Shown here in pieces: positions 1 to 64,000 of a stretch of 64,000 nt of DNA (position 1 is the stretch's first letter; each line of letters starts with the position of its first letter). The DNA is taken from NCBI RefSeq assembly GCF_003075525.1, contig NZ_QDDR01000001.1, forward strand, positions 496,001 to 560,000, given 5' to 3'. The DNA comes from Pararhodobacter aggregans (lineage in GTDB: Bacteria; Pseudomonadota; Alphaproteobacteria; Rhodobacterales; Rhodobacteraceae). The notes beneath the pieces are model-generated. The model was not told where the DNA came from. It did not search any database and saw only the letters and a list, made by a program, of their open reading frames with translations. The translations under genes and the position numbers were made by a program.

Positions 1-5
1 ACCCC

Positions 6-1586
6 TCAGGCCTGCATCGGCGCCTCGGCCTTGGCGATGTGGAACGCCATCAGCGCCGGGGCGGCGGCGAGGAAATGCCGGGCCTCGGGCGTCCCGGCGA
101 TGCGGCACGACAGCCAGGCCTGCACCGCCACCCAGCCCGCGCGCAGCACGCCATCCGCCATCCAGGCCTGCCGGTTGCGGTCAGGCTCGGTCGCGGCACG
201 GGCGATGAAGGCGGCGAAGCTCTCGACCACGGCCAGCGCCTCCGGGTGGCCCGCGCATTCCGCCCGGGCGCGGGTCAGGAAGACCCCCAGCGCCTTGCCG
301 CCGTCGCCCAGCGTCTGGCGCAGGAAGAAATCCTGCCCCTGCATGCCGGTCGTGCCCTCGTAGATCGCGTAGACGCGGCTGTCGCGCAGCGATTGCTCCA
401 GCGGGTAATCCCGGGTGAAACCCGCGCCGCCCAGTACCAGGATCGACTTCGCCGCCGTGTCGAAGGCCAGTTCCGCGCCGAAATTCTTGATGAGCGGCAG
501 CATCCAGGCGGTGAAGCGCGCCAGATCCTCGTCCCCGGCCGACAGATCCGCCGAACAGGCCGCTTCCAGCAGCGCCAGCCGGTAGAGGTCGATGGCGCTT
601 TTCATCTCGATCAGCTGGCGGCGCACATCCGGGTGGGTGAAGATGGCGACCGGCGGCTCCTTGGGATTGCCGCCCTGGCGGCGGTCCTGCGCGTGCTGGG
701 CCGCAACATCGTAGCATTTCAGCGCCGCCCCCAGCCCCTGACAGGCGACCGACAGCCGCATGTGGCGGATCATCGAGAACATCTGCGGCAGGCCGCGCCC
801 TTCCTCGCCGATGAGGCGCGCGGGCGCGTCCTCGAATTGCAGCGCGCAGGTGGGCGAGCCGTGCAGGCCCATCTTCTCTTCGATGCGCTCGCAGGTGACG
901 CCCGGCCCGCGTTCGACCAGAAACAGCGACAGGCCCCGCGTGCCGGGCGCGTCGCCGGTCCGCGCCAGCAGGCAATGGCCGATGCGCTCCCTCAGGTCAT
1001 GGTCGCCGAAGCTGATCCAGATCTTCTGGCCGCTGACCCGCCAGCTCCCGTCCGGCTGAGGCACCGCCCGGGTGCGGATGCGCCCCACGTCCGAGCCCGC
1101 GCCGGGCTCCGAGATGCAGATCGTGGCCGAGCGTTCGCCCGCCGCCAGTGCCGGCACCCAATCGTCGCGGATCTCGGGCGCGGCCCAGTCGGTCAGCAGC
1201 AGCGCCGCCGAGCGGGTGCTGACCACCGCCATGTTGAAGGCCGGGCAGGCGCGGTCGAACATCGGACCCGAGGCGGCGTAGAGCGCCAGCGGCATCCCCA
1301 TCCCGCCCAGCTCTTCCGAGACCTCAAGCCCCATCCAGCCGCCCTCGGCCAGCGTGTCGAAGGCGGCGTGATAGGCCTCGGGCACCCGGACGCGACCGTC
1401 CTCGAAGCGCGCGCCCTCGCGGTCGGCGGGGATGTCGAGCGGCGCCACGACCTGCTCGGCGACCTTGGCGGCCTCGGTCAGGATCGAATCCAGCGTCGCA
1501 TCGTCCAGCGCGCCCCGGGCGCGGCTCCAGTTCGGGGTGCGCGAAAGGGCGTCGCGCATCGCCTCGGCGTCTTGGCGGTAGGTCAC
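6..1586 (-). CDS. acyl-CoA dehydrogenase of the hydroxycinnamate operon
   Basis: A 526-residue FAD-dependent acyl-CoA dehydrogenase. Family signatures are visible: the flavin-binding stretch ICISEPGAGSDVG near residue 160 and the C-terminal YAIYEGTTGMQGQDF segment with the substrate-binding region. I place the start at a GTG at 1586, whose GTGA overlaps the stop of the upstream TRAP permease; this gives MTYRQDAEAM, an N-terminus normal for the family, and implies translational coupling. It is the last gene of a leftward seven-gene operon with hydratase, amidohydrolase and TRAP genes. Inferred role: dehydrogenation of saturated phenylpropanoyl-CoA (for example dihydroferuloyl-CoA) to the cinnamoyl-CoA level. 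The exact substrate is not shown by the sequence. A DmdC-like (methylmercaptopropionyl-CoA) role was considered and is less likely from context. Confidence 0.85.
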   Translation of the reverse strand: MTYRQDAEAMRDALSRTPNWSRARGALDDATLDSILTEAAKVAEQVVAPLDIPADREGARFEDGRVRVPEAYHAAFDTLAEGGWMGLEVSEELGGMGMPLALYAASGPMFDRACPAFNMAVVSTRSAALLLTDWAAPEIRDDWVPALAAGERSATICISEPGAGSDVGRIRTRAVPQPDGSWRVSGQKIWISFGDHDLRERIGHCLLARTGDAPGTRGLSLFLVERGPGVTCERIEEKMGLHGSPTCALQFEDAPARLIGEEGRGLPQMFSMIRHMRLSVACQGLGAALKCYDVAAQHAQDRRQGGNPKEPPVAIFTHPDVRRQLIEMKSAIDLYRLALLEAACSADLSAGDEDLARFTAWMLPLIKNFGAELAFDTAAKSILVLGGAGFTRDYPLEQSLRDSRVYAIYEGTTGMQGQDFFLRQTLGDGGKALGVFLTRARAECAGHPEALAVVESFAAFIARAATEPDRNRQAWMADGVLRAGWVAVQAWLSCRIAGTPEARHFLAAAPALMAFHIAKAEAPMQA

Positions 1587-2884
1587 ATCAGGCTCGGCAG
1601 GTAGAGGATGAAGGCGGGGAAGGCGATCGACAGGATCACCACGACAAGGTCGGCGCCAAGGAACGGCACCACGCCCTTGAAGATCTGCGTCACCGTGGCG
1701 TATTGGCTGGCCACGTTGCGGATGACGAAGACGTTCATCCCCACCGGGGGCGTGATCATCCCGATCTCGAGCAGTTTCACCAGCAGGACGCCGAACCACA
1801 CCAGGTCGATGCCTTCGGCGCGGAAGATCGGCAGCAGCACCGGCAGCGTCACCATCATGGCGCCGAAGGGCTCCATGAACATGCCGAGGATCAGGTAGAT
1901 CACCACGACCACGGCCATCAGCTGCCAATAGGGCAGGTCGGCCCCGGCGACGAAGTTGGACAGGAAGCCGGACAGGCCGGTGAGGCCCAGGAAGCGGGTG
2001 AACATCGCCGCGCCGACACCGATGATGAACAGCGAGGCCGAGGTCTGCAGCGTCTCGATCATCGAGATGCGGAAGATGCTCCAGGTCAGGCGTTTCGTCA
2101 CCAGACCGATGACCAGCGATCCCAGCGCCCCGACCGCGCCCGCCTCGGTGGCGGTGAAGGTGCCGGTGAAGAGGCCGCCGAAGACGACGCCCATCAGCAG
2201 CAGAACCGGCCAGATGTTGAGCAGCGCCTTCTTCGTGTCCAGCCCCTCGGCATCCAGCGGCCGGGGCGGGGCGATGTCGGGGCGCAGCCAGCAGGTCAAG
2301 AGCACGATCACCGAATACGAGATCGCGGTGACGATGCCGATGGTGATGCCGCCGACGAAGACCTTGGTGATCGAGGTCTCGGCGAAGACGCCGTAGACGA
2401 TCATCAGGATGGACGGCGGGATCAGCGCGCCGATGGTGCCGCCCGCGGCGATGGAGCCCGCGGCGAAGCTGGGCGAATAGCCCGAACGCACCATTTCCGG
2501 GATGGCGATCCGGCCCATGGCGGCGGCGGTGGCCAGGGACGAGCCGCAGACCGCGGCAAAGCCCGAACAGGCGAAGATGGACGAGATGGCGAGCGCGCCG
2601 GGCACCCGGCGCAGCACCGCCTTTGCGGCCTCGAACAGCCCGGCGGTCAGGCCCGCGTGGTAGCTGACGAAACCCATCAGCAGGAACATCGGCACGGCCG
2701 AGAGGGTCCAGTTGGCGATGAACGAGAAGGGCGTGTTCGAGACGATGCCGATGGCGGGCGTCAGCCCCAGCATCCAGGCCACGCCCCCGAACGAGACGCC
2801 GATCAGCCCGATGGCCACCGGCACCCGCAGGGCCAGCAGCACGAAGAGGACGGCGACGCCCATGAAACCGACGGTGATGCTCAT
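1583..2884 (-). CDS. TRAP transporter large permease (DctM family)
   Basis: A 433-residue, very hydrophobic protein with about twelve membrane segments, typical of the DctM large subunit of tripartite ATP-independent periplasmic transporters. Visible family features are the repeated glycine-rich GSSLATAAAMGRIAIPEM block and the C-terminal TPPVGMNVFVI stretch. The start at 2884 (MSITVGFMGVAVLF) overlaps the stop of the small permease by ATGA; upstream in-frame codons encode a charged, non-family extension. With its two partners it should drive sodium- or proton-coupled uptake of an organic acid. The operon context suggests an aromatic acid such as a hydroxycinnamate or phenylpropanoate. Confidence 0.9.
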   Translation of the reverse strand: MSITVGFMGVAVLFVLLALRVPVAIGLIGVSFGGVAWMLGLTPAIGIVSNTPFSFIANWTLSAVPMFLLMGFVSYHAGLTAGLFEAAKAVLRRVPGALAISSIFACSGFAAVCGSSLATAAAMGRIAIPEMVRSGYSPSFAAGSIAAGGTIGALIPPSILMIVYGVFAETSITKVFVGGITIGIVTAISYSVIVLLTCWLRPDIAPPRPLDAEGLDTKKALLNIWPVLLLMGVVFGGLFTGTFTATEAGAVGALGSLVIGLVTKRLTWSIFRISMIETLQTSASLFIIGVGAAMFTRFLGLTGLSGFLSNFVAGADLPYWQLMAVVVVIYLILGMFMEPFGAMMVTLPVLLPIFRAEGIDLVWFGVLLVKLLEIGMITPPVGMNVFVIRNVASQYATVTQIFKGVVPFLGADLVVVILSIAFPAFILYLPSLM

Positions 2885-3375
2885 ACGCGCGGATCCTTGA
2901 GGGGCGAAACGAGACGGATGAAGGTGACCAGCGCGGCGAGGCCGAAGCCCAGCGGCGGGATCCAATAGGCGGGCCAGGTCAGCACGCGGACGTTATTGGC
3001 CATCAGGAAGCTGCCGGTCGCGGAATTGCGGATGGCGACCTGCCAGGTGACATAGGCCAGCACCCCGTAGACGATCATCGAGATCAGCGAGACGATGCGG
3101 TCCGACAGGCGCTTGACGAAGGGGCTCATGAAGCCCTCCAGCACCTCGACCTGCACCATGCCGCCGGATTTCTCGACCCAGGCGAGCGGGATGAAGGCGA
3201 GCGCGACCATGTAATAATTGGTCACCACCTCGAAGGTGGCGGGGATCGGGCGATTGGTGAGGTTGCGCAGGGTGATGTCGGCGGCGACATGCAACATGAG
3301 GGCGATGGTGGCGATCGCTCCCAGCAGCGCGAGCAGCGACAGTGCCGCGTCCTCGATCCGTTCCAGACGGTTCAT
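2881..3375 (-). CDS. TRAP transporter small permease (DctQ family)
   Basis: A 164-residue inner-membrane protein with four predicted hydrophobic segments and the DctQ-type N-terminus (LERIEDAALSLLALLGAIAT). It follows the periplasmic binding protein gene by 75 bases and overlaps the large permease start by four bases, the usual P-Q-M order. It is the structural partner of the large permease. No catalytic residues are expected. Confidence 0.88.
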   Translation of the reverse strand: MNRLERIEDAALSLLALLGAIATIALMLHVAADITLRNLTNRPIPATFEVVTNYYMVALAFIPLAWVEKSGGMVQVEVLEGFMSPFVKRLSDRIVSLISMIVYGVLAYVTWQVAIRNSATGSFLMANNVRVLTWPAYWIPPLGFGLAALVTFIRLVSPLKDPRV

Positions 3376-3450
3376 CGGAAGCTCCGGTTGCCTTGCGGGC
3401 CAAGCAGGACAGGGAACCGCCGGGCCCGGAAGGGGCCCGGCGGTCGGGGA

Positions 3451-4578
3451 TCACTGGCCGTAGGTGGCGTAATCGACGTTCGCCCAGACCGCGTCATAGA
3501 CGCGCTGCGCCATCTGCACCGGGTCGTTGTCGACCTCGATGGCCACGGCTTCCCACTGGGCATAGAGCTCCTGGAAGCGGGCGATGCGCTCGGCGGCATC
3601 GGCGATGCCGAAGCGCTCCTGGGCGATGGTCGCGGCGGTCGCGGCCTCGGTGGCGACGAACTCCTGCACGGCGGCGACGAAGGCGTCATCGGCCTGATAG
3701 AGCTCGATCCCGGCGGCGCGCGCGGCTTCTTCCGCCTCGGCCGGCATGGTGTGGCCCCAGCGGTTGGTGAAGTCGGCGTTGGCGCGGTTCGCGGCCCGGG
3801 CCATGGCGGCGCGGTCCTCGACCGAGAGTTCCGACCAGGTCTGGCCCGAGGTCATGAAGTTCGAGGTCGCCTGATAAAGGCCCAGCGGCAGGAAGGTCAC
3901 GTGACGGATCACGTCGACCAGCCGGAACGAGATCAGGTCGGCGATCGAGGCCATCGAGCCGTCGACCACGCCCTGGCTCACCGCCTCGAAGGTGTCGTTG
4001 ACCGAGATCTGCGCGGGCACGGCGCCGAAATGCTCGGCGAAGCGGGCCCAGGGGCTGCCGCCCGAGCGCAGGCGCAGGCCTTGCAGGTCCTCGACCGAAT
4101 GCACCGGGCGGGTCGAGAGGATCTCGTAGACGTCGGACGCGCCCGAGCCCAGATAGACGAAGCCGAAATCATGCAGCTCCTGCAGGCAGGGCTCGCATTC
4201 GACGATCCACTGGGTCATCGCCGCGGCGGCGGCCTGGCTGTTGCCCGAGGTGAGCGACAGCTCGCCCGCCAGCGACATGTGCGGCAGTTCGGCCGGGAAG
4301 TAGAGGGGCAGGAAGTTGCCGACCTCGGCCACCTGGCTTTGCAGCGCGTCCTTCATCTGGCCGAGGTTCACCACCTCCGGGCCCAGCATCGTCGTGCCGA
4401 GGCGGCCTTCGGATTCCTCGGGCAGGTATTGCGCGAAGTTGGTGTAGAGCACGCCGTTCGCGGGGTGCGCGGGCGGTGCGGCCGGGGCGATGCGAAGGAC
4501 GCGGTCCTGCGCGGCGGCGCTGAAGGCGAGGACCGACGCGGCCAGCGTCAGCCCGGCAAGTTTCGTGAGTTTCATCAT
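3451..4578 (-). CDS. TRAP transporter periplasmic solute-binding protein (DctP family)
   Basis: A 375-residue exported binding protein. The signal peptide is clear: MMKLTK, a hydrophobic core, then AFSAAAQD as the likely cleavage site. The DctP fold is supported by the PVHSVEDLQGLRLRSGG segment and the following VPAQISVNDTFEAVSQGVVDG region, where the carboxylate-binding arginine lies (LRLR). Start 4578 is preceded by a good GGGAGGAG ribosome site; a second ATG directly follows at 4575. A paired Cys-x-x-Cys (ECEPCLQE) is present and might form a disulfide in the periplasm. The ligand is unknown; the operon suggests an aromatic carboxylate. Confidence 0.88.
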   Translation of the reverse strand: MMKLTKLAGLTLAASVLAFSAAAQDRVLRIAPAAPPAHPANGVLYTNFAQYLPEESEGRLGTTMLGPEVVNLGQMKDALQSQVAEVGNFLPLYFPAELPHMSLAGELSLTSGNSQAAAAAMTQWIVECEPCLQELHDFGFVYLGSGASDVYEILSTRPVHSVEDLQGLRLRSGGSPWARFAEHFGAVPAQISVNDTFEAVSQGVVDGSMASIADLISFRLVDVIRHVTFLPLGLYQATSNFMTSGQTWSELSVEDRAAMARAANRANADFTNRWGHTMPAEAEEAARAAGIELYQADDAFVAAVQEFVATEAATAATIAQERFGIADAAERIARFQELYAQWEAVAIEVDNDPVQMAQRVYDAVWANVDYATYGQ

Positions 4579-4606
4579 TGGTCTCCTCCCAAGGACGCCC
4601 GATTGC

Positions 4607-5488
4607 TCAGAGGTTCAGCAACCTCTTCGCGTTTTCTTTCAGGATGAGGGGGCGCACCTCGTCCCGAAAATCGGCTTTCTCGAAATCGGCGAGCCACCGG
4701 TCGGGGGTGATGGCCGGCCAGTCCGATCCGAACAGCATTTTCTTGCGCAACATGGTGTTGGCGTATTGCATCAGGATCGGCGGGAAATACTTCGGCGACC
4801 AGCCCGACAGGTCGATGTAGACATTGGGCTTGTGCGTCGCGACAGACAGCGCTTCCTCCTGCCAGGGGAAGGAGGGATGCGCGAGGATGATCTTCAGGTC
4901 GGGGAAATCGACCGCCACATCGTCCAGATACATCGGGTTCGAGAATTTGAGCCGCATCCCCATGCCGCCCCGCATCCCCGATCCGACGCCGGTCTGCCCG
5001 GTGTGGAAAAGGGCAATGGCGCCCTCGTCCTGGATCGCCTCGTAGAGGTCATAGGCCATGCGGTCGTTGGGGTAGAAGCCTTGCATGGTCGGGTGGAACT
5101 TGAAGCCCTTCACGCCGAAGTCGCGCACCAGCCGCCGCGCCTCGCGCACGCCGACCTTGCCCTTCCAGGGGTCGATCGAGGCGAAGGGGATCAGGATGTC
5201 GTCGTTCTCGGCGCAGATCTGGGCGACTTCCTCGTTGTGATAGCGCCGGAAGCCCGTCTCGCGCTCGGCATCGACCGGAAAGATCACCGCGGCGATGCGG
5301 CGCTCGCGGTAATAGGCGGCGGTATCCTGCACGGTCGGCAGCATGCCCTCGGCGCCGGCCGGGTTCTTGAAATAGGCGGCCATGCCGGACTGGAACTCGT
5401 TATAGCCATCATCCCGGCACGAGTCGCAGGGCTCCTCGGCATGGGTGTGGATGTCGATGGCGATGATATCGTCGAGATTCAGGGGCAT
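4607..5488 (-). CDS. amidohydrolase-family protein, candidate beta-ketoacyl-CoA hydrolase of hydroxycinnamate degradation
   Basis: A 293-residue metal-dependent TIM-barrel hydrolase of the amidohydrolase-2 (ACMSD-like) class. Visible ligands are HTH near the N-terminus (His14, His16), the FHTG histidine, ILAHPS, and the late FGSDWP aspartate. It overlaps the MarR gene by ten bases. In Agrobacterium fabrum and corynebacterial hydroxycinnamate clusters, a protein of this class hydrolyses the 4-hydroxyphenyl-beta-ketoacyl-CoA intermediate to the benzoic acid and acetyl-CoA. I assign that role by context, not by residue-level proof. An aromatic decarboxylase of the same superfamily is the main alternative. 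The CDSC motif shortly after the HTH motif looks like an insertion. Confidence 0.75.
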   Translation of the reverse strand: MPLNLDDIIAIDIHTHAEEPCDSCRDDGYNEFQSGMAAYFKNPAGAEGMLPTVQDTAAYYRERRIAAVIFPVDAERETGFRRYHNEEVAQICAENDDILIPFASIDPWKGKVGVREARRLVRDFGVKGFKFHPTMQGFYPNDRMAYDLYEAIQDEGAIALFHTGQTGVGSGMRGGMGMRLKFSNPMYLDDVAVDFPDLKIILAHPSFPWQEEALSVATHKPNVYIDLSGWSPKYFPPILMQYANTMLRKKMLFGSDWPAITPDRWLADFEKADFRDEVRPLILKENAKRLLNL

Positions 5489-5955
5489 TCGGGATCCTCG
5501 TTGAAGGACAGTTTCTTGAGCAGCGCCAGAAGCGTTGCATTCTCGGCATCGGTCAGCCCGATGCGTTCGGCGCGGTGGACCGACAGGAACCGCGCGTGAT
5601 GCCGGTCGACATGGGCCTGGCCCGCTTGCGTCAGCGCCAGCCGGACCGAGCGGCGGTCCTCGGGCGGGACCGTGCGCTTGAGGTATCCCGCGCGGACCAG
5701 TCGCTGCACCAGCTTGGTCATATGCGCGGGCTTGATGTTCAGCGTCCGGGCCAGCGAGCCCTGTTTCAGCCCGGGGTTCATGCCCACGACCTGAAGCACG
5801 GTGTATTCGCCGGGCCGGACATCGGTCCCGGCGAAATCGCGGAAGAACTGGTCATAGGCCCGGGTCTGGGTCATGCGCAGCATGAAGCCCACCGACTCGT
5901 TCAGCGCGCCCAGCTCGACCGTTTCCTCGTCCGTCAGGGGGAAGGGCGCGTTCAT
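5479..5955 (-). CDS. MarR-family regulator (HcaR/CouR-type, hydroxycinnamoyl-CoA sensor)
   Basis: A 158-residue winged-helix regulator. The helix-turn-helix (GSLARTLNIKPAHMTKLVQRL) and the wing with the family DRR motif (PPEDRRSVRL) are visible. It lies four bases after the hydratase gene, and the start at 5955 is chosen because longer frames run into that gene. MarR repressors of this kind (CouR, HcaR, FerR) sit beside feruloyl/coumaroyl-CoA synthetase genes and are released by the CoA thioester. Likely operators are the repeated sites in the divergent promoter region at 6801-6867. Being inside the operon it probably controls, it would be autoregulated. Confidence 0.85.
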   Translation of the reverse strand: MNAPFPLTDEETVELGALNESVGFMLRMTQTRAYDQFFRDFAGTDVRPGEYTVLQVVGMNPGLKQGSLARTLNIKPAHMTKLVQRLVRAGYLKRTVPPEDRRSVRLALTQAGQAHVDRHHARFLSVHRAERIGLTDAENATLLALLKKLSFNEDPECP

Positions 5956-5959
5956 CGCC

Positions 5960-6733
5960 TCACCCGTTCGGGTTGGTGACCTTGCCTGCCTTTTTCGACA
6001 GGAAGGCATTCAGCCGCGCTTCCGCCTCGGGCGAGGTTGCCGTGAACGAGGCGATGAAACTTTCGACAAACAGACCGTCTTCCGAGCCCATGTCATTGAT
6101 CCGCGGCAGGGCGTGGATGATGGCATAGGTCGAGATTTCGGCATTGGTGGCGGCATGCTTGGCCAGCTCGATGGCCTTGGCCAGCGCCTCGCCCGCATCG
6201 ACCACGTAATTGGCGATGCCCCAGCGTTCGGCGGTGTCGGCATCGACCGAGCGGCCGGTGAGCATCAGGTCGGTCATCCGCGACACGCCCATCAGCCGCG
6301 CCGAGCGCACCGAGGCGCCGCCGCCGACGAAGATCCCGCGCTGCCCCTCGGGCAGGGCGAAGAACGCCGTCCGGTCCGCCACGCGCACATGCACCGACGA
6401 GGCCAGCTCCAGCCCGCCGCCGACCACCGCGCCGTGCAGCGCCGCGAACCACGGCAGCTTGCCGCGCTGGATGCGGGCGAAGACCTCGTGCCAGCGGCGC
6501 GAGCCGTGCACGCCTTCGAACGGGGTCTTCTTGACGTGTTCGGCCAGATCGAGCCCGGCGCAGAAATGCGGGCCATGGCCGTGGATCACCGCGGCTTTGG
6601 CGCGCGCCTCGACCTCGGTGATGACGTCGTTCAGTTCTTCGATGAACGCGTCCGAAATCGCGTTGCGCTTCTGCGGACGATTCAAGCCCACAACGGCGAC
6701 ATCGCCGTTATACTCAAGTGTGAGGTATTCCAT
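5960..6733 (-). CDS. enoyl-CoA hydratase/isomerase (crotonase), probable feruloyl-CoA hydratase
   Basis: A 257-residue crotonase-fold enzyme. The N-terminal LNRPQKRNAIS and the oxyanion-hole segments HFCAGLDLAEH and GAVVGGGLELA are standard. The start at 6733 (MEYLTLEYNGDVAVVGLNRP) fits the family length; the 34 upstream in-frame codons lie in the promoter region. It is the first gene of the leftward operon, divergent from the CoA synthetase. In the beta-oxidative route it hydrates feruloyl- or coumaroyl-CoA to the 3-hydroxy thioester, which the SDR gene product would oxidise. The sequence is not close to the Pseudomonas-type hydratase-lyase (Ech/HCHL) that I remember, and no vanillin dehydrogenase is nearby, so a pure hydratase is favoured. 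Confidence 0.8.
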   Translation of the reverse strand: MEYLTLEYNGDVAVVGLNRPQKRNAISDAFIEELNDVITEVEARAKAAVIHGHGPHFCAGLDLAEHVKKTPFEGVHGSRRWHEVFARIQRGKLPWFAALHGAVVGGGLELASSVHVRVADRTAFFALPEGQRGIFVGGGASVRSARLMGVSRMTDLMLTGRSVDADTAERWGIANYVVDAGEALAKAIELAKHAATNAEISTYAIIHALPRINDMGSEDGLFVESFIASFTATSPEAEARLNAFLSKKAGKVTNPNG

Positions 6734-6800
6734 GTCGTGCCCTGTCGCCCTGACGTGTCTGTGGTGGCGAACCGCTCCCCCCGGGCCGATTCCCGAGGAA

Positions 6801-6867
6801 GTATCCGCGCAAAAAGTATCCGTGTAAACAAACATTCGCTATCCGGGGAAATTGTATCCATGTAAAC
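6801..6867. promoter_or_regulatory. repeated operator-like sites in the divergent hydratase/CoA-synthetase promoter
   Basis: The 156-base gap between the divergent genes holds two copies of GTATCCRTGTAAAC (6816-6829 and 6854-6867), starting 38 bases apart. A partial third copy, GTATCCGCGCAAA, is at 6801-6813. Each is an imperfect dyad. The rightmost copy lies 22 bases before the CoA synthetase ATG, so a bound protein would block the rightward promoter. The adjacent MarR gene is the natural candidate regulator. The local AT-rich composition also stands out from the flanks. Confidence 0.6.
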
Positions 6868-6889
6868 TTTCTCTCGGGAGGAAGGCATC

Positions 6890-8722
6890 ATGACAGAATC
6901 ACCCTTGCGCGCCGTCAGGCTGTGGCAACCGGATATCGACTGGGAGCGCCGGGACGACGGCTCAATCCTGATCTGGCAGAACGGCAAGCTGGGCGCGTAT
7001 CCGCACCGGATCTCGGACCGCATTCATCACTGGGCCGAGCGGACGCCCGAGCGTACCTGGATGGCCGAGCGCGGCGCCTCGGGCGATTGGGAGCGGGTGA
7101 GCTTCGCCGAAATGCTGGCGCGGGTGCGCGCCATCGGTCAGGCGCTGCTCGACATGGGGCTGTCCACCGAGCGGCCGCTCATCATCCTGTCGGCCAATTC
7201 CGTGGCCCATGCGCTGATGGCGCTGGGCGCGCAATATGTCGGCATCCCCTCGGCCGCCATCGCCCCCGCCTATTCGCTGGTGGCGGGCGAGTTCGGCAAG
7301 CTGATCTCGATCCGCGAACAGATCACCCCCGGCGCCGTATTCGTCGAGGATACCGCCCCCTTCGCCCGCGCCGTGGGCGAGGTCTTCGGCGATCTGCCGC
7401 TGCTGGCGGTGCGGGGCGCGGGCGTGACGCTCGACTGGGCCACGCTCAATGCCACCCCGGTAACGCCCGCCGTCGACAAGGCCAATGCCGCGACCGGGCT
7501 CGATACGGTGGCGAAATTCCTCTTCACCTCGGGCACCACGGGCAGCCCCAAGGCGGTCATCACCACGCAACGCATGCTCTGCGCCAATATGGAGCAGGTG
7601 GTCGATTGCTACGCCTTCCTCAAGGACGAGCCGCCGGTGATCCTGGACTGGGCGCCCTGGAACCACGTTGCGGCCGGGAATCTGGTGTTCAACGCGGCGA
7701 TCTGGAACGGCGGCACCTTCTATATCGACGGGGGCCGGCCCACGCCGCAGATGATGCCCGAGACGATCCGCAACCTGCGCGAGGTCGGCACCAACTGGTA
7801 TTTCAACGTGCCCTTCGGCTACGAGATGCTGGTCGAGGCGATGGAGGACGATCCCGACCTCGCCCGCGCCTTCTTCTCGAAGCTGAAGTTCAAGTATTAC
7901 GCCGGCGCCGCCATGGCGAGCCACACCTGGGAGGCGCTGGAGCGTCTGGCCCAGAAGGCCACCGGCGAGCGGATCCAGCTGGGCACCGGGCTCGGATCGA
8001 CCGAAACCGCGCCCTTCGCGCTTTTCAACACCGATCCCGATGCGGCCCCCGGCAATCTGGGCGTGCCCGCCAAGGAGATCTTGCTGAAACTGGTCCCGAC
8101 CGAGGGCAAATGGGAGGCCCGCGTCAAGGGCCCGAACGTGACTCCCGGCTATTGGCGCAATCCCAGGCTGACGGCCGAGGCCTTCGATGACGAAGGCTTC
8201 TATTGCCTCGGCGACGCGCTGCGTTTCGCTGATCCCGAGGATCCCTCGAAGGGCTTCTTCTTCGACGGCCGCGTGGCCGAGAACTTCAAACTCTCGACCG
8301 GGACCTGGGTCGGCGTCGGTGCGCTGCGCGCCAAGCTGACCGACGCGCTGGGCGGCTATGCCCGGGACGCGGTGATCGTCGGCGAGGGCGAGGATTGGCT
8401 GGGCGCGCTGCTGGTGCCCTTCCGCCCCGCCATCGAAAAGCTGGTGCCGGGCGGCGAGGCGATGGCGGATGCCGATCTCTTCACCCATCCGACGCTCAGC
8501 GCCGAACTGGCCAAGCGGCTCGCGGCCTATAACGCCACCGCCACCGGCTCGTCCCTGCGCGTGCCGCGGGTCATGATGATGGTCGATCCCCTCAGCATCG
8601 ACCGGGGCGAGGTGACGGACAAGGGCTCGGTCAACCAGCGCGCCGTGCGGGCGCATCGGGGTGATCTGGTGGCGGCGATCTACGCGGGCGATGCGCGGGT
8701 GATCGAAAGCGGAAAGGCATAA
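6890..8722 (+). CDS. fcs: feruloyl/p-coumaroyl-CoA synthetase
   Basis: A 610-residue adenylate-forming CoA ligase. The AMP-binding P-loop-like motif TSGTTGSPK is at residues 213-221. The length and the N-terminal lead (RLWQPDIDWERRDDGSILIWQNGKLGAYP) match feruloyl-CoA synthase-type ligases rather than short 4-coumarate ligases. The ATG at 6890 follows a strong GGGAGG site. It activates the hydroxycinnamic acid with ATP and CoA, the committed step. It is co-transcribed with the SDR gene three bases downstream and divergent from the hydratase-MarR-amidohydrolase-TRAP operon. The TGTAAAC repeats just upstream probably mediate induction. Substrate preference between ferulate, coumarate and caffeate cannot be read from the sequence. 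Confidence 0.85.
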   Translation: MTESPLRAVRLWQPDIDWERRDDGSILIWQNGKLGAYPHRISDRIHHWAERTPERTWMAERGASGDWERVSFAEMLARVRAIGQALLDMGLSTERPLIILSANSVAHALMALGAQYVGIPSAAIAPAYSLVAGEFGKLISIREQITPGAVFVEDTAPFARAVGEVFGDLPLLAVRGAGVTLDWATLNATPVTPAVDKANAATGLDTVAKFLFTSGTTGSPKAVITTQRMLCANMEQVVDCYAFLKDEPPVILDWAPWNHVAAGNLVFNAAIWNGGTFYIDGGRPTPQMMPETIRNLREVGTNWYFNVPFGYEMLVEAMEDDPDLARAFFSKLKFKYYAGAAMASHTWEALERLAQKATGERIQLGTGLGSTETAPFALFNTDPDAAPGNLGVPAKEILLKLVPTEGKWEARVKGPNVTPGYWRNPRLTAEAFDDEGFYCLGDALRFADPEDPSKGFFFDGRVAENFKLSTGTWVGVGALRAKLTDALGGYARDAVIVGEGEDWLGALLVPFRPAIEKLVPGGEAMADADLFTHPTLSAELAKRLAAYNATATGSSLRVPRVMMMVDPLSIDRGEVTDKGSVNQRAVRAHRGDLVAAIYAGDARVIESGKA

Positions 8723-8725
8723 GCG

Positions 8726-9487
8726 ATGCAGATCGAGGGAATATCGGCGCTGGTCACCGGCGCGGGCTCGGGCCTCGGCGAGGCGACGGCGCGGATGCTG
8801 GCGGCGCGGGGCGCGAAAGTCTGCGTGCTGGACCGCGACGCCGGGAAGGGCAGGGCGGTGGCCGAAGCCATCGGCGGGATCGCCGCGGCCGGGGACGTGA
8901 CCTCCGAGGGCGACGTGAACGCCGCGCTCGACGCGGCGGGGGCGGCGCATGGCGTGCCGCGGATCGTGGTGAATTGCGCCGGCATCGGTACGGCGGGCCG
9001 GGTGCTGGGCCGCGAGGGGCCGCTGGCGCTGGAGGTCTTCCAGCGCACCATCACCGTCAATCTGGTGGGCAGTTTCAACGTGCTGCGGCTTGCCTCGGCG
9101 CGGATGGCCACGGCCGACCCGCTGGAGGATGGCGAGCGCGGCGTGGTGATCAACACCGCCTCGGTCGCGGCCTGGGACGGCCAGATCGGCCAGGCCGCCT
9201 ATGCGGCATCGAAGGGCGGGATCGTGGCCATGTCGCTGCCCATCGCCCGTGAACTGGCGCGGGTCGGCGTCCGGGTCAACGTGATCGCGCCGGGGATCTT
9301 CCTGACGCCCTTGCTCTACACCCTGCCCGAGGAGGCGCAGAAGGCGCTCGCCGCCGACATCCCCTTCCCGCAGCGGCTGGGCGATCCGGCGGAATTCGCC
9401 GATGCGGTTTGCTTCATGGCCACCAACCGCTACGTCAACGGCGAATGCCTGCGTCTGGACGGCTCGGTCCGGCTGAAGGCGAAATGA
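8726..9487 (+). CDS. short-chain dehydrogenase (3-hydroxyacyl-CoA dehydrogenase type II-like)
   Basis: A 253-residue classical SDR. It has the nucleotide motif TGAGSGLG (11-18), NCAG, and the catalytic Ser146 / Tyr159 / Lys163 set (YAASK). The aspartate in VLDRD after the second strand indicates NAD preference. It resembles the HSD17B10-type 3-hydroxyacyl-CoA dehydrogenases in length and layout. It starts three bases after the CoA synthetase stop. In the beta-oxidative hydroxycinnamate route an SDR oxidises the 3-hydroxy-3-aryl-propionyl-CoA to the beta-keto thioester, which fits this position. The exact substrate is inferred. Confidence 0.82.
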   Translation: MQIEGISALVTGAGSGLGEATARMLAARGAKVCVLDRDAGKGRAVAEAIGGIAAAGDVTSEGDVNAALDAAGAAHGVPRIVVNCAGIGTAGRVLGREGPLALEVFQRTITVNLVGSFNVLRLASARMATADPLEDGERGVVINTASVAAWDGQIGQAAYAASKGGIVAMSLPIARELARVGVRVNVIAPGIFLTPLLYTLPEEAQKALAADIPFPQRLGDPAEFADAVCFMATNRYVNGECLRLDGSVRLKAK

Positions 9488-9520
9488 CCTTGCCGCGCCG
9501 TCGCGCGGGTTGAGAGACCC

Positions 9521-9541
9521 GGGAGGGTTTTCCACCCTCCC
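9521..9541 (+). terminator. hairpin terminator after the fcs-SDR operon
   Basis: A perfect 8-bp inverted repeat, GGGAGGGT and ACCCTCCC, with a 5-base loop, 33 bases after the SDR stop. There is no long T-run, which is common in GC-rich alphaproteobacteria. Confidence 0.6.
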
Positions 9542-9573
9542 CCAGCCGCGCCACGGGCGCGGCCTTCTCGGCT

Positions 9574-9596
9574 GAAACGTGCCACTGGCACGTTTC
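9574..9596. repeat. perfect 10-bp inverted repeat with a 3-base loop
   Basis: GAAACGTGCC (9574-9583) and GGCACGTTTC (9587-9596) pair perfectly around ACT, and flanking CTCG/CGAG can extend the stem after a 3-base bulge. It lies between the terminator at 9521 and the long three-hairpin element. Function unknown; it could be a second terminator or a processing site. Confidence 0.55.
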
Positions 9597-9613
9597 CGAG
9601 ACGCCGATCACCC

Positions 9614-9736
9614 ACCCGGAGGATATTTAGGGAACAAAGATGCGCGGTTAAGAGGTCCTTAACGCCCCATCTTCGTTCTGCAAATATCCTCGGGGGTGAA
9701 TTCGGCGTAGCCGAAGAGGGGGCAGAAGGCCCCCTC
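9614..9736. repeat. three-hairpin intergenic element, copy 1
   Basis: Hairpin A is long and nested. Its outer arms CACCCGGAGGATATTT and AAATATCCTCGGGGGTG (9682-9698) enclose GAACAAAGATG/CATCTTCGTTC, which encloses GTTAAG/CTTAAC. Hairpin B is TTCGGC-GTA-GCCGAA (9701-9715). Hairpin C is GAGGGGGC/GCCCCCTC (9716-9736). The same three-part layout recurs at 49884-50009. It occupies most of the 331-base gap between the SDR gene and the GntR gene; I see no gene in that gap. Confidence 0.75.
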
Positions 9737-9782
9737 ACGCCCTCACGCCCCGCGCGCCGGAAAGGGTTTGCGGCGCCTTCGG

Positions 9783-9806
9783 GAATGTATACATTCACTG
9801 TATACA
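9783..9806. promoter_or_regulatory. GntR operator pair (TGTATACA) upstream of the gntR gene
   Basis: A perfect 14-base palindrome, GAATGTATACATTC, at 9783-9796 is followed after two bases by a second TGTATACA at 9799-9806. The pair lies only 12-36 bases before the GntR start codon, so binding would block its transcription (autoregulation). The same core recurs before the downstream O-demethylase gene. Confidence 0.7.
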
Positions 9807-9818
9807 CCGGGGGGAACC

Positions 9819-10571
9819 ATGGCCGAATCCAAATCCGTCAACCTGACCAAGCGCGCGACCTACGAGCTGCGCCAGCGGATCATCCACGGCGGATTGCCCG
9901 GCGGCACGCGGCTTTACGAGGTGGCGCTGAGCGAGGATCTGCAGATCTCCCGCACCCCCGTGCGCGAAGCCATGTCGCGGCTGGCGGAGGAAGGCCTGCT
10001 GGAGCGCGCGCCCGGCGGCGGCTTTCAGGTGCGCAGTTTCACCCTGCGCGATGTGACCGACGCCATCGAACTCAGGGGCGTGCTGGAGGGCACCGCCGCC
10101 CGCCTCGCCGCCGAGCAGGGCGCCGAGCCCCGCGCGCTGGCCGAGATCGGGGCGATCCTCGACCGGCTCGACGCCTGTTTCGCCACCGGCACCGTGGGCG
10201 CCATCGATTTCGACGGCTACAGCGAGCTGAACGCGCAATTCCACACCCGGCTGGCGGAATTGTGTCAGAGCCCGGTGATCCTGCGCGAGCTGGAGCGGGT
10301 GAAATCGCTGCCCTTCGCCTCGCCCTCGGCCTTCGTGCTGGGCTCGAACGAGAACGCGCGCTCGTTCCATTCGCTGGTCGTGGCGCAGGTGCAGCACCGG
10401 GCCATGGTCCAGGCCATCGAACGGCGCGAGGGGGCGCGGGCCGAGGCCATCGCCCGCGAACACGCCCGCATTGCCCGGGCGAACCTGGAATCGACCTTCG
10501 TCACCGATGCGCAGACCCCCGAGGCGATGCCCGGGATCGCGCTGATCGTGCGCGAGGGGCGGCCGGGGTGA
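9819..10571 (+). CDS. GntR-family regulator, FCD type (VanR-like)
   Basis: A 250-residue regulator. The N-terminal winged helix contains the GntR signature ISRTPVREAMSRLAEEGLLERAPGGGFQV (about residues 45-75). An all-helical FCD ligand-binding domain follows, with the acidic/His metal-site pattern around the NAQFHTRLAE and HSLVV segments. The start at 9819 is chosen because longer frames run through the operator palindromes. It is the nearest regulator to the LigM-type demethylase gene downstream, and its probable operators flank both genes. VanR-type GntR proteins repress vanillate demethylation genes in other bacteria, so a vanillate-responsive repressor is the likely role. Confidence 0.85.
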   Translation: MAESKSVNLTKRATYELRQRIIHGGLPGGTRLYEVALSEDLQISRTPVREAMSRLAEEGLLERAPGGGFQVRSFTLRDVTDAIELRGVLEGTAARLAAEQGAEPRALAEIGAILDRLDACFATGTVGAIDFDGYSELNAQFHTRLAELCQSPVILRELERVKSLPFASPSAFVLGSNENARSFHSLVVAQVQHRAMVQAIERREGARAEAIAREHARIARANLESTFVTDAQTPEAMPGIALIVREGRPG

Positions 10572-10640
10572 TGCATACAAATTGATGCCGATCCGCCGCG
10601 GATCGGTCGAATCCGCTTGCAAAGGCGGCCCCCTCTGAGC

Positions 10641-10655
10641 AATGTGTATACATTC
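10641..10655. promoter_or_regulatory. GntR operator upstream of the first O-demethylase gene
   Basis: The sequence AATGTGTATACATTC contains the TGTATACA core (10645-10652) found twice before the gntR gene. It sits 23 bases before the ATG at 10678, ahead of a strong GGGAGGAG ribosome site, a position consistent with repression at or near the transcription start. Confidence 0.65.
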
Positions 10656-10677
10656 TTGCCTTGGGAGGAGAATCGAG

Positions 10678-12090
10678 ATGGCTGCTACCAGCCTTGAAGC
10701 CCTGATCGCGGAGAAGGGCGGCAACCCCGTCGACATCCTGCGCAACTCGAAGATCGGCATGTATGTCTATCCGGTCGTCGCGCCTGAATTCTCGAACTGG
10801 CGTGTCGAACAGGAAGCCTGGCGCCACAGCGCGGTGCTGTTCGACCAGTCGCACCACATGGACGAGGTCATCGTCGAAGGCCCGCAGGCCACCGAATTCC
10901 TCGCCTATCACGGCATCAACGCCTTCGGGAATTTCGGCCTGAACCGCGCCAAGCACTATGTGCCCGTGACCCCCGCCGGCCATGTCATCGGCGACCACAT
11001 CATTTTCCGCGAGCGTGAGGACAAGTACGTTCTCGTCGGCCGCGCGCCGACCTCGAACTGGCTGATGTTCGCCGCCGCCTACGGCAAGTGGAACGTCCGC
11101 CTGCGCTATGACCCCCGTTCGCCGAGCCGCCCCGAGGGCGAACGCGTCCTGCGCGAGCATTACCGCTTCCAGATCCAGGGCCCCGATGCGGGCGCGATCT
11201 TCGAGAAGATGAACGGCGGCCCGATCCCGGACATCAAGTTCTTCCACGTTGACTGGATCAACATCGGCTCGAAGAAGGTGCAGGCGCTGCGTCACGGCAT
11301 GTCCGGCGCGCCGGGTCTGGAGATCTGGGGTCCCTACAAGGACAAGGATTACATCCACTCGACCGTGATGCAGGCCGCCCGCGACGCCGGCGTGAACCTC
11401 GTGCAATGCGGCTCGCGTGCCTATTCGACCAACACGCTGGAATCGGGCTGGATCCCCTCGCCGCTGCCCGGGATCTACACCGGCGACGGCATGACCAAGG
11501 CCTTCCGCGAATGGCTGGGCACCGATATGTACGAAGCCGCGGGCGCCATCGGCGGCTCGTATGTCTCGAACAATATCGAAGACTATTACGTCAACCCGTT
11601 TGAGCTGGGCTACGACTTCTACATCGGCTGGAAGAAAGACGATTTCGTCGGCAAGGCCGCGCTGGAGAAGATCAAGGCCGAGGGTCCGAAGCGCAAGAAG
11701 GTCACGTTCGAATGGAACCGTGACGATGTGCTGAAGGTCATCGCCTCGTCCTTCGAGCAGGGCACGCCCTACAAGTGGATCGACTTCCCGCAGCCGAACT
11801 ACGCCTCGTCCTCGGCCGACATGGTCTGCAAGGAAGACGGCTCGATGGTCGGCATGTCGATGTTCAACGGCTATTCGTTCAACGAACGCTGCCTGCTGAG
11901 CCTCGGCGTCGTGTCGACCGACGTGCAGGTCGGCGACGTGCTGACGCTGAAATGGGGCGAGCCCGAGCCGACCGGCAAGACCTCGACCGAGAAGCACAAG
12001 CAGGCGGATATCCGCGTTCGCGTCTCGCCGACGCCCTATTCGGCGGAAGCGCGCACCAACTACGCCGACAGCTGGCGGACCCGCAGCTAA
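10678..12090 (+). CDS. ligM: tetrahydrofolate-dependent aromatic O-demethylase (LigM family), copy 1
   Basis: A 470-residue GcvT-fold protein, nearly the length of Sphingobium LigM (471), and recalled similarity runs end to end. Landmarks are IGMYVYPVVAPEFSNW at the N-terminus, the LFDQSHHM histidine pair (His59/60), and GSRAYSTNTLESGWIPSP around Tyr249, which corresponds to the LigM catalytic-region tyrosine. LigM moves the methyl of vanillate or 3-O-methylgallate to tetrahydrofolate, giving protocatechuate or gallate and 5-methyl-THF in the cytoplasm. Here it would complete ferulate breakdown. The ATG at 10678 follows GGGAGGAG. The gene is monocistronic, with an operator upstream and a terminator downstream. 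Its codon use looks more strongly optimised than that of its neighbours, suggesting high expression. Confidence 0.85.
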   Translation: MAATSLEALIAEKGGNPVDILRNSKIGMYVYPVVAPEFSNWRVEQEAWRHSAVLFDQSHHMDEVIVEGPQATEFLAYHGINAFGNFGLNRAKHYVPVTPAGHVIGDHIIFREREDKYVLVGRAPTSNWLMFAAAYGKWNVRLRYDPRSPSRPEGERVLREHYRFQIQGPDAGAIFEKMNGGPIPDIKFFHVDWINIGSKKVQALRHGMSGAPGLEIWGPYKDKDYIHSTVMQAARDAGVNLVQCGSRAYSTNTLESGWIPSPLPGIYTGDGMTKAFREWLGTDMYEAAGAIGGSYVSNNIEDYYVNPFELGYDFYIGWKKDDFVGKAALEKIKAEGPKRKKVTFEWNRDDVLKVIASSFEQGTPYKWIDFPQPNYASSSADMVCKEDGSMVGMSMFNGYSFNERCLLSLGVVSTDVQVGDVLTLKWGEPEPTGKTSTEKHKQADIRVRVSPTPYSAEARTNYADSWRTRS

Positions 12091-12100
12091 GACCGGACAG

Positions 12101-12128
12101 GACGGCGGCGGGTCACCCCGCCGCCGTC
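12101..12128 (+). terminator. terminator after the first ligM gene
   Basis: A perfect 12-bp stem, GACGGCGGCGGG and CCCGCCGCCGTC, with a TCAC loop begins 11 bases after the stop. It separates ligM from the following TRAP operon. The rest of the 229-base gap shows no gene; a promoter for the TRAP genes must lie there but no convincing boxes stand out. Confidence 0.75.
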
Positions 12129-12319
12129 TCCGCTTTGGCCGGGCGGCGTTCTGCGCCGTCCACGCCGCATCGGGCGGGCGCCCTGCCGGGGAGGCAGGTA
12201 TAGCCCGGTCTTATGCCCGGTGCCGCGAAATCGATTTTGTCGCGCGCCGTTTCCGGTGATAGTGGCGCGGACGCACGTCGAACCGGGGCATCGAGGCCCC
12301 GAACCTGGGAGGAACTGCC

Positions 12320-13309
12320 ATGCTTGACTTCACCACCCTGCGCACCGCGGGTGCGGCGCTGGCCGCTGCCGCCGTCCTGGCCGCCCCGGCCACCGCCACG
12401 ACCCTGCGCCTGGCCCATTGGGTGCCGCCGCAGCACACGCTGACCGCCTCGACCATCGAACCGCTGCAGGCGGCCGTGTCGGGTGCCGGCGTCGAGATCC
12501 AGGTCTATCCCGGCGGCGAACTGGGCGCCGGTCCCCTGGAGCAATATGTCCGCGCCGTGACCGGCGTTGCCGACATCGTCTGGGGGCTTCAGGGCTATAC
12601 CTCGTCGCAATTCCCGCGCACCATGATCTCGGAACTGCCGGGCGCGCTGCCCGAGGGCGTGAACGGCTACGACATGCTGTGGAACGCCCAGGAAGCGGGC
12701 CTTCTGGACGGCGAGTTCCCCGGCACCCGGCCGCTGGCCCTGTGGCTCAGCGAACCCAACGTCTTCATCATGCGCGACCATGACATCCGCACCCCCGCCG
12801 ATGTGGCCGGGCTGAAGATCCGCGTCTCGGGCTCGGCCGCCGCCGCCGCCGTCGAGGCGCTGGGCGCGACCCCGGTGCAGATGCCCGCGGGCGAGATCTA
12901 CAACGCCCTGCAGACCGGCCTGATCGACGGCGTCATCACCGGCGCCTCGGCGATCGGTGATTTCCGTCTGGACGAGGTGGCGAACAGCTACACGCTGGGC
13001 GCGCCGCTCGGCCGCATCTCGTTCTATCTGGTCATGAACCAGGGCGCCTATGACGGGCTATCGGATGACGAGCGCGCCGCGCTCGACGCCATCGCCGGCC
13101 GTGCGCTGTCGCAATCGGCCGAGGAAGGCTGGAACGCCCGCGCCCAGCAGGTGATCGACCAGATCAGCGCCACCGGTGACAACACCGTCTACACGCTGAC
13201 CCCGGAAGAGGCCGAGGCCTTCGCCGCGCTGACCCTGCCGGTCCGTGACGCGGTCGTCGCCACCGTCGATGGCGGCGCTGAAGTCCTGAGCGTGATGCAG
13301 GGCCAGTAA
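12320..13309 (+). CDS. second TRAP transporter periplasmic binding protein (DctP family)
   Basis: A 329-residue exported protein with signal peptide MLDFTTLRTAGAALAAAAVLAAPATA. The mature DctP-like domain shows TLRLAHWVPPQHTL and the GLKIRVSGSAAAAAVEALGATPVQMPAGEIYNALQTGLIDG block typical of the family. The ATG follows a GGGAGGAA site. It begins a five-gene unit (P, Q, M, hydrolase, YciI-like) between the two O-demethylase loci. It is clearly different from the first TRAP binding protein, so a different ligand is expected, plausibly a methoxylated benzoate. That is inference from position only. Confidence 0.88.
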   Translation: MLDFTTLRTAGAALAAAAVLAAPATATTLRLAHWVPPQHTLTASTIEPLQAAVSGAGVEIQVYPGGELGAGPLEQYVRAVTGVADIVWGLQGYTSSQFPRTMISELPGALPEGVNGYDMLWNAQEAGLLDGEFPGTRPLALWLSEPNVFIMRDHDIRTPADVAGLKIRVSGSAAAAAVEALGATPVQMPAGEIYNALQTGLIDGVITGASAIGDFRLDEVANSYTLGAPLGRISFYLVMNQGAYDGLSDDERAALDAIAGRALSQSAEEGWNARAQQVIDQISATGDNTVYTLTPEEAEAFAALTLPVRDAVVATVDGGAEVLSVMQGQ

Positions 13310-13819
13310 GTGCTTCGCACTCTTGACACTTTCGCGGGCAGGGTCATCGCCCTGTCCGCGATCCTCGGCACGCTGGGGCTGATCGGCGAAGTCGTCGTGA
13401 TCCTGATCGACGTGGCCGGGCGCTATTTCGGCTCGCCCCTGAGGGGCGCGCAGGATCTGACGCAGATGGGGATGGTGGTCCTTGTCTTCGGCGGCATGGC
13501 GCTGTGCGACCGCCAGGGCGGGCATATCGCCGTCGACCTGTTCGAGCGCAAGATGCCCGATTGGATGATCCGTCTGACCGACCTGCTGGCCGCGGGTGCC
13601 GGGGCGCTGATCTTCTCCGGCATCGCCTGGCAGATGTGGAAATCCGCCGCCATCAGCCGGATGCTGAACCTCGCCACCAATATCATCTACCTGCCGAAGG
13701 CCTGGTTCCAGTACTACATCGTCGTCTGCTGCATCATCACCGCCGTCGGGATGCTGCTGCGCGTGGTGTCGCTGCTGATGGGCGGGCCGATCCGGCGCTC
13801 GGAAGGTCACCAATCATGA
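13310..13819 (+). CDS. second TRAP transporter small permease (DctQ family)
   Basis: A 169-residue protein with four hydrophobic segments and the DctQ signature region GSPLRGAQDLTQMGMVVLVFGGMALCDRQGGHIAVDL. It starts with GTG at 13310, directly abutting the TAA of the binding-protein gene, and its stop overlaps the large permease start (ATGA). It is the membrane partner of the following DctM protein. Confidence 0.88.
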   Translation: MLRTLDTFAGRVIALSAILGTLGLIGEVVVILIDVAGRYFGSPLRGAQDLTQMGMVVLVFGGMALCDRQGGHIAVDLFERKMPDWMIRLTDLLAAGAGALIFSGIAWQMWKSAAISRMLNLATNIIYLPKAWFQYYIVVCCIITAVGMLLRVVSLLMGGPIRRSEGHQS

Positions 13820-15120
13820 GCGAACTCGCCATTGGCATCATCGGCATGGCGAGCCTCTTCGTCCTGCTGGGTTTCCGCATTCCGGTCGCCTTCTCCATGT
13901 TCGTGGTGGGCTTTCTGGGCATTGCCGCGATGCGCGGATTCAATGTCGCGGTCAATTACCTCGCCTCCGAACCCTTCACGCTGGGCGCCTCGGCCGAACT
14001 GGTCGTCGTGCCGCTCTTCATCCTGATGGGCAATGTCGCCACCGAGACCGGCATGAGCCGCCGGCTCTATGACGCGGCCTATGCCATCATCGGCTCGGTC
14101 CGGGGCGGGCTTGCCTCGGCCACGATCATCGGCTGCGGCGGCTTTGCCGCGCTTTCCGGCTCGTCGGTCGCCTCGGCGCTGACCATGGGCCGGGTGTCCC
14201 TGGGCGAGATGGAGCGCTTCGGCTACGACAACCGCCTCTCGACCGGCTCGGTCGCCGCGGGCGGCACGCTGGGCATCCTGATCCCGCCCTCGACCGGCTT
14301 CGTCATCTACGCCATCCTGACGCAGGAATCGATCGGGCGGCTGTTCCTGGCGGGCGTGCTGCCGGGGCTTCTGCTGCTGGCGATGTTCGTGCTGACCATC
14401 ATCCTGATGTGCTGGATCTGGCCCGAGATGGGCCCCGCGGGTCCGCGCACCACCCTGACCGAGAAGATGCGCGCCATGATCGGCGCGGTGCCGATCCTGT
14501 CGGTCATCGTCGTCACCATCGGCGGCATCTATACCGGCATCTTCTCGCCGACCGAGGCCTCGGCCGTCGGCGCGGGCCTGATTATCGCCATCGGCCTCAT
14601 CAGCCGCACGCTGACGCTCAGGGTCTTCTGGAACGCGGCCAAATCCTCGGTCACCACCACCGCCACGGTGATGCTGATCCTGATCGCGGCCCATATGATT
14701 ATTCCCTTCCTGGCGCTGACGCATATCCCGCAGCAGCTGGGCGCCTTCCTCTCGGGCCTCGACGTGCCGCCGCTGGTGGTGCTGGGTCTGATCCTGTTCT
14801 GCTACCTGATCCTGGGCTGCTTCCTGGAAGGCTTCGCCATGCTGGTGCTGACGATGCCGATCTTCTTCCCGGTGATCCAGCAACTGGGGCTCGACCCGAT
14901 CTGGTTCGGCGTCCTCGTGGTGCTGACGCTGGAAATGGGGCTGATCTCGCCTCCCGTCGGGGTCAACGTCTTCATCGTCAAGTCGCTGGTGCCGCATGTC
15001 ACGCTGGGCACGATCTTCCGCGGCGTGGTGCCGTTCTGGATCGCCATGATGGTGACGCTGGGCCTGCTGGTGGCTTTCCCGCAGATCGCGCTCTACCTGC
15101 CCAACACGATGATCAACTGA
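13816..15120 (+). CDS. second TRAP transporter large permease (DctM family)
   Basis: A 434-residue polytopic membrane protein. DctM landmarks are SGSSVASALTMGRVSLGEME, GTLGILIPPSTGFVIYAILTQ and the C-terminal LISPPVGVNVFIVKSL. The start at 13816 overlaps the small permease stop. Transport should be driven by an ion gradient. The stop codon TGA shares one base with the start of the alpha/beta hydrolase gene, so the hydrolase is translationally coupled to the transporter. Confidence 0.9.
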   Translation: MSELAIGIIGMASLFVLLGFRIPVAFSMFVVGFLGIAAMRGFNVAVNYLASEPFTLGASAELVVVPLFILMGNVATETGMSRRLYDAAYAIIGSVRGGLASATIIGCGGFAALSGSSVASALTMGRVSLGEMERFGYDNRLSTGSVAAGGTLGILIPPSTGFVIYAILTQESIGRLFLAGVLPGLLLLAMFVLTIILMCWIWPEMGPAGPRTTLTEKMRAMIGAVPILSVIVVTIGGIYTGIFSPTEASAVGAGLIIAIGLISRTLTLRVFWNAAKSSVTTTATVMLILIAAHMIIPFLALTHIPQQLGAFLSGLDVPPLVVLGLILFCYLILGCFLEGFAMLVLTMPIFFPVIQQLGLDPIWFGVLVVLTLEMGLISPPVGVNVFIVKSLVPHVTLGTIFRGVVPFWIAMMVTLGLLVAFPQIALYLPNTMIN

Positions 15121-15800
15121 TGAACGTTCTGCTGATACCCGGCCTCCTGTGCGATTCCTATTGCTGGGGGCCGGTCGTTTCGCGTCTGCCCGGGGCCCGC
15201 GTCGCTGATCTGTCCAGCCAGGACAGCATCACAAGGATGGCCGAGGATCTGCTGGCGCAAAACCCCGGGCCTTTGCGCGTGGCCGGGCATTCCATGGGCG
15301 CGCGCGTCGCCATCGAGATGACCCGCCTCTCGCCCGAGCGGATCGAGCGGCTGGCGCTGCTGGATACCGGCATCCACCCGCTGAAACCCGGTGAGCCCGC
15401 CAGCCGGGCCGAGATCGTGCGCTATGCCTATGACCACGGGATGCAGGCGCTGGCCGCGCGCTGGCTGCCGCCGATGGTCTGGGAGGGCAACCAGTCGAAT
15501 GCGCAGCTGATGGCCGACCTCACCGCCATGGTCCTGCGCATGGACCCCGACCTGCACGCCCGCCAGATCAAGGCGCTGGTCGAGCGCCCGGATGCCGAGG
15601 CGGGGCTGGCGCGGGTCGCCTGTCCGGTTCTGCTGATGGTCGGCCGTCAGGACCAATGGTCGCCCGTGTCGCAGCACGAGGACATGCTGCGCCTCGTCCC
15701 CGGCGCGCGGCTGGAAATCATAGAGAACGCCGGCCATTTCGCCCCGGTCGAACAGCCCGAGGCTGTCGCCGACCGTCTGGTCCCCTTCCTGTCGGAGTAA
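15120..15800 (+). CDS. alpha/beta hydrolase coupled to the TRAP operon
   Basis: A 226-residue alpha/beta-hydrolase. The nucleophile elbow GHSMGA (Ser), the late aspartate in MVGRQDQWSP and the C-terminal histidine in NAGHFAPVEQP form a complete catalytic triad. The N-terminus MNVLLIPGLLCDSYCWGPV is an oxyanion-hole strand. The start overlaps the permease stop (TGATG). It may hydrolyse an ester or thioester related to the transported compound; no specific substrate can be read. Similar small hydrolases include lactonases and aryl esterases. Confidence 0.8.
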   Translation: MNVLLIPGLLCDSYCWGPVVSRLPGARVADLSSQDSITRMAEDLLAQNPGPLRVAGHSMGARVAIEMTRLSPERIERLALLDTGIHPLKPGEPASRAEIVRYAYDHGMQALAARWLPPMVWEGNQSNAQLMADLTAMVLRMDPDLHARQIKALVERPDAEAGLARVACPVLLMVGRQDQWSPVSQHEDMLRLVPGARLEIIENAGHFAPVEQPEAVADRLVPFLSE

Positions 15801-15804
15801 CCCC

Positions 15805-16119
15805 ATGTTCTTCCTGATGGAATGCCTGCACAACGAGGGCGTCGCCGAGGCCCGCGACCGCCTGCGCCCGGTGCATCGCGATTGGGTGAAATCGGGGGGC
15901 GCGGGGCTGGCGTCGGTCCTGATCGGCTCGGCACTCTGGGCCGATGACGGCAGCGCCATCGGCCATTGGGGCATTCTGGAGGCCGAGACGCCCGAGGCCG
16001 CGCGCGCCTTTGCCGGGGGCGATCCCTTCGCCCTTGAGGGCGTGGTGCGCGAAATCAAGGTCACGCGGCTGGCCGACACCTTCATGGCCGACCGGGTGAG
16101 CCCCCGGATGACCCTCTAG
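15805..16119 (+). CDS. YciI-like small protein
   Basis: A 104-residue protein of the YciI-like (dimeric alpha-beta barrel) class. The opening FLMECLHNEGVAEARDRLRPVHRDWV and the later GHWGILEAETPEAARAFAGGDPFALEGV fit this family, where a His/Asp pair lies in the cavity. It starts four bases after the hydrolase stop and ends in a four-base convergent overlap with the LysR gene. The function is unknown; related proteins include muconolactone isomerase-like enzymes, so a role in aromatic catabolism is possible but unproven. Confidence 0.7.
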   Translation: MFFLMECLHNEGVAEARDRLRPVHRDWVKSGGAGLASVLIGSALWADDGSAIGHWGILEAETPEAARAFAGGDPFALEGVVREIKVTRLADTFMADRVSPRMTL

Positions 16120-17306
16120 ACCAGCCCGAGCGCCGCGATATGACGCCTCAGGCATGCCACGAACACCTCGACCGCCGCCGGGTTGGGCGTGTCGGCGCGG
16201 CGGGTCAGGCCGATGGGCACCCGGGGATCGGGCAGGGCCACGTCGAGGCGCTTCAGATCGGGATTGAGCCGCGCCAGACGCTCGCGGCTGTAGCACAGCA
16301 TCGCCACGGATTCGCTGCCGAGGCTCATTTGCTCGGCATTGGCGAAGGAAAAGATCTCGACCGACTGGGTTTGCGGCGGGCGGGGCGCGTCCAGAAAGAA
16401 CGCCTCGAAATAGCGCCGGACCGGCGTGCCATGCGGCGCCACGCTCCAGTTGAGCGCGGCCAGCGCCTCGCGCGTGAAGGGGCCGGCGTGGCAGGGATGG
16501 TCGCGGCGCGCGATCATCACGTATTCCTCGTCATAGAGCCATTCCTCGGTCAGGCCGGGCGGCGGCGGGACGCGCAAGGTGCCCATGATGAGGTCGATCT
16601 CGCCCCGCAGCAGGGCGTCGACCAGCATGGAATAGCCCCCCGGCACCGCCACCAGCCGCAAGCGCGGATGGTCGCGCGTCATCTCGGCGAAAGCCTCGAC
16701 CACCAGATTCTGCCCGGAAAACGGCAACATGCCGACCGCGACCCGCCCGCTGAGGCCGGTGGTGCTGCTGTCCAGAAGCCCGGCCAGCGCGCCCAGCTCC
16801 TGAGCCACCTCGTGCCACAGGAAGGCCAGATCCCGCGCCACCGGCAGGGCCTGCAACCCGTCGGGGCGCCGGGCGAAAAGCGGCTGTCCGGCATAGCCCG
16901 CGACCTCGCCCAGGGCCTGGCTGACGGCGGGCTGCCGCATCCCCAGCGCCTGCGCCGCGGCCGAGGCGCTGCCCGCCCGGACGCAGGTAGAGACGGCGCG
17001 CAGATGGCGCCAGCGGGCCAGCGCCGCCAGCCGGGCCGGGGGATGGGCGGCATCAAACGCCTCGATCCGGTTCAGCACCCGCTGGCATTGCCGCGCCACC
17101 ACATCGCCCGCCGCTGTGGTGTCGGTCCCCGACCAGCCGCGCTGGAAAAGCGTGACGCCCAGCCGTTCCTCGGCGGCGCGGACATGGCGCGACAGCGCCG
17201 ACTGGCTGAGGTTCAGCGCCTCGGCCGCCTGCGCGGTGCGGCGGTGCTCGGCCAGCGCCCGGACGGCGCGGATCTCGGCGGCGGAAAGGGGCAGGGCGGG
17301 GTTCAT
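16116..17306 (-). CDS. LysR-type regulator with two tandem DNA-binding domains
   Basis: A 396-residue regulator, about 90 residues longer than usual for LysR proteins. The extra length is a second helix-turn-helix domain. Domain 1 covers residues 8-85 (AAEALNLSQSALSRHVRAAE, ending LFQR). Domain 2 covers about 92-160 (AAQALGMRQPAVSQALGEVA, ending LFAR). A LysR substrate-binding domain follows from about 165 to the end. It is divergent from the second ligM-metF operon, 104 bases apart, and is its probable regulator. The start at 17306 (MNPALPLSAAEIRAVRALAE) is chosen over an upstream in-frame ATG that lies in the promoter region. From memory, some gallate-pathway LysR regulators are similarly long; this was not checked. 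Confidence 0.85.
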   Translation of the reverse strand: MNPALPLSAAEIRAVRALAEHRRTAQAAEALNLSQSALSRHVRAAEERLGVTLFQRGWSGTDTTAAGDVVARQCQRVLNRIEAFDAAHPPARLAALARWRHLRAVSTCVRAGSASAAAQALGMRQPAVSQALGEVAGYAGQPLFARRPDGLQALPVARDLAFLWHEVAQELGALAGLLDSSTTGLSGRVAVGMLPFSGQNLVVEAFAEMTRDHPRLRLVAVPGGYSMLVDALLRGEIDLIMGTLRVPPPPGLTEEWLYDEEYVMIARRDHPCHAGPFTREALAALNWSVAPHGTPVRRYFEAFFLDAPRPPQTQSVEIFSFANAEQMSLGSESVAMLCYSRERLARLNPDLKRLDVALPDPRVPIGLTRRADTPNPAAVEVFVACLRRHIAALGLV

Positions 17307-17337
17307 GGCGCGGATATAAGCAAAGTGACGGGTGATA

Positions 17338-17350
17338 TTCAAATCGAACA
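17338..17350. promoter_or_regulatory. LysR-type T-N11-A site between the LysR gene and ligM copy 2
   Basis: TTCAAATCGAACA has the T-N11-A spacing of LysR sites with an internal TTC/GAA dyad. ATAAGC occurs on both sides of it (about 17316 and 17350). It lies in the 104-base divergent promoter region, 61 bases before the ligM start. It is a weak motif by itself. Confidence 0.4.
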
Positions 17351-17410
17351 TAAGCGGGTCGGCGCGCGCCCTGCTACTGACGGGTCACAGGTTTCGCAAG
17401 GGAGGATTCC

Positions 17411-18787
17411 GTGACCGTCAGATCGCTCACCGACAAGCTCAACGCCGAGGGCAACCCGGCCCGCATGATGTACAACGCCCCGACCGGGCGCTACGCCTTC
17501 CCCATCGCCTCGGAATTCACGCATTGGGCCGAAGAGCAGCGCGCCTGGCGCGAGGGCGTGGCGCTGATGGACCAGTCGTTCCACATGACCGACCTCTATG
17601 TGTCGGGGCCCGATACGATCCGGCTGCTGGAACACCTCGCCGTCAATTCTTTCAAGGGCTTCGGGCGCAACAAGGCCAAGCAGATCGTCTGCTGCAACGA
17701 GGACGGCTACCTGATCGGCGATTGCATCGTCTTCGGGCTGGAGGACGATTCGGTCAACATCGTCGGCCGCCCGCCGGTGCCGAACTGGGTGCAGTTCCAC
17801 GCCGAAACCGGCGATTGGGATGTGACGATCACCCGCGACCAGCGCAGCCTCGACGATCCCGACAAGCCGCGCCTCACCTACCGCTACGAGGTGCAGGGCC
17901 CGAAGGCGCTGGACCTGCTGAACGCGGTGAACGAGGGCGGGCCGCTGACCACCAAGTTCTTCAACATGGGCGAGATCACCATCGCCGGTTGCGTCGGACG
18001 GACGCTGTCGCACGGCATGGGCGGCTCGCAGGGGTTGGAGATCTTCGGCCCGGCGGCGGATGGACCGAAGGTCAAGGCGGCGCTCCTGAAAGCCGGTGAG
18101 GCGTTCGGGCTGCGGCAGGTCGGCTCGCGCGCCTATGCCTCGGCGGCGGCGGAATCGGGCTGGGTGCCCTCGCCCCTGCCGGCGATCTACACCGGCGACG
18201 GCACGCGCGCCTATCGCGACTGGCTGCCCGCGCAAGGCTTCGAGGGGATGAGCACCATCGGCGGCAGCTTCGTCTCGGACCGGGTCGAGGATTACTACTT
18301 CACGCCCTGGGACCTCGATTACGGCCGGGTGGTGAAATTCGACCACGATTTCATCGGCCGCAAGGCGCTGGAGGCCATGGCGCCGGGGCCGCACCGGCAG
18401 AAGGTGACGCTGGTCTGGAACCCCGACGATGTGGCGGACCTCTTCCGCGGCCTTCAGGATGCCGAGGGGCTGGCGCCCAAGATCATGGAAATGCCCGCGG
18501 CGCATTACGCGGCCCATCCCTATGACCGGGTGGAAAAGGACGGCGCGCTGGTCGGTGTCTCGATCACGCCGATCTATTCGGCCAACGAACGGGCCTTCCT
18601 GTCGCTGGCCATCGTCGCGCCGGAACAGGCCGTGACCGGCACCGAACTGTCCGTGGTCTGGGGCGAGCCCGATGGCGGCAGCCGCAAGCCGGCGGTGGAG
18701 CGCCACCGGCAGGTCACGCTGCGCGCCACCGTCCACCCCTGGCCCATTCACGAGGCCTCGCGCCTCACCTACCGAAACCAGAACTGA
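17411..18787 (+). CDS. tetrahydrofolate-dependent aromatic O-demethylase (LigM/DesA family), copy 2
   Basis: A 458-residue paralogue of the first LigM-type protein, with the same fold and landmarks: YAFPIASEFTHW, the MDQSFHM region, and GSRAYASAAAESGWVPSPLPAIYTGD around Tyr242. It begins with GTG after a strong GGGAGG site. The first of the two histidines in the HHM motif is replaced by phenylalanine (Phe57, His58), which suggests a different substrate, for example syringate or 3-O-methylgallate rather than vanillate. It is followed 11 bases later by a methylenetetrahydrofolate reductase gene, the enzyme needed to recycle its 5-methyl-THF product. Confidence 0.82.
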   Translation: MTVRSLTDKLNAEGNPARMMYNAPTGRYAFPIASEFTHWAEEQRAWREGVALMDQSFHMTDLYVSGPDTIRLLEHLAVNSFKGFGRNKAKQIVCCNEDGYLIGDCIVFGLEDDSVNIVGRPPVPNWVQFHAETGDWDVTITRDQRSLDDPDKPRLTYRYEVQGPKALDLLNAVNEGGPLTTKFFNMGEITIAGCVGRTLSHGMGGSQGLEIFGPAADGPKVKAALLKAGEAFGLRQVGSRAYASAAAESGWVPSPLPAIYTGDGTRAYRDWLPAQGFEGMSTIGGSFVSDRVEDYYFTPWDLDYGRVVKFDHDFIGRKALEAMAPGPHRQKVTLVWNPDDVADLFRGLQDAEGLAPKIMEMPAAHYAAHPYDRVEKDGALVGVSITPIYSANERAFLSLAIVAPEQAVTGTELSVVWGEPDGGSRKPAVERHRQVTLRATVHPWPIHEASRLTYRNQN

Positions 18788-18798
18788 GGAGATCCGAG

Positions 18799-19692
18799 AT
18801 GGCCCTGTTCAACCTGCGCCCCACCAAGGGGACTGCACCCAAGTCCGACGCGCTGGCCGCGCTCTTGGACGGGGCCTCGCTCGAGGTGATGCCCCGCACC
18901 GCCGCCAAGATCGACAGCTTCGCCGAGATCCTGCCGGCGGGCACGCGGGTCTATGTCGCGCATATCGAGGGCACGCCCATCGACGAGATGGTGGCCACGG
19001 TGAAGCGGCTGACGGACGAGGGCTTTGCGGCCATGCCGCATGTCCCCGGCCGGATCATCGACAGCCGCGCCACGCTGGAAACCTGGCTGAAGCGCTACCG
19101 CGAGGAAGCGGGCGCCGAGCAGGCGCTGGTTCTGGCGGGCGGCGTGCCGACGGTGGCGGGCGAATTCACCTCGGCCATCGATCTCTTGAAGACCGGGCTT
19201 TTCGACCAGCTCGGCTTCAAGCGGCTGCATGTCGCGGGGCATCCCGAGGGCAACAAGGACATCGACCCGGCGGGCGGGACGAAGGTGGTGGACGAGGCGC
19301 TGATGTGGAAACAGGGATTTTCCCAGCAGACCGACGCCGAGATGGCGATCGCCACGCAATTCGCCTTTGAATCGGGTCCGATCATCGCCTGGGCCGAGCG
19401 GCTGGCGGCGATGGGCATCACCCTGCCGATCCATCTGGGCGTGGCGGGGCCGACGAAGCTGCAGACGCTGATCAAATTCGCCATCGCCTGCGGGGTGGGG
19501 CCGTCCTTGAGCGTATTGCAGAAGCGGGCCATGGATCTGACCAAGCTGCTGGTGCCCTTCGAGCCCACCGACCTGCTGACCGAGATCGCCGCCTACCGCG
19601 CGACGAACCCGGACAGCCTTTTGCAGAAGGTGCATCTGTTCCCGCTGGGCGGGATCAAGACCTCGGCCGAGTGGCTGGGCGAGCATAAGTAA
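18799..19692 (+). CDS. metF: methylenetetrahydrofolate reductase (divergent MetF)
   Basis: A 297-residue TIM-barrel flavoprotein of the MTHFR family. The usual N-terminal FEFFPP motif is replaced by SLEVMPRTAAKID. The substrate-site equivalents AGHPEGN and ATQFAFE are recognisable. It is co-transcribed with the O-demethylase. In Sphingobium SYK-6 metF lies in the ligM operon and oxidises 5-methyl-THF to methylene-THF, so I infer the same direction here: recovery of the cofactor and entry of the methoxyl carbon into C1 metabolism. No purU or ligH-like gene follows. Two hairpins end the operon. Confidence 0.8.
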   Translation: MALFNLRPTKGTAPKSDALAALLDGASLEVMPRTAAKIDSFAEILPAGTRVYVAHIEGTPIDEMVATVKRLTDEGFAAMPHVPGRIIDSRATLETWLKRYREEAGAEQALVLAGGVPTVAGEFTSAIDLLKTGLFDQLGFKRLHVAGHPEGNKDIDPAGGTKVVDEALMWKQGFSQQTDAEMAIATQFAFESGPIIAWAERLAAMGITLPIHLGVAGPTKLQTLIKFAIACGVGPSLSVLQKRAMDLTKLLVPFEPTDLLTEIAAYRATNPDSLLQKVHLFPLGGIKTSAEWLGEHK

Positions 19693-19696
19693 AAGG

Positions 19697-19718
19697 GCGG
19701 GGGGCTGCCGCCCCCCGC
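19697..19718 (+). terminator. terminator of the ligM-metF operon
   Basis: A perfect 9-bp stem, GCGGGGGGC and GCCCCCCGC, with loop TGCC begins five bases after the metF stop. Confidence 0.75.
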
Positions 19719-19727
19719 ACCCCCTGC

Positions 19728-19788
19728 TTCAAGGGGGGAGCAGGCTCCCCCCTTGAAAATCCCCCCTGCGTATTTGGAGCAGAATGAA
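19728..19788. repeat. 13-bp hairpin followed by the GTATTTGGRGCAGAATGAA repeat (copy 1)
   Basis: TTCAAGGGGGGAG (19728-19740) and CTCCCCCCTTGAA (19745-19757) form a perfect 13-bp stem with a 4-base loop. Ten bases on, at 19768-19788, comes the short sequence GTATTTGGAGCAGAATGAA, preceded by GC. The same short sequence recurs at 42479-42500 and, with changes, at 60230-60250. The rest of the gap up to 19874 shows no gene. Confidence 0.65.
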
Positions 19789-19874
19789 ACCTGCGGGCGG
19801 TCGGGGCGGGCTGCGGCAGGTGGAGCCCGAAGAGCGAGGGCATCGCTGCGGAAAGCGGGAGACAGGGCGTATTT

Positions 19875-20618
19875 TCAACAAGATGATAGGCGGGTGAGCC
19901 AGTCGAGCGAGGCCTCGGTGGCGCCGTTCGGGCGGTATTCGGCGCCGATGAAGCCCGGCCAGTCGAGCTGCGGCAGGAGGCTGGCGTAATCGACGCTGCC
20001 GTGATCGGGCGGGCCGCGATCCGGGACGGCGGCGAACTGCACATGCCCGATGCGGGTGCGGTGGGCGCGGAAGGTGGCGGCGATATCGCCCTCGGTCCGG
20101 CCGACATGGTAGCAGTCGAACATCTGTTTCAGGTTGGGGCGGTTCAGGGCGGCGAGGGTTTCCGCCGCCTGCGCCTGGCTGGCGAGGTGGTAGCCCGGCA
20201 CGTCATGGGCGTTGATCGCCTCGATCAGGATGGTGACGCCGGGCGGCGCCCGGTCGCAGGCATGGGCGAGATTGGCGCGGAAGGTGGCCTCGTCGCCGTG
20301 CCGGCCTGCCATGACATGCACGGCGCCAGTCCCGGTCGCCGCGGCATAGGCCAGCGCGTCGTCGATGGCGGCGCGGGCCTCGGCCTCGCGGCCCCTGAGC
20401 GCGGCGAGGCCGAACTCGCCCGGGCCGCCGGGACGGGTGTTGAGGCTGACCATGGGCAGGCCGGTCTCGGTCAGGGCGGCGGCGACCTGCGCGGCCGGGA
20501 TGGCATAGGGGAAATGGCATTCGACCGCGGCGAAACCCGCCGCCTTGGCGGCGCGGATCGCCTCGGGCAGGGGGCGGTCGGTCCAGAGGAAGCCGAGATT
20601 GGCCGAAAAGCGCCTCAC
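19875..20618 (-). CDS. hydroxypyruvate isomerase-like TIM-barrel protein
   Basis: A 247-residue protein of the xylose isomerase-like TIM-barrel class, close to hydroxypyruvate isomerase (Hyi) in length. Visible are FSANLGFLWTDRPLPEAIRAAKAAGFAAVECHFPY, the metal-site segment ILIEAINAHDVPGYHLAS, LKQMFDCYHV and the late GAEYRP glutamate. It starts with GTG at 20618, overlapping the DUF1513 stop (GTGA), and is the last gene of the iron operon. Hydroxypyruvate isomerisation has no obvious link to iron, so either the substrate differs or the gene is a passenger. A photorespiration or glycerate role remains possible in a Calvin-cycle organism. Confidence 0.78.
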   Translation of the reverse strand: MRRFSANLGFLWTDRPLPEAIRAAKAAGFAAVECHFPYAIPAAQVAAALTETGLPMVSLNTRPGGPGEFGLAALRGREAEARAAIDDALAYAAATGTGAVHVMAGRHGDEATFRANLAHACDRAPPGVTILIEAINAHDVPGYHLASQAQAAETLAALNRPNLKQMFDCYHVGRTEGDIAATFRAHRTRIGHVQFAAVPDRGPPDHGSVDYASLLPQLDWPGFIGAEYRPNGATEASLDWLTRLSSC

Positions 20619-21661
20619 AGCGTCACGACATGGTTGTCCCAGGCGCGCGGCCGCAGGCCGAGGGGGCGGGCGATGCCGCCCTCGACCCGGAGGATGCCGC
20701 CGCCGCCGTCGGTGGTCAGGAACCCGCTCTCGCAGGGGGCGAGGCCGCAGACATCGGCGCGCGTCGTGGCGCCGAGAAACGCGCCCTCCAGCGAGAAGCG
20801 GTGCATCCGGCCGCCGCGGGGCGAGGTGATCGCGACCTCCGCCCCCGAGATGGCGACCGAGCCCGCGTAGCCCTGCATCATCGCCTGTTCGGGGCCGGGG
20901 GCCATGGCCAGCACCGGCGCCGCGCCCCGGCGGTGCAGGCCGAGGAGGGGGACGGTCCGCGCCGGATCGCCCTCCCATTGCAGGGCGAAGGCGAGCCTGC
21001 CCTCGGCATGGGCCAGATGGCGGATCGAGTTGGAATGCAGATCCGCGGGCAGGGTGATCTGTTCGGCGAGGCGGTCGCCCTCGATATAGACCAGCGACGG
21101 CGCCATCGTCGGAAGGTTCAGCTTGGTGCGGTCCGTGGGATCGGTGGCGATGCCGCCATTGGCCACGGCGAAGACGTCACCCGGAAGGCGCAGCACCTCA
21201 TGCGGGCCGATGCCGCCGGTCTCGATCTGGCCGATCCGGCGATAGTCGCTGTCCCAGAGGCCGAGGAAGCCCTGGCTGTCCGAGGCCCGCTGCTCGACCG
21301 TGTAAAGGCGGGTGCCGTCCTCGGTGAAGGCGCCATGGCCGTTGAACTGCATGCCCTCGGGCGGGGTCAGCTGCCTGAGCCGCGCGCCCGAGCCGCAATC
21401 GAGGACCAGCGCCCAGGCGCCGGGGCGGCGGGCGAAGACCACGGCTTCGGGGCGCGAGGGATGGGCGGCGCCGGCATGGCCGCGCGCGGGCAGCGGCAGG
21501 CGGAACGTGTCCGCCCCCGCGGTGTCGAGGCCGAAAAGCGCGTGCCCGCCATCCGCTTCCCGCGCGCAGGCCAGCCAGCGCGGGTTTCCGGCATCGGCCC
21601 AGGAGGGCAGGGGCGCGGCGAGGGCCGCGAGCCCGGCGAGGAAGGCGCGGCGCGATCCCAT
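20615..21661 (-). CDS. DUF1513 protein of the imelysin operon, Tat-exported
   Basis: A 348-residue protein with an N-terminal MGSRRAFLAGLAALAAPLPSWA twin-arginine-type signal, then a repetitive beta-rich body compatible with a beta-propeller (GIGPHEVLRLPGDVFAVANGG, HSNSIRHL). This family is regularly encoded beside imelysin and di-haem DUF1111 genes in iron-regulated loci, and the same order is seen here. It lies one base downstream of the second imelysin gene. Molecular function is not established. Confidence 0.75.
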   Translation of the reverse strand: MGSRRAFLAGLAALAAPLPSWADAGNPRWLACAREADGGHALFGLDTAGADTFRLPLPARGHAGAAHPSRPEAVVFARRPGAWALVLDCGSGARLRQLTPPEGMQFNGHGAFTEDGTRLYTVEQRASDSQGFLGLWDSDYRRIGQIETGGIGPHEVLRLPGDVFAVANGGIATDPTDRTKLNLPTMAPSLVYIEGDRLAEQITLPADLHSNSIRHLAHAEGRLAFALQWEGDPARTVPLLGLHRRGAAPVLAMAPGPEQAMMQGYAGSVAISGAEVAITSPRGGRMHRFSLEGAFLGATTRADVCGLAPCESGFLTTDGGGGILRVEGGIARPLGLRPRAWDNHVVTL

Positions 21662-21662
21662 C

Positions 21663-22649
21663 TCAGTCGCCGTCCAGGGCGTTGAACCCGGGGGCGATGC
21701 CCATCGAGGTGCCGATCTCGGAGATCAGCACCTCGCCGATGGTCCGCACCCGCCCCTGCAGCGATTCCAGATGCAGGCGGCCTTGCGGATCGCTGATGTC
21801 CTGAAAGGCCGGGTCGGTGATGGCCAGCGAGAAATAGGCGGCGGCGTCGAAGGCGCTGTCCACGGCGTCGACCGGATGACCGGCGAGCGCGGTCGCCATC
21901 GCATGCAGCGATTCAAGCGACAGGGTCAGGTTGCGCAGGCTGCGGCCCGAGCGCCAGTTTTCGGCCCGTTGCGGGCGGGGGCGGTCCTCGGTCCCCATCG
22001 GCTGGCCGAGGCGCTGGTCGGCGTCGAACTCGACACCCCCGTGCAGCGCGGTGAAAAGCGCGCGCTCGGCCTCGGCCATCGACAGGAAGGTGGCGTTGCC
22101 GGGCTGCCCGGCGGTGCGCAGCTCGGGCGCGAATTTCTCGCGCCAGGCCGCGTCCAGCGCGGCGGCCTGGGTGGCGAGGTCATGGGCCATGACCGAGACC
22201 AGCGTGCAGGAATAGCTGTCGGGCTCGTACCCGTTGAAATCGGGGTCGTAGAGCAGGGTCTCCAGCGCATAGAGCCCGCGCGCCGCGGCCGAGACCTGGG
22301 GGAAGTCGTCGCCATGCACGCCCATCGGGTCCTGCGCGGCGATCATCCGGGCCAGCGTCCGGCGCCCGGCGCTGCGCGCGTCTGGCCAGAAGGCGATGGT
22401 CAGCGCCGCCTGTTCCCCGGGGCCAAGCCGCAGATGGCCGATGCGGACCCAGGCATCCATGGCGCTGTTCCACAGCGGCGCGAGGTCCTGCGGCTGGCAG
22501 AAGTCGATCGCCTGATCGTCAAGCGCCTGCGTGGCCTGGGCAAAAGCGGCGGTGCCGGGCAGCACGTGATCGTCGAGGACCGCGTCGACACCGGCCAGCG
22601 CGGGTGCAGCGACAAGGGTCAGGGCCAGAACGGCGGGGGCAAGGCGCAT
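21663..22649 (-). CDS. second imelysin-family periplasmic protein
   Basis: A 328-residue exported protein with signal peptide [19 protein letters not shown] and the imelysin helical-bundle pattern (LWNSAMDAWVRIGHLRLG early, LYALETLLYD in the middle). The classical GxHxxE motif of imelysin is not obvious; it is replaced by the GLYALETLLYD region, so metal handling may differ from the first imelysin in this operon. Its start shares one base with the stop of the di-haem gene. The family is iron-regulated and envelope-located. Confidence 0.78.
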   Translation of the reverse strand: MRLAPAVLALTLVAAPALAGVDAVLDDHVLPGTAAFAQATQALDDQAIDFCQPQDLAPLWNSAMDAWVRIGHLRLGPGEQAALTIAFWPDARSAGRRTLARMIAAQDPMGVHGDDFPQVSAAARGLYALETLLYDPDFNGYEPDSYSCTLVSVMAHDLATQAAALDAAWREKFAPELRTAGQPGNATFLSMAEAERALFTALHGGVEFDADQRLGQPMGTEDRPRPQRAENWRSGRSLRNLTLSLESLHAMATALAGHPVDAVDSAFDAAAYFSLAITDPAFQDISDPQGRLHLESLQGRVRTIGEVLISEIGTSMGIAPGFNALDGD

Positions 22650-24178
22650 CACAGGGACTCCAGAAAGCGCAACAGGGCGGCGCGGTCGTCGGGGGCCAGC
22701 GCGACGATCTCGTCGCGCGCGGCCTGCGCCTCGCCCCCGTGCCAGAGGATCGCCTCGAGCAGGGTGCGGGCGCGGCCATCGTGCAGGAACTGGGTATGCC
22801 CGCTGACCTGCCCGGTCAAGCCGATGCCCCAGAGCGGCGGCGTGCGCCATTCCCGGCCGCTGGCGCGCCCCTCGGGGCGGTCGTCGGCCAGACCCTCGCC
22901 CATGTCGTGCAGGAGGAGGTCCGTGTAGGGCCAGATCAGCTGGAACGAGCGTTCGGGCTGGTCGGGCAGGGTGGCGGTGACGAAGGCCGGGCGGTGACAG
23001 GCGGCGCAGCCCGAGTCGTGAAAGATGGTGCGGCCGCGCAGGACTTCGGCATCCTCGACCTCGCGGCGGGCGGGCACGCCCAGCGTGGCGCTGTAGAAGG
23101 TCACGAGGTCGAGCACGGCGTCGCCCACCTCCAGCCCGCCCTGTTCGGCGTCGGCGCCATCGGGGGCGGCGCGGCAATCGGCCTGCACCACGGTGCAATC
23201 GCCCCAGCCCTGGCGGTGGAGCGTGCTGGAGAGGCCCATGTCGCGGTGGAAAGCCGAGGCGACCTGCGCCCGCAGGGTCGGCATGCCCGCCTTGTGGCCG
23301 AAGCGTCCCAGCATCGGCGCGTCGAATTCCGCCGACCAGACGAAGGCGGCGCGGCCGGAAATACCGTCGCCATCCGCGTCGTCAGGATCGGCCAGCGCCA
23401 GGATCTGGGCCTCGGGGATCGCCTCCAGCAGGCCCAGCCCGATCAGCGGCGGCGCCACGCGCGGGCTGAGCATGGCATCGGCGGCCAGCGGGCCATGGGC
23501 CGGATCGGCGACCGACCAGAGGGGGCGGCGCAGGGTCACGGTCTCGCCGCCCGACAGCTCGACCGGGACCTCTTGCCAGGTGACGGCGACCTGACCCTCG
23601 GCGGCATGGCCGGGCAGGGCATGGTCCTGCAACTGGTCGCCATAGGTCGGTTCGGGCAGGGTGGCGATCCACTCGGCGATGCCCTGGGGGCCGGAAGTGC
23701 CCGAGGGCGCGGGGATCGAGAGGTGCAGCACCAGACCCGAGGGCTGGTCGCTGCCATCGGGCACCTGGCCGCGGCCGTCCTGCCGGTGGCAGAGCACGCA
23801 GGCCCGGGCGTTGAACAGGGGCCCCAGCCCGTCCGAGGCGATGGTCGAGGAGGGGGCCGAGACCCAGGGCCGCTGGAACAGCGCCTCACCCAGCACGAAA
23901 TCCATGCGCTGTTCGGCGCTCAGATTGGCGGCGGGTTGGGAAAAGGCGTCGGCGCCGTCCCGCGCGCGGACCGTGCCCGCCCCGCCCGAACGCAGCTCGA
24001 AGCGTTGCGCCTGTGTCGGATCGGATGGCGGGCCAACGACCAGCGCCGCCCGCCGCGCCTCGCGCGGGTCATGCGGCGGGACGGCGAGATGCAGCGCTGA
24101 CGGCTCTTGCGCGGCGGTGCCGAGGGGAAGGGCGGCCGCGAACAGGGTCGCGGCCGCGAGGACCTTACTCGGCGGCAT
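22649..24178 (-). CDS. di-haem oxidoreductase family protein (DUF1111)
   Basis: A 509-residue periplasmic c-type cytochrome with two haem-attachment motifs: CVLCH (Cys127-His131) and CAACH about two-thirds along ([11 protein letters not shown]). A signal sequence ([20 protein letters not shown]) precedes them. The body matches the DUF1111/thiol-oxidoreductase family ([33 protein letters not shown]). I choose the ATG at 24178, which overlaps the bfr end by 14 bases; an ATG at 24220 would add a non-signal leader. In iron loci it is thought to act in ferrous/ferric redox with imelysins, but this is not proven. Confidence 0.82.
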
Positions 24179-24650
24179 CCATCGAGGCGGCGTTGAGCAG
24201 CGCATAGCGTTCTTCCCCAAGCCGGTCGTGCAGCGCGATCTGCGTCTCGAGGAAGTCGATATGGCCTTCCTCGTCCGCCAGCAGCTCCTGGAACAGCTCC
24301 ATCGACACGAAGTCGCTGACCGACTGGCAATAGGCGCGGGCCTCGCGATAGAGCGCGGCGGCCTCTTCCTCGGCGGCGAGGTCGGCTTTCAGCGTCTCGA
24401 TCGGGGTCTCGCCGATGCGCAGCGAATCGAGCTTCTGCAGGTTCGGATGGCCACCGAGAAAGATGATCCGGGCGATCAGCTTGTCGGCGTGCTGCATCTC
24501 CTCGATGCTTTCCTCGCGGCTCTTCTTGGCCATCTTGGCCAGGCCCCAGTCTTCCTGAAGGCGGAAATGCAGCCAGTACTGGCTGACCGCGGTCAGTTCC
24601 GAGCGCAGAGCGCGGTTGAGATACTCGATGACCTTGGCGTCACCCCTCAT
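24165..24650 (-). CDS. bfr: bacterioferritin
   Basis: A 161-residue haem-containing ferritin. Residues match the Escherichia coli numbering: ferroxidase-centre Glu18, Glu51 and His54 ([12 protein letters not shown]) and haem-ligand Met52. The C-terminal half carries the second di-iron set ([16 protein letters not shown]). It stores iron as a 24-mer with haem at the dimer interface. The start at 24650 has an AGGAGG site and overlaps the Bfd stop by ATGA. Its place inside an imelysin operon couples storage to envelope iron handling. Confidence 0.93.
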
Positions 24651-24892
24651 GAGCGTTCCTCCTGTGTGGCCGCGCGGCGCAATCCGCGCAGCTGCATGGG
24701 AACCTGCGTATGCGGATTCGACCGCAGCGTCGAGAGGAACAGGGACATGCAGCCCCCGCAATCGGCCGATTTCCCCAAGGCGCGATAGACCTTGCCCGGG
24801 GTGACGATGGTCATCGGGTCGGCGGCGCGCATCCAGTCGACCGCGGCATGGATGTCGCGGTCGGTGATATGCTGGCAGGAACAGACGATCAT
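24647..24892 (-). CDS. bfd: bacterioferritin-associated ferredoxin
   Basis: An 81-residue BFD-like [2Fe-2S] protein. The four cysteines CSC (4 and 6) and CGGC (about 45 and 48) form the cluster site, and the helix-turn-helix-like spacing between them is normal. Bfd donates electrons to bacterioferritin haem to release stored iron. It starts ten bases after the imelysin stop and overlaps bfr by four bases. The C-terminal tail ([16 protein letters not shown]) is longer than in many Bfd proteins and basic. Confidence 0.9.
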
Positions 24893-24902
24893 CGCCGGGG
24901 CC

Positions 24903-26174
24903 TCACTGGAAGACGGACGAGGGGTTGTCGAGGCTGTCCGACCCTTCGAGCGAGACGCCATCCAGCCCCAGCGCGGTGATCGCGCGTTCGATGTCGCGGG
25001 TCTGGGCAACCAGCGCGTTGACGGCCGCCATGATGACCGTCTCGCCCTCGGCATTGCCGGGCGCCAGCATCATGTCATAGGCCATGCCGCCCTCGGCGGT
25101 GTCGACCATGGTCTGCAAGGCCGCGACCGAGGCATCGAGCCCGCCGCGCAGCGCCGTATCCAGCGCCGGATCCGCGGCCGCGACCAGCGTATCCAGTCCC
25201 GCGCCGCTGACCACGCTGCCGTCGATGCGGGTGTAGGTGCCGACATAGACGTTGCGGATGCCGACGCCGTCGTAGAAATGGCTCCAGGGCGTGTTGTCCG
25301 AGAAGCAATCCTGCTCTTCCTCGGGGTCGTTCAGCAACAGGCCCAGCCGGATCCGCTCACCGGCCAGCTCGCCGTAGGACAGGCTGCCCATGCCGGTGAG
25401 GATGCTGGCAAGCCCGGCGCGTTCATCGGCCATCAGCGTGGCGCGGGCCTCGCCTTCCTCGGTCCAATGCCCGGCCATCTCGGCCAGATCGGCGACCAGA
25501 AGCCCGGTCGCGGCGCGCAGGTATTCGGCGCGGCGGTCGCAATTGTCGTTGGTGCAGGCCTCGCCCTGGGCGTAATCGGTCCAGGGGCGGTCGCCGGCGC
25601 CCGGCCCGGTGCCGTTCAGGTCCTGACCCCAGAGCAGGAATTCCACCGCGTGATAGCCGGTCGCCACATTGGCGTCGACGTCATCGGCCTCGTGCAGGAC
25701 ATCCTGCAACAGCGCCGCGTCGATGGTCGCGGCATCGACCGTCTCGCCGCCCAGCGTGAAGCTGGGATTGGCGACGACGTTGAGGTCCGCCAGCCCGTTG
25801 TCGTCGCCGCCGACATAGCCGCGCGCCACATAGTCGATCAGCCCCTCGTCCAGCGGCCAGGCGTTCACGCGGCCTTCCCAATCGTCGACGATGGCATTGC
25901 CGAAGCGGAACACCTCGGTCTGCATGTAGGGCACGCGGGCGGCGCGCCAGGCGGTGCGGGCGGCCTCGAGCCCCTCGGCCGAGGGGGCGGCGAGGAAGGC
26001 CTCGATGGCGGCCTGCAGGGTCTCGGCGCTGCTGTGGGCGTCGGCATAGGCGGCCTCGGCGATATCGGCATAGGTGGTCAGCACCTCGCCCGGGGTGGCG
26101 GCCTGTGCCGTCAGGGGCGCCGAGACGGGCAGGGCGATGGCGGCGGCAAGAAGCAGGGGCGAGATCGGGCGCAT
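24903..26174 (-). CDS. imelysin-family iron-regulated protein
   Basis: A 423-residue exported protein with signal peptide MRPISPLLLAAAIALPVSAPLTAQA. The imelysin GxHxxE motif is intact (TGYHAVEFLLWGQD), with a partner acidic/His set in FYDGVGIRNVYVGTYTR. The family (peptidase M75, IrpA/EfeO-like) is iron-regulated and is thought to bind iron in the periplasm rather than cleave proteins. It is the first gene of the leftward operon. I chose the start at 26174 because it gives the signal peptide; a longer in-frame reading covers the promoter region. Confidence 0.87.
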   Translation of the reverse strand: MRPISPLLLAAAIALPVSAPLTAQAATPGEVLTTYADIAEAAYADAHSSAETLQAAIEAFLAAPSAEGLEAARTAWRAARVPYMQTEVFRFGNAIVDDWEGRVNAWPLDEGLIDYVARGYVGGDDNGLADLNVVANPSFTLGGETVDAATIDAALLQDVLHEADDVDANVATGYHAVEFLLWGQDLNGTGPGAGDRPWTDYAQGEACTNDNCDRRAEYLRAATGLLVADLAEMAGHWTEEGEARATLMADERAGLASILTGMGSLSYGELAGERIRLGLLLNDPEEEQDCFSDNTPWSHFYDGVGIRNVYVGTYTRIDGSVVSGAGLDTLVAAADPALDTALRGGLDASVAALQTMVDTAEGGMAYDMMLAPGNAEGETVIMAAVNALVAQTRDIERAITALGLDGVSLEGSDSLDNPSSVFQ

Positions 26175-26394
26175 GGGATCCTCTGGCTGGCACCGCGCGG
26201 GGCGCGGAAGGGCATGCCGGGCTGGCCATCGCAACGAGAAAACGGCTTGGCTTGGCGCGGGCACCATGGCGCCGGTCAGGCCGAAAGTCAATCCCGATAT
26301 CTTTAGTTGGGTATTCCGGGCGGGCCGCCGCCGCCGCGTCTTTCCGCCGCGCGTCTCCCTGCTATGCTGGGCGCAAGCAGGCGCAGGGGGAGCC

Positions 26395-26859
26395 ATGACA
26401 TCCTATCAGATCGAGCCCGTCGGCCATGTCCGGGGCGGCCGCACGCTGCCCGAGGACGACGCCTGGGGCCCCAGCCGCGCGGTGATCGAGCTGGACGCAA
26501 GCCGCTTCGGGCCCGAGGCGCTGGCCGGGCTCGACGCCTTCAGCCATGCCGAGGTGATCTTCCTGTTCGACCGCGTCCCGCCCGAGAAGATCGAGACCGG
26601 CGCCCGCCATCCCCGCAACCGCGCCGATTGGCCGCTGACCGGGATCTTCGCCCAGCGCGGCAAGAACCGGCCCAACCGGCTGGGGGTGACGATCTGCCGG
26701 ATCCTGGGGGTCGAGGGGCGGGCGCTTAGCGTCGAGGGGCTCGACGCCATTGACGGGACGCCGGTGATCGACATCAAGCCGGTGATGCGGGAATTCCTTC
26801 CGCGCGGCCGGGTCGAACAGCCCGACTGGGTGACCGAGATGATGGCGCGCTACTGGTAG
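26395..26859 (+). CDS. TrmO/TsaA-family tRNA methyltransferase-like protein
   Basis: A 154-residue single-domain TsaA-like protein. It has the substrate/SAM-site patterns ARHPRNRADWPLTGIFAQRGKNRPNRLGVTICRI and DGTPVIDIKPV that define the TrmO fold, whose Escherichia coli member N6-methylates t6A37 of tRNA-Thr. It lacks the C-terminal extension of the 235-residue E. coli protein, as do many bacterial homologues. It is divergent from the imelysin operon and convergent with aroQ. The family assignment is firm; the exact reaction is less so. Confidence 0.78.
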   Translation: MTSYQIEPVGHVRGGRTLPEDDAWGPSRAVIELDASRFGPEALAGLDAFSHAEVIFLFDRVPPEKIETGARHPRNRADWPLTGIFAQRGKNRPNRLGVTICRILGVEGRALSVEGLDAIDGTPVIDIKPVMREFLPRGRVEQPDWVTEMMARYW

Positions 26860-26865
26860 GGGGGC

Positions 26866-27303
26866 TCAGCCCAGCAGATGCGCCATGTGCCGCATGGCCA
26901 ACACATAGCCATGCACCCCGAACCCCGCCATCACCGCATCGGCCCGGTGGCTGACATAGGAATGGTGGCGGAAGGCCTCGCGCTTGTGGACCTGGCTGAT
27001 ATGCACCTCGATCACCGGGCCTTCGAAGGTGTTCAGCGCATCCAGTACCGCCACCGAGGTATGGGTCAGCGCCGCCGGGTTGATGATGATCCCCGCCGCC
27101 GACTCGCGTGCCTCGTGGATCCAGTCGACGATCTGCCCCTCCCAGTTGGATTGCAGAAGTCGTGTCTCCAGTCCCGCCTCGGCGCCGATCGCGGCGCAGG
27201 CGGCGGCCACGTCGTCCAGCGTCTCGCGCCCGTAGATCTCGGGCTGGCGGCGGCCCAGCAGGTTCAGGTTGGGACCGTTGAGGATATGGATCATGGGGGT
27301 CAT
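26866..27303 (-). CDS. aroQ: 3-dehydroquinate dehydratase, type II
   Basis: A 145-residue shikimate-pathway enzyme. Type II landmarks are clear: [18 protein letters not shown] with the catalytic Tyr and Arg loop, [11 protein letters not shown], and [22 protein letters not shown] with the catalytic His. It makes 3-dehydroshikimate in aromatic biosynthesis; in catabolic settings the same chemistry serves quinate use. It stands alone, convergent with the TrmO-like gene six bases away. The start at 27303 gives [12 protein letters not shown]; an internal ATG nine bases on is equally possible. Confidence 0.92.
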
Positions 27304-27494
27304 TGCGAAAGCGCCTCTGCAGCCCGGTTCGGTTTGCAGCCAGCTTAGGCAAGGCCCGCGCCCCATGCCAGAGCACTTGCCCGCGCGCAGGCCGCTGCTC
27401 GCACGTTTTTGTGCGCCTCGGAACGCTACCCGGACGGGCAGAACGCGGCTAGGATGGTCCGAGGCCAGCGCCGCCGCCGGAACCGGAGCCCCGC

Positions 27495-28850
27495 ATGCGC
27501 GATATTGCCAGTTTCATCGCCCTCAACCGCTTCGGCATGGGCGCCGGGCCGGAGGATGGCGCGCGCCCGGGCGATGACCCGCGCGGCTGGCTGAAGGCGC
27601 AGATCGGCCCGCTGGCGCCGGTCCCGGGCGATTTCCGCTCCTCCGAGGCGATCATCGCCGGGATCTTTGCCGCCCGGCTCGAACGGCCCAACCGGCAGGC
27701 CGAGGCGGTACGCGAGGCGATCCGGGACGATTTCCGCCCCGCGGTCCAGGCCCGCACCGCGCTGGCCATCGCCACGGCCCGGCCGCTGCCCGAACGCATG
27801 GCGCATTTCTGGTCCAATCATTTCACCGTCTCGACCACGCGCCGGATCACCGCACCCGCGATCCCGGCCTATGAACGCGAGGCGATCCGCCCGCATGTCT
27901 TCGGCCGCTTCGCCGACATGCTGAAGGCGGTGACGCGCCATCCCTGCATGCTGACCTATCTGGACAACATCGCCTCGATGGGGCCGGACTCGCCCGCCGG
28001 CCGCAACCGGCGCGCGAACCGCGGTGTCGAGACAACGCTGAACGAGAACCTCGCGCGTGAGATCCTGGAACTGCACACGCTGGGCGTCGATGGCGGCTAT
28101 GGCCAGGCGGATGTGATCCAGCTGGCGCTGGCGCTGACCGGCTGGAGCCATGGCGGACTGCGCCGGGGGGGCGAGGACGATCCGGTGCACGGCCGCTTCC
28201 AGTTCTTCCGCCGCCAGCACCAGCCCGGCGCCAAGACCGTCCTGGGACGCCGCTACGACGAGGCGGGCGCGGAGGAGGGGCTGGCGATCCTCGACGATCT
28301 GGCGCGGCACCCGGCGACGGCGCGCCATCTCGCCACCAAGCTGGTGCGCCATTTCGTGGCCGACGACCCGCCCGCCGCCGATGTGGACCACATCGCCCGG
28401 GTGTTTCAGGACAGCGACGGCGATCTGGCCGAGGTGACGCGGGCGCTGATCGACCTGCCCTCGGCCTGGGCCGAGCCGCTGGCCAAGGTCAAGACGCATT
28501 ACGAATTCATCATCGCCGTGCACCGCGCCATCGGTCCTGATGTGCCCCGGGCGCGCAACCTGTTCCGCCCGTTGCGGATGATGGGCAACGAGCCCTTCAC
28601 CGCCCCCTCGCCGCAGGGCTGGGGCGACCGGGCGGGCGACTGGATCAGCCCCGAGGCGCTGATGCTGCGCCTCGAATGGGCGCAGCAATACGCGGCCGGA
28701 TTGCCGGGCGGCTATGTTCCCCGGGCGTTGTTGCAGGCCACCATCGGCCCGGTCGCGCGGCCGGTGACCGAGACCTGGCTCCTGCGTGCCCCCTCGGGCG
28801 ATCAGGCGCTGACGCTGCTGTTCGGCAGTCCCGAGTTCCAGAGGAGATGA
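27495..28850 (+). CDS. DUF1800 protein
   Basis: A 451-residue protein of the DUF1800 family. It has the N-terminal [13 protein letters not shown] lead, the [12 protein letters not shown] histidine motif, and the LYDNIASM and [22 protein letters not shown] blocks that mark the family. Such genes are almost always paired with a DUF1501 gene, as here, and the pair may process or export an unknown envelope component. No signal peptide is obvious. The function is not known. Confidence 0.8.
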
Positions 28851-28852
28851 GC

Positions 28853-30007
28853 ATGCTCAACCGCCGCCTCTTCCTGCAGATGTCGGGCGCGAGCCTGGCC
28901 GCGACGCTTGCCGCCTCGGGCGTGGCCTTCGCGGGCGCCCCGACCGACAGCCGCTTCGTCTTCATCTTCCTGCGCGGCGGGCTCGACGGGCTGCACGCGC
29001 TGATCCCCTATGCCGACAGCGATTTTCAGCGCCTGCGGCCCCGGCTGGCCCCGGGGGCGGAGGATCGGCTGGACCTCGACGGTTATTTCGCGCTGCATGC
29101 CGCGCTGGGCGGGCTGATGCCGCTGTGGCAGGCGGGTGAACTGGCGCTGATCCCGGCCGCGACCACCCGCTACCGCAACCGCTCGCATTTCGACGGCCAG
29201 AACCTGCTGGAGAACGGCACCGCCCGGCCCTTCGGCGCCCGCGACGGCTGGCTGAGCCGGGCGATCCTGGGGCTGAACGCGGGCGACCGGCGGCTGGGGC
29301 TGACGCTGGGCCCCTCGCTGCCGCTGATCTTGCAGGGCGGCGCGCCGGTGCAGGCCTGGACCAACGCGCAACTGCCGGATCTGGATGAGGATTTCCTGAC
29401 CCGGCTCGCCATCGTCTACCGCGACGATCCCTTGTTCGCGACGGCGCTGGGCAATGCCGCCAACTCGCCCGAGCCGATGATGGGGGCCAATCCCCCCGAC
29501 AACGGCTTCCTGCTGTCGGCCACCGCCGCCGCCGACCTGCTGTCGCGCGCCGAAGGCCCGCGGATCGCGGTGATGGACCTGAACGGCTGGGACACGCATG
29601 CCAACCAGACCGGCCGCCTGCGCGGGCTCATGAACCTGCTGGCGCAGGGCATACTGACCCTGCGCGAGGGGCTGGGGGCGGAATGGTCGCGCACCGTGGT
29701 CATGGTCGCCTCGGAATTCGGGCGCACCGCGGCCGAGAATGGCGCCGGCGGCACCGACCACGGCACCGGCGGGCTGGCGCTGCTGGCCGGGGGCGCGGTA
29801 CGGGGCGGACGGATCCTGGGCGACTGGCCCGGCCTCAGCCCGACGGCGCTGAACGACGAACGCGACGTGCGCGCGGTCAATGCCTATGAGGCGATCTTCA
29901 AATCGGTGCTGATCGGGCATCTGGGCCTCGACCCCGGCTATGCCGAGCGCGTGGTCTTCCCCGACAGCGGCGGGCTGGAGCCCTTCACCGGCCTGTTGCG
30001 CGTCTAA
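28853..30007 (+). CDS. DUF1501 protein, Tat-exported
   Basis: A 384-residue protein with a twin-arginine signal (NRRLFLQMSGASLAATLAASGVAFA). A sulfatase/alkaline-phosphatase-like body follows, with the FLRGGLDGLHALIPYAD and MDLNGWDTHANQ segments and GTDHGTGG near the C-terminus, all typical of DUF1501. I prefer the ATG at 28853, six bases after a GAGGAG site; an ATG at 28847 overlaps the DUF1800 stop (ATGA) but sits too close to that site. The 3' end overlaps the convergent cbbY by four bases. Function unknown. Confidence 0.8.
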   Translation: MLNRRLFLQMSGASLAATLAASGVAFAGAPTDSRFVFIFLRGGLDGLHALIPYADSDFQRLRPRLAPGAEDRLDLDGYFALHAALGGLMPLWQAGELALIPAATTRYRNRSHFDGQNLLENGTARPFGARDGWLSRAILGLNAGDRRLGLTLGPSLPLILQGGAPVQAWTNAQLPDLDEDFLTRLAIVYRDDPLFATALGNAANSPEPMMGANPPDNGFLLSATAAADLLSRAEGPRIAVMDLNGWDTHANQTGRLRGLMNLLAQGILTLREGLGAEWSRTVVMVASEFGRTAAENGAGGTDHGTGGLALLAGGAVRGGRILGDWPGLSPTALNDERDVRAVNAYEAIFKSVLIGHLGLDPGYAERVVFPDSGGLEPFTGLLRV

Positions 30008-30687
30008 AGCGCGTCGAGCCCCGCCAGCCCGCCCGGCACCAATGCGCTGAACTCCGCCACCACCTTCTGCGCAGCCGACAGATCCGCGCCCTGCGCGTAG
30101 ATCCCGGGCGAGGCGACGACCCGCAGCCCCGCGCCCCGGGCCGAGGCCACGCCCATCGGCGTATCCTCGAAGGCCAGCGCCTGCTCCGGTCTGAGCCCCA
30201 GCCGCGCCAGCGCCAGAAGGTAGACATCGGGCGCCGGTTTCTTTGCCTTCACCTCGTCCCCGCAGGCCAGCACGTCAAAGACCTCGGCCGCGCCCCGCCC
30301 GAAGGCCGCCTGTGCCAGGGCTTCGACATTCGGGCGGCTGGTGGTGGTGGCGACAGCCAGCCCGAGGCCGCCCTCGCGCGCCATGGCGATCAGCGCCGCG
30401 ATCCCCGGCCGCAGCCGGAGGCCCCCCGCCGCCACCCAGGCCGTGTAGCGCGCGGTCTTGTCGGCATGCAGCGCCCTGATGTCCAGCGGCCCGGCCCCGA
30501 CCTCATCCCCATACCGCGCGATCCGCTCCTTGCCGCCGGTGGTGGTCAGGAGCCGGGCGTAATCCGCGACCGACCAGTGCCAGCCCAGCCCCGCCGCCCG
30601 GAACGCCGCGTTGAAGGCGGCACGGTGGCCCTGCTCGGTCTCGGCCAGCGTGCCGTCCACGTCGAAGATCAGCGCCTTCAGTCGCAT
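30004..30687 (-). CDS. cbbY: CbbY, xylulose-1,5-bisphosphate phosphatase-like HAD protein
   Basis: A 227-residue HAD hydrolase. The phosphate-binding motif FDVDGT is at the N-terminus, followed by AVATTTSRPNVEAL (motif II), KKPAPDVYLLAL (motif III lysine) and FEDTPMGVASA (motif IV). The LLTTTGGKERIARY block closely matches Rhodobacter sphaeroides CbbY. CbbY removes phosphate from xylulose-1,5-bisphosphate, a misfire product that inhibits RuBisCO. It is the last gene of the cbbFPTGAEZY operon and overlaps cbbZ by ten bases. Confidence 0.88.
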   Translation of the reverse strand: MRLKALIFDVDGTLAETEQGHRAAFNAAFRAAGLGWHWSVADYARLLTTTGGKERIARYGDEVGAGPLDIRALHADKTARYTAWVAAGGLRLRPGIAALIAMAREGGLGLAVATTTSRPNVEALAQAAFGRGAAEVFDVLACGDEVKAKKPAPDVYLLALARLGLRPEQALAFEDTPMGVASARGAGLRVVASPGIYAQGADLSAAQKVVAEFSALVPGGLAGLDAL

Positions 30688-31325
30688 CGTTCCGCCGCCA
30701 GCAGCCCCGGCAGCGCCGCGTAATCGTCGAAGGCGAAATCATGCGGCAAGCCATCCACCGGCGTCTTGCGATAGCCCCGGGTATAAAGCCCGAAGCGGAC
30801 CCGCGCCCGCACCGCCGTCTCGGCATCGACCTCGCTGTCACCGATATAGAGCCCCGGGCCGCCCAGCCCCTCGAAAGCGGCCAGCAGCGGGGCCGCATCA
30901 GGCTTCTTGGTCGGCATGGTGTCGCCGCCCACCACCGAGACGAAGAACCGCTCCAGCCTCAGCGCCGACAGGATCCCCAGCGTCGGCGCCTCGGCCTTGT
31001 TGGTGCAGAGCCCCAGCTTTGCCCCCTGTCCCACCAGCCGTTGCAGCGTCGGGATGACATGCGGATAGGGGCGGGTCAGATCGGCGGGCGCGGCGGTGTA
31101 ATGGGCGAACATGCGCGCGGTCATCAGCGGCTGTTCCTCCAGCGGGATGCCGCGCGACTGCCGCGCCAGACTGACCAGCGCCGGGATGCCATTGCCGATG
31201 AAGCGGGTGAGGGTGGACAGGTCCAGCGGCTTCGCCCCCCATTCCCCCAGCACCCGGTTGATCGCCACATGCAGGTCCGGCGCGCTGTCGATCAGCGTGC
31301 CGTCCAGATCGAAGACGATCCTCAT
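30678..31325 (-). CDS. cbbZ: phosphoglycolate phosphatase
   Basis: A 215-residue HAD phosphatase with FDLDGTLIDSAPDLHVAINRVL, the standard Gph/CbbZ opening, and motifs LCTNKAE, KKPDAAP and IGDSEVDAETA. It dephosphorylates 2-phosphoglycolate made by RuBisCO oxygenation, the entry to photorespiratory salvage. The start at 31325 overlaps the cbbE stop (ATGA). A second HAD gene, cbbY, follows. Confidence 0.9.
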   Translation of the reverse strand: MRIVFDLDGTLIDSAPDLHVAINRVLGEWGAKPLDLSTLTRFIGNGIPALVSLARQSRGIPLEEQPLMTARMFAHYTAAPADLTRPYPHVIPTLQRLVGQGAKLGLCTNKAEAPTLGILSALRLERFFVSVVGGDTMPTKKPDAAPLLAAFEGLGGPGLYIGDSEVDAETAVRARVRFGLYTRGYRKTPVDGLPHDFAFDDYAALPGLLAAERCD

Positions 31326-32005
31326 GCCACGGCCCTGAGGACCGAGTCCCGGATCGCCCGCATGTTGGCGCCATAGGGGGCGGGGTTCGCGACCGAGCCG
31401 CCCTTGAACACCGCTGATCCCGCGACCAGCACATCGGCGCCCGCCGCGACGACCTTGGGCGCGGTCTCCGGCGTGACGCCGCCGTCGATCTCGATCTGCA
31501 CCGGCCGGTCGCCGATCATCGCCCGGAGCGCGCGGATCTTGTCGGTCATGTCGAGGAACCTCTGCCCGCCGAAGCCGGGGTTCACGGTCATCACGCAGAC
31601 CAGATCGGTCAGGTCGAGAAGGTGCTGGACCGCCTCGGCCGGGGTCCCCGGATTGAGGGCCACGCCCGCCTTTTTCCCCGTTCCGCGAATGGCTTGCAGG
31701 GTGCGGTGGATGTGGGGTCCGGCCTCCACATGCGCTGTGATCACATCGGCGCCCGCCTCGGCGAAGGCCTCGATAGAGGGGTCCACGGGCGCGATCATCA
31801 GATGCACGTCCATCACCGTCTTCACATGCCGGCGGAAGGCGGCCACGGCCGGCGGGCCGAAGGTCAGGTTCGGCACGAAATGCCCGTCCATGACATCGAC
31901 ATGCACCCAATCGGCACCCTGCGCCTCGATCGCCTCGATCTCCCGCCCGAAATCGGCGAAATCGGCGCTGAGGATCGAGGGCGCGATAATCAGGGGCCGC
32001 CTCAC
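31322..32005 (-). CDS. cbbE: ribulose-phosphate 3-epimerase
   Basis: A 227-residue TIM-barrel epimerase. The metal and catalytic segments [48 protein letters not shown] and [13 protein letters not shown] are all intact. It interconverts ribulose- and xylulose-5-phosphate in the regeneration phase of the Calvin cycle. It starts with GTG at 32005, overlapping the cbbA stop (GTGA). Confidence 0.93.
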
Positions 32006-33051
32006 AGCGTGCCCGCCTTGTAGCGCTTGGCCATGTCATCCATCGGGATGACCTTGATCTTGTGGGCCTTTCCGGCGGTGCCGAAAGCCTCGAACCGGTC
32101 GCGGCAGAGGTCGCGCATCGCATCCATCGCCGGTTTCAGGAATTTCCGCGGATCGAACTCGCGCGGGTTCTTCTGCGCCACTTTGCGGAACTGCCCGGCC
32201 ATCGCCATCCGGCAATCGGTGTCGATATTGACCTTGCGCACCCCGTGGCGGATGCCGCGCACGATCTCCTCGACCGGCACGCCGAAGGTCTGGGGCATCT
32301 CGCCGCCATGGGCGTTGATGATGTCCTGCAAGTCCTGCGGCACCGAGGACGAGCCATGCATTACCAGATGCGTGTTCGGCAGCCTTTTGTGAATGGCCTC
32401 AATCACCCCCATGGCCAGAATGTCCCCATCCGGCTTGCGGCTGAACTTGTAGGCCCCATGCGAGGTGCCGCAGGCAATGGCCAGCGCGTCAACCCGGGTT
32501 TCCCTCACGAAATCAACGGCCTGGTCGGGGTCGGTCAACAGTTGCGCATGGTTGAGCGTGCCGACCGCGCCATGCCCGTCCTCGGCCTCGCCCTCGCCGG
32601 TTTCCAGTGAACCCAGCACCCCCAACTCGCCCTCGACCGAGGCGCCGACCCAATGCGCCATCCGGCTCACGCGCTCTGTGATCACAACGTTATAGGCGTA
32701 ATCGGCCGGGGTCTTGGCATCTGCCTTGAGGCTGCCGTCCATCATCACGCTGGTGAACCCGTGGCGGATGGCGCTCATGCAGGTGGCCTCGTCGTTGCCG
32801 TGGTCCTGATGCATGCAGAGCGGGATCTCGGGATAGATCGCGGCCAAGGCCTCGATCATCTTGGCCAGCATGATGTCATTGGCATAGGTCCGCGCGCCGC
32901 GGCTGGCCTGGATGATGACCGGCGCATCGGTGGCGCGGGCCGCCTCCATGATCGCCAGACCTTGCTCCATGTTGTTGATATTGAAGGCGGGAACGCCGTA
33001 GCCATGCTCGGCGGCATGGTCCAGAAGCTGGCGCAGGGTGATGAGGGCCAT
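32002..33051 (-). CDS. cbbA: fructose/sedoheptulose-bisphosphate aldolase, class II
   Basis: A 349-residue zinc aldolase of the CbbA type. Zinc ligands and catalytic residues are in [28 protein letters not shown] and VMHGSSSVP. It makes fructose-1,6- and sedoheptulose-1,7-bisphosphate from triose and erythrose phosphates. It follows cbbG by 12 bases. In well-known Rhodobacter form II operons cbbM follows this gene; here cbbE does, with a four-base overlap, leaving no room for cbbM. Confidence 0.93.
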
Positions 33052-33063
33052 GGTGTTCTCTCC

Positions 33064-34065
33064 TCAGATCAGGCGGCCGAGTGCGACGGCGGTGTCGGCC
33101 ATGCGGTTGGAAAAGCCCCATTCGTTGTCGTACCAGCTGAGGATGCGGACCATGCGGCCGTCCATCACCCTGGTCTGGTCCATGTGAAAGACAGACGAAT
33201 GCGGATCGTGGTTGAAGTCACTGGAAACATTGGCTTTGTCGGTATAGCCGAGGATGCCTTTCAGCGGCCCGTCGGCGGCCGCGCGGATTGCGGCGTTGAC
33301 CTCCTCGGCGCTGGTGTCGCGGGCGGCCTCGAACACCAGATCGACGACCGAGACATTGGGCGTCGGCACCCGGATCGCCACGCCGTCGAGCCGCCCTTTC
33401 AGCTCGGGCAGCACCAGCCCCACCGCCTTCGCCGCCCCGGTCGAGGTCGGGATCATGCTCAGCGCCGCGGCGCGGGCGCGGTAGAGATCCTTGTGCATCG
33501 TGTCCAGCGTCGGCTGGTCGCCGGTGTAGGAATGGATCGTGGTCATGAAGCCCTTGGCGATGCCGATGGAATCGTTCAGCACTTTGGCGACCGGGCTCAG
33601 GCAATTGGTGGTGCAGGAGGCGTTCGACACCACCAGATCCTGCGGCGTCAGCGCCTGGTGGTTGACACCGTAGACCACGGTCCGGTCAGCATTTTCCGCC
33701 GGGGCCGAGACCAGAACGCGCTTCGATCCGTTCTTCAGATGCAGCGCGGCCTTGTCGCGGGCGGTGAAGATGCCGGTGCATTCCAGCGCCACGTCCACAT
33801 CCGCCCAGGGCAGATCCTCGGGGTTGCGCAGCGCCGTGACCCGGACCTTGCCGCGGCCCGCGTCGATCCAGCCGTCGCCATGGCTGACGCTGCCCGGGAA
33901 GCGTCCGTGGACGCTGTCGAACTGCAACAGATGCGCGTTGGTCTCGACCGGGCCCAGGTCGTTGATGGCGATGACCTCGATGTCGGTGCGACCGGATTCG
34001 GCGATGGCGCGCAGCACATTCCGACCGATACGGCCGAAGCCGTTGATGGCAACCTTGATTGTCAT
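33064..34065 (-). CDS. cbbG: glyceraldehyde-3-phosphate dehydrogenase
   Basis: A 333-residue GAPDH with the Rossmann NGFGRIGRNVLRA motif and the active-site SNASCTTNCL with Cys151 as nucleophile; His lies further on in the IHSYTGDQ region. As part of the Calvin operon it reduces 1,3-bisphosphoglycerate. Phosphoglycerate kinase is not in the window and must be elsewhere. It lies nine bases after cbbT. Confidence 0.93.
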   Translation of the reverse strand: MTIKVAINGFGRIGRNVLRAIAESGRTDIEVIAINDLGPVETNAHLLQFDSVHGRFPGSVSHGDGWIDAGRGKVRVTALRNPEDLPWADVDVALECTGIFTARDKAALHLKNGSKRVLVSAPAENADRTVVYGVNHQALTPQDLVVSNASCTTNCLSPVAKVLNDSIGIAKGFMTTIHSYTGDQPTLDTMHKDLYRARAAALSMIPTSTGAAKAVGLVLPELKGRLDGVAIRVPTPNVSVVDLVFEAARDTSAEEVNAAIRAAADGPLKGILGYTDKANVSSDFNHDPHSSVFHMDQTRVMDGRMVRILSWYDNEWGFSNRMADTAVALGRLI

Positions 34066-34074
34066 ACGTTATCC

Positions 34075-36045
34075 TCAGATCAGGGATTTGGCCGTTTCGA
34101 CAACGGCTTGCGGCGTGATGCCGAAATGCTCGTAAAGCGCGGGCGCGGCGGCGGAGGCGCCGAAGCCATTCATGCCGACGAAAGCATCCGTGCTGCGCAG
34201 GAGGCTGTCCCAGCCCATGCGGATCGCCGCTTCCACGCCGATCCGGGGCGCCTGACCCAGCACGGCGGCGCGGTAGGCGTCGGATTGGCGCGCGAAATGC
34301 TCGAAGGAAGGGGCGGAGACGACGGCGGCGCGGATGCCCTCGGCCGCCAGCGCCTCGGCGGCTTTCACCGCGAGGTCGACCTCCGAGCCGGTGGCGATCA
34401 GCGTCACCTGCCGCTCGCCCGGGTCGCGCAGCAGATAGGCGCCGCGGGCGGTCAGGTTCTCGCCCGCCTCGGCCCGGAGGAGGGGCAGGTTCTGGCGGCT
34501 GAGCGCCAGCAGCACCGGGCCGTCGGTTGCCGCGACGGCGATCTCCCAGGCCTCGGCGGTTTCCACGGCGTCGGCGGGGCGCAGGACGGTCAGGTTGGGT
34601 ATGGCCCGCAGCGAGGCAAGGATTTCAACGGGTTGATGCGTCGGCCCATCCTCACCCAGACCGATGCTGTCATGGGTCATGACAAACACTGTCGGCACGC
34701 CCATCAGCGCCGCCAGCCGGATCGCCGGCCGGGCGTAATCGGCGAAGGCGAGGAAGGTGCCGCCATAGGGCCGGAACAGCCCCGCCAGAGCGATGCCGTT
34801 CATCGCCGCGGCCATCCCATGCTCGCGCACCCCGTAATGCAGGTAGTCGCCGGTGAAATCGCCGGGCCGGACCGATGTCTGACCTTTGGTCCGAGTCAGG
34901 TTCGAGCCGGTCAGATCCGCCGATCCGCCGATCATAAGGGGCAGGGTGCCATTGACCACGCCCAAAGCCATTTCCGATGCCTTGCGGGTGGCGACTTTCG
35001 GTTTGTCTGACAATAGGCGTTGCTTGTAGTCGGCCATCGCCGCCGTGAAACCCGTCAGATCTTTCCCCCGCAACGCGTTGAACTCGTGACGGTCCGGGGC
35101 CGAGGCCAAGCGAGCCTCCCAGGCGGCGCGGGCTTCGGTCCCCCGGCGGGCAACCCGGGCCCAGGCGGCGTAGACGCTGGCCGGGATCTCGAAAGGCGCG
35201 TGGGTCCAGCCGAGATGGGCGCGGGCGGCGGCGATCTCCTCGGCCCCCAAGGGCGCCCCGTGCACGTCATGGCCCCCCTGCTTGTTCGGCGCGCCGAAGC
35301 CGATCACGGTGCGGCAGGCGATGAGCGAGGGGCGGGGGTCCTTGCGCGCCGCCTCGATGGCGTCGGCGATCTCGGTCGGTGTGTGCCCGTCGCACGAAAG
35401 CACATGCCAGCCCGAGGCCGCGAAGCGCGCCAATTGGTCGGTCGAGGTCGCCAGATCCGTGTCGCCGTCGATGGTGATCTTGTTGTCGTCCCACAGCACG
35501 ATCAGATGGCCGAGGCCAAGATGCCCGGCCAGATCAAGGGCTTCCTGGCTGATCCCCTCCATCAGACAGCCGTCCCCGGCGATGACATAGGTGAAATGGT
35601 CGATCAACCCGGGGAAGCGCGCATGGCCCAGCCGCTCGGACAAGGCCATGCCGACGGCGGTGGCGATGCCCTGACCCAGCGGGCCGGTGGTCATCTCGAT
35701 CCCCTTGGCGTGGCCGTATTCCGGGTGGCCGGCGGTGCGGCTGCCGAGCTGGCGGAAGGCACGAAGCTGGTCCATCCCCATGTCGTCATAGCCCAGCAGG
35801 TGATGGATCGCGTAGAGCAGCATCGATCCATGCCCGGCGGACAGCACGAAGCGGTCGCGGTTCGGCCAGTCTGGTGCCGTGGGGTCCAGCGTCACGAAGC
35901 GGTTAAAGAGGACGCTCGCCACATCGGCCATGCCCATCGGCATGCCGGGATGGCCGGAATTGGCCGCCTGAACCGCGTCCATGGCCAGGGCGCGGATGGC
36001 GTTCGCCATGGTGCGTTCGTCAGCAATCGGGGTGTGCAGGATCAT
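34075..36045 (-). CDS. cbbT: transketolase
   Basis: A 656-residue thiamine-diphosphate enzyme. The cofactor motif [34 protein letters not shown] is intact, as are the N-terminal [15 protein letters not shown] and the pyrimidine-domain [19 protein letters not shown]. It moves two-carbon units in ribulose-5-phosphate regeneration. It lies between cbbP and cbbG with short gaps, consistent with co-transcription. Confidence 0.94.
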
Positions 36046-36055
36046 GAAACCCTCC

Positions 36056-36934
36056 TCAGGCGCGCAGCTTGCGCGCGGTCGAGACCAGCCGCTCGATCAG
36101 CGGGGTCAGGATCAGTTGCATCGCCAGATCCTGCTTGTTGCCGGGGATGACGATGGAATTGGCGCGGGTCATCCACGAGCCCTGGATCATCGCGGTCAGA
36201 TACGGAAAATCGATCCCGCGCGGGTTCTTGAAGCGGATGACGACCAGGCTTTCGTCGGGCGTCGGGATCCAGCGGGCGACGAAAGGGTTCGAGGTATCGA
36301 CCACCGGCACGCGCTGGAAATTGATATCGGTTTCAGTGAATTGCGGCGTGATGCAATGCACATAGGCATGCATCCGGCGCAGGATCACATCGGTCACGGC
36401 CTCGGTCGAATAGCCGCGGGTGGCGCGGTCGCGGTGGATCTTCTGGATCCATTCGAGGTTGATGACCGGCACCACGCCGATCTTCAGATCCGCCAGCGCC
36501 GGCAGGTTGACCTGATCGTTGACCACGGCGCCATGCAGCCCTTCGTAGAAGAGGACGTCCGAGCCATCGGCAAAGGGTTTCCAGGCGGTGAATTCGCCGG
36601 GGGGGACGCCGTGCCGTTCGGCCTCGGCCGCGTCATGGACATAATGCCGGGTGCGGCCCTTGCCGGTCTCGCCATAGTCGCGAAAGACCCGCTCCAGTTC
36701 TCCCAACTCATTGGCTTCATAGCTGAAATGGGAAAAGGTCTGGTCGCCCTCGGCATAGCGCCGGGCCAGTTCGTCCCGCATCTCGGCCCGGTTGAAGCGG
36801 TGAAAGGCGTCGCCTTCGATCGCCACGGCGGTGATGCCCTCGCGGCGGAAGATCTGGTCGAAGGTCGCCTTGACGGTCGAGGTCCCCGCGCCGGACGAGC
36901 CGGTGACGGAAATGATCGGATATTTGCGGCTCAT
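36056..36934 (-). CDS. cbbP: phosphoribulokinase
   Basis: A 292-residue class I (bacterial, octameric-type) phosphoribulokinase. The P-loop GSSGAGTST is at residues 12-20. Further segments are EGDAFHRF and [10 protein letters not shown], with the basic substrate-site arginines downstream. It makes ribulose-1,5-bisphosphate, one of the two reactions unique to the Calvin cycle. The start overlaps the cbbF stop by ATGA. Confidence 0.95.
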
Positions 36935-37941
36935 TGGGGGCTCCGGAACAGGCCACGCTTGCCGAACAGCGCCGAGGTCTCGGCCGCGGGCAGGTCGTGG
37001 TAGGTGGCGACGCGGGCGACCTTGTTGGCCGACCCGAAGACGAAGGGGATGCGGGCGTGCAACTGGCCGGGGATCGCGTCCAGCACCGGGTCGACGCCAT
37101 CGGTGGCCCGCCCGCCGGCCTTTTCGACCAGAAAGGCGATGGGCGCGCATTCGTAGACCAGCCTCAGGCGCCCCGCGCGATAGCCGGGGCGCGCGTCGCC
37201 CGGGTAGAGAAAGATGCCGCCCCGGGTCAGGATGCGGTGCGTCTCGGCCACCAGGGACGCGATCCAGCGCATGTTGAAATTGCGCCCCGCAGGCCCCTCG
37301 GCGCCCGCCACGCGGTCGTCGATATAGGCGCGGATCGGTGCTTCCCAATGGCGGTAGTTCGAGGCGTTGATGGCGTATTCGCTGGATTCCGGCGGCAGGA
37401 CGGGCAGGGGGCCCAGCAGGCGGAAGCGGCCGGTGTCGGGGTCCAGCACATATTTCACCGGCGCGTCGCCGACGCTGACGACCAGCGCGCATTGCGGGCC
37501 GAAGATCGCATAGCCCGCCGCACGCAGGTCGCGGCCCGGGCGCAGGAAGCTGGCCTCGGGCGTGGCGGCGGCGGGGTAGAGGCCGAAGATCGTGCCGATC
37601 GAGACATTGGTGTCGATGTTGGAGGACCCGTCCAAGGGGTCGATGGCCAGTGCCAGCGTGCCCTCGGGGTCCAGCGCGACCACGGTTTCCTGCTCCTCCG
37701 ACGCATAGAACCGCACGCCCGCCCCGGCCATGGCCGCCCGGAAGGCATCGTCGGCGATCACGTCCAGCGCCTTTTGCGCGTCGCCGTCGCTGTTGGTGCC
37801 GGCGCTGGCCCCCAGCGCCTCGTCCAGACCGCCGCGCTGGATGCGCCGGGCGAGCGTCGCCGCCACGCCGGCCAGACGGTCGACCGCCAGCGCGAGGTCA
37901 TCCGGGGTGCCCAGCGGCACCCGGTCGAGGCTTGTCAGCAT
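36931..37941 (-). CDS. cbbF: fructose-1,6-bisphosphatase, class I
   Basis: A 336-residue FBPase. The metal-site motif [20 protein letters not shown] and the substrate segment [20 protein letters not shown] are intact, with the late GGIFLYPGD block. It is the first gene of the leftward cbbFPTGAEZY operon, 94 bases from a divergent cbbR. An ATG start at 37941 is used. Confidence 0.94.
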
Positions 37942-38009
37942 GATGATGGATCCTCCCAGATGGGCCGGGCTTGGGGCCTCAGGCTTGACAGCACCATGCG
38001 GCAGGGTCA

Positions 38010-38025
38010 GATTTGAGGAAATTTA
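38010..38025. promoter_or_regulatory. CbbR-type site between cbbF and cbbR
   Basis: GATTTGAGGAA (38010-38020) closely resembles GATTTGTGGAA in the cbbL promoter region, in the same orientation relative to the leftward operon. It overlaps a T-N11-A LysR-type site at 38013-38025 in a short AT-rich stretch within an otherwise GC-rich 94-base divergent region. Confidence 0.5.
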
Positions 38026-38035
38026 AACTTTCGGA

Positions 38036-38989
38036 ATGGATATTCAGGTTTTTGGAATGGCCCGTCTGGACGCCGTGACACTGAAGCAATTGCGCGCCCT
38101 GATCGCCGTGGCCGAGCATCGCTCGCTGACCGAAGCGGCCCATGCGCAACACCTGTCGGCGCCCGCTATTCACAGCCAGATCAAAGGGTTGGAGGAGGCG
38201 GTGGGGCGCCCCTTGCTGACCCGCCCCGCCGATGGCGCGGCCTTTCTGCCAACCCCCGAAGGCGCCGCGATGCTGGAGGCCGCGCGCCGGATGATGGCGC
38301 TTTTGTCGCAGGCGCGGGATCAGATCCGGGCCTTGGGCGCCGGTCACGCCGGGCATGTGACGCTGGGCACCGTCTCGACCGCCAAGTATTTCGCGCCGCA
38401 TCTGGTGGCGCTGCTGCAACGCGCGTCCCCGGATATCGAGATCGCTTTGCGGGTCGCGAACCGGGGCGAGACGCTGGCCGAACTCGGCCGGGGCGAATAC
38501 GATCTCGCCATCATGGGCCGGCCGCCGCGCGAGTATCTGCAAGGCGCGGTGCCGCTGGGACCGCACCCGCATGGCGTGATCCTGCCGCCGGGCCACCCGC
38601 TCGCCGCGGCCGAGGGCTTCGACGCATCGCGCCTGATGGCCGAGACCTGGCTGGTGCGCGAGGCCGGGTCGGGGACGCGGATCCTGATGGAGCGCTTCCT
38701 CGACCGGACGGGCGAGGGGCCGCCCGCGCGGATCGTGACGATGGATTCGAACGAGACGATCAAGCAGGCGGTGATCGCCGGGCTGGGCGTCGCCTTCCTC
38801 AGCCTGCACACGGTGGTCGAGGAATTGCGCGCCGGTCGGCTGACGCTGCTTCGCGGGCTGGGGCTGCCGCTGATGCGGCACTGGTATCTGATCGTGCCGC
38901 CGCAGCCCTCGGGCGTCGCGCGGCGCATCGCCGACCAGATCGTCGGGTTGAACGGCGCCTATTTCCCTGATCCGCCGCTCAGCGGGTAA
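38036..38989 (+). CDS. cbbR: LysR-type regulator CbbR of the cbbF operon
   Basis: A 317-residue LysR protein. The HTH (LTEAAHAQHLSAPAIHSQIKGLEEAVGRPLL) is followed by a CbbR-type effector domain with TVSTAKYFAPHLVALL and FLDRTGEGPPARIVTMDSNETIKQAV. It is divergent from cbbF, its likely target, and its 3' end overlaps cbbO by 11 bases in convergent orientation. A second ATG at 38057 (MARLDAVTLKQLRALIAVAEH) is an equally good start. A recognisable paralogue lies at 44033. Confidence 0.88.
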   Translation: MDIQVFGMARLDAVTLKQLRALIAVAEHRSLTEAAHAQHLSAPAIHSQIKGLEEAVGRPLLTRPADGAAFLPTPEGAAMLEAARRMMALLSQARDQIRALGAGHAGHVTLGTVSTAKYFAPHLVALLQRASPDIEIALRVANRGETLAELGRGEYDLAIMGRPPREYLQGAVPLGPHPHGVILPPGHPLAAAEGFDASRLMAETWLVREAGSGTRILMERFLDRTGEGPPARIVTMDSNETIKQAVIAGLGVAFLSLHTVVEELRAGRLTLLRGLGLPLMRHWYLIVPPQPSGVARRIADQIVGLNGAYFPDPPLSG

Positions 38990-41237
38990 GGGCGGCGTAG
39001 AGCTGCGGCAGACGCTCGGGCAGGCGGTCGACGCGGTCCAGAACCAGCGCGTTGCGGGGGCCGAAGATGCGCGTGACATAGGCATCCGCCCCGGGGTCGA
39101 GCGACAGGCAGAAGGGCGTCACACCCTGCCGCGCGGCCTCTTCGACGGCCCGGCGGGCGTCGGCGCGCAGAGAGAGCGGGTCCTTCACGTCGATGTCGGC
39201 GGGGGCGCCGTCAGTCAGCACGATCATCAGCTTGCGGCTGGCTTTCACCTGACCCAGATGGTGCGTCGCGTGGCGGATCGCGGTGCCCATTCTGGTGCTG
39301 AGGCGGCCCTCGGCGCCCATCAGGCGGGCCTTGGCCATGGTATCCCAAGGGGCGGTGAAGTCCTTGAAACGGCTGTAGAAAACCTGCTGCCGTCCGTCCG
39401 ACTGAAAGCCGTGGAGGGCGAAGGCATCGCCGACGCGGTGGATCGCCTCGGCCAGCAGGACGCAGGCGGATTGCGTGAGGTCCAGGACCGTCTCGCCGCC
39501 CGCCGTGGGGTCGTTGGTGGATTCGCTGAGGTCGAGCAGCACCATCACCGCCGTATCGCGGATCTTGCGGTCGAGCCGCATCATTACCCTCGGGTCGGGC
39601 TGCCGGCGAAGGCGCGTGTCGATGGCGGCAGAGACGGCGGCGTTGAGGTCCAGCTCGTCGCCGTCCTCCAGCTTGCGCACCCGGATTGTGCCCTGCGGGC
39701 GCATCGCATCCAGCCGGTGGCGCAGGCTTTCCATGACCTTGCGGTGGCGGTCGAGGATCGCCTCGGCCTTGGTGGGATCGCCCAGCCGGGGCCGTTTTTC
39801 CAGCACGTTCGCCCAGGCCGGGCGCATCAACTGGATCTGGTGGTCGAACTCGTCATAGGGGATGGGCGGCGAGAGCGGTTCCTTGCCCTCGCGGTCGTTG
39901 ACGCTGCTGCCGTCATCGTCGAAAAGCTCGTGCGCCTGGACCCAGATTTCCTGGGCATCGGCGCCGGCGGTCTCGACCTCGACCTCGTTCACCATCTCCA
40001 TGATCGAGACGTATTTGCGCAGTTGCGGCGTCTGGGCGGGGGCGCTGTCGATCTCCAGTTCTTCGAAGGTCCAGAGCACCCGGTTGTCGCAGCGGTAGGG
40101 GCATGAGGGCCGATCAGCCCAAGCAGAGAAAGTCTGACCTTTAAGGCGGTCGGCGAGGCGCAGCCCCAGATCGCGCGACTGGTCAGGCGATTGAAGGTCA
40201 GACGTCTGGAAGAGGTCCAGAATCCAGCGCTCTAGCGGGGCATCCTCAGATGCCTGTCCCAGCAATAGCGCCCGGGCGATCCGGTCGACCTGACCGCCAA
40301 GGCCCGGGCCTTCGCCCTGGTGAAACGGCGCCCAGAGGTCGCGCAGTCGGGGGAAGCGGGCGATGGCCAGCGCCTCGGCGCGGGCGTCCTCGATCAGGCC
40401 GATGCAGAGGCTCTGCAGGGCGCTCAGCCCTTCGCCTTGAAAGGGCTTTCGCAGGCAGCCGAGATGCGCGGCCAGATGGGCGACCTGCGCGCGGTAGAGG
40501 TCCAGCGCCGGCAGGTCCTGCCAGTCATCCAGCGCGTCGGGCAGGTGCAGGGCGGGGCCTTCGATAAAGGGTTGGAGGCCGGCGCGGGTCTCGACATCGC
40601 CCGCGGTCGGCACCAGCAGGAAATCCCGGCCCCAGAGGGCGCGCAGATACATGCCGAGGCGGCGCTGCACATCGACCAGCAGCACCCCCTTGCGTTCGCG
40701 CTGCAAGACCGCCTTCGACTCGGCCGAGACCAGCGAGAAATAGCGGTCGAGCTCGCGGTAATCGGTGCGATGCGCCTCGGCCCCCCAATCGGCCCAGCGG
40801 CGCAGGCCGCCGAGGGTGAGGACGTCCAGCAGCGCGCCCAGATGGTCCAGCATCGGGCGCAGCGCGCGGGGGGCGCGGGACAGGAGGTGGTCGAGAAACC
40901 GCAGGTACGAGCGGAACAGGCCGGCATCCCCCAGCCGCCGCGCGGCCAGCGGCGCGGTCGCCAGAATCCGTTCGATCACCGCGCCCGAGGTGCGCGAGGC
41001 AAAGGTCAGACAGGCGGGGGCGAGGTCGGCCAGGACCTCCTCGCCGATCTCGCGCGCGATCTGCGGCGCGGCCTCGATCCAGGCCAGAACCACAGCCTCG
41101 CCGCGGCCCATCTGGGTCAGCGCCTCGGCACCCTTCTGCCAGATTTCCAACCCTCGGGGCGAGAGGCGGCGGATCGCCTCGGGCCGCGCGGCCTCGAGCG
41201 CCGCCGCGAGGTCAGAACCAGGTGGCGACGGCGGCAT
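38979..41237 (-). CDS. cbbO: CbbO, von Willebrand A-domain subunit of RuBisCO activase
   Basis: A 752-residue protein with a long helical N-terminal region and a C-terminal von Willebrand factor A domain. The metal-ion-dependent adhesion site is intact: DLSES at residues 569-573, a later TRMGT threonine, and LTDGAP. CbbO links the CbbQ AAA+ ring to RuBisCO and helps remove inhibitory sugar phosphates. I choose the ATG at 41237 (25-base overlap with cbbQ); no better start lies between it and the conserved region. The 3' end overlaps convergent cbbR. Confidence 0.88.
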
Positions 41238-42015
41238 CGAGCGCGTCCCGCATGTCCGGATCGTCGGTGATCGGGCGGACCAGGGCCATGGAACAGGCGG
41301 CACGGGGGGCGACACCGCCAGCAATCAGCCGGCCCGCGTGGATCAGCATCCGCGTGCTCAGCCCCTCGTCCAGACCATGGCCCTTGAGGTTGCGGGCGCG
41401 GGTGCCGATCTCGACCAGCCTCCCCGCCGTCCCGGCCTCGACGCCGCTTTCATGGGCGACGATCTCGGCCTCGATCCCGGGCTCGGGCCAGGTGAAATCG
41501 AGCGCGCCGAAGCGTTGCTTGGTCGATTGCTTGAGGTCCTTCATCAAGGACTGGTAGCCGGGGTTGTAGCTGATGACGAGCAGGAAATCGGCATGCGCGC
41601 GCAGGAGTTCCCCTTTCTTTTCAAGGGGCAGGGCGCGGCGGTCATCGGTCAGCGGGTGGATCGCGACGGTCGTGTCCTGCCGCGCCTCGACCACCTCATC
41701 CAGATAGCAGATGGCGCCATGGCGGGCGGCAAAGGTCAGGGGGCCGTCCTGCCAGCGCGTCCCCTCGGCATCGAGGAGGAAGCGGCCCACCAGATCCGAG
41801 GCGGTCATGTCCTCGTTGCAGGCGATTGTCACCAGGGGCCGGCCCAGCGCCCAGGCCATGTGTTCGACAAAGCGCGTCTTGCCGCAGCCGGTCGGGCCCT
41901 TCAGCATGACCGGCATCCGCGCGGTCCAGGCGGCGGTGAAAAGCGCGACCTCATCGCCCTGGGGCTTGTACCAGGGTTCGGCCGCGACGCGGTGCTGGTC
42001 GAGTGTGTCTTTCAT
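41212..42015 (-). CDS. cbbQ: CbbQ, AAA+ RuBisCO activase (NorQ/MoxR class)
   Basis: A 267-residue AAA+ ATPase with Walker A GPTGCGKT (residues 40-47), Walker B ICYLDE (Asp106, Glu107) and the NorQ/CbbQ-type C-terminal domain. With CbbO it forms the activase of form IA RuBisCO. It is 57 bases downstream of cbbS in the cbbLSQO operon. No carboxysome shell gene is nearby, so this is the cytosolic-type arrangement. Confidence 0.92.
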
Positions 42016-42072
42016 CGGAGCCTCCGCAAAAGGCGCGGCCCGCCGGAGAGGGGGCTCGGCGGGCCGCAGGTC

Positions 42073-42426
42073 TCAGACCGGGATGCCCCGGTAGACGACC
42101 ATGTTGGCACCCTGCGACTGGGTGAAATTGTTGTAGCCGACGAAGCGGACATGGTTGCCGGGATTGGCCGCGTGGCAGGCGTCAAGCTCGGCGATGATGG
42201 CGTCGACATCGATCTCGCCGAACATCGGCAGCTTCCACATGTACCAGTAGTTCGACATGGCGAATTGCGGCTCGGTGTGTTCGATGGCCGGGTTCCAGCC
42301 GTGCTTGACCACCCATTCCACCTGTTTGCGGATCTGGTCCTTGGTCATCTCGGGCAGGTAGGAAAAGGTGCCCATCTTGCGGCTGGCGGGGTCGGAAAGG
42401 CGGGAGGTGTAGTCCTGGACGCTCAT
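42073..42426 (-). CDS. cbbS: RuBisCO small subunit, form IA
   Basis: A 117-residue small subunit with [32 protein letters not shown] and [43 protein letters not shown], the standard form IA layout with a short beta-A/B loop. The start at 42426 gives [10 protein letters not shown]. It is separated from cbbL by 80 bases that hold a hairpin and a dispersed repeat. Confidence 0.95.
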
Positions 42427-42452
42427 GCGTTGGTCCTCGTGGCGGCCGGGAG

Positions 42453-42500
42453 CCGGGGGTTTCACCCCCGGACCCCCAGCGTATTTGGGGCAGAATGAAA
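42453..42500 (-). repeat. cbbL-cbbS intercistronic hairpin plus dispersed repeat (copy 2)
   Basis: CCGGGGGT (42453-42460) and ACCCCCGG (42464-42471) form an 8-bp stem with a 3-base loop. Adjacent, at 42479-42500, lies GTATTTGGGGCAGAATGAAA preceded by GC, nearly identical to the sequence at 19768. Being inside the operon, the hairpin will be in the cbbLS transcript and could affect the ratio or stability of the two messages. Confidence 0.65.
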
Positions 42501-42506
42501 GGGCGG

Positions 42507-43937
42507 TCAGCGGTGCTGGACGTCGAGCTTGTCGACGGTGTCGAACTCGAACTTGATTTCCTTCCAGGTTTCCATGGCGATCTTCAGCTCGGGCGAGTGC
42601 CGGGCGGCCTTCGTCAGGATGTCCTTGCCTTCGCGTTCCAGCTCGCGGCCCTCGTTGCGGGCCTGGACGCAGGCCTCGAGCGCGACGCGGTTGGCGGCGG
42701 CGCCGGCGGCGTTGCCCCAGGGGTGGCCCAGCGTGCCACCGCCGAATTGCAGGACCGAGTCATTGCCGAAGATCGAGACCAGCGCCGGCATGTGCCAGAC
42801 ATGGATCCCGCCCGAGGCGACCGGGAAGACGCCGGGCATCGAGCCCCAGTCCTGATCGAAGAAGATGCCGCGCGCGCGGTCTTCCTTGACATAGCGGTCG
42901 CGCATCAGGTCGATCCAGCCCAGCGTCGCCTCGCGGTCGCCTTCGAGCTTGCCGACCACGGTGCCGGAATGCAGGTGGTCGCCGCCGAGAAGCCGCAGCA
43001 GCTTGGCCAGCACCCGGAAGTTGATGCCGTGATTGGGGTTGCGGTCGAGCACGGCGTGCATGGCGCGGTGGACGTGCAGCAGCATGCCGTTGTCGCGGCA
43101 CCACTTGGACAGCGAGTTATGCGCGGCCCAGCCCAGCGTCAGGTAATCCGACATGATGATCGGCGTGCCCAGTTCCTTGGCGAATTCGGCGCGCTGGAAC
43201 ATGTCCTCGATGGTGGGCGCGGTCACGTTCATGTAGTGACCCTTGCGCTCGCCGGTCTCGGCCTCGGATTTCTCGATGGCCTCCTGGCAGAAGAGGAAGC
43301 GGTCGCGCCAGCGCATGAAGGGCTGGGAATTGACGTTCTCGTCGTCCTTGGTGAAGTCGAGCCCGCCGCGCAGGCATTCATAGACGGCGCGGCCGTAGTT
43401 CTTGGCGGAAAGGCCGAGCTTCGGCTTGATGGTGCAGCCCAGCAGGGGGCGGCCGTATTTGTCCATCTTGTCGCGTTCGACATGGATGCCGTGGGGCGGG
43501 CCGAAGCAGGTTTTCACGAACCAGATGGGGAAGCGGACGTCCTCCAGGCGCAGGGACCGCACCGCCTTGAAGCCGAAGACGTTGCCCACCAGCGAGGTGA
43601 AGACGTTGACCACCGAGCCTTCCTCGAAAAGGTCGGCGGGGTAGGCCACGAAGGCATAGAAGGCGTCGTCATGGCCTGGCACATCCTCGACCCGGTAGGC
43701 GCGGCCCTTGTAGAAATCGAGGTCGGTCAGCAGGTCGGTCCAGACCGTGGTCCAGGTGCCGGTCGAGCTTTCGGCGGCCACCGCCGCGGCGGCTTCCTCA
43801 CGCGGGACGCCGGCCTGGGGGATGACCTTGAACACGGCCAGGATGTCGGTGTCCCTGGGGGTGTAATTCGGTTCCCAATAGGTCGAGCGGTATTCCTTCA
43901 CCCCGGCGTCATAGCGCTTGCTGGTTTGCATGTTCAT
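42507..43937 (-). CDS. cbbL: RuBisCO large subunit, form IA
   Basis: A 476-residue large subunit. Residues for carbamylation and magnesium are in [17 protein letters not shown] (Lys197, Asp199, Glu200). The catalytic TIKPKLGLS lysines are Lys171 and Lys173, and [11 protein letters not shown] is loop 6. The N-terminus ([19 protein letters not shown]) is the green-type form IA pattern of chemoautotrophs, not the red-type form IC seen in Rhodobacter sphaeroides. It catalyses CO2 fixation onto ribulose-1,5-bisphosphate. The start has a GGAGGAG site. It is the first gene of cbbLSQO, divergent from a cbbR. Confidence 0.97.
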
Positions 43938-43972
43938 GCGGGTCTCCTCCCCTTGCTGGGGGGAGTAAGCGG

Positions 43973-43996
43973 GATTTGTGGAATAAAGAAAAATGA
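43973..43996. promoter_or_regulatory. CbbR-type site between cbbL and cbbR
   Basis: GATTTGTGGAA at 43973-43983 matches the element before cbbF in sequence and orientation. It runs into an AT-rich tract with T-N11-A spacings (for example 43975-43987 and 43984-43996). The site is 36 bases from the cbbL start and 50 from the cbbR start in a 95-base divergent region. Confidence 0.5.
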
Positions 43997-44032
43997 ATAG
44001 TTTTTAGTCAAAGAATAGGGTTTGATCTGTTC

Positions 44033-44914
44033 ATGCGCTATTCCCTCCGGCAATTGCAGATCTTTCAGGCGGTGGCCGAGAGCCTGTCCTACACGCGGGC
44101 GGCCGAGGCCCTGAACCTTACCCAGCCCGCCGTTTTCGCCCAGGTGCGCGAATTGCAGGGGCAACTCGGCCAGCCGCTGATCGAGCGGCTGGGCAAGCGG
44201 CTCTATCTGACCGAGGCGGGGCAGGAGGTCCTTGCCTCGGCCCGCGCCATTCTGGCCGAGGCCGAGGCGATGGAGATGCGTCTGGCGGAACTCGGCGGGC
44301 TGGCGCGGGGGCGGCTGCGGCTTGCCGTGGTCTCGACCGCGAAATACGACCTGCCGGCGGTGATCGGTGCCTTCGGCGCGGCGCATCCGGGGATCGAGGT
44401 GGCGCTGACCGTCGGCAACCGGCAGGAGCTGCTGGCGCGTTTCGCGCAGAATGCCGACGACCTCTATATCCTCGGCCAGCCGCCCGAGGGGATCGACGCC
44501 GGGGCCGAGGTCTATGCCGAGAACCCGCTGGTGGTGATCGCGCCGCCGGGGCATCCGCTGGCCGGGCGGCAGTCCCGCATCGCCGATCTGGCGGGCTATC
44601 CGTTCCTGACGCGAGAGGAGGGGTCGGGCACCCGCCGCGCGGTCGAGGCGGCCTTTGCCGCGGCCGGGGTGGCGCCGAAGGGGCGGATGGAGCTGGGTGC
44701 CAACGAGGCGGTGAAGCAGGGGGTGATCGCCGGGCTGGGGCTCAGCGTTCTCAGCCGCGGCACCGTGGCGCTGGAACTGCGCCACGGCTATCTGGTGGAA
44801 CTGGCGGTCGAGGGCTTCCCGCTGATGCGCCACTGGTACGTGGCCTGGCCCCGCGCAAGGCGGAAATCGCTGGCGGCCGAGGCGTTCCTCGACCGCCTGC
44901 GGGCCGGTCAATGA
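44033..44914 (+). CDS. cbbR: LysR-type regulator CbbR of the cbbLSQO operon
   Basis: A 293-residue LysR regulator. The HTH (LSYTRAAEALNLTQPAVFAQVRELQGQLGQPLI) and the CbbR effector-domain marks AVVSTAKYDLPAVIGAF and GAAPKG-like MELGANEAVKQGV are present. It is divergent from cbbL, as in other form IA loci. It is a paralogue of the regulator at 38036, but their sequences differ enough that separate effector responses are likely. Its 3' end is 17 bases from the convergent RND gene. Confidence 0.9.
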   Translation: MRYSLRQLQIFQAVAESLSYTRAAEALNLTQPAVFAQVRELQGQLGQPLIERLGKRLYLTEAGQEVLASARAILAEAEAMEMRLAELGGLARGRLRLAVVSTAKYDLPAVIGAFGAAHPGIEVALTVGNRQELLARFAQNADDLYILGQPPEGIDAGAEVYAENPLVVIAPPGHPLAGRQSRIADLAGYPFLTREEGSGTRRAVEAAFAAAGVAPKGRMELGANEAVKQGVIAGLGLSVLSRGTVALELRHGYLVELAVEGFPLMRHWYVAWPRARRKSLAAEAFLDRLRAGQ

Positions 44915-44931
44915 CGGCTTCGGTGGTGGCT

Positions 44932-47900
44932 TCAGTGACGGCGGTGCGCCGCCAGCGTGTCGCTGCCGAAGACCTTTGACAGAAGCCAGCGCAGCCGGTC
45001 CTTCAGCCCCTCCATCACGCTGAACAGCGAGGGGACGAAGACCAGCGACAGCGCCGTTGACAACAGGAGCCCGCCGATCACCGCGATGGCCATCGGAGCC
45101 CGGAACTCGCCCCCCGTCGAATGGGCCAGCGCCGAGGGGATCATGCCCGCGGTCATGGCGATGGTGGTCATGATGATCGGGCGGGCGCGCTTGTGGCCCG
45201 CGTCGATCATGGCGGCGGCGCGGTCCTTGCCGTCCTTGATCCCTTCGAGCGCGAATTCGACCAGCATGATCGCGTTCTTGGTCACGATCCCCATCAGCAT
45301 GAGGAAGCCGATCACCACCGAAAGCCCGATCCCCGCGCCATAGAGATAGAGCGCGAAGATGGCGCCGCCGATGGCCAGCGGCAGGGACAGCATGATCGTC
45401 AGGGGCGTGACGAAGCTGTTGAACAAGAGGACCAGCACCACATAGACCAGCATCAGCCCCGCGCCCATCGCCAGCCCGAACGAGGCGAAGATCTCGCCCA
45501 TCACCTCGACATCGCCCGAGGGCTGGATCTGGGTGCCGGGGGGCATGTTCAGGGCGGCGGGAAGCGCCTCGATGGCGGCGGTTGCCGGGCCGAGATAGGC
45601 GCCGGGCGCCAGATCCGCCTGGATCGAGACACGGTAGCGGCGGTCATACCGCTCGATCACCGAGACGCCCGAGGCGAGGTTCACATCGGCCACCGCAAAG
45701 AGCGGCACCATCGTGCCCTGCGACGAGGGCACGCGGAACCCGGCCAGCCGAGAGATGTCGCTGCGGGCCTCCTCGTTCAGGCGCACGCGGATCGGGATGC
45801 GTTCGTCATCGACGCTGAATTGCGCCAGATTGGCGTCGATGTCGCCGATCGTGGCCACCCGGATCGCCGAGGCCAGCGTCGCCGCCGTCACGCCCAGCTG
45901 CGCGGCGCGCTCGGGATCGGGGACGATCTGGATTTCGGGACGCAGAAGCGCCGCCTCGGACGAGGGATGGCGGATCAGCGGCACCTCGCCCATCTGGTGC
46001 AAGAGCGCGGTCGCCGCCTCGGTCACCCCGGCCTCGGTATCGGCCAGCACGTTGATGGTGATGTCGCGCTGACCCTCGGCGCCCAGCACGAAGACGCGCA
46101 AGTCGGGCAGATCGGCCAGCCGCTCCTCGATCTCGGCATTGATCGCGGTCCACGGGCGCTCGCGGGTTTCCTTGTCCCCGTAATTCACCTGGATGCTGAG
46201 CGTGGTCGCGGACGAGCCGTTGACGAAGACGCGCTGCACCTCGGGCACCTGCTGGATGCGTTCGGAAACCTGCTGCGCCACGACCCGCGCCTCGCGCAGC
46301 GTGGTGCCGGGCGGCAGTTCGACCGAGACGACCGACCGGCCAGCATCCGAGGGCGGGATGAATTCCTGCGGCAAGAGAGTGGCGGAATAGATCGAGACGC
46401 CGAAGATCAGCACCCCCGCCAGCAGCGTCACCAGCCGGTGGTGCAGGGTCCAGGTCAGCATGCGCAGATAGCCCCGCATGAGGAACCCGTCCTTGACCTC
46501 ATGGTCGCCCGCACCGGGCTTCGAGCGCATGAAATGCGCGGCAAAGAGCGGCGTGATGAGCCGCGCGACGGTCAGCGAGAACAGGACTGCCACCGCGACC
46601 GTCAGGCCGAATTGCTTGAAGAACTCGCCCGCGACCCCGCCCATGAAGCTGACCGGCGCGAAGACCGCGACGATGGTCAGCGAGATCGCAATCACCGTGG
46701 TGCCGATTTCGGTCGCCGCCTCCATCGCCGCCTCGTAGGCGGGTTTGCCCATGTGGATATGTCGGTCGATGTTCTCGATCTCGACGATGGCGTCATCCAC
46801 CAGGATGCCGACCACCAGCGTGATCCCCAGAAGGCTGATCGTGTTGAGCGAGAAGCCCAGCAGATCCATGACGATGAAGGTGGGGATCGCCGAGAGGGGC
46901 AGGGCGATGAAGGCCACCACCGTCGCCCGCCAGTTCCTGAGGAACAGGAAGACCACGAGGATCGCCAGCGCCGCGCCCTCGTAAAGCGTGTTCATCGCCG
47001 AGTCGAAGGTCGCCTCGGTGGTGATGGTCGCGTCGTCGATCAGCGAGAAGACGGTGTCGGGATATTGTTCCTGCAACTCGGCAAGCCGGGCCCGGGCGGA
47101 ATCAGCCGCCACCAGATCCGAGGCGCCGGTGGCGCGGAACACGCCGAAGGCCACGACCGGGCGGCCGTTGAACAGCGCGAAGGTCTCGGCTTCGCCCGCA
47201 CCGTCGGTGACGGTGCCCAGCTGGTTCAGGGGCACGGTCTGGCCGCTGGGCAGGCGGATCGGCGTGGCGGCAAGCTGGGCCAGCGTCGGCGCCGACCCCA
47301 GCGCCCGGATCACGTATTCCGAGCCGAAAAGGTCGCCCTGGCCGCCGCCCTGGTCAAGGTTGGTCTGGGCCAGTTGCTGGCTGATGCTGGAGGCCGAGAG
47401 CGTCAGGGCGAGCAGCCGGTCGGGGTCCAGATCCACCCGGATCTCGCGCTCGGCGCCGCCCAGGCGGCTGACCGATCCCACCCCTTCGGCGCCCTGCAGC
47501 GAACGCGCCACCACGTCGTCGACGAAGCTCGACAGGTCCTCGATGCTGCGGGTCCGGTCGGCCACCGCATAGGTCAGGATCGGCCGCCCGGTGAAATCCA
47601 GCCGCTGGACTACGGGGTCGGTCGCGGTATCGGGCATCGACGAGCGCGCCGCCGTGACCGCGTCCTTGACATCATTCAGCGCCCGGTCGGTGTTGGTGCC
47701 GAATTCGAATTCGACGACCAGCTGCGCGCTGCCGTCGCGCGCGGTGGCCTGGATATGCCTGAGGCCCGCGATGTCGCTGACCTCGTCCTCGATGGGCTGG
47801 ATCACCTGGCTGGCGATCTCGGAGGGGGCGGTGCCGGGCGCGCTCACGTCGATGGTGATGACCGGCAGGTCGACGTTGGGCATCTCGGTGACCGGAAGCC

Positions 47901-47991
47901 GGGCGAAGCTGACGAGCCCCGCGATGCAGAGCACGACGAACAGCGCGATCGGCGGGACCGGGTGCCGGATCGACCAGGTTGACAGGTTCAT
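44932..47991 (-). CDS. RND-family efflux transporter inner-membrane subunit
   Basis: A 1019-residue HAE-1/AcrB-like protein with twelve membrane helices in two halves. The proton-relay aspartate pair is in GILVDDAIVEIENIDRHIH, and a second-half GxxxKNAIMLVEFA segment (GIVTKNAIMLVEFALEG) is present. It follows its adaptor gene with an ATGA overlap. No outer-membrane channel gene is in the window, so it would use a TolC-like protein from elsewhere. Substrates cannot be predicted. It could export toxic aromatics, but it is also the common type of general pump. Confidence 0.92.
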   Translation of the reverse strand: MNLSTWSIRHPVPPIALFVVLCIAGLVSFARLPVTEMPNVDLPVITIDVSAPGTAPSEIASQVIQPIEDEVSDIAGLRHIQATARDGSAQLVVEFEFGTNTDRALNDVKDAVTAARSSMPDTATDPVVQRLDFTGRPILTYAVADRTRSIEDLSSFVDDVVARSLQGAEGVGSVSRLGGAEREIRVDLDPDRLLALTLSASSISQQLAQTNLDQGGGQGDLFGSEYVIRALGSAPTLAQLAATPIRLPSGQTVPLNQLGTVTDGAGEAETFALFNGRPVVAFGVFRATGASDLVAADSARARLAELQEQYPDTVFSLIDDATITTEATFDSAMNTLYEGAALAILVVFLFLRNWRATVVAFIALPLSAIPTFIVMDLLGFSLNTISLLGITLVVGILVDDAIVEIENIDRHIHMGKPAYEAAMEAATEIGTTVIAISLTIVAVFAPVSFMGGVAGEFFKQFGLTVAVAVLFSLTVARLITPLFAAHFMRSKPGAGDHEVKDGFLMRGYLRMLTWTLHHRLVTLLAGVLIFGVSIYSATLLPQEFIPPSDAGRSVVSVELPPGTTLREARVVAQQVSERIQQVPEVQRVFVNGSSATTLSIQVNYGDKETRERPWTAINAEIEERLADLPDLRVFVLGAEGQRDITINVLADTEAGVTEAATALLHQMGEVPLIRHPSSEAALLRPEIQIVPDPERAAQLGVTAATLASAIRVATIGDIDANLAQFSVDDERIPIRVRLNEEARSDISRLAGFRVPSSQGTMVPLFAVADVNLASGVSVIERYDRRYRVSIQADLAPGAYLGPATAAIEALPAALNMPPGTQIQPSGDVEVMGEIFASFGLAMGAGLMLVYVVLVLLFNSFVTPLTIMLSLPLAIGGAIFALYLYGAGIGLSVVIGFLMLMGIVTKNAIMLVEFALEGIKDGKDRAAAMIDAGHKRARPIIMTTIAMTAGMIPSALAHSTGGEFRAPMAIAVIGGLLLSTALSLVFVPSLFSVMEGLKDRLRWLLSKVFGSDTLAAHRRH

Positions 47992-49178
47992 TGATCGGCC
48001 CCGGTGCTGGTCGTGGTTTCGGTCCCGCTCTGGCCTTCGGCCCGGATCGGCCGCACCACATCGCCTTCGCCGAAGAAGGCACCGGCGCGGGACACGACTT
48101 CGTCGCCCTCGGCCAGGCCCGAGGTCACCTCCTGCCAGCCGTCCCAGGCGATCCCGGTCTCGACGCCGCGCCGTTCCAGCGTGTCGCCCTCGCCCAGCCG
48201 CAGGACATAGGCCCCCCGCGCGTCACGCAGCACGGCCGAGACGGGCACGGCCAGCCCCTGCCGGTCCTCGGCGATGATCTGCCCGCCGACATAGAGCCCG
48301 GGCCTCAGCCCCTCGCGCCCCTCCAGTGCGATCCGCACCTCGCCCAGCCGGGTCGTGGCGCTGACCGTCGGCGCCACCAGCCGCACCTGGCCGGTGACCG
48401 GCGGCAGCCCGGCGATCTGCAGGGACGCCGGGTCGCCGGGGCTGAGCAGCACCAGTTCCGTCTCGATCACCTCGGCGACGGCCTCGACCGTGCCTTCCTC
48501 GATGATGCGGTAGATCGGCTCGCCCCCGGTCGAGGCGATGGCGCCGATCTGGCCGTTGCGGGCGCTGACCACCCCCGCCACCGGCGAGGTGATCCGGGCA
48601 TTGGCGTAATCGAGCTGCGCCACGTCGAGCGAGGCCTGCGCCTGTTGCAACGCGGCGCGGGCGGCCTGGACCCCGTCCAGCGCCGATTGCGCGCTGGCCG
48701 CGGCGCCCAGCTGCGCGGTCTCGGCCTCGTCCAGCGCCGATTGCGTGGCGGTGCCGCTCGCGCGCAGGCTGCGCAGCCGCTCCTGCACCTGATTGGCCTG
48801 CCTCAGCTGCGCCGAGGTGGCGTTGACCTGACTCTCGGCTTGGGCAAGCCCGGCGCGGGCATTGGCCAGAACCGCCTCGGCCTGGGTGACCCTCAGCCTG
48901 AGCGTCCGGTCGTCGAGCCGCGCCACGGTCTCGCCCGCTGTCACGCTGTCGCCCACTTCGGCGGCCAGCTCAGTGATGGCGAAACCGCCCGAATGCGGGA
49001 AGACCAGCACCTCGTTGCGCGCCACCAGCGAGCCCGACACCGGCACCACCTGCATCAGCGGCTGGATCGAGGCCGCGGCGACGGTGACCGCCGGCGTGGC
49101 CTCGTCGGCAAGGGCGGGGGCGGTCGTGAGGGCAAGCGCCAGCCAGAGGCCCGCGGTGGAGAGTGGGGGTCTCGGCAT
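47988..49178 (-). CDS. RND efflux periplasmic adaptor (membrane fusion protein)
   Basis: A 396-residue HlyD/AcrA-family adaptor. It has an N-terminal signal (LSTAGLWLALALTTAPALA), a lipoyl-like half (VLVFPHSGGFAITELAAEVGDSVTAGETVARLD), a long coiled-coil hairpin rich in Ala/Gln (about residues 95-170), the second lipoyl half (ARITSPVAGVVSARNGQIGA) and barrel domains. I choose the start at 49178, six bases after GGAGG; an ATG at 49193 is the alternative. It is divergent from a GbsR/MarR-like regulator. Confidence 0.88.
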   Translation of the reverse strand: MPRPPLSTAGLWLALALTTAPALADEATPAVTVAAASIQPLMQVVPVSGSLVARNEVLVFPHSGGFAITELAAEVGDSVTAGETVARLDDRTLRLRVTQAEAVLANARAGLAQAESQVNATSAQLRQANQVQERLRSLRASGTATQSALDEAETAQLGAAASAQSALDGVQAARAALQQAQASLDVAQLDYANARITSPVAGVVSARNGQIGAIASTGGEPIYRIIEEGTVEAVAEVIETELVLLSPGDPASLQIAGLPPVTGQVRLVAPTVSATTRLGEVRIALEGREGLRPGLYVGGQIIAEDRQGLAVPVSAVLRDARGAYVLRLGEGDTLERRGVETGIAWDGWQEVTSGLAEGDEVVSRAGAFFGEGDVVRPIRAEGQSGTETTTSTGADQ

Positions 49179-49217
49179 TCCTGGCCTCCGCATGCGGCAC
49201 CGTCCGGTGCCGGGAAT

Positions 49218-49288
49218 GTTCAGTTTTGATTGAACGCAGATAGGAATATGGGGTAGGCCCGTCAAGAAGCGTTCAGTCTTGAATGACG
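49218..49288. promoter_or_regulatory. two operator-like repeats in the efflux/regulator divergent promoter
   Basis: GTTCAGTTTTGATTGAAC (49218-49235) and GTTCAGTCTTGAATGACG (49271-49288) match at 14 of the first 16 positions and start 53 bases apart, about five helical turns. The first is also an imperfect palindrome (GTTCA and TGAAC). They flank the middle of the 151-base gap and are the probable binding sites of the adjacent regulator. Confidence 0.6.
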
Positions 49289-49329
49289 TATTGTGCCCGC
49301 CAAGACTAGCATGGTTCACGGAAGAGATC

Positions 49330-49788
49330 ATGACCCCGCCGATTTCCCGCACCCGCGCCGATTTCATCGCCTATATGGGCCAGGCACTCGAGGCGAAAGG
49401 CCTGTCGCCGATCGCCGGGCGGATGCTGGGTCTCCTGATCTTCGACGGGGCGCCGCGCTCGTTCAGCGACCTGGCGACGGAGCTCGGGGTCAGCCGCGGC
49501 TCGATCAGCGCCAATGCCCGCCACCTGCTGGCCCGCGGCGCCATCGTCAAGCAGAACCGCCCCGGCGACCGGCAGGATTACTTCTGCGTGGCCGAACAAT
49601 CCCTGGACCAGATCCTGACCGAGCTGATCGCCCGGATGACGGAAACCTCGGAGGCGGTGCGCGGCTTTGCCGAAGCGCTGCCGTCTGACGAAGGCGCCCG
49701 GCGTCGGCTTTGCGGGCTGGCCGATTTCTACGCGGCGATGGCCGGGGGGGTGACCCAGGCCCTGCAGCGGCTGGGCATGAGGCGCTGA
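49330..49788 (+). CDS. GbsR/MarR-type transcriptional regulator of the efflux operon
   Basis: A 152-residue winged-helix protein of the GbsR-like MarR branch. The lead GQALEAKGLSPIAGRMLGLLIF is followed by the HTH SFSDLATELGVSRGSISANARHLLARGAIVKQNRPGDRQDYFCVAE, then a helical dimer domain. It is divergent from the RND adaptor gene, with a pair of repeats between them. The start at 49330 is chosen because the longer frame passes through one of those repeats. It probably represses the pump. Confidence 0.82.
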   Translation: MTPPISRTRADFIAYMGQALEAKGLSPIAGRMLGLLIFDGAPRSFSDLATELGVSRGSISANARHLLARGAIVKQNRPGDRQDYFCVAEQSLDQILTELIARMTETSEAVRGFAEALPSDEGARRRLCGLADFYAAMAGGVTQALQRLGMRR

Positions 49789-49883
49789 AGCGGCGGGAGG
49801 CACGCTCCCACCCGCCCACCCCGCGCGCCTCCCGCCGCGGAGAGGTCAGCGCGCGTGGAAGCCCCGGGGGGCCATCCCCCCGG

Positions 49884-50009
49884 ACCCCCCGGGATATTTC
49901 AGGAACAAAGATGAATATTAAGGGGGCGTTAAGCCGCCTTCTTTGCGCTTCAAATATCCTCGGGGGGTGAATTGGCCGCAGGCCAAGAGGGGGGCAGACG
50001 GCCCCCCTC
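49884..50009. repeat. three-hairpin intergenic element, copy 2
   Basis: Hairpin A has arms ACCCCCCGGGATATTT and AAATATCCTCGGGGGGT (49952-49968) around GAACAAAGATG-like and TTAAG-containing inner sequence. Hairpin B is TTGGCC-GCA-GGCCAA (49972-49986). Hairpin C is GAGGGGGGC/GCCCCCCTC (49987-50009). It matches the element at 9614-9736, with paired changes that keep the stems. It fills most of the 302-base gap between the regulator and the mutase gene. I see no gene in that gap. Confidence 0.75.
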
Positions 50010-50090
50010 CTTCGGCGCCGCGGAACGCGGCGCCGCCGGTCGCCCGAGGCGCTCGTGCCGGAGGCGCGGGCAACGAGGGCGAAACCCCTC

Positions 50091-52064
50091 CTATTCCGCG
50101 GCGACCGGCCGGGCTTCGACCAGGCCTACGATATCCATCATGATCCGGTTCAGCTCGAAATCCTTGGGGGTATAGACGGCGGCCACGCCCATGGCGCGCA
50201 GGGCGATCGCGTCTTCCTCGGGGATGATCCCGCCGACGACCACCGGCACGTCCGACAGCCCCGCGGCCTGCATCCGTTCCATCACCTCGGCCACCAGCGG
50301 CACATGGCTGCCCGACAGGATCGACAGGCCGACCACATGCGCCGCTTCCGCCTCGGCGGCCGAGACGATTTCGGCGGGGGTCAGGCGGATGCCCTCGTAA
50401 TGGATGTCCATGCCGCAATCGCGGGCCCGCGCCGCGATCTGTTCGGCGCCGTTGGAATGCCCGTCGAGGCCGGGCTTGCCGACCACGAATTTCAGCTTGC
50501 GGCCCAGCTGGCTGCTGACCGCATCGACCGCGGCGCGGATCTCCTCCAGCCCCTCGGTGCGGTTCGAGGGGTTGCGGCTGACGCCGGTCGGCGCGCGGTA
50601 TTCGCCGAAAGCCTTGCGCACGACAAGGCCCCATTCGCCGGTCGTGGCCCCGGCCTTCGCCGCCTTGATCGAGGCCGGCATGACATTGGCGCCCGACAGC
50701 GCCGCCTCGCGCAGCTCGGCCAGCGCGGCCTTGACCGCGGCCTCATTGCGGGCGCCGCGCCAGGCGGTCAGGCGGGCGATCTGGTCGGCCTCGGCATCGG
50801 CATCCGCGACCATGATCGAGCCGTCGCCGGTGGTGAGCGGCGAGGGTTCGGTCGTGGTGAAGCGGTTGACGCCCACCACCACCGTCTCGCCCTGTTCGAT
50901 GCGGCCGATGCGTTCGGCATTGGCCTCGACCAGACGGCCCTTCATGTAATCGATGGCCTGCACCGCGCCGCCCATGTCGTCAATGAGCGCCAGTTCGGCC
51001 CGGGCGCCCTGTTTCAGCGCCTCGACCTTGGCTGCGACCACCGGGTTGCCGTCGAAAAGGTCGCCGTATTCCAGGAGATCCGTCTCATAGGCCAGGATCT
51101 GCTGCATGCGGAGCGACCATTGCTGGTCCCATTTGCGGGGCAGGCCCAGCGCCTCGTTCCAGGCGGGCAATTGCACGGCGCGGGCGCGGGCGTTCTTCGA
51201 CAGGGTGACGGCCAGCGCCTCGATCAGGATGCGGTAGACGTTGTTTTCCGGCTGCTGCTCGGTCAGGCCCAGGCTGTTGACCTGCACGCCATAGCGGAAG
51301 CGGCGGTAGCGCGCGTCCTCGACGCCGTAGCGTTCCAGACAGATCTCGTCCCAGAGTTCCGAGAAGGCGCGCATCTTGCACAGTTCGGTGACGAAGCGGA
51401 TGCCGGCGTTCACGAAGAAGGAAATGCGCCCGACCATCTCGGGGAAATGCTGCGCCGGCACCTTGCCCTTCAGGTCATCCAGCACCGCGATGGCCGTGGC
51501 CAGCGCGAAGGCCAGCTCCTGCTCGGGCGTCGCGCCCGCTTCCTGCAGATGGTAGGAACAGACGTTCATCGGGTTCCACTTCGGCAGATGCTCGCGGGTA
51601 TAGGCCGCGACATCGGTAATCATCCGCAGCGAGGGTTTCGGCGGGCAGATATAGGTCCCGCGCGAGAGGTATTCCTTGATGAGGTCGTTCTGCACCGTGC
51701 CCTGAAGCTGGGTGACATCGGCGCCCTGTTCCTCGGCCACGGCGATATAGAGCGCCAGCAGCCAGGGCGCCGTCGCGTTGATCGTCATCGAGGTGTTCAT
51801 CTGCTCCAGCGGGATCTGGTCGAAGAGCGCCCGCATGTCGCCGATATGGCAGATGGGCACGCCGACCTTGCCCACCTCGCCCCGCGACAGTTCGTGGTCG
51901 CTGTCATAGCCGGTCTGGGTCGGCAGGTCGAAGGCGACCGAGAGGCCCGTCTGACCCTTGGACAGGTTGGTCCGGTACAGCTCGTTCGAGGCCTTGGCGG
52001 TGGAATGGCCGGCATAGGTGCGGAAGAGCCAGGGCTTGTCTTTCTTGACGGTGTCTTGGGTCAT
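50091..52064 (-). CDS. ecm: ethylmalonyl-CoA mutase (B12-dependent)
   Basis: A 657-residue acyl-CoA mutase. The N-terminal catalytic barrel (RTYAGHSTAKASNELYRTNLSKGQTGLSVAFDLPTQTGYDSD) is followed by a C-terminal cobalamin domain with the DxHxxG motif in KPGLDGHSNGAEQ at about residues 525-535. This single-chain layout and length mark the MeaA/Ecm branch, distinct from methylmalonyl-CoA mutase. It converts ethylmalonyl-CoA to methylsuccinyl-CoA in the ethylmalonyl-CoA pathway for growth on acetate-level carbon, such as the acetyl-CoA released by hydroxycinnamate breakdown. It has its own promoter. Confidence 0.92.
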   Translation of the reverse strand: MTQDTVKKDKPWLFRTYAGHSTAKASNELYRTNLSKGQTGLSVAFDLPTQTGYDSDHELSRGEVGKVGVPICHIGDMRALFDQIPLEQMNTSMTINATAPWLLALYIAVAEEQGADVTQLQGTVQNDLIKEYLSRGTYICPPKPSLRMITDVAAYTREHLPKWNPMNVCSYHLQEAGATPEQELAFALATAIAVLDDLKGKVPAQHFPEMVGRISFFVNAGIRFVTELCKMRAFSELWDEICLERYGVEDARYRRFRYGVQVNSLGLTEQQPENNVYRILIEALAVTLSKNARARAVQLPAWNEALGLPRKWDQQWSLRMQQILAYETDLLEYGDLFDGNPVVAAKVEALKQGARAELALIDDMGGAVQAIDYMKGRLVEANAERIGRIEQGETVVVGVNRFTTTEPSPLTTGDGSIMVADADAEADQIARLTAWRGARNEAAVKAALAELREAALSGANVMPASIKAAKAGATTGEWGLVVRKAFGEYRAPTGVSRNPSNRTEGLEEIRAAVDAVSSQLGRKLKFVVGKPGLDGHSNGAEQIAARARDCGMDIHYEGIRLTPAEIVSAAEAEAAHVVGLSILSGSHVPLVAEVMERMQAAGLSDVPVVVGGIIPEEDAIALRAMGVAAVYTPKDFELNRIMMDIVGLVEARPVAAE

Positions 52065-52113
52065 CGGAGCCTCCGCTATGGATGCAGTCGCAGCGCAACT
52101 TTCTTACCCGAAG

Positions 52114-52141
52114 GGAATAGGCACACGAAAGATAATGTCAA
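52114..52141 (-). promoter_or_regulatory. candidate sigma-70-type promoter for ecm
   Basis: On the minus strand, TTGACA (52141-52136) and TATTCC (52119-52114) are 16 bases apart, 50 bases before the ecm ATG. The -35 box is perfect and the -10 box is weak. They lie in the only AT-rich part of the gltA-ecm gap. Confidence 0.4.
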
Positions 52142-52196
52142 GGCGGGAATCGCTGCGACGCGGCGGCGGGGCTGGCGCAAGGTCCTGCAACGCGAA

Positions 52197-52220
52197 ACGC
52201 CGCCCCGGAGGGCGGCGTTG
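52197..52220 (-). terminator. terminator of gltA
   Basis: A perfect 10-bp stem, AACGCCGCCC and GGGCGGCGTT, around a 4-base loop lies 20 bases after the gltA stop in the leftward direction, with a short T-run on the transcript side. Confidence 0.75.
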
Positions 52221-52240
52221 CAGGGCTTGGGTCGGGTGGC

Positions 52241-53536
52241 TCAGCGCTCTTCGACTTCGGAATAGTCGCGGCGCGGCGCGCCGGTATAGAGCTGGCGCGG
52301 GCGGCCGATCTTCAGTTCCGGATCGCCGATCATCTCTTTCCACTGGGCGATCCAGCCGACCGCACGCGACAGCGCGAAGATCGGCGTGAACATCGAGGTG
52401 GGGAAGCCCATCGCCTCGAGGATGATGCCCGAATAGAAGTCGACGTTCGGATAGAGCTTCTTCTCGACGAAATAGGGGTCTTCGAGCGCGATGCGCTCCA
52501 GCTCTTTCGCGACTTTCAGCGTCTCGTTGTCGTGGATGCCCAAGAGGCCCAGAACCTCGTCCGCCGATTCCTTCATGACCTTCGCCCGCGGGTCGAAGTT
52601 CTTGTAGACGCGGTGGCCGAAGCCCATCAGGCGGAACGGGTCGTTCTTGTCCTTGGCGCGGGCGATGAACTCGGGGATCCGGTCCACGGTGCCGATCTCG
52701 CGCAGCATTTCCAGGCAGGCCTGGTTGGCGCCGCCATGGGCCGGGCCCCAGAGACAGGCGATGCCGGCGGCGATGCAGGCGAAGGGATTGGCGCCCGAGG
52801 ACCCCGCCAGACGCACGGTCGAGGTCGAGGCGTTCTGCTCGTGATCGGCGTGCAGCATCATGATCCGGTCCATGGCCTTGGCCAGGATCGGGTCGACGAC
52901 ATAATCCTCGGCCGGGACGGCGAAGCACATGTGCAGGAAGTTGCCGGCGTAATCGAGCGAGTTCTTCGGATAGACGAAGGGTTGGCCGATCGAATATTTG
53001 TAGGCCATGGCGGCGATGGTCGGGATCTTGGCGACCATGCGGATCGCCGCGACCTCACGCTGCCAGGGATCGTTGACGTCGGTCGAATCGTGATAGAAGG
53101 CCGACATCGCGCCGACCACGCCGACCATGGTGGCCATCGGATGCGCGTCGCGGCGGAAGCCGCGGAAGAAATAGTGCATCTGCTCATGCACCATGGTGTG
53201 ACGGGTCACACGGGTCTCGAAATCGACCATCTGCTGGGCGGTCGGCAGCTCTCCGTAGAGGAGCAGGTAGCAGACTTCGAGATGGTGCGACTTCTCGGCG
53301 AGCTGTTCGATCGGATAGCCCCGATAGAGCAGCTCACCCTTGTCGCCGTCGATATAGGTGATGGTCGAGGAGCAGGACGCGGTCGAGGTAAAGCCCGGGT
53401 CGTAGGTGAAAACGTCGCCCTGCGCGTAGAGTTTGCGGATATCCAGCACGTCCGGGCCGACGGTGGGCGAATGGATCGGCAGGTCGATTGCCTTGTTGCC
53501 AATCGTGAGTGTTGCACTTCCCTTGGTGTCTGCCAT
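52241..53536 (-). CDS. gltA: citrate synthase
   Basis: A 431-residue type I (hexameric-type) citrate synthase. Active-site segments are present: [17 protein letters not shown], the [17 protein letters not shown] histidine block, and the N-terminal [20 protein letters not shown]. It condenses oxaloacetate and acetyl-CoA at the entry to the TCA cycle. It is downstream of gltX in the same direction, but a terminator and its own leader make it likely to be independently expressed. Confidence 0.95.
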
Positions 53537-53595
53537 CGCGTCCCTCGCTCCTTATTAACCAGCGTTGGGCGGCCCAGCCCCGGGCCGCGGGGTAG

Positions 53596-55002
53596 TCAGC
53601 CCCCTGCAGCGGCGTCCGAGAGCCGCGCAAGGGTTTCATCACGTCCCAGAACAAGCATCATGTCGAACACGCTGGGTGACACGGCCCGACCGGCCAGAGC
53701 CGCCCGCAACGAGGGGGCGATCTTGCCGAGTCCGAGGCCGTGCGTCGCTGCGACGTCGCTCACGATGGCTTCGAGTCTTTCGCGCTCCCAGCTAGCATTT
53801 TGCAGATGCGGCGTCAATTCACCCAGTATACGACGGGATACCGCGTCCAGGGATTTTTCCGCTTTCTCGTCGGGGGAGATCGGCCGCTCCGTCAGGACAA
53901 AGTGAGCCCGTTCAAGGATTTGGCTGAAATTGCGGGCTTTCTCTTTCAGGGGGCCCATGGCCCGGGCCACGCCTTCGCGCTGCCGCGAGGTCAGTGGCGC
54001 GGCCTCGGTGGCCGCCAGATAGGCCTCCAGTTCCTGCAGTGCAGCGCCCTCGTCCATCGCCGTGAAATGCTGCGCCGTCAGGTGGTCCAGCTTTTTCAGG
54101 TCCAGACGCGCCGGCGCCTTGCCGATGCCGCCCAGATCGAACCATTCGACCGCCTGCGCGTCCGAGAAGAACTCGTCGTCACCATGGCTCCAGCCCAGCC
54201 GGGCCAGGTAATTGCGGATCGCGGCGGCGGGATAGCCCATCTTCTGGTAATCCTCGACCCCCAGGGCGCCGTGGCGTTTCGACAGTTTCTTGCCATCCTC
54301 GCCATGGATCAGCGGGATATGCGCGAACCGGGGCACATCCCAGCCCATCGCCTGATAGACCTGCGTCTGGCGCGCGGCGTTGTTCAGGTGGTCGTCCCCC
54401 CGGATCACATGCGTGACGCCCATGTCGTGGTCATCGACCACCACGGCGAGCATGTAGGTCGGCGTACCATCCGAGCGTAAACAAACCATGTCATCGAGCT
54501 GGTCGTTGCGGAACACGACCCGGCCCTGCACCGCATCCTCGATCACCGTCTCGCCGTCGCGGGGCGCTTTCAGGCGGATCACATGGGGCAGGTCGGGGTG
54601 GGTCGCGGGATCGGCGTCGCGCCAGGGCGATTGATAGAGGGTCGAGCGCCCCTCGGCCCGCGCCGCCTCGCGGAAGGCCTCGATCTCGTCCTGGGTGGCG
54701 AAGCATTTGTAGGCATGGCCGCGGGCCAGCATTTCCAGCGCGACCTCGGCGTGGCGGGGGGCCTGTTCGAACTGGCTCACCGCCTCGCCGTCCCAGTCGA
54801 GGCCCAGCCAGGTCAGGCCGCTGAGAATGGCCGCCGTGGCCTCGGGCGTCGAGCGCGCGCGGTCGGTATCCTCGATGCGCAGCAGGAATTTCCCGCCCCG
54901 GCCCCGGGCATAAAGCCAGTTGAACAGCGCCGTCCGGGCCCCGCCGATATGCAGGAAACCCGTGGGCGAGGGGGCGAAACGGGTGACCACAGCGGCGTTC
55001 AT
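53596..55002 (-). CDS. gltX: glutamyl-tRNA synthetase
   Basis: A 468-residue class I synthetase. The HIGH motif appears as [24 protein letters not shown] and the KMSKS equivalent as [10 protein letters not shown]. The anticodon-binding helical domain fills the C-terminal third. No zinc-binding cysteine cluster is evident in the usual position. It is divergent from comEC. Confidence 0.94.
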
Positions 55003-55078
55003 CTGTTGTTAACCTTTCGGAAACCAAGGGGGAGATAGGCTGGACGAAACCTCTAGGCAATGACGGGGGCGAGAACAA

Positions 55079-57208
55079 GTGTGGAGCCCCGCCCGAGCCG
55101 CCGAGGATCTGCCGCTGCCCGATGCGCGCGGGCTCGGGGCCGGGGCGGTTCGGCGGGTCTCGGCCGCCGTCTCCGCCGCCCGGGGGGCGCTGTTCCCGCT
55201 GGCGCCGGTGGCGCTGGGCATCGGCGTCGGCCTTTATTTCGCGCTGAAGGACGAACCGGGCCTGCCGCTCCTGGCCGCCGTCGCGCTGGCGGGCGCCCTC
55301 TGCCTGATCGGTGCGCGCCGGGCGCCGGATGGGCTGCGGCCGCTGGCTCTGGCCGGGGCGCTGGTGGCGGCGGGGCTGCTGCTGGCGGCGTGGCGGGCGC
55401 AATCGGTGGCGGCGCCGGTGCTGGGCTGGCACCGCTATGGCCCGGTCGAGGGACGGATTGTCGAGGTCGACCGCTCGGTCTCGGACGCGGTGCGGCTGAC
55501 GCTGGACCGGGTGGTGCTGCCGGGGATCGACCCGGCGCGGGTCCCGCAGTCGGTGCGCGTCTCGGTCCATGGGGCGCTGGATCTGGACCCGGTGGCGGGC
55601 ACGCGGGTGATGCTGACCGGCCGCCTCGGTCCACCCGGCGGGCCGGTCGAGCCGGGCGGGTTCGATTTCCGGCGGCTCGCGTGGTTCGAGGGGCTGGGCG
55701 CGGTCGGCTACACGCAAAGCCCGGTGCTGGCGCTGGAGGATCCCGAGCCGGGCCTCGCGCTGTCGCTGACCCGGCTGCGCCAGCGCCTGGCACAAGGGAT
55801 CCGCGACCGGCTTCCGGGCGAGACGGGGGGCTTCGTCGCGGCGATCCTGACCGGCGACCGTTCGGGCGTGGGGGTCGAGACGACCGAGGATCTCAGACGC
55901 TCGAACCTCGCGCATCTCTTGGCGATTTCCGGGCTGCACATGGGGCTGCTGACCGGGGTGGTCTATGGCGGGCTCAGGGCCTTTCTGGCGCTCTTTCCGG
56001 TACTGGCCCTGCGCCTGCCGATCCGCAAGATCGCGGCGCTGGTCGCGCTGGTCGCGGCGGCGGCCTATCTGGCGCTCTCGGGCGGGAATGTGGCGACGCA
56101 GCGCGCCTTCGTCATGGTGGCGGTGATGCTGGGCGCGGTGCTGGCCGAACGCCGCGCGCTGTCGATGCGCTCGGTGGCGCTGGCGGCGCTGATCCTGCTC
56201 GCCTGGCGGCCCGAGGCGCTGCTGTCGGTCGGCTTCCACATGTCCTTTGCCGCGACCGTGGCGCTGGTCGCGGTGTTCCGGGCGCTGCGCGAAAGGCGGC
56301 AGGGCGCCCCGCATCCCCGAGGCTGGCGGCGGGCGCTGGCGCCCTTGGCGGGGGCGGCGCTGTGCTCGCTGGTGGCGGGGCTGGCGACGGCGCCCTATGC
56401 CGCGGCGCAATTCCATCGGATCGCCGAATACGGGCTTCTGGCCAATATCGTCAGCGTCCCGCTGATGGGGGCGCTGGTGATGCCCGCGGCGGTGCTGGCG
56501 GCGGTGCTCTGGCCCTTGGGGCTGGAGGGCGTTGGCCTTTGGCTGATGGCGCAGGGGACGCGCTGGATCCTGTTCGTCGCCGAATGGGTCGGCGGGCTGG
56601 AGGGCGCGGTCCGGCAGGTGCCCGCGCCGCCCGGCTGGCTGCTGCCGGTCTTCACGCTGGGGGCGCTGTGGCTGGTGCTCTGGCCCGGGCGCGCGCGGCT
56701 GGCCGGGGCGGCGCTGGCCATTGCGGCGCTCGGGTTCTGGGGGCAGGGCACAAGGCCCGCGCTGCTGGTCGAGGGGGGCGGTGCGCTGGTTGGGCTGATG
56801 ACGCCCGAGGGCCGGGCGCTGAGCAAACCGCGCGGCGCGGGCTTCGTCGCCCGCAACTGGCTGGAGGCGGATGGCGATGCGGTCACCCAGGACCTCGCCG
56901 CAGCGCGGCCCGGCTTCACCCCGGTGCCGGGCGGCGTGCGCTTTGCCTTTGACGGGGGGGAATGGCTGCATCTGACCGGACGGCGCGGGGCGGCGGCGCT
57001 GGCGGCGGCCTGCCGCGACGGGGTGGTCATCGTCACGGATCAGCGGCTGGAGGGCCCGCCTGCCGGGACCTGCACGCTCTGGGACCCGCGGACCTTGCGG
57101 GCCACGGGCGCGCTGGCCTTCGATGCCGAGGGCGGGATGCGGACGGCGGCCGAGGCCTCGGGTCACCGGCTCTGGAGCCCGGCCCCGCGCCCGGGTCGCG
57201 CGGATTGA
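55079..57208 (+). CDS. comEC: ComEC/Rec2-family DNA-uptake channel protein lacking the lactamase active site
   Basis: A 709-residue membrane protein. It has an N-terminal DUF4131-like part, then the competence domain with ILTGDRSGVGVETTEDLRRSNLAHLLAISGLHMGLLTGVVYGG and about ten membrane helices. The C-terminal soluble part (after about residue 550) does not show the HxHxDH motif of the metallo-beta-lactamase domain usual in ComEC, as in many alphaproteobacterial versions. The start is a GTG at 55079 without a strong ribosome site. It is divergent from gltX with a 76-base gap. It probably transports single-stranded DNA into the cytoplasm. Confidence 0.87.
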   Translation: MWSPARAAEDLPLPDARGLGAGAVRRVSAAVSAARGALFPLAPVALGIGVGLYFALKDEPGLPLLAAVALAGALCLIGARRAPDGLRPLALAGALVAAGLLLAAWRAQSVAAPVLGWHRYGPVEGRIVEVDRSVSDAVRLTLDRVVLPGIDPARVPQSVRVSVHGALDLDPVAGTRVMLTGRLGPPGGPVEPGGFDFRRLAWFEGLGAVGYTQSPVLALEDPEPGLALSLTRLRQRLAQGIRDRLPGETGGFVAAILTGDRSGVGVETTEDLRRSNLAHLLAISGLHMGLLTGVVYGGLRAFLALFPVLALRLPIRKIAALVALVAAAAYLALSGGNVATQRAFVMVAVMLGAVLAERRALSMRSVALAALILLAWRPEALLSVGFHMSFAATVALVAVFRALRERRQGAPHPRGWRRALAPLAGAALCSLVAGLATAPYAAAQFHRIAEYGLLANIVSVPLMGALVMPAAVLAAVLWPLGLEGVGLWLMAQGTRWILFVAEWVGGLEGAVRQVPAPPGWLLPVFTLGALWLVLWPGRARLAGAALAIAALGFWGQGTRPALLVEGGGALVGLMTPEGRALSKPRGAGFVARNWLEADGDAVTQDLAAARPGFTPVPGGVRFAFDGGEWLHLTGRRGAAALAAACRDGVVIVTDQRLEGPPAGTCTLWDPRTLRATGALAFDAEGGMRTAAEASGHRLWSPAPRPGRAD

Positions 57209-57313
57209 GTCCTGACGGCAACACACGGCGGGGAATGCGCGGGAATGGGGGCACATAAGGCTCGCCCGGTGACTCGGCGTTTGTTACGCTTGCGGAAACA
57301 AACAGGCAAAACA

Positions 57314-58345
57314 ATGAGCAGTGTATCCGGGTTCAGCGGCGTGTATGCCGTGGAATGGGCGCAGACTGCGCCTGGAGAGGAGTGGGGTTTGCCGCCGGAC
57401 CTGCTGGCGGTGGGCATGTCCTGGCGCTGGCGCGGCGTGGCGCAACGGCTTGATGCCGGGGTGGCGGCGCTGTGGCTGGATCGCCCGGCCGACCGGGAAG
57501 ACCCGCGCAGACGGGCCCGGCGCCGGATGCAGCGCCTGTCGCTGGCCGCCATGCCCGAGGGCGCGGGCGAGGATCTGCAGGACGACGCCCCCGGCGGCGG
57601 CTCGCTGGTGCTGACCGATGGCGCGCGGCTCTATCCCGCCCGGATTGTCGAGCGGCACGGGAGGCGGCTGGCGGTGTTCCATCCGCTGCTGCCCGCCCCC
57701 GACACCGAACTCTGGATCGCCGCGCTGAGCCTTGCACCCGCGCTGACCCGCCGGGGCGGGGTGATCTGTTTCCTGCCGGGCACGCTGATCGCCACGCCCC
57801 AGGGACCGCGCGCGGTTGAGGCGCTGGAACCCGGCGAGACGGTCCTGACCCGTGACAATGGCCCGCAGCCGGTCGTCTGGCGGGGCGAGACGCGGCTTTC
57901 GGGCGCGGAACTCTACCTGCATCCCCATCTCCGGCCCCTGCGCATCGCCGCCGGTGCCTTGCCCGGCGGCCGGCCGGACAGCGACCTGCTGGTCTCGCCC
58001 GCGCACCGCCTGCTGATGCCGGCGCCCGAGGGGCTGGGTGCGGGCGAGGTGCTGGTCGCGGCGGCGCATCTGGAGGACGGGCGCGGCATCCGGCGCGATT
58101 TCGCGCTGCCCGCGGTGCGCTACATCCATCTGATGCTGGAGCGCCACGAGATCCTGACCGCCAATGGTCAGCCCTGCGAGAGTTTCCATCCCGGCATGGC
58201 CGATCCGGCGGTGCTCAAATGGCACGCGCGCAGTCTGGAAAAGGCGGCGCCGGGGCTGGTGGGCGATCCCGCGCGTTTCGGCGAGACGGCGCGGCGCTGC
58301 CTGACGCGGGGCGAAGCGGCAATCCTGCGCTTCGCCACCGCCTGA
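57314..58345 (+). CDS. Hint-domain protein of unknown function
   Basis: A 343-residue protein whose second half is a Hint (hedgehog/intein) domain: VICFLPGTLIATPQGPRAVEALEPGETVLTRDNGPQPVVWRG with nucleophile-position Cys152, then LLVSPAHRLLM and the HLMLERHEILTANGQPCESFHPG end. The first 150 residues match nothing I recognise. Such lone Hint_2 proteins are frequent in Rhodobacteraceae. No flanking extein-like split protein is seen, so autoprocessing would cleave or modify the N-terminal half. The start at 57314 is selected because earlier in-frame codons lie in the upstream gap. Confidence 0.75.
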   Translation: MSSVSGFSGVYAVEWAQTAPGEEWGLPPDLLAVGMSWRWRGVAQRLDAGVAALWLDRPADREDPRRRARRRMQRLSLAAMPEGAGEDLQDDAPGGGSLVLTDGARLYPARIVERHGRRLAVFHPLLPAPDTELWIAALSLAPALTRRGGVICFLPGTLIATPQGPRAVEALEPGETVLTRDNGPQPVVWRGETRLSGAELYLHPHLRPLRIAAGALPGGRPDSDLLVSPAHRLLMPAPEGLGAGEVLVAAAHLEDGRGIRRDFALPAVRYIHLMLERHEILTANGQPCESFHPGMADPAVLKWHARSLEKAAPGLVGDPARFGETARRCLTRGEAAILRFATA

Positions 58346-58359
58346 TTACGCGATCCGGC

Positions 58360-58689
58360 TCAGGAGGGCATCCGCCCGCCCGGGGTCATGCCATCGACCG
58401 CGCCGGGCAGGTGCTGCGCCAGCTGTGCCAGCAGCGCCTGCGGGTCGAGGCCGGTGGTCGCGGCGAGGTTGTTCAGCGCCTCGGGGCCGAGCGCCTGCTG
58501 CACCTGTTCGGGGGTGACCGTCTGGTTCTGGCCGTTGCCGACCCAGCTTTGCGCGATGCCGCCCAGCCCGTTGCGCTCGAAATTCTGGAGCAGGCCCTGA
58601 ACGCCGCCGTTGTTCTGCAGGACCTGTTCGATGACGCGCGCCGCGCCCGCGCCCACGATCCCGCCGAGGATACCGTCGAGGAGTCCCAT
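58360..58689 (-). CDS. YidB-like (DUF937) small protein
   Basis: A 109-residue glycine- and glutamine-rich protein with GLLDGILGGIVGAGAARVIEQVLQNNGGVQGLLQNFERNGLGG and IAQSWVGNGQNQTVTPEQVQQALG, the YidB family pattern. No transmembrane segment or catalytic residue is visible. It is convergent with the Hint gene. Function unknown. Confidence 0.78.
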   Translation of the reverse strand: MGLLDGILGGIVGAGAARVIEQVLQNNGGVQGLLQNFERNGLGGIAQSWVGNGQNQTVTPEQVQQALGPEALNNLAATTGLDPQALLAQLAQHLPGAVDGMTPGGRMPS

Positions 58690-58813
58690 GGTGCCGTTTC
58701 CTTCTCGCTGTTACTGACGCCCCGGCCGCAGCCGGGCAAGTCCACCGGACCACGCAGACCCCGGCTTGGCAAGCGAGGAACGGCAGGGCGGGGGGATTTG
58801 GGCGGCGGCTGGC

Positions 58814-59107
58814 TCAGCGGCGGCGGAACCGGCGCCAGAGCGCCCGGCCGCGCACCAGCAGCGCCGCGACCCGCGGGCGCAGGCCCGGCAGGTCGACGGC
58901 CAGCAGGATCAGCCCCATCGGGATCATCCAGAAGCCCAGCACCGGCAGGAAGCCCAGGAACCCGCCAAGGATCAGCAGAATCGCCACCGGCAGCCGGATC
59001 CAGAACCGCCCCGGCGCGGCGAGGCCCCTCAGCGGCCCTCCGACGCCCGGCAGGCTGCGGCCCATGCGGTCGAGCTGGCGCTCGAATCGGCGGTGGTGGC
59101 GGTTCAT
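58814..59107 (-). CDS. small membrane protein of unknown function
   Basis: A 97-residue protein with two adjacent hydrophobic segments (about residues 36-72, LPVAILLILGGFLGFLPVLG and the following FWMIPMGLILLAVDL) between basic ends (MNRHHRRF and RALWRRFRRR). Codon pattern and a plausible start at 59107 support a gene, but no family is recognised. It lies between the YidB-like gene and the rpsD promoter region, on the opposite strand to rpsD. Confidence 0.6.
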   Translation of the reverse strand: MNRHHRRFERQLDRMGRSLPGVGGPLRGLAAPGRFWIRLPVAILLILGGFLGFLPVLGFWMIPMGLILLAVDLPGLRPRVAALLVRGRALWRRFRRR

Positions 59108-59200
59108 CGGGGCCCTCTGGCTGGTTGGCGGTGGCGATGTGGGGTAGGGCAGGGGCCGCGGCAAGGGGCCCGCGCCTCAACTTCCGGTCAGCGCCCGGGA

Positions 59201-59254
59201 CGATCTCTCTGAACCGCCCGATTTCTCTGAACCGCCCGATCTCTCTGAACCGAT
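59201..59254 (+). repeat. three tandem 18-base repeats immediately before the rpsD promoter
   Basis: The unit CGATYTCTCTGAACCGCC occurs at 59201-59218 and 59219-59236 with one difference, and a third copy at 59237-59254 diverges only in its last two bases. The third copy abuts and supplies the first T of the TTGACA box. This may be an activator-binding array or simply a slippage expansion. Confidence 0.75.
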
Positions 59255-59281
59255 TGACAGTGCCGGGCGGGGCTGTATAAG
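59254..59281 (+). promoter_or_regulatory. strong sigma-70-type promoter for rpsD
   Basis: TTGACA (59254-59259) and TATAAG (59276-59281) are 16 bases apart. Both boxes are near consensus, unusual for this GC-rich genome and fitting a ribosomal protein gene. Transcription would begin near 59288, giving a leader of about 235 bases. Confidence 0.7.
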
Positions 59282-59523
59282 CGCGCCGTCCGGGTGGTCC
59301 GCCCCTCAAGGCGTTGGCCCGGATTTTCATTGGTGTTGGGGGACCCCGCAAGGGGAAGCCTGTCGCCGGGGAAACCCGGAAAGGACAACGCCCTTTTACG
59401 TGACTTGGCCCTGAGGGCCGGAGCCTACGGTCGAGCAGAGCGGCGCAGAGCTGTTCGAGGCCCGAAAAGTGGGAACCGGTTTTCGGATCAGCCGAGAAAG
59501 CCAAAACGAAAAGGAGATCAGCC
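59282..59523 (+). ncRNA. structured leader RNA of rpsD (candidate cis-regulatory RNA)
   Basis: A leader of about 240 bases without a convincing gene. A long-range stem pairs AAGGCGTTG (59308-59316) with CAACGCCCTT (59386-59395, one bulge). Inside it are two hairpins with GNRA loops: CCCC-GCAA-GGGG (59344-59355) and CCGGG-GAAA-CCCGG (59366-59379). After it comes GGCCC-TGA-GGGCC (59407-59419). The layout suggests a multi-branch junction. S4 autoregulates its own mRNA in some bacteria, so a control element is plausible. It does not match SRP, RNase P or tmRNA motifs I know. Confidence is for structured RNA, not for a mechanism. Confidence 0.5.
59462..59486. repeat. palindromic element in the rpsD leader
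   Basis: CCGAAAA and TTTTCGG arms flank GTGGGAACCGG, a near-palindrome. Similar AAAAGTGGGAACCGG sequences are, to my memory, widely dispersed in alphaproteobacterial genomes. It lies between the structured part of the leader and the rpsD ribosome site. Confidence 0.45.
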
Positions 59524-60144
59524 GTGACCAAACGCACGACTGCCAAGTACAAGATCGACCGCCGCATGGGCGAGAACATCTGGGGCCGCGCCAAGTCGCC
59601 GGTCAACAAGCGCGAATACGGCCCCGGCCAGCACGGCCAGCGCCGCAAGAACAAGCTCTCGGACTTCGGCACGCAGCTGCGCGCCAAGCAGAAGCTGAAG
59701 GGCTATTACGGCGACCTGACCGAAAAGCAGTTCAAGAAGATCTACGGCGAAGCCGCCCGCGTGAAGGGTGACACCGGCGAGATGCTGATCGGCCTGCTGG
59801 AGCGTCGTCTGGACGCCGTCGTCTACCGCGCCAAGTTCGTTCCGACCATCTTCGCGGCCCGCCAGTTCGTGAACCACGGCCATGTCACCGTGAACGGCAA
59901 GCGCGTGAACATCGCGTCGTACCGCGTCAAGGAAGGCGACGTGATCGCTGTCCGTGACCGCTCGAAGCAGCTCGCCATCGTGCTGGAAGCCGTCGCTTCC
60001 GCCGAGCGTGACGTGCCCGATTACCTCGAAGTCGACCATTCCAAACTGACCGCGACCTTCGTGCGCACGCCGGGTCTGGGCGATGTGCCCTACGCGGTTC
60101 AGATGGAACCGAACCTCGTCGTCGAATATTACGCGAAGAACTGA
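59524..60144 (+). CDS. rpsD: 30S ribosomal protein S4
   Basis: A 206-residue S4. The N-terminal basic part lacks the zinc cysteines (the C- form). The S4 RNA-binding domain ([49 protein letters not shown]) is intact. S4 binds 16S rRNA early in assembly and in some bacteria represses its own mRNA. The start is GTG at 59524, eight bases after AAGGAG, uncommon for a ribosomal protein. Codon use is more biased than in its neighbours. It is monocistronic, with a strong promoter, long leader and good terminator. Confidence 0.96.
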
Positions 60145-60175
60145 TCCGGCCACGGCTGAGGTCTTGCCTTTGGGG

Positions 60176-60207
60176 AAGGGCCGCGCCGGGGAACCGGTGC
60201 GGCCCTT
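60176..60207 (+). terminator. rho-independent terminator of rpsD
   Basis: A 14-bp stem with one G-U pair, AAGGGCCGCGCCGG and CCGGTGCGGCCCTT, is closed by a GGAA tetraloop and followed by T and TCG. It begins 32 bases after the stop. Confidence 0.85.
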
Positions 60208-60229
60208 TCGCATGCGTGGCGCCCGAAGA

Positions 60230-60250
60230 GCGTATTTTCGGCAGAATGAA
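60230..60250. repeat. dispersed repeat copy 3 after rpsD
   Basis: GCGTATTTTCGGCAGAATGA (plus a final A) differs from the copies at 19768 and 42479 only in the three bases before GCAGAATGAA. It lies between the rpsD terminator and hisC, in a gap of 188 bases that shows no gene. Confidence 0.6.
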
Positions 60251-60332
60251 GCCAGCGGGGCGATACGAGGGACCCGGGCGGGTAGCCGCCAGGGTCATCA
60301 CCGGATAAATGCGTTCTGGGGGACATGAGAAC

Positions 60333-61418
60333 ATGAACGACGCCATCCGCCCGCAACCCGGGATCATGGATATCGCCCTCTATGTCAGCGGCGAGAGCAA
60401 GGTCGCGGGCAAGACCGAGGTGCTGAAGCTTTCCTCGAACGAGAACCCCTATGGCCCCTCGCCCCGGGCGCAGGCCGCCTTCGCGGAGGCCGCGGCGTCC
60501 TTGCATCGCTACCCCTCGACCGACCATGCCGAGCTGCGCGCGGCGATCGGCGCGGTGCATGGGCTGGACCCCGAGCGGATCATCTGCGGCGTGGGCTCGG
60601 ACGAGGTGCTGCAATTCATCACCCAGGCCTATGCCGGGCCCGGCGATGAATGCATCACCACCGAGCATGGCTTTTCCATGTACCCGATCCTCGCCCATGC
60701 GGCGGGGGCGACCCCGGTCACGGTGGCCGAGCGCGAGCGGCGGGTCGATGTGGACGCGATCCTGGCGGCGGTGACGCCCCGCACGCGCGTGGTCTTCATC
60801 GCCAATCCCGCCAACCCGACCGGGACCATGGTGGCCGAGGCCGATCTGCGCCGTCTGGCCGAGGGGCTGGGTGCGGGGGTGATCCTGGTGCTGGACGGGG
60901 CTTACGCCGAATTCGCGGGCGATTTCGACGGCGGCGTCTCGCTGGTCGAGGAGTTTCCGCAGGTGGTGATGACGCGCACCTTCTCGAAGATCCACGGCCT
61001 CGGCGGTCTCAGGATCGGCTGGGGCTATGCGCGGCGCGAGATCATCGACGTCCTGAACCGCATCCGCCAGCCCTTCAACCTGAGCCTGGCGCAGATGGCG
61101 GCGGCCGAGGCGGCGGTGCGGGATGTGGACTACACCCGGTTCTGCGCCACCGAGAACGCCAGGTGGCGGGATTTCCTGCGGAATGGCCTGGTGCAGATGG
61201 GCGTCGCCTGCGACGAGAGTTTCGCCAATTTCGTCCTCGCCCGCTTCGCCAGTTCCGACGAGGCCGAGGCCGCCGACCGCGCCTTGCGCGAGGACGGGAT
61301 TCTGGTGCGCAAGGTGGGGGGCTACGGCCTGCCGCAGTGCCTGCGCATCACCGTGGGCGATGAAGCCGCCTGCCGCCGCATCCTCGGCGTGATCGCCACC
61401 TTCAAGGGAATCCGCTGA
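60333..61418 (+). CDS. hisC: histidinol-phosphate aminotransferase
   Basis: A 361-residue PLP-dependent aminotransferase. Landmarks are [39 protein letters not shown] and the PLP-lysine segment [18 protein letters not shown]. The partner gene tyrC follows with a one-base overlap, so the enzyme may also serve phenylalanine or tyrosine transamination, a known dual use of HisC-like enzymes beside tyrC. The start at 60333 gives [22 protein letters not shown]. Confidence 0.88.
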
Positions 61419-62335
61419 TGGCGCAGGTCTATGAGCGGGTCGCCCTGATCGGGCTGGGGCTGATCGCGGGCTCGATGGCCCATGCGATGAAGCGGCGGGG
61501 CCTCGCCGGCCATATCGCCGGTTTCGCCCGCACCGACGAGACGCGCAAGGCCGCGGCCGAGATCGGCTTTGTCGACAGCGTGCACGAGAGCGCGGCCGAG
61601 GCGGTGAAGGGCGCGGACCTCGTGGTCCTCGCCGTGCCGGTGGGTGCCATGGGCAAGGTGGCCGAGGAGATCGCCCCGCATCTGGCCCCGGGCGCGACGG
61701 TCACCGATGTGGGTTCGGTCAAGCAGGCGGTGATCGACGCGGTCGGGCCGCATATCCCCGAGGGCGTGCATTTCATCCCCAGCCACCCGCTGGCCGGGAC
61801 CGAACATTCGGGGCCCTATTCGGGCTTTGCCACGCTCTTTGAGAACCGCTGGTGGCTGCTCACCCCGCCCGAGGGCGCGGACCCGGACGCCGTGGCGCGG
61901 CTCCGCGCGCTTTACGAGGGCGTCGGCGCCAATGTCGACACGATGGAGCCCGGGCATCATGATCTGGTGCTGGCGGTCGTGTCGCATACGCCGCACCTGA
62001 TCGCCTATACGATGGTCGGCGTCGCCGACCATTTGCGCCGCGTCTCGCAATCGGAAGTCATCAAGTATTCCGCCTCGGGTTTTCGCGACTTCACCCGGAT
62101 CGCGGCCTCGGATCCGACCATGTGGCGCGATGTTTTCCTGACCAACAAGGACGCGACGCTCGACATCCTCGGCCGCTTCACCGAAGAATTGTTCGTGCTG
62201 CAACGGGCGATCCGCATGGGCGACGGCGACCACCTCTTCGACTATTTCACCCGCACCCGGGCCATCCGGCGCGGGATCATCGAGGCCGGTCAGGACACCG
62301 ACGCGCCGGATTTCGGCCGGGTGCGGAAGGGCTGA
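61418..62335 (+). CDS. tyrC: prephenate/arogenate (cyclohexadienyl) dehydrogenase
   Basis: A 305-residue TyrA-family dehydrogenase. The NAD-binding GLGLIAGSMAHAMKRRG, HFIPSHPLAGTEHSGP (active site) and HTPHLIAYTMVGVADHLRR are intact. It oxidatively decarboxylates prephenate or arogenate to the tyrosine branch. The start overlaps the hisC stop (TGATG). No fused mutase or regulatory ACT domain is seen, so feedback control would be elsewhere. Confidence 0.88.
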   Translation: MAQVYERVALIGLGLIAGSMAHAMKRRGLAGHIAGFARTDETRKAAAEIGFVDSVHESAAEAVKGADLVVLAVPVGAMGKVAEEIAPHLAPGATVTDVGSVKQAVIDAVGPHIPEGVHFIPSHPLAGTEHSGPYSGFATLFENRWWLLTPPEGADPDAVARLRALYEGVGANVDTMEPGHHDLVLAVVSHTPHLIAYTMVGVADHLRRVSQSEVIKYSASGFRDFTRIAASDPTMWRDVFLTNKDATLDILGRFTEELFVLQRAIRMGDGDHLFDYFTRTRAIRRGIIEAGQDTDAPDFGRVRKG

Positions 62336-62340
62336 GGCGG

Positions 62341-63351
62341 GTGGCGTTCTGGCGCATCTCCCTGCTGGTTCTGGCGCTGATGGCGCCGGGGCCGGGCTGG
62401 GGAGAGGCGCCGCTGACCTCGCCCGCTCCGCGCGCCCGCCCGGCCACCCCGGGCATCGACGCGGCCGTCGCCGCCGCCCTGACCGCCCCGCCGCCGCGTC
62501 CGCCCGGTGCCGTCCCCCTGAGCGAGGCGGTCGCGGCCGAGGCACTGGCCGCCCAGCAGGCCGCCGATGCCGCCCGCCACGCCGCCGAAGCCGCGCAGGC
62601 AGCGCGCATCGAGGCCGAGCGGCAGGTGGCCGAGCGCGTCGCGCATGACGACGACGCGGGAGCGGCCGAGATCAGCCCGCTTGCCGTCGCCAGCAGCCTG
62701 TTTCCCCGGCGCCGGACCGCCTCGGTCGTGCAGCGCTTCGCCACGCTGGCGGGGATCCGGGCGCAGGCAAGGGCCGAACAGCAGGCCGCCGTCGCCGTGC
62801 CGAACCGCACCGGCGGCCCCTCGGGCAGCGGCCTTTGCGGCGTGCGGGGCCTTGCCGGGCGGGAATTGCCGCGCATCACCTCGTCCACGCAGGGCTGCGG
62901 CATCGCCCGGCCGGTCAGCGTCACCTCGGTCAACGGCATCCCGCTGTCCCTGGCCGCGACCCTCGATTGCGACGCGGCGACGGCCTTCGAACGCTGGGTC
63001 CGCACCGAGGCGCTGCCCGCCATCGGCCGCACCGGCGGCGGTGTCACCCAGATCCGCATCATGGGCCATTATTCCTGCCGTCCCCGCAACAACCAGCGCG
63101 GGGCGCGGATTTCCGAGCACGGGCGGGGCAGGGCGGTGGATGTCGGCGGCTTCCGGCTGGCCGACGGCACCGTCGTCACGGTCGAGCAGCATTACCGCCG
63201 CGGCCCCTACCGGCGCATGATGCGGCAGATGTATCAGGCGGCCTGCGGCATCTTCCGCACCACGCTCGGCCCCGATTCGGACCGCTTCCATCAGGATCAC
63301 TTCCACTTCGACGTGGCCCAGCACCGGGGCGGCGGCACCTATTGCCGCTGA
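62341..63351 (+). CDS. extensin-like (DUF/LAS-type) exported protein
   Basis: A 336-residue protein with a start at GTG 62341, a signal peptide (FWRISLLVLALMAPGPGWG), a long Ala-rich and Pro-rich linker, and a C-terminal extensin-like domain. Cysteines are paired (SGLCGVRG, TQGCGIA). A metal-site pattern resembles LAS-type metallopeptidases (SEHGRGRAVDVGGF and DHFHFDV), so peptidoglycan D,D-peptidase activity is plausible. It follows tyrC by five bases, although it is an envelope gene. Substrate unknown. Confidence 0.72.
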   Translation: MAFWRISLLVLALMAPGPGWGEAPLTSPAPRARPATPGIDAAVAAALTAPPPRPPGAVPLSEAVAAEALAAQQAADAARHAAEAAQAARIEAERQVAERVAHDDDAGAAEISPLAVASSLFPRRRTASVVQRFATLAGIRAQARAEQQAAVAVPNRTGGPSGSGLCGVRGLAGRELPRITSSTQGCGIARPVSVTSVNGIPLSLAATLDCDAATAFERWVRTEALPAIGRTGGGVTQIRIMGHYSCRPRNNQRGARISEHGRGRAVDVGGFRLADGTVVTVEQHYRRGPYRRMMRQMYQAACGIFRTTLGPDSDRFHQDHFHFDVAQHRGGGTYCR

Positions 63352-63448
63352 GCGCTTCTGACGCTGCGTGACTTTCGCGCAGGGCGCTTTGTGCAGGTGC
63401 AGCACGGGTCTATAGAAGGGGCGAGGAGCATCACGGAAAGGGATGGAC

Positions 63449-64000
63449 ATGGACGAGATCGTCATTCTCAGCGGCGCGCGCAGCGCCATCGGCACCTTCG
63501 GCGGCAGCCTTGCGGGTCTGCCCCCGGCCGAGGTGGCGACGCAAGTCTCGAAAGCGGCGCTGGAGCGCGCGGGCGTCGATCCCGCGATGATCGGCACCGT
63601 GGTCTTCGGCCACGTCATCAACACCATCCCGCGCGACGCCTATCTGTCGCGCGTCGCGGCCATCGGCGCGGGCATCCCCGACACGACCCCGGCGATGAAC
63701 GTGAACCGGCTTTGCGGTTCGGGCGCGCAGGCCATCGTCTCGGCGGTGCAGGCGCTGGCGCTGGGCGACGCGGATTTCGCGCTGGCCGGTGGGGCCGAGA
63801 GCATGAGCCGTGCCCCCTATATCGTCCCGGCCGCGCGTTTCGGCCAGAAGATGGGCGACGCGCAGGTGCTCGACATGATGCTGGGCGCGCTGACCTGCCC
63901 CTTCGGCACCGGCCATATGGGCGTGACCGCCGAGAACGTCTCGGCCGAGCATGACATCAGCCGCGAGGCGCAGGATGCCTTCGCGCTGGAAAGCCAGAAC
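63449..64000 (+). CDS. acetyl-CoA C-acetyltransferase (thiolase), 5' part
   Basis: The first 184 codons of a thiolase that continues beyond the window. MDEIVILSGARSAIGTFGGSLAGLP and the nucleophile segment NVNRLCGSGAQAI (Cys89) are intact, as is GGAESMSRAPYIV. I favour the ATG at 63449, seven bases after GGAAAGG; an ATG at 63443 is the alternative. Similar proteins (PhaA/AtoB type) condense two acetyl-CoA for polyhydroxybutyrate or the ethylmalonyl-CoA pathway, which suits the ecm gene in this window. The partner phaB would be expected next. Confidence 0.85.
   Translation, partial: MDEIVILSGARSAIGTFGGSLAGLPPAEVATQVSKAALERAGVDPAMIGTVVFGHVINTIPRDAYLSRVAAIGAGIPDTTPAMNVNRLCGSGAQAIVSAVQALALGDADFALAGGAESMSRAPYIVPAARFGQKMGDAQVLDMMLGALTCPFGTGHMGVTAENVSAEHDISREAQDAFALESQN

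Follow-up and report, generated by a model that had tools for sequence, protein, structure and literature searches.

A candidate REP/BIME-like mosaic of hairpin modules at gene 3' ends in Rhodobacterales

Introduction

RIME and other rhizobial mosaics are intergenic, palindromic repeats of alphaproteobacteria, and in Streptococcus pneumoniae, a member of another phylum, the BOX elements are modular hairpin repeats made of other modules, which we liken to the element considered here by description only. The closest described counterparts are the REP/BIME repeats of E. coli, Pseudomonas and Stenotrophomonas, characterized in the available text of two reports as high-copy, extragenic, palindromic mosaics that carry complementary changes (PMC2817692, PMC3733652), features that the present element appears to share. 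According to the same text, REP DNA repeats show complementary variation within their palindromes (PMC2817692), and REPs of the CGTC type are reported without a dedicated transposase (PMC3733652).

The element was found in a stretch of 64,000 nucleotides from the genome of Pararhodobacter aggregans (contig NZ_QDDR01000001.1, positions 496,001 to 560,000), the window in the following, in which a preliminary description had pointed out two intergenic copies of an arrangement of three hairpins, A, B and C. We give about even chances to the explanation that these belong to a dispersed, non-coding mosaic element of Rhodobacterales, composed of REP/BIME-like hairpin modules with short conserved links at gene 3' ends. 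Unlike REP/BIME, the element comprises several longer modules per copy and a conserved directional tail, and the gaps that hold it stay filled between close relatives while the modules change. No GTAG or CGTC head was seen by eye beside hairpin B in alignment A2 (64 sequences), where most rows carry GTGA and a few carry other letters. With the rhizobial mosaics the comparison is one of range: the covariance model R1 described below is almost absent outside the own family in a sample of the class.

A search of the 64-kb window yielded no match to a known Rfam family above the gathering score, and at E values up to 1 copy 2 gave three matches of 17.7-18.5 bits against cut-offs of 38-218. No description of this repeat, by name or by strings of its sequence, was found in the open-access literature, and no such element is named in the available text of papers on R. 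sphaeroides RNase E and PNPase, on sRNAs of Paracoccus and Ruegeria, and on RepRanger; a family of gene-end repeats with swappable hairpins is apparently undescribed.

Architecture of the unit

The two copies, at 9614-9736 and 49884-50009, are both present and can be aligned over these coordinates, and the observation of three hairpins is right, but it is part of something larger. As element limits these coordinates do not hold, as more hairpins lie outside: on the 5' side at 9521-9541 and 9544-9611 for copy 1 and at 49791-49845 and 49864-49883 for copy 2, and on the 3' side, for copy 2 only, hairpin D and then a structured stretch up to the stop at 50091. The gap of copy 1 has a short-chain dehydrogenase gene on one side and a GntR/FCD regulator on the other, and that of copy 2 a MarR-family gene and then a methylmalonyl-CoA-mutase-family gene that runs toward the copy (both by Pfam). 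The features in the window are the following.

8726-9487, short-chain dehydrogenase gene, with its stop codon 5' of the hairpin at 9521-9541.
9521-9541, + strand, copy 1, left unit, GGGAGGG/CCCTCCC hairpin (sequence; also at the orthologous site in the related genomes G016 and G017).
9544-9611, + strand, copy 1, extra two-hairpin module, CCGCGCC-ACG-GGCGCGG type and ACGTGCC/GGCACGT (not at this site in G016 and G017).
9621-9642, + strand, copy 1, left tail GGATATTT-NNN-GAACAAAGATG, the 5' arm of hairpin A (sequence, tail comparison).
9668-9689, - strand, copy 1, right tail in the reverse direction, the 3' arm of hairpin A (sequence, tail comparison).
9701-9715, + strand, copy 1, hairpin B, TTCGGC-GTA-GCCGAA, with a GNA loop (alignment, covariation, loop parse).
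9716-9736, + strand, copy 1, hairpin C, GAGGGGGC/GCCCCCTC (sequence, covariation).
19768-19787, + strand, single unit with the second tail type, GCGTATTT-NNN-GCAGAATGA, preceded by two hairpins (pattern scan).
42479-42498, + strand, single unit with the second tail type (pattern scan).
49279-49788, MarR-family gene, left neighbour of copy 2.
49791-49845, + strand, copy 2, left unit, outer module CGGCGGGAGGC...GCCTCCCGCCG, immediately 3' of the MarR-family gene stop.
49864-49883, + strand, copy 2, left unit hairpin CCGGGGGG/CCCCCCGG (sequence).
49892-49913, + strand, copy 2, left tail GGATATTT-NNN-GAACAAAGATG (sequence, tail comparison).
49938-49959, - strand, copy 2, right tail in the GCGCAAAGAAG version (sequence, tail comparison).
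49972-49986, + strand, copy 2, hairpin B, TTGGCC-GCA-GGCCAA, with a GNA loop (alignment, covariation, loop parse).
49987-50009, + strand, copy 2, hairpin C, GAGGGGGGC/GCCCCCCTC (sequence, covariation).
50014-50034, + strand, copy 2, hairpin D, GGCGCCGCG-GAA-CGCGGCGCC, with a GNA loop; more structured sequence follows up to the stop codon at 50091-50093.
50091-52064, reverse strand, mutase-family gene, right neighbour of copy 2.
60230-60249, + strand, single unit with the second tail type and a GC-rich hairpin upstream (pattern scan).

A directional unit consists of GC-rich hairpins followed by CCCCC and a tail, which is either GGATATTT-NNN-GAACAAAGATG or GCGTATTT-NNN-GCAGAATGA, and the three-hairpin element is two such units joined tail to tail. 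Its constant portion is the right half, AAATATCC-(TC)-GGGGGTGAA with hairpins B and C. Because this right half, read on the other strand, is a directional unit ending in GGATATTT-NNN-GAACAAAGATG, hairpin A, which had been taken for one nested hairpin of about 85 bases, is two copies of one directional tail placed face to face. Among 38 copies of the own genome (2 rows were skipped by the parser) the left and right 11-nt tails of the same copy share 340 of 418 positions, compared to a mean of 342.8 after shuffling (p 0.81). Tails from one copy thus resemble each other no better than tails taken from different copies. The left and right arms of hairpin A change independently of one another, and hairpin A as a co-varying helix was set aside. 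In related genera the 5' arm is absent in most of the copies seen; by a simple test it is present in 19 of 99 family copies. For the second tail type, TATTT-NNN-GCAGAATGA, 39 of 40 genome matches (TATTT..CARAATGA) have identical spacing and a reversed control pattern gave 0, with three matches inside the window, at 19768, 42479 and 60230.

Outside the three hairpins the array continues. Hairpin A is preceded by 5' hairpins of several types, and many copies have two further hairpins, D and E, on the 3' side of hairpin C, E being the one next after D. The two-hairpin module seen at 9544-9611 (loops ACG and ACT) also precedes some other copies of the own genome.

Copy number and taxonomic range

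A BLAST search of the P. aggregans genome (5.08 Mb in 32 contigs) with copy 1 returned 74 match rows, many of which are both strands of one self-complementary copy; the window and 37 fetched stretches together hold 48 non-overlapping copies as counted by script, 40 full and 8 partial, and an exact right-half pattern has 57 matches in the genome and none in its control. R1, a covariance model of the right half built from 64 sequences, gave 146 matches from 150 scored, 71 of which reach at least 50 bits; matches below that score may represent other modules or units of the left-hand side. Since copies recur in the BLAST rows, in the script count, in the exact matches over their control and in the R1 search, chance resemblance is excluded. 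Set beside the copy number usual for REP/BIME, above 100 and mostly extragenic, the counts are 146 by R1, 71 at the higher score, 57 by exact pattern and 40 by the second tail. The outcomes that the preliminary description named as refuting it, a lack of further copies or poor covariation, did not occur: further copies exist, and, as detailed below, covariation is above that of shuffled alignments.

Of the genomes sampled across the order, 133 of 149 have R1 matches, as do 66 of the 72 genera represented, with at most 36 candidates scored per genome. In a sample of the class 8 of 192 genomes have a match, namely two of the three from the own family and 6 of the 189 others, these six with a single match each of 22-37 bits. 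The element is nearly restricted to Rhodobacterales. Scanning named genomes with the exact pattern found at least 108 stretches, and the titles among the matches listed are those of Rhodobacterales genera, e.g., Paracoccus, Rhodobacter, Gemmobacter, Ruegeria, Leisingera and Pararhodobacter, except for one Novosphingobium contig, one Sphingomonadales MAG and MAGs named only to class or phylum. The two titles outside Rhodobacterales belong to stretches L133 (Novosphingobium sp. MW5) and L116 (the Sphingomonadales MAG); L133 closely resembles copies L154 and L155 of Pararhodobacter zhoushanensis, and its contig is possibly mislabelled or foreign.

Among 50,697 phage records there was no match, and spread by phages was set aside. 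Spread by mobile plasmids was set aside as well, as 18 of 72,556 plasmid records match and all are predicted to be non-mobilizable. No annotated feature lies under 16 of these plasmid matches, whose gene tables are incomplete, and the remaining 2 records come without a gene table. The plasmid matches stem from six genera, of which two were looked up and are Rhodobacterales; the other four we take to be Rhodobacterales too.

Placement at gene 3' ends

Where do the units lie with respect to genes? From 111 pattern matches in the family, 99 copies were used for this question, the 12 near locus ends being omitted, and genes were called with a simple ORF caller. The gaps are of the type >< in 36 cases, << in 32, >> in 21 and <> in 10, and in 68 of the 99 the right-hand gene is oncoming, its stop codon lying a median of 10.5 nt away from hairpin C. 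For comparison, the other gaps of these loci with a length of 60 nt or more were used. Convergent orientation occurs in 34 of 83 gaps with the element and in 42 of 286 without it, an enrichment (Fisher p 9e-7), and divergent orientation in 7 of 83 and 77 of 286, respectively, a depletion (p 3e-4). The 40 full copies of the own genome are distributed as << 17, >< 13, >> 6 and <> 4. The units are placed at gene 3' ends. Their orientation is not strict: of the 99 family copies, 21 occupy >> gaps and run antisense to the genes on either side, and another 10 lie between divergent genes.

This placement would also be expected of an RNA element of 3' untranslated regions or of a terminator, whose hairpins work in RNA by ending or protecting mRNAs, an explanation that we regard as possible but rather unlikely. 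Transcripts coming from the abutting gene would contain the hairpins first and then the AU-rich TATTT as a site for RNase E, and in the other direction hairpin C would stop transcripts before the gene. Stop-codon proximity and the enrichment in convergent gaps agree with such a role, and by analogy TATTT could be an RNase E site in a transcript: in R. sphaeroides, according to the available text of one report, AU is enriched around about 7,000 of 23,000 clustered RNase E sites, but just some 2% of the RNase E sites fall into 3' UTRs (PMC6238624). As to termination, 97 of 106 family copies have a T immediately 3' of hairpin C, yet the 8 nt that follow the hairpin contain a mean of only 2.8 T. 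Intrinsic terminators between convergent genes resemble the element in having GC-rich hairpins 3' of stop codons; they differ in that the window copies have no T-tract by the scan and in that the sequence of the element is kept across the order. With no intrinsic-terminator-like scan site at either window copy and no T-rich tract after the hairpin, a simple intrinsic terminator was set aside.

Placement bears likewise on the idea that the tail is a recognition word with genus dialects, that is, a sequence of the DNA-uptake type for transformation or gene transfer agents. A short directional tail with fixed spacing and dialects, as in the 39 of 40 second-tail matches with one spacing and the empty control, is what such a word might look like. 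However, of 14 tail matches in the window and a further 400 kb chosen by position (5 of the 14 come from the window), 13 are outside called genes, and a reversed control has 1 match in the same DNA. DNA uptake sequences commonly occur inside genes too, and on the extragenic placement of the tails we set this highly improbable explanation aside.

Pairing and loops of the hairpins

Between the window copies the two-pair change on both arms of hairpin B, TTCGGC-GTA-GCCGAA to TTGGCC-GCA-GGCCAA, is as originally noticed, and hairpin C keeps its pairing in both copies. In 64 right halves all 6 pairs of hairpin B show two-sided changes and 97.8% of the cells are paired, so that complementary changes within a palindrome, as used to recognize REP/BIME, are found in this hairpin. 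The covariation score of the whole structure is 0.181 compared to 0.058 for shuffled data, none of 500 shuffles reaches 0.181, and a control in which partners are slid attains at most 0.070. The core of hairpin C has no two-sided change in any of its 7 pairs, and its two outer pairs are paired in 83.0%, one of them with a two-sided change in 2 sequences. The claim of selection on pairing over sequence is therefore supported for hairpin B and not supported for the core of hairpin C and the tail arms of hairpin A. Counted as a test of which strand folds, mismatches of the G.T kind outnumber those of the A.C kind by 57 to 10, but a single terminal pair supplies 36 of the 57, and this count was set aside.

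That selection acts specifically on RNA structure, as the preliminary description went on to propose, does not follow from this, as replacement of whole hairpins and strand-specific loops of DNA type offer another account. Covariation alone is not proof of RNA, because whole-hairpin swaps and REP DNA repeats give the same variation. If hairpins are exchanged whole, both arms change together, which would explain much of the apparently compensatory variation.

The stems of hairpin B are diverse: parsing gave 15 different strings, of which the parser had shortened a few. Read on the forward strand, its loop is GNA or GNNA in 47 of 61 copies of the alignment set and 83 of 107 of the family set, and on the reverse strand in 0 of 61 and 0 of 107; the parse failed for 3 of 64 and 4 of 111 copies, respectively, and the search pattern of the family set fixes part of the hairpin B stem but leaves the loop free. 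Among other short-loop hairpins in the same DNA, counted on either strand, such loops make up 53 of 570 and 105 of 839. They recur in hairpin D, in 31 of 41 copies and often with a G-C closing pair, and in hairpin E, in 25 of the 28 copies that could be parsed out of 37 found, and the 5' hairpins and the module of 9544-9611 have them on neither strand.

As far as the available text of two sources goes, GNA and GNNA mini-hairpins of DNA are extraordinarily stable (PMC4686876), and the GNNA loop is described as the DNA counterpart of the GNRA loop of RNA (PMC8373063, which cites a 2002 selection study). In hairpin E the third loop base is always C or T; of the 25 GNNA loops that the family set has in hairpin B, 18 carry C or T there and 7 a purine (GCAA and GCGA, which fit the RNA rule). 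This preponderance of C and T over the purine of GNRA speaks against the RNA explanation. The loops look more DNA-like than RNA-like, and a GNA/GNNA rule that is confined to one strand weakens the RNA reading, as the GNRA rule of RNA fits poorly. GNA loops may be compatible with RNA as well, and part of the loop pattern, in which GCA and GTCA dominate, may be shared through descent.

Orthologous gaps and probable exchange of modules

Gaps were called orthologous if both flanks could be aligned. In the closest relative examined, G016, all 11 orthologous gaps are occupied, one of them without the right unit; 6 of the 11 were chosen with the G016 copy already known, and the 5 reached from own copies alone are all occupied. 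The comparison started from 58 own rows, some copies being included twice, of which 44 have no orthologous pair in the DNA compared. Every one of the 11 gaps differs from G016 in at least one class of hairpin module, by class labels that are coarse (for copy 1 hairpin D received a wrong score, but the gap of this copy differs anyway by the extra module), and the type of hairpin B has changed at 7 of the 11. From the module types in the two genomes we infer that modules are exchanged.

At the site of copy 1, between the dehydrogenase and GntR genes, G016 lacks the module at 9544-9611 and otherwise has the same array, and in the array of G017 hairpin B reads TTCGCT/AGCGAA; the module, absent from both, would have been gained in the own lineage. 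G006 and G015 carry one unit only, and G009 has hairpins but is the one of six genomes without a tail at the dehydrogenase site. The 3' end of the mutase gene has at least one unit in 10 of 16 genus genomes, the own included, and none in the other 6 (G001, G004, G007, G008, G011 and G014), with left-hand neighbours compared in part. Taken together, these alignments suggest a picture in which gene-end gaps remain filled among close relatives as hairpins swap, with gain and loss further out.

It could also be imagined that the element is non-autonomous and mobile, a MITE or a REP mobilised by RAYT that still transposes as a unit, and its high copy number, the likeness of copies within a genome, e.g., in Sinirhodobacter populi, the inverted arms of two-unit copies and the one site that lacks a unit in 6 of 16 genus genomes would be in line with this. 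Such mobility nevertheless seems improbable, as none of the 11 orthologous gaps is empty in the closest relative and the left arm is missing from most family copies by the simple test given above. The inverted tails are restricted to two-unit copies, and with 0 of 11 gaps empty there is no gap from which target duplications could be read. Moreover, the RAYT domain Y1_Tnp (PF01797) has no match in the own genome and is present in 2 of 15 same-genus genomes, the own counted among the 15. A REP driven by RAYT was set aside on the missing PF01797 match in the own genome.

Possible mode of action and implications

For the mosaic of REP/BIME-like modules at gene ends, the following mechanism can be envisaged. 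The unit would act in the form of a folded strand, in that B, D and E would all fold on the same strand of the DNA whenever it becomes single-stranded, as during replication, in transcription bubbles or in imported DNA. Whole modules would be replaced by recombination between copies at their common links, and copies would be kept 3' of stop codons, where a hairpin may be harmless or useful. In the simplest case its use would be that of a structured mRNA end or of a barrier to transcription entering the neighbouring gene, and an effect on transcript ends is predicted as likely.

The bacteria concerned carry gene transfer agents. In a more far-reaching and on the whole unlikely version, gene ends throughout the group would bear a system of hairpins formed in single-stranded DNA. 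One strand would have several highly stable GNA/GNNA hairpins, and these would serve as interchangeable cassettes, copied from one gene-end site to another by recombination at short common links and without RAYT. The copying could be driven by a putative single-strand-recognising enzyme, or by import of single-stranded DNA in carriers of gene transfer agents.

The order to which the model genera Rhodobacter, Paracoccus and Ruegeria belong has the element in 133 of 149 sampled genomes. If the element shaped mRNA ends or blocked antisense transcription, each genome would have dozens of genes affected by it. Furthermore, hairpins that are swapped whole mimic RNA covariation, which is a warning for the interpretation of such patterns, and gaps that stay filled while their cassettes change would open concerted evolution of DNA hairpins to test.

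Observations at individual copies

In place of hairpin B a longer alternative module (GGTGAGGGC-TGCCCGGACGAGGCGCC and similar) is seen in the G016 copies L245 and L303 and in the own copy L315. One orthologous gap, occupied by the own copy L314 (near C1:596304) and by L302 of G016, contains a conserved stretch between facing tails (CGGTACAGGC...GATGACCG), for which an Rfam search gave no match. It is seemingly inverted between L314 and L302, as if by recombination of the facing tails, and the long copies L019 and L021 have an internal stretch that resembles it. In L302 the right tail and hairpins B and C that L314 possesses are gone, and the join, at a common CTTCTT, looks like a short-repeat deletion.
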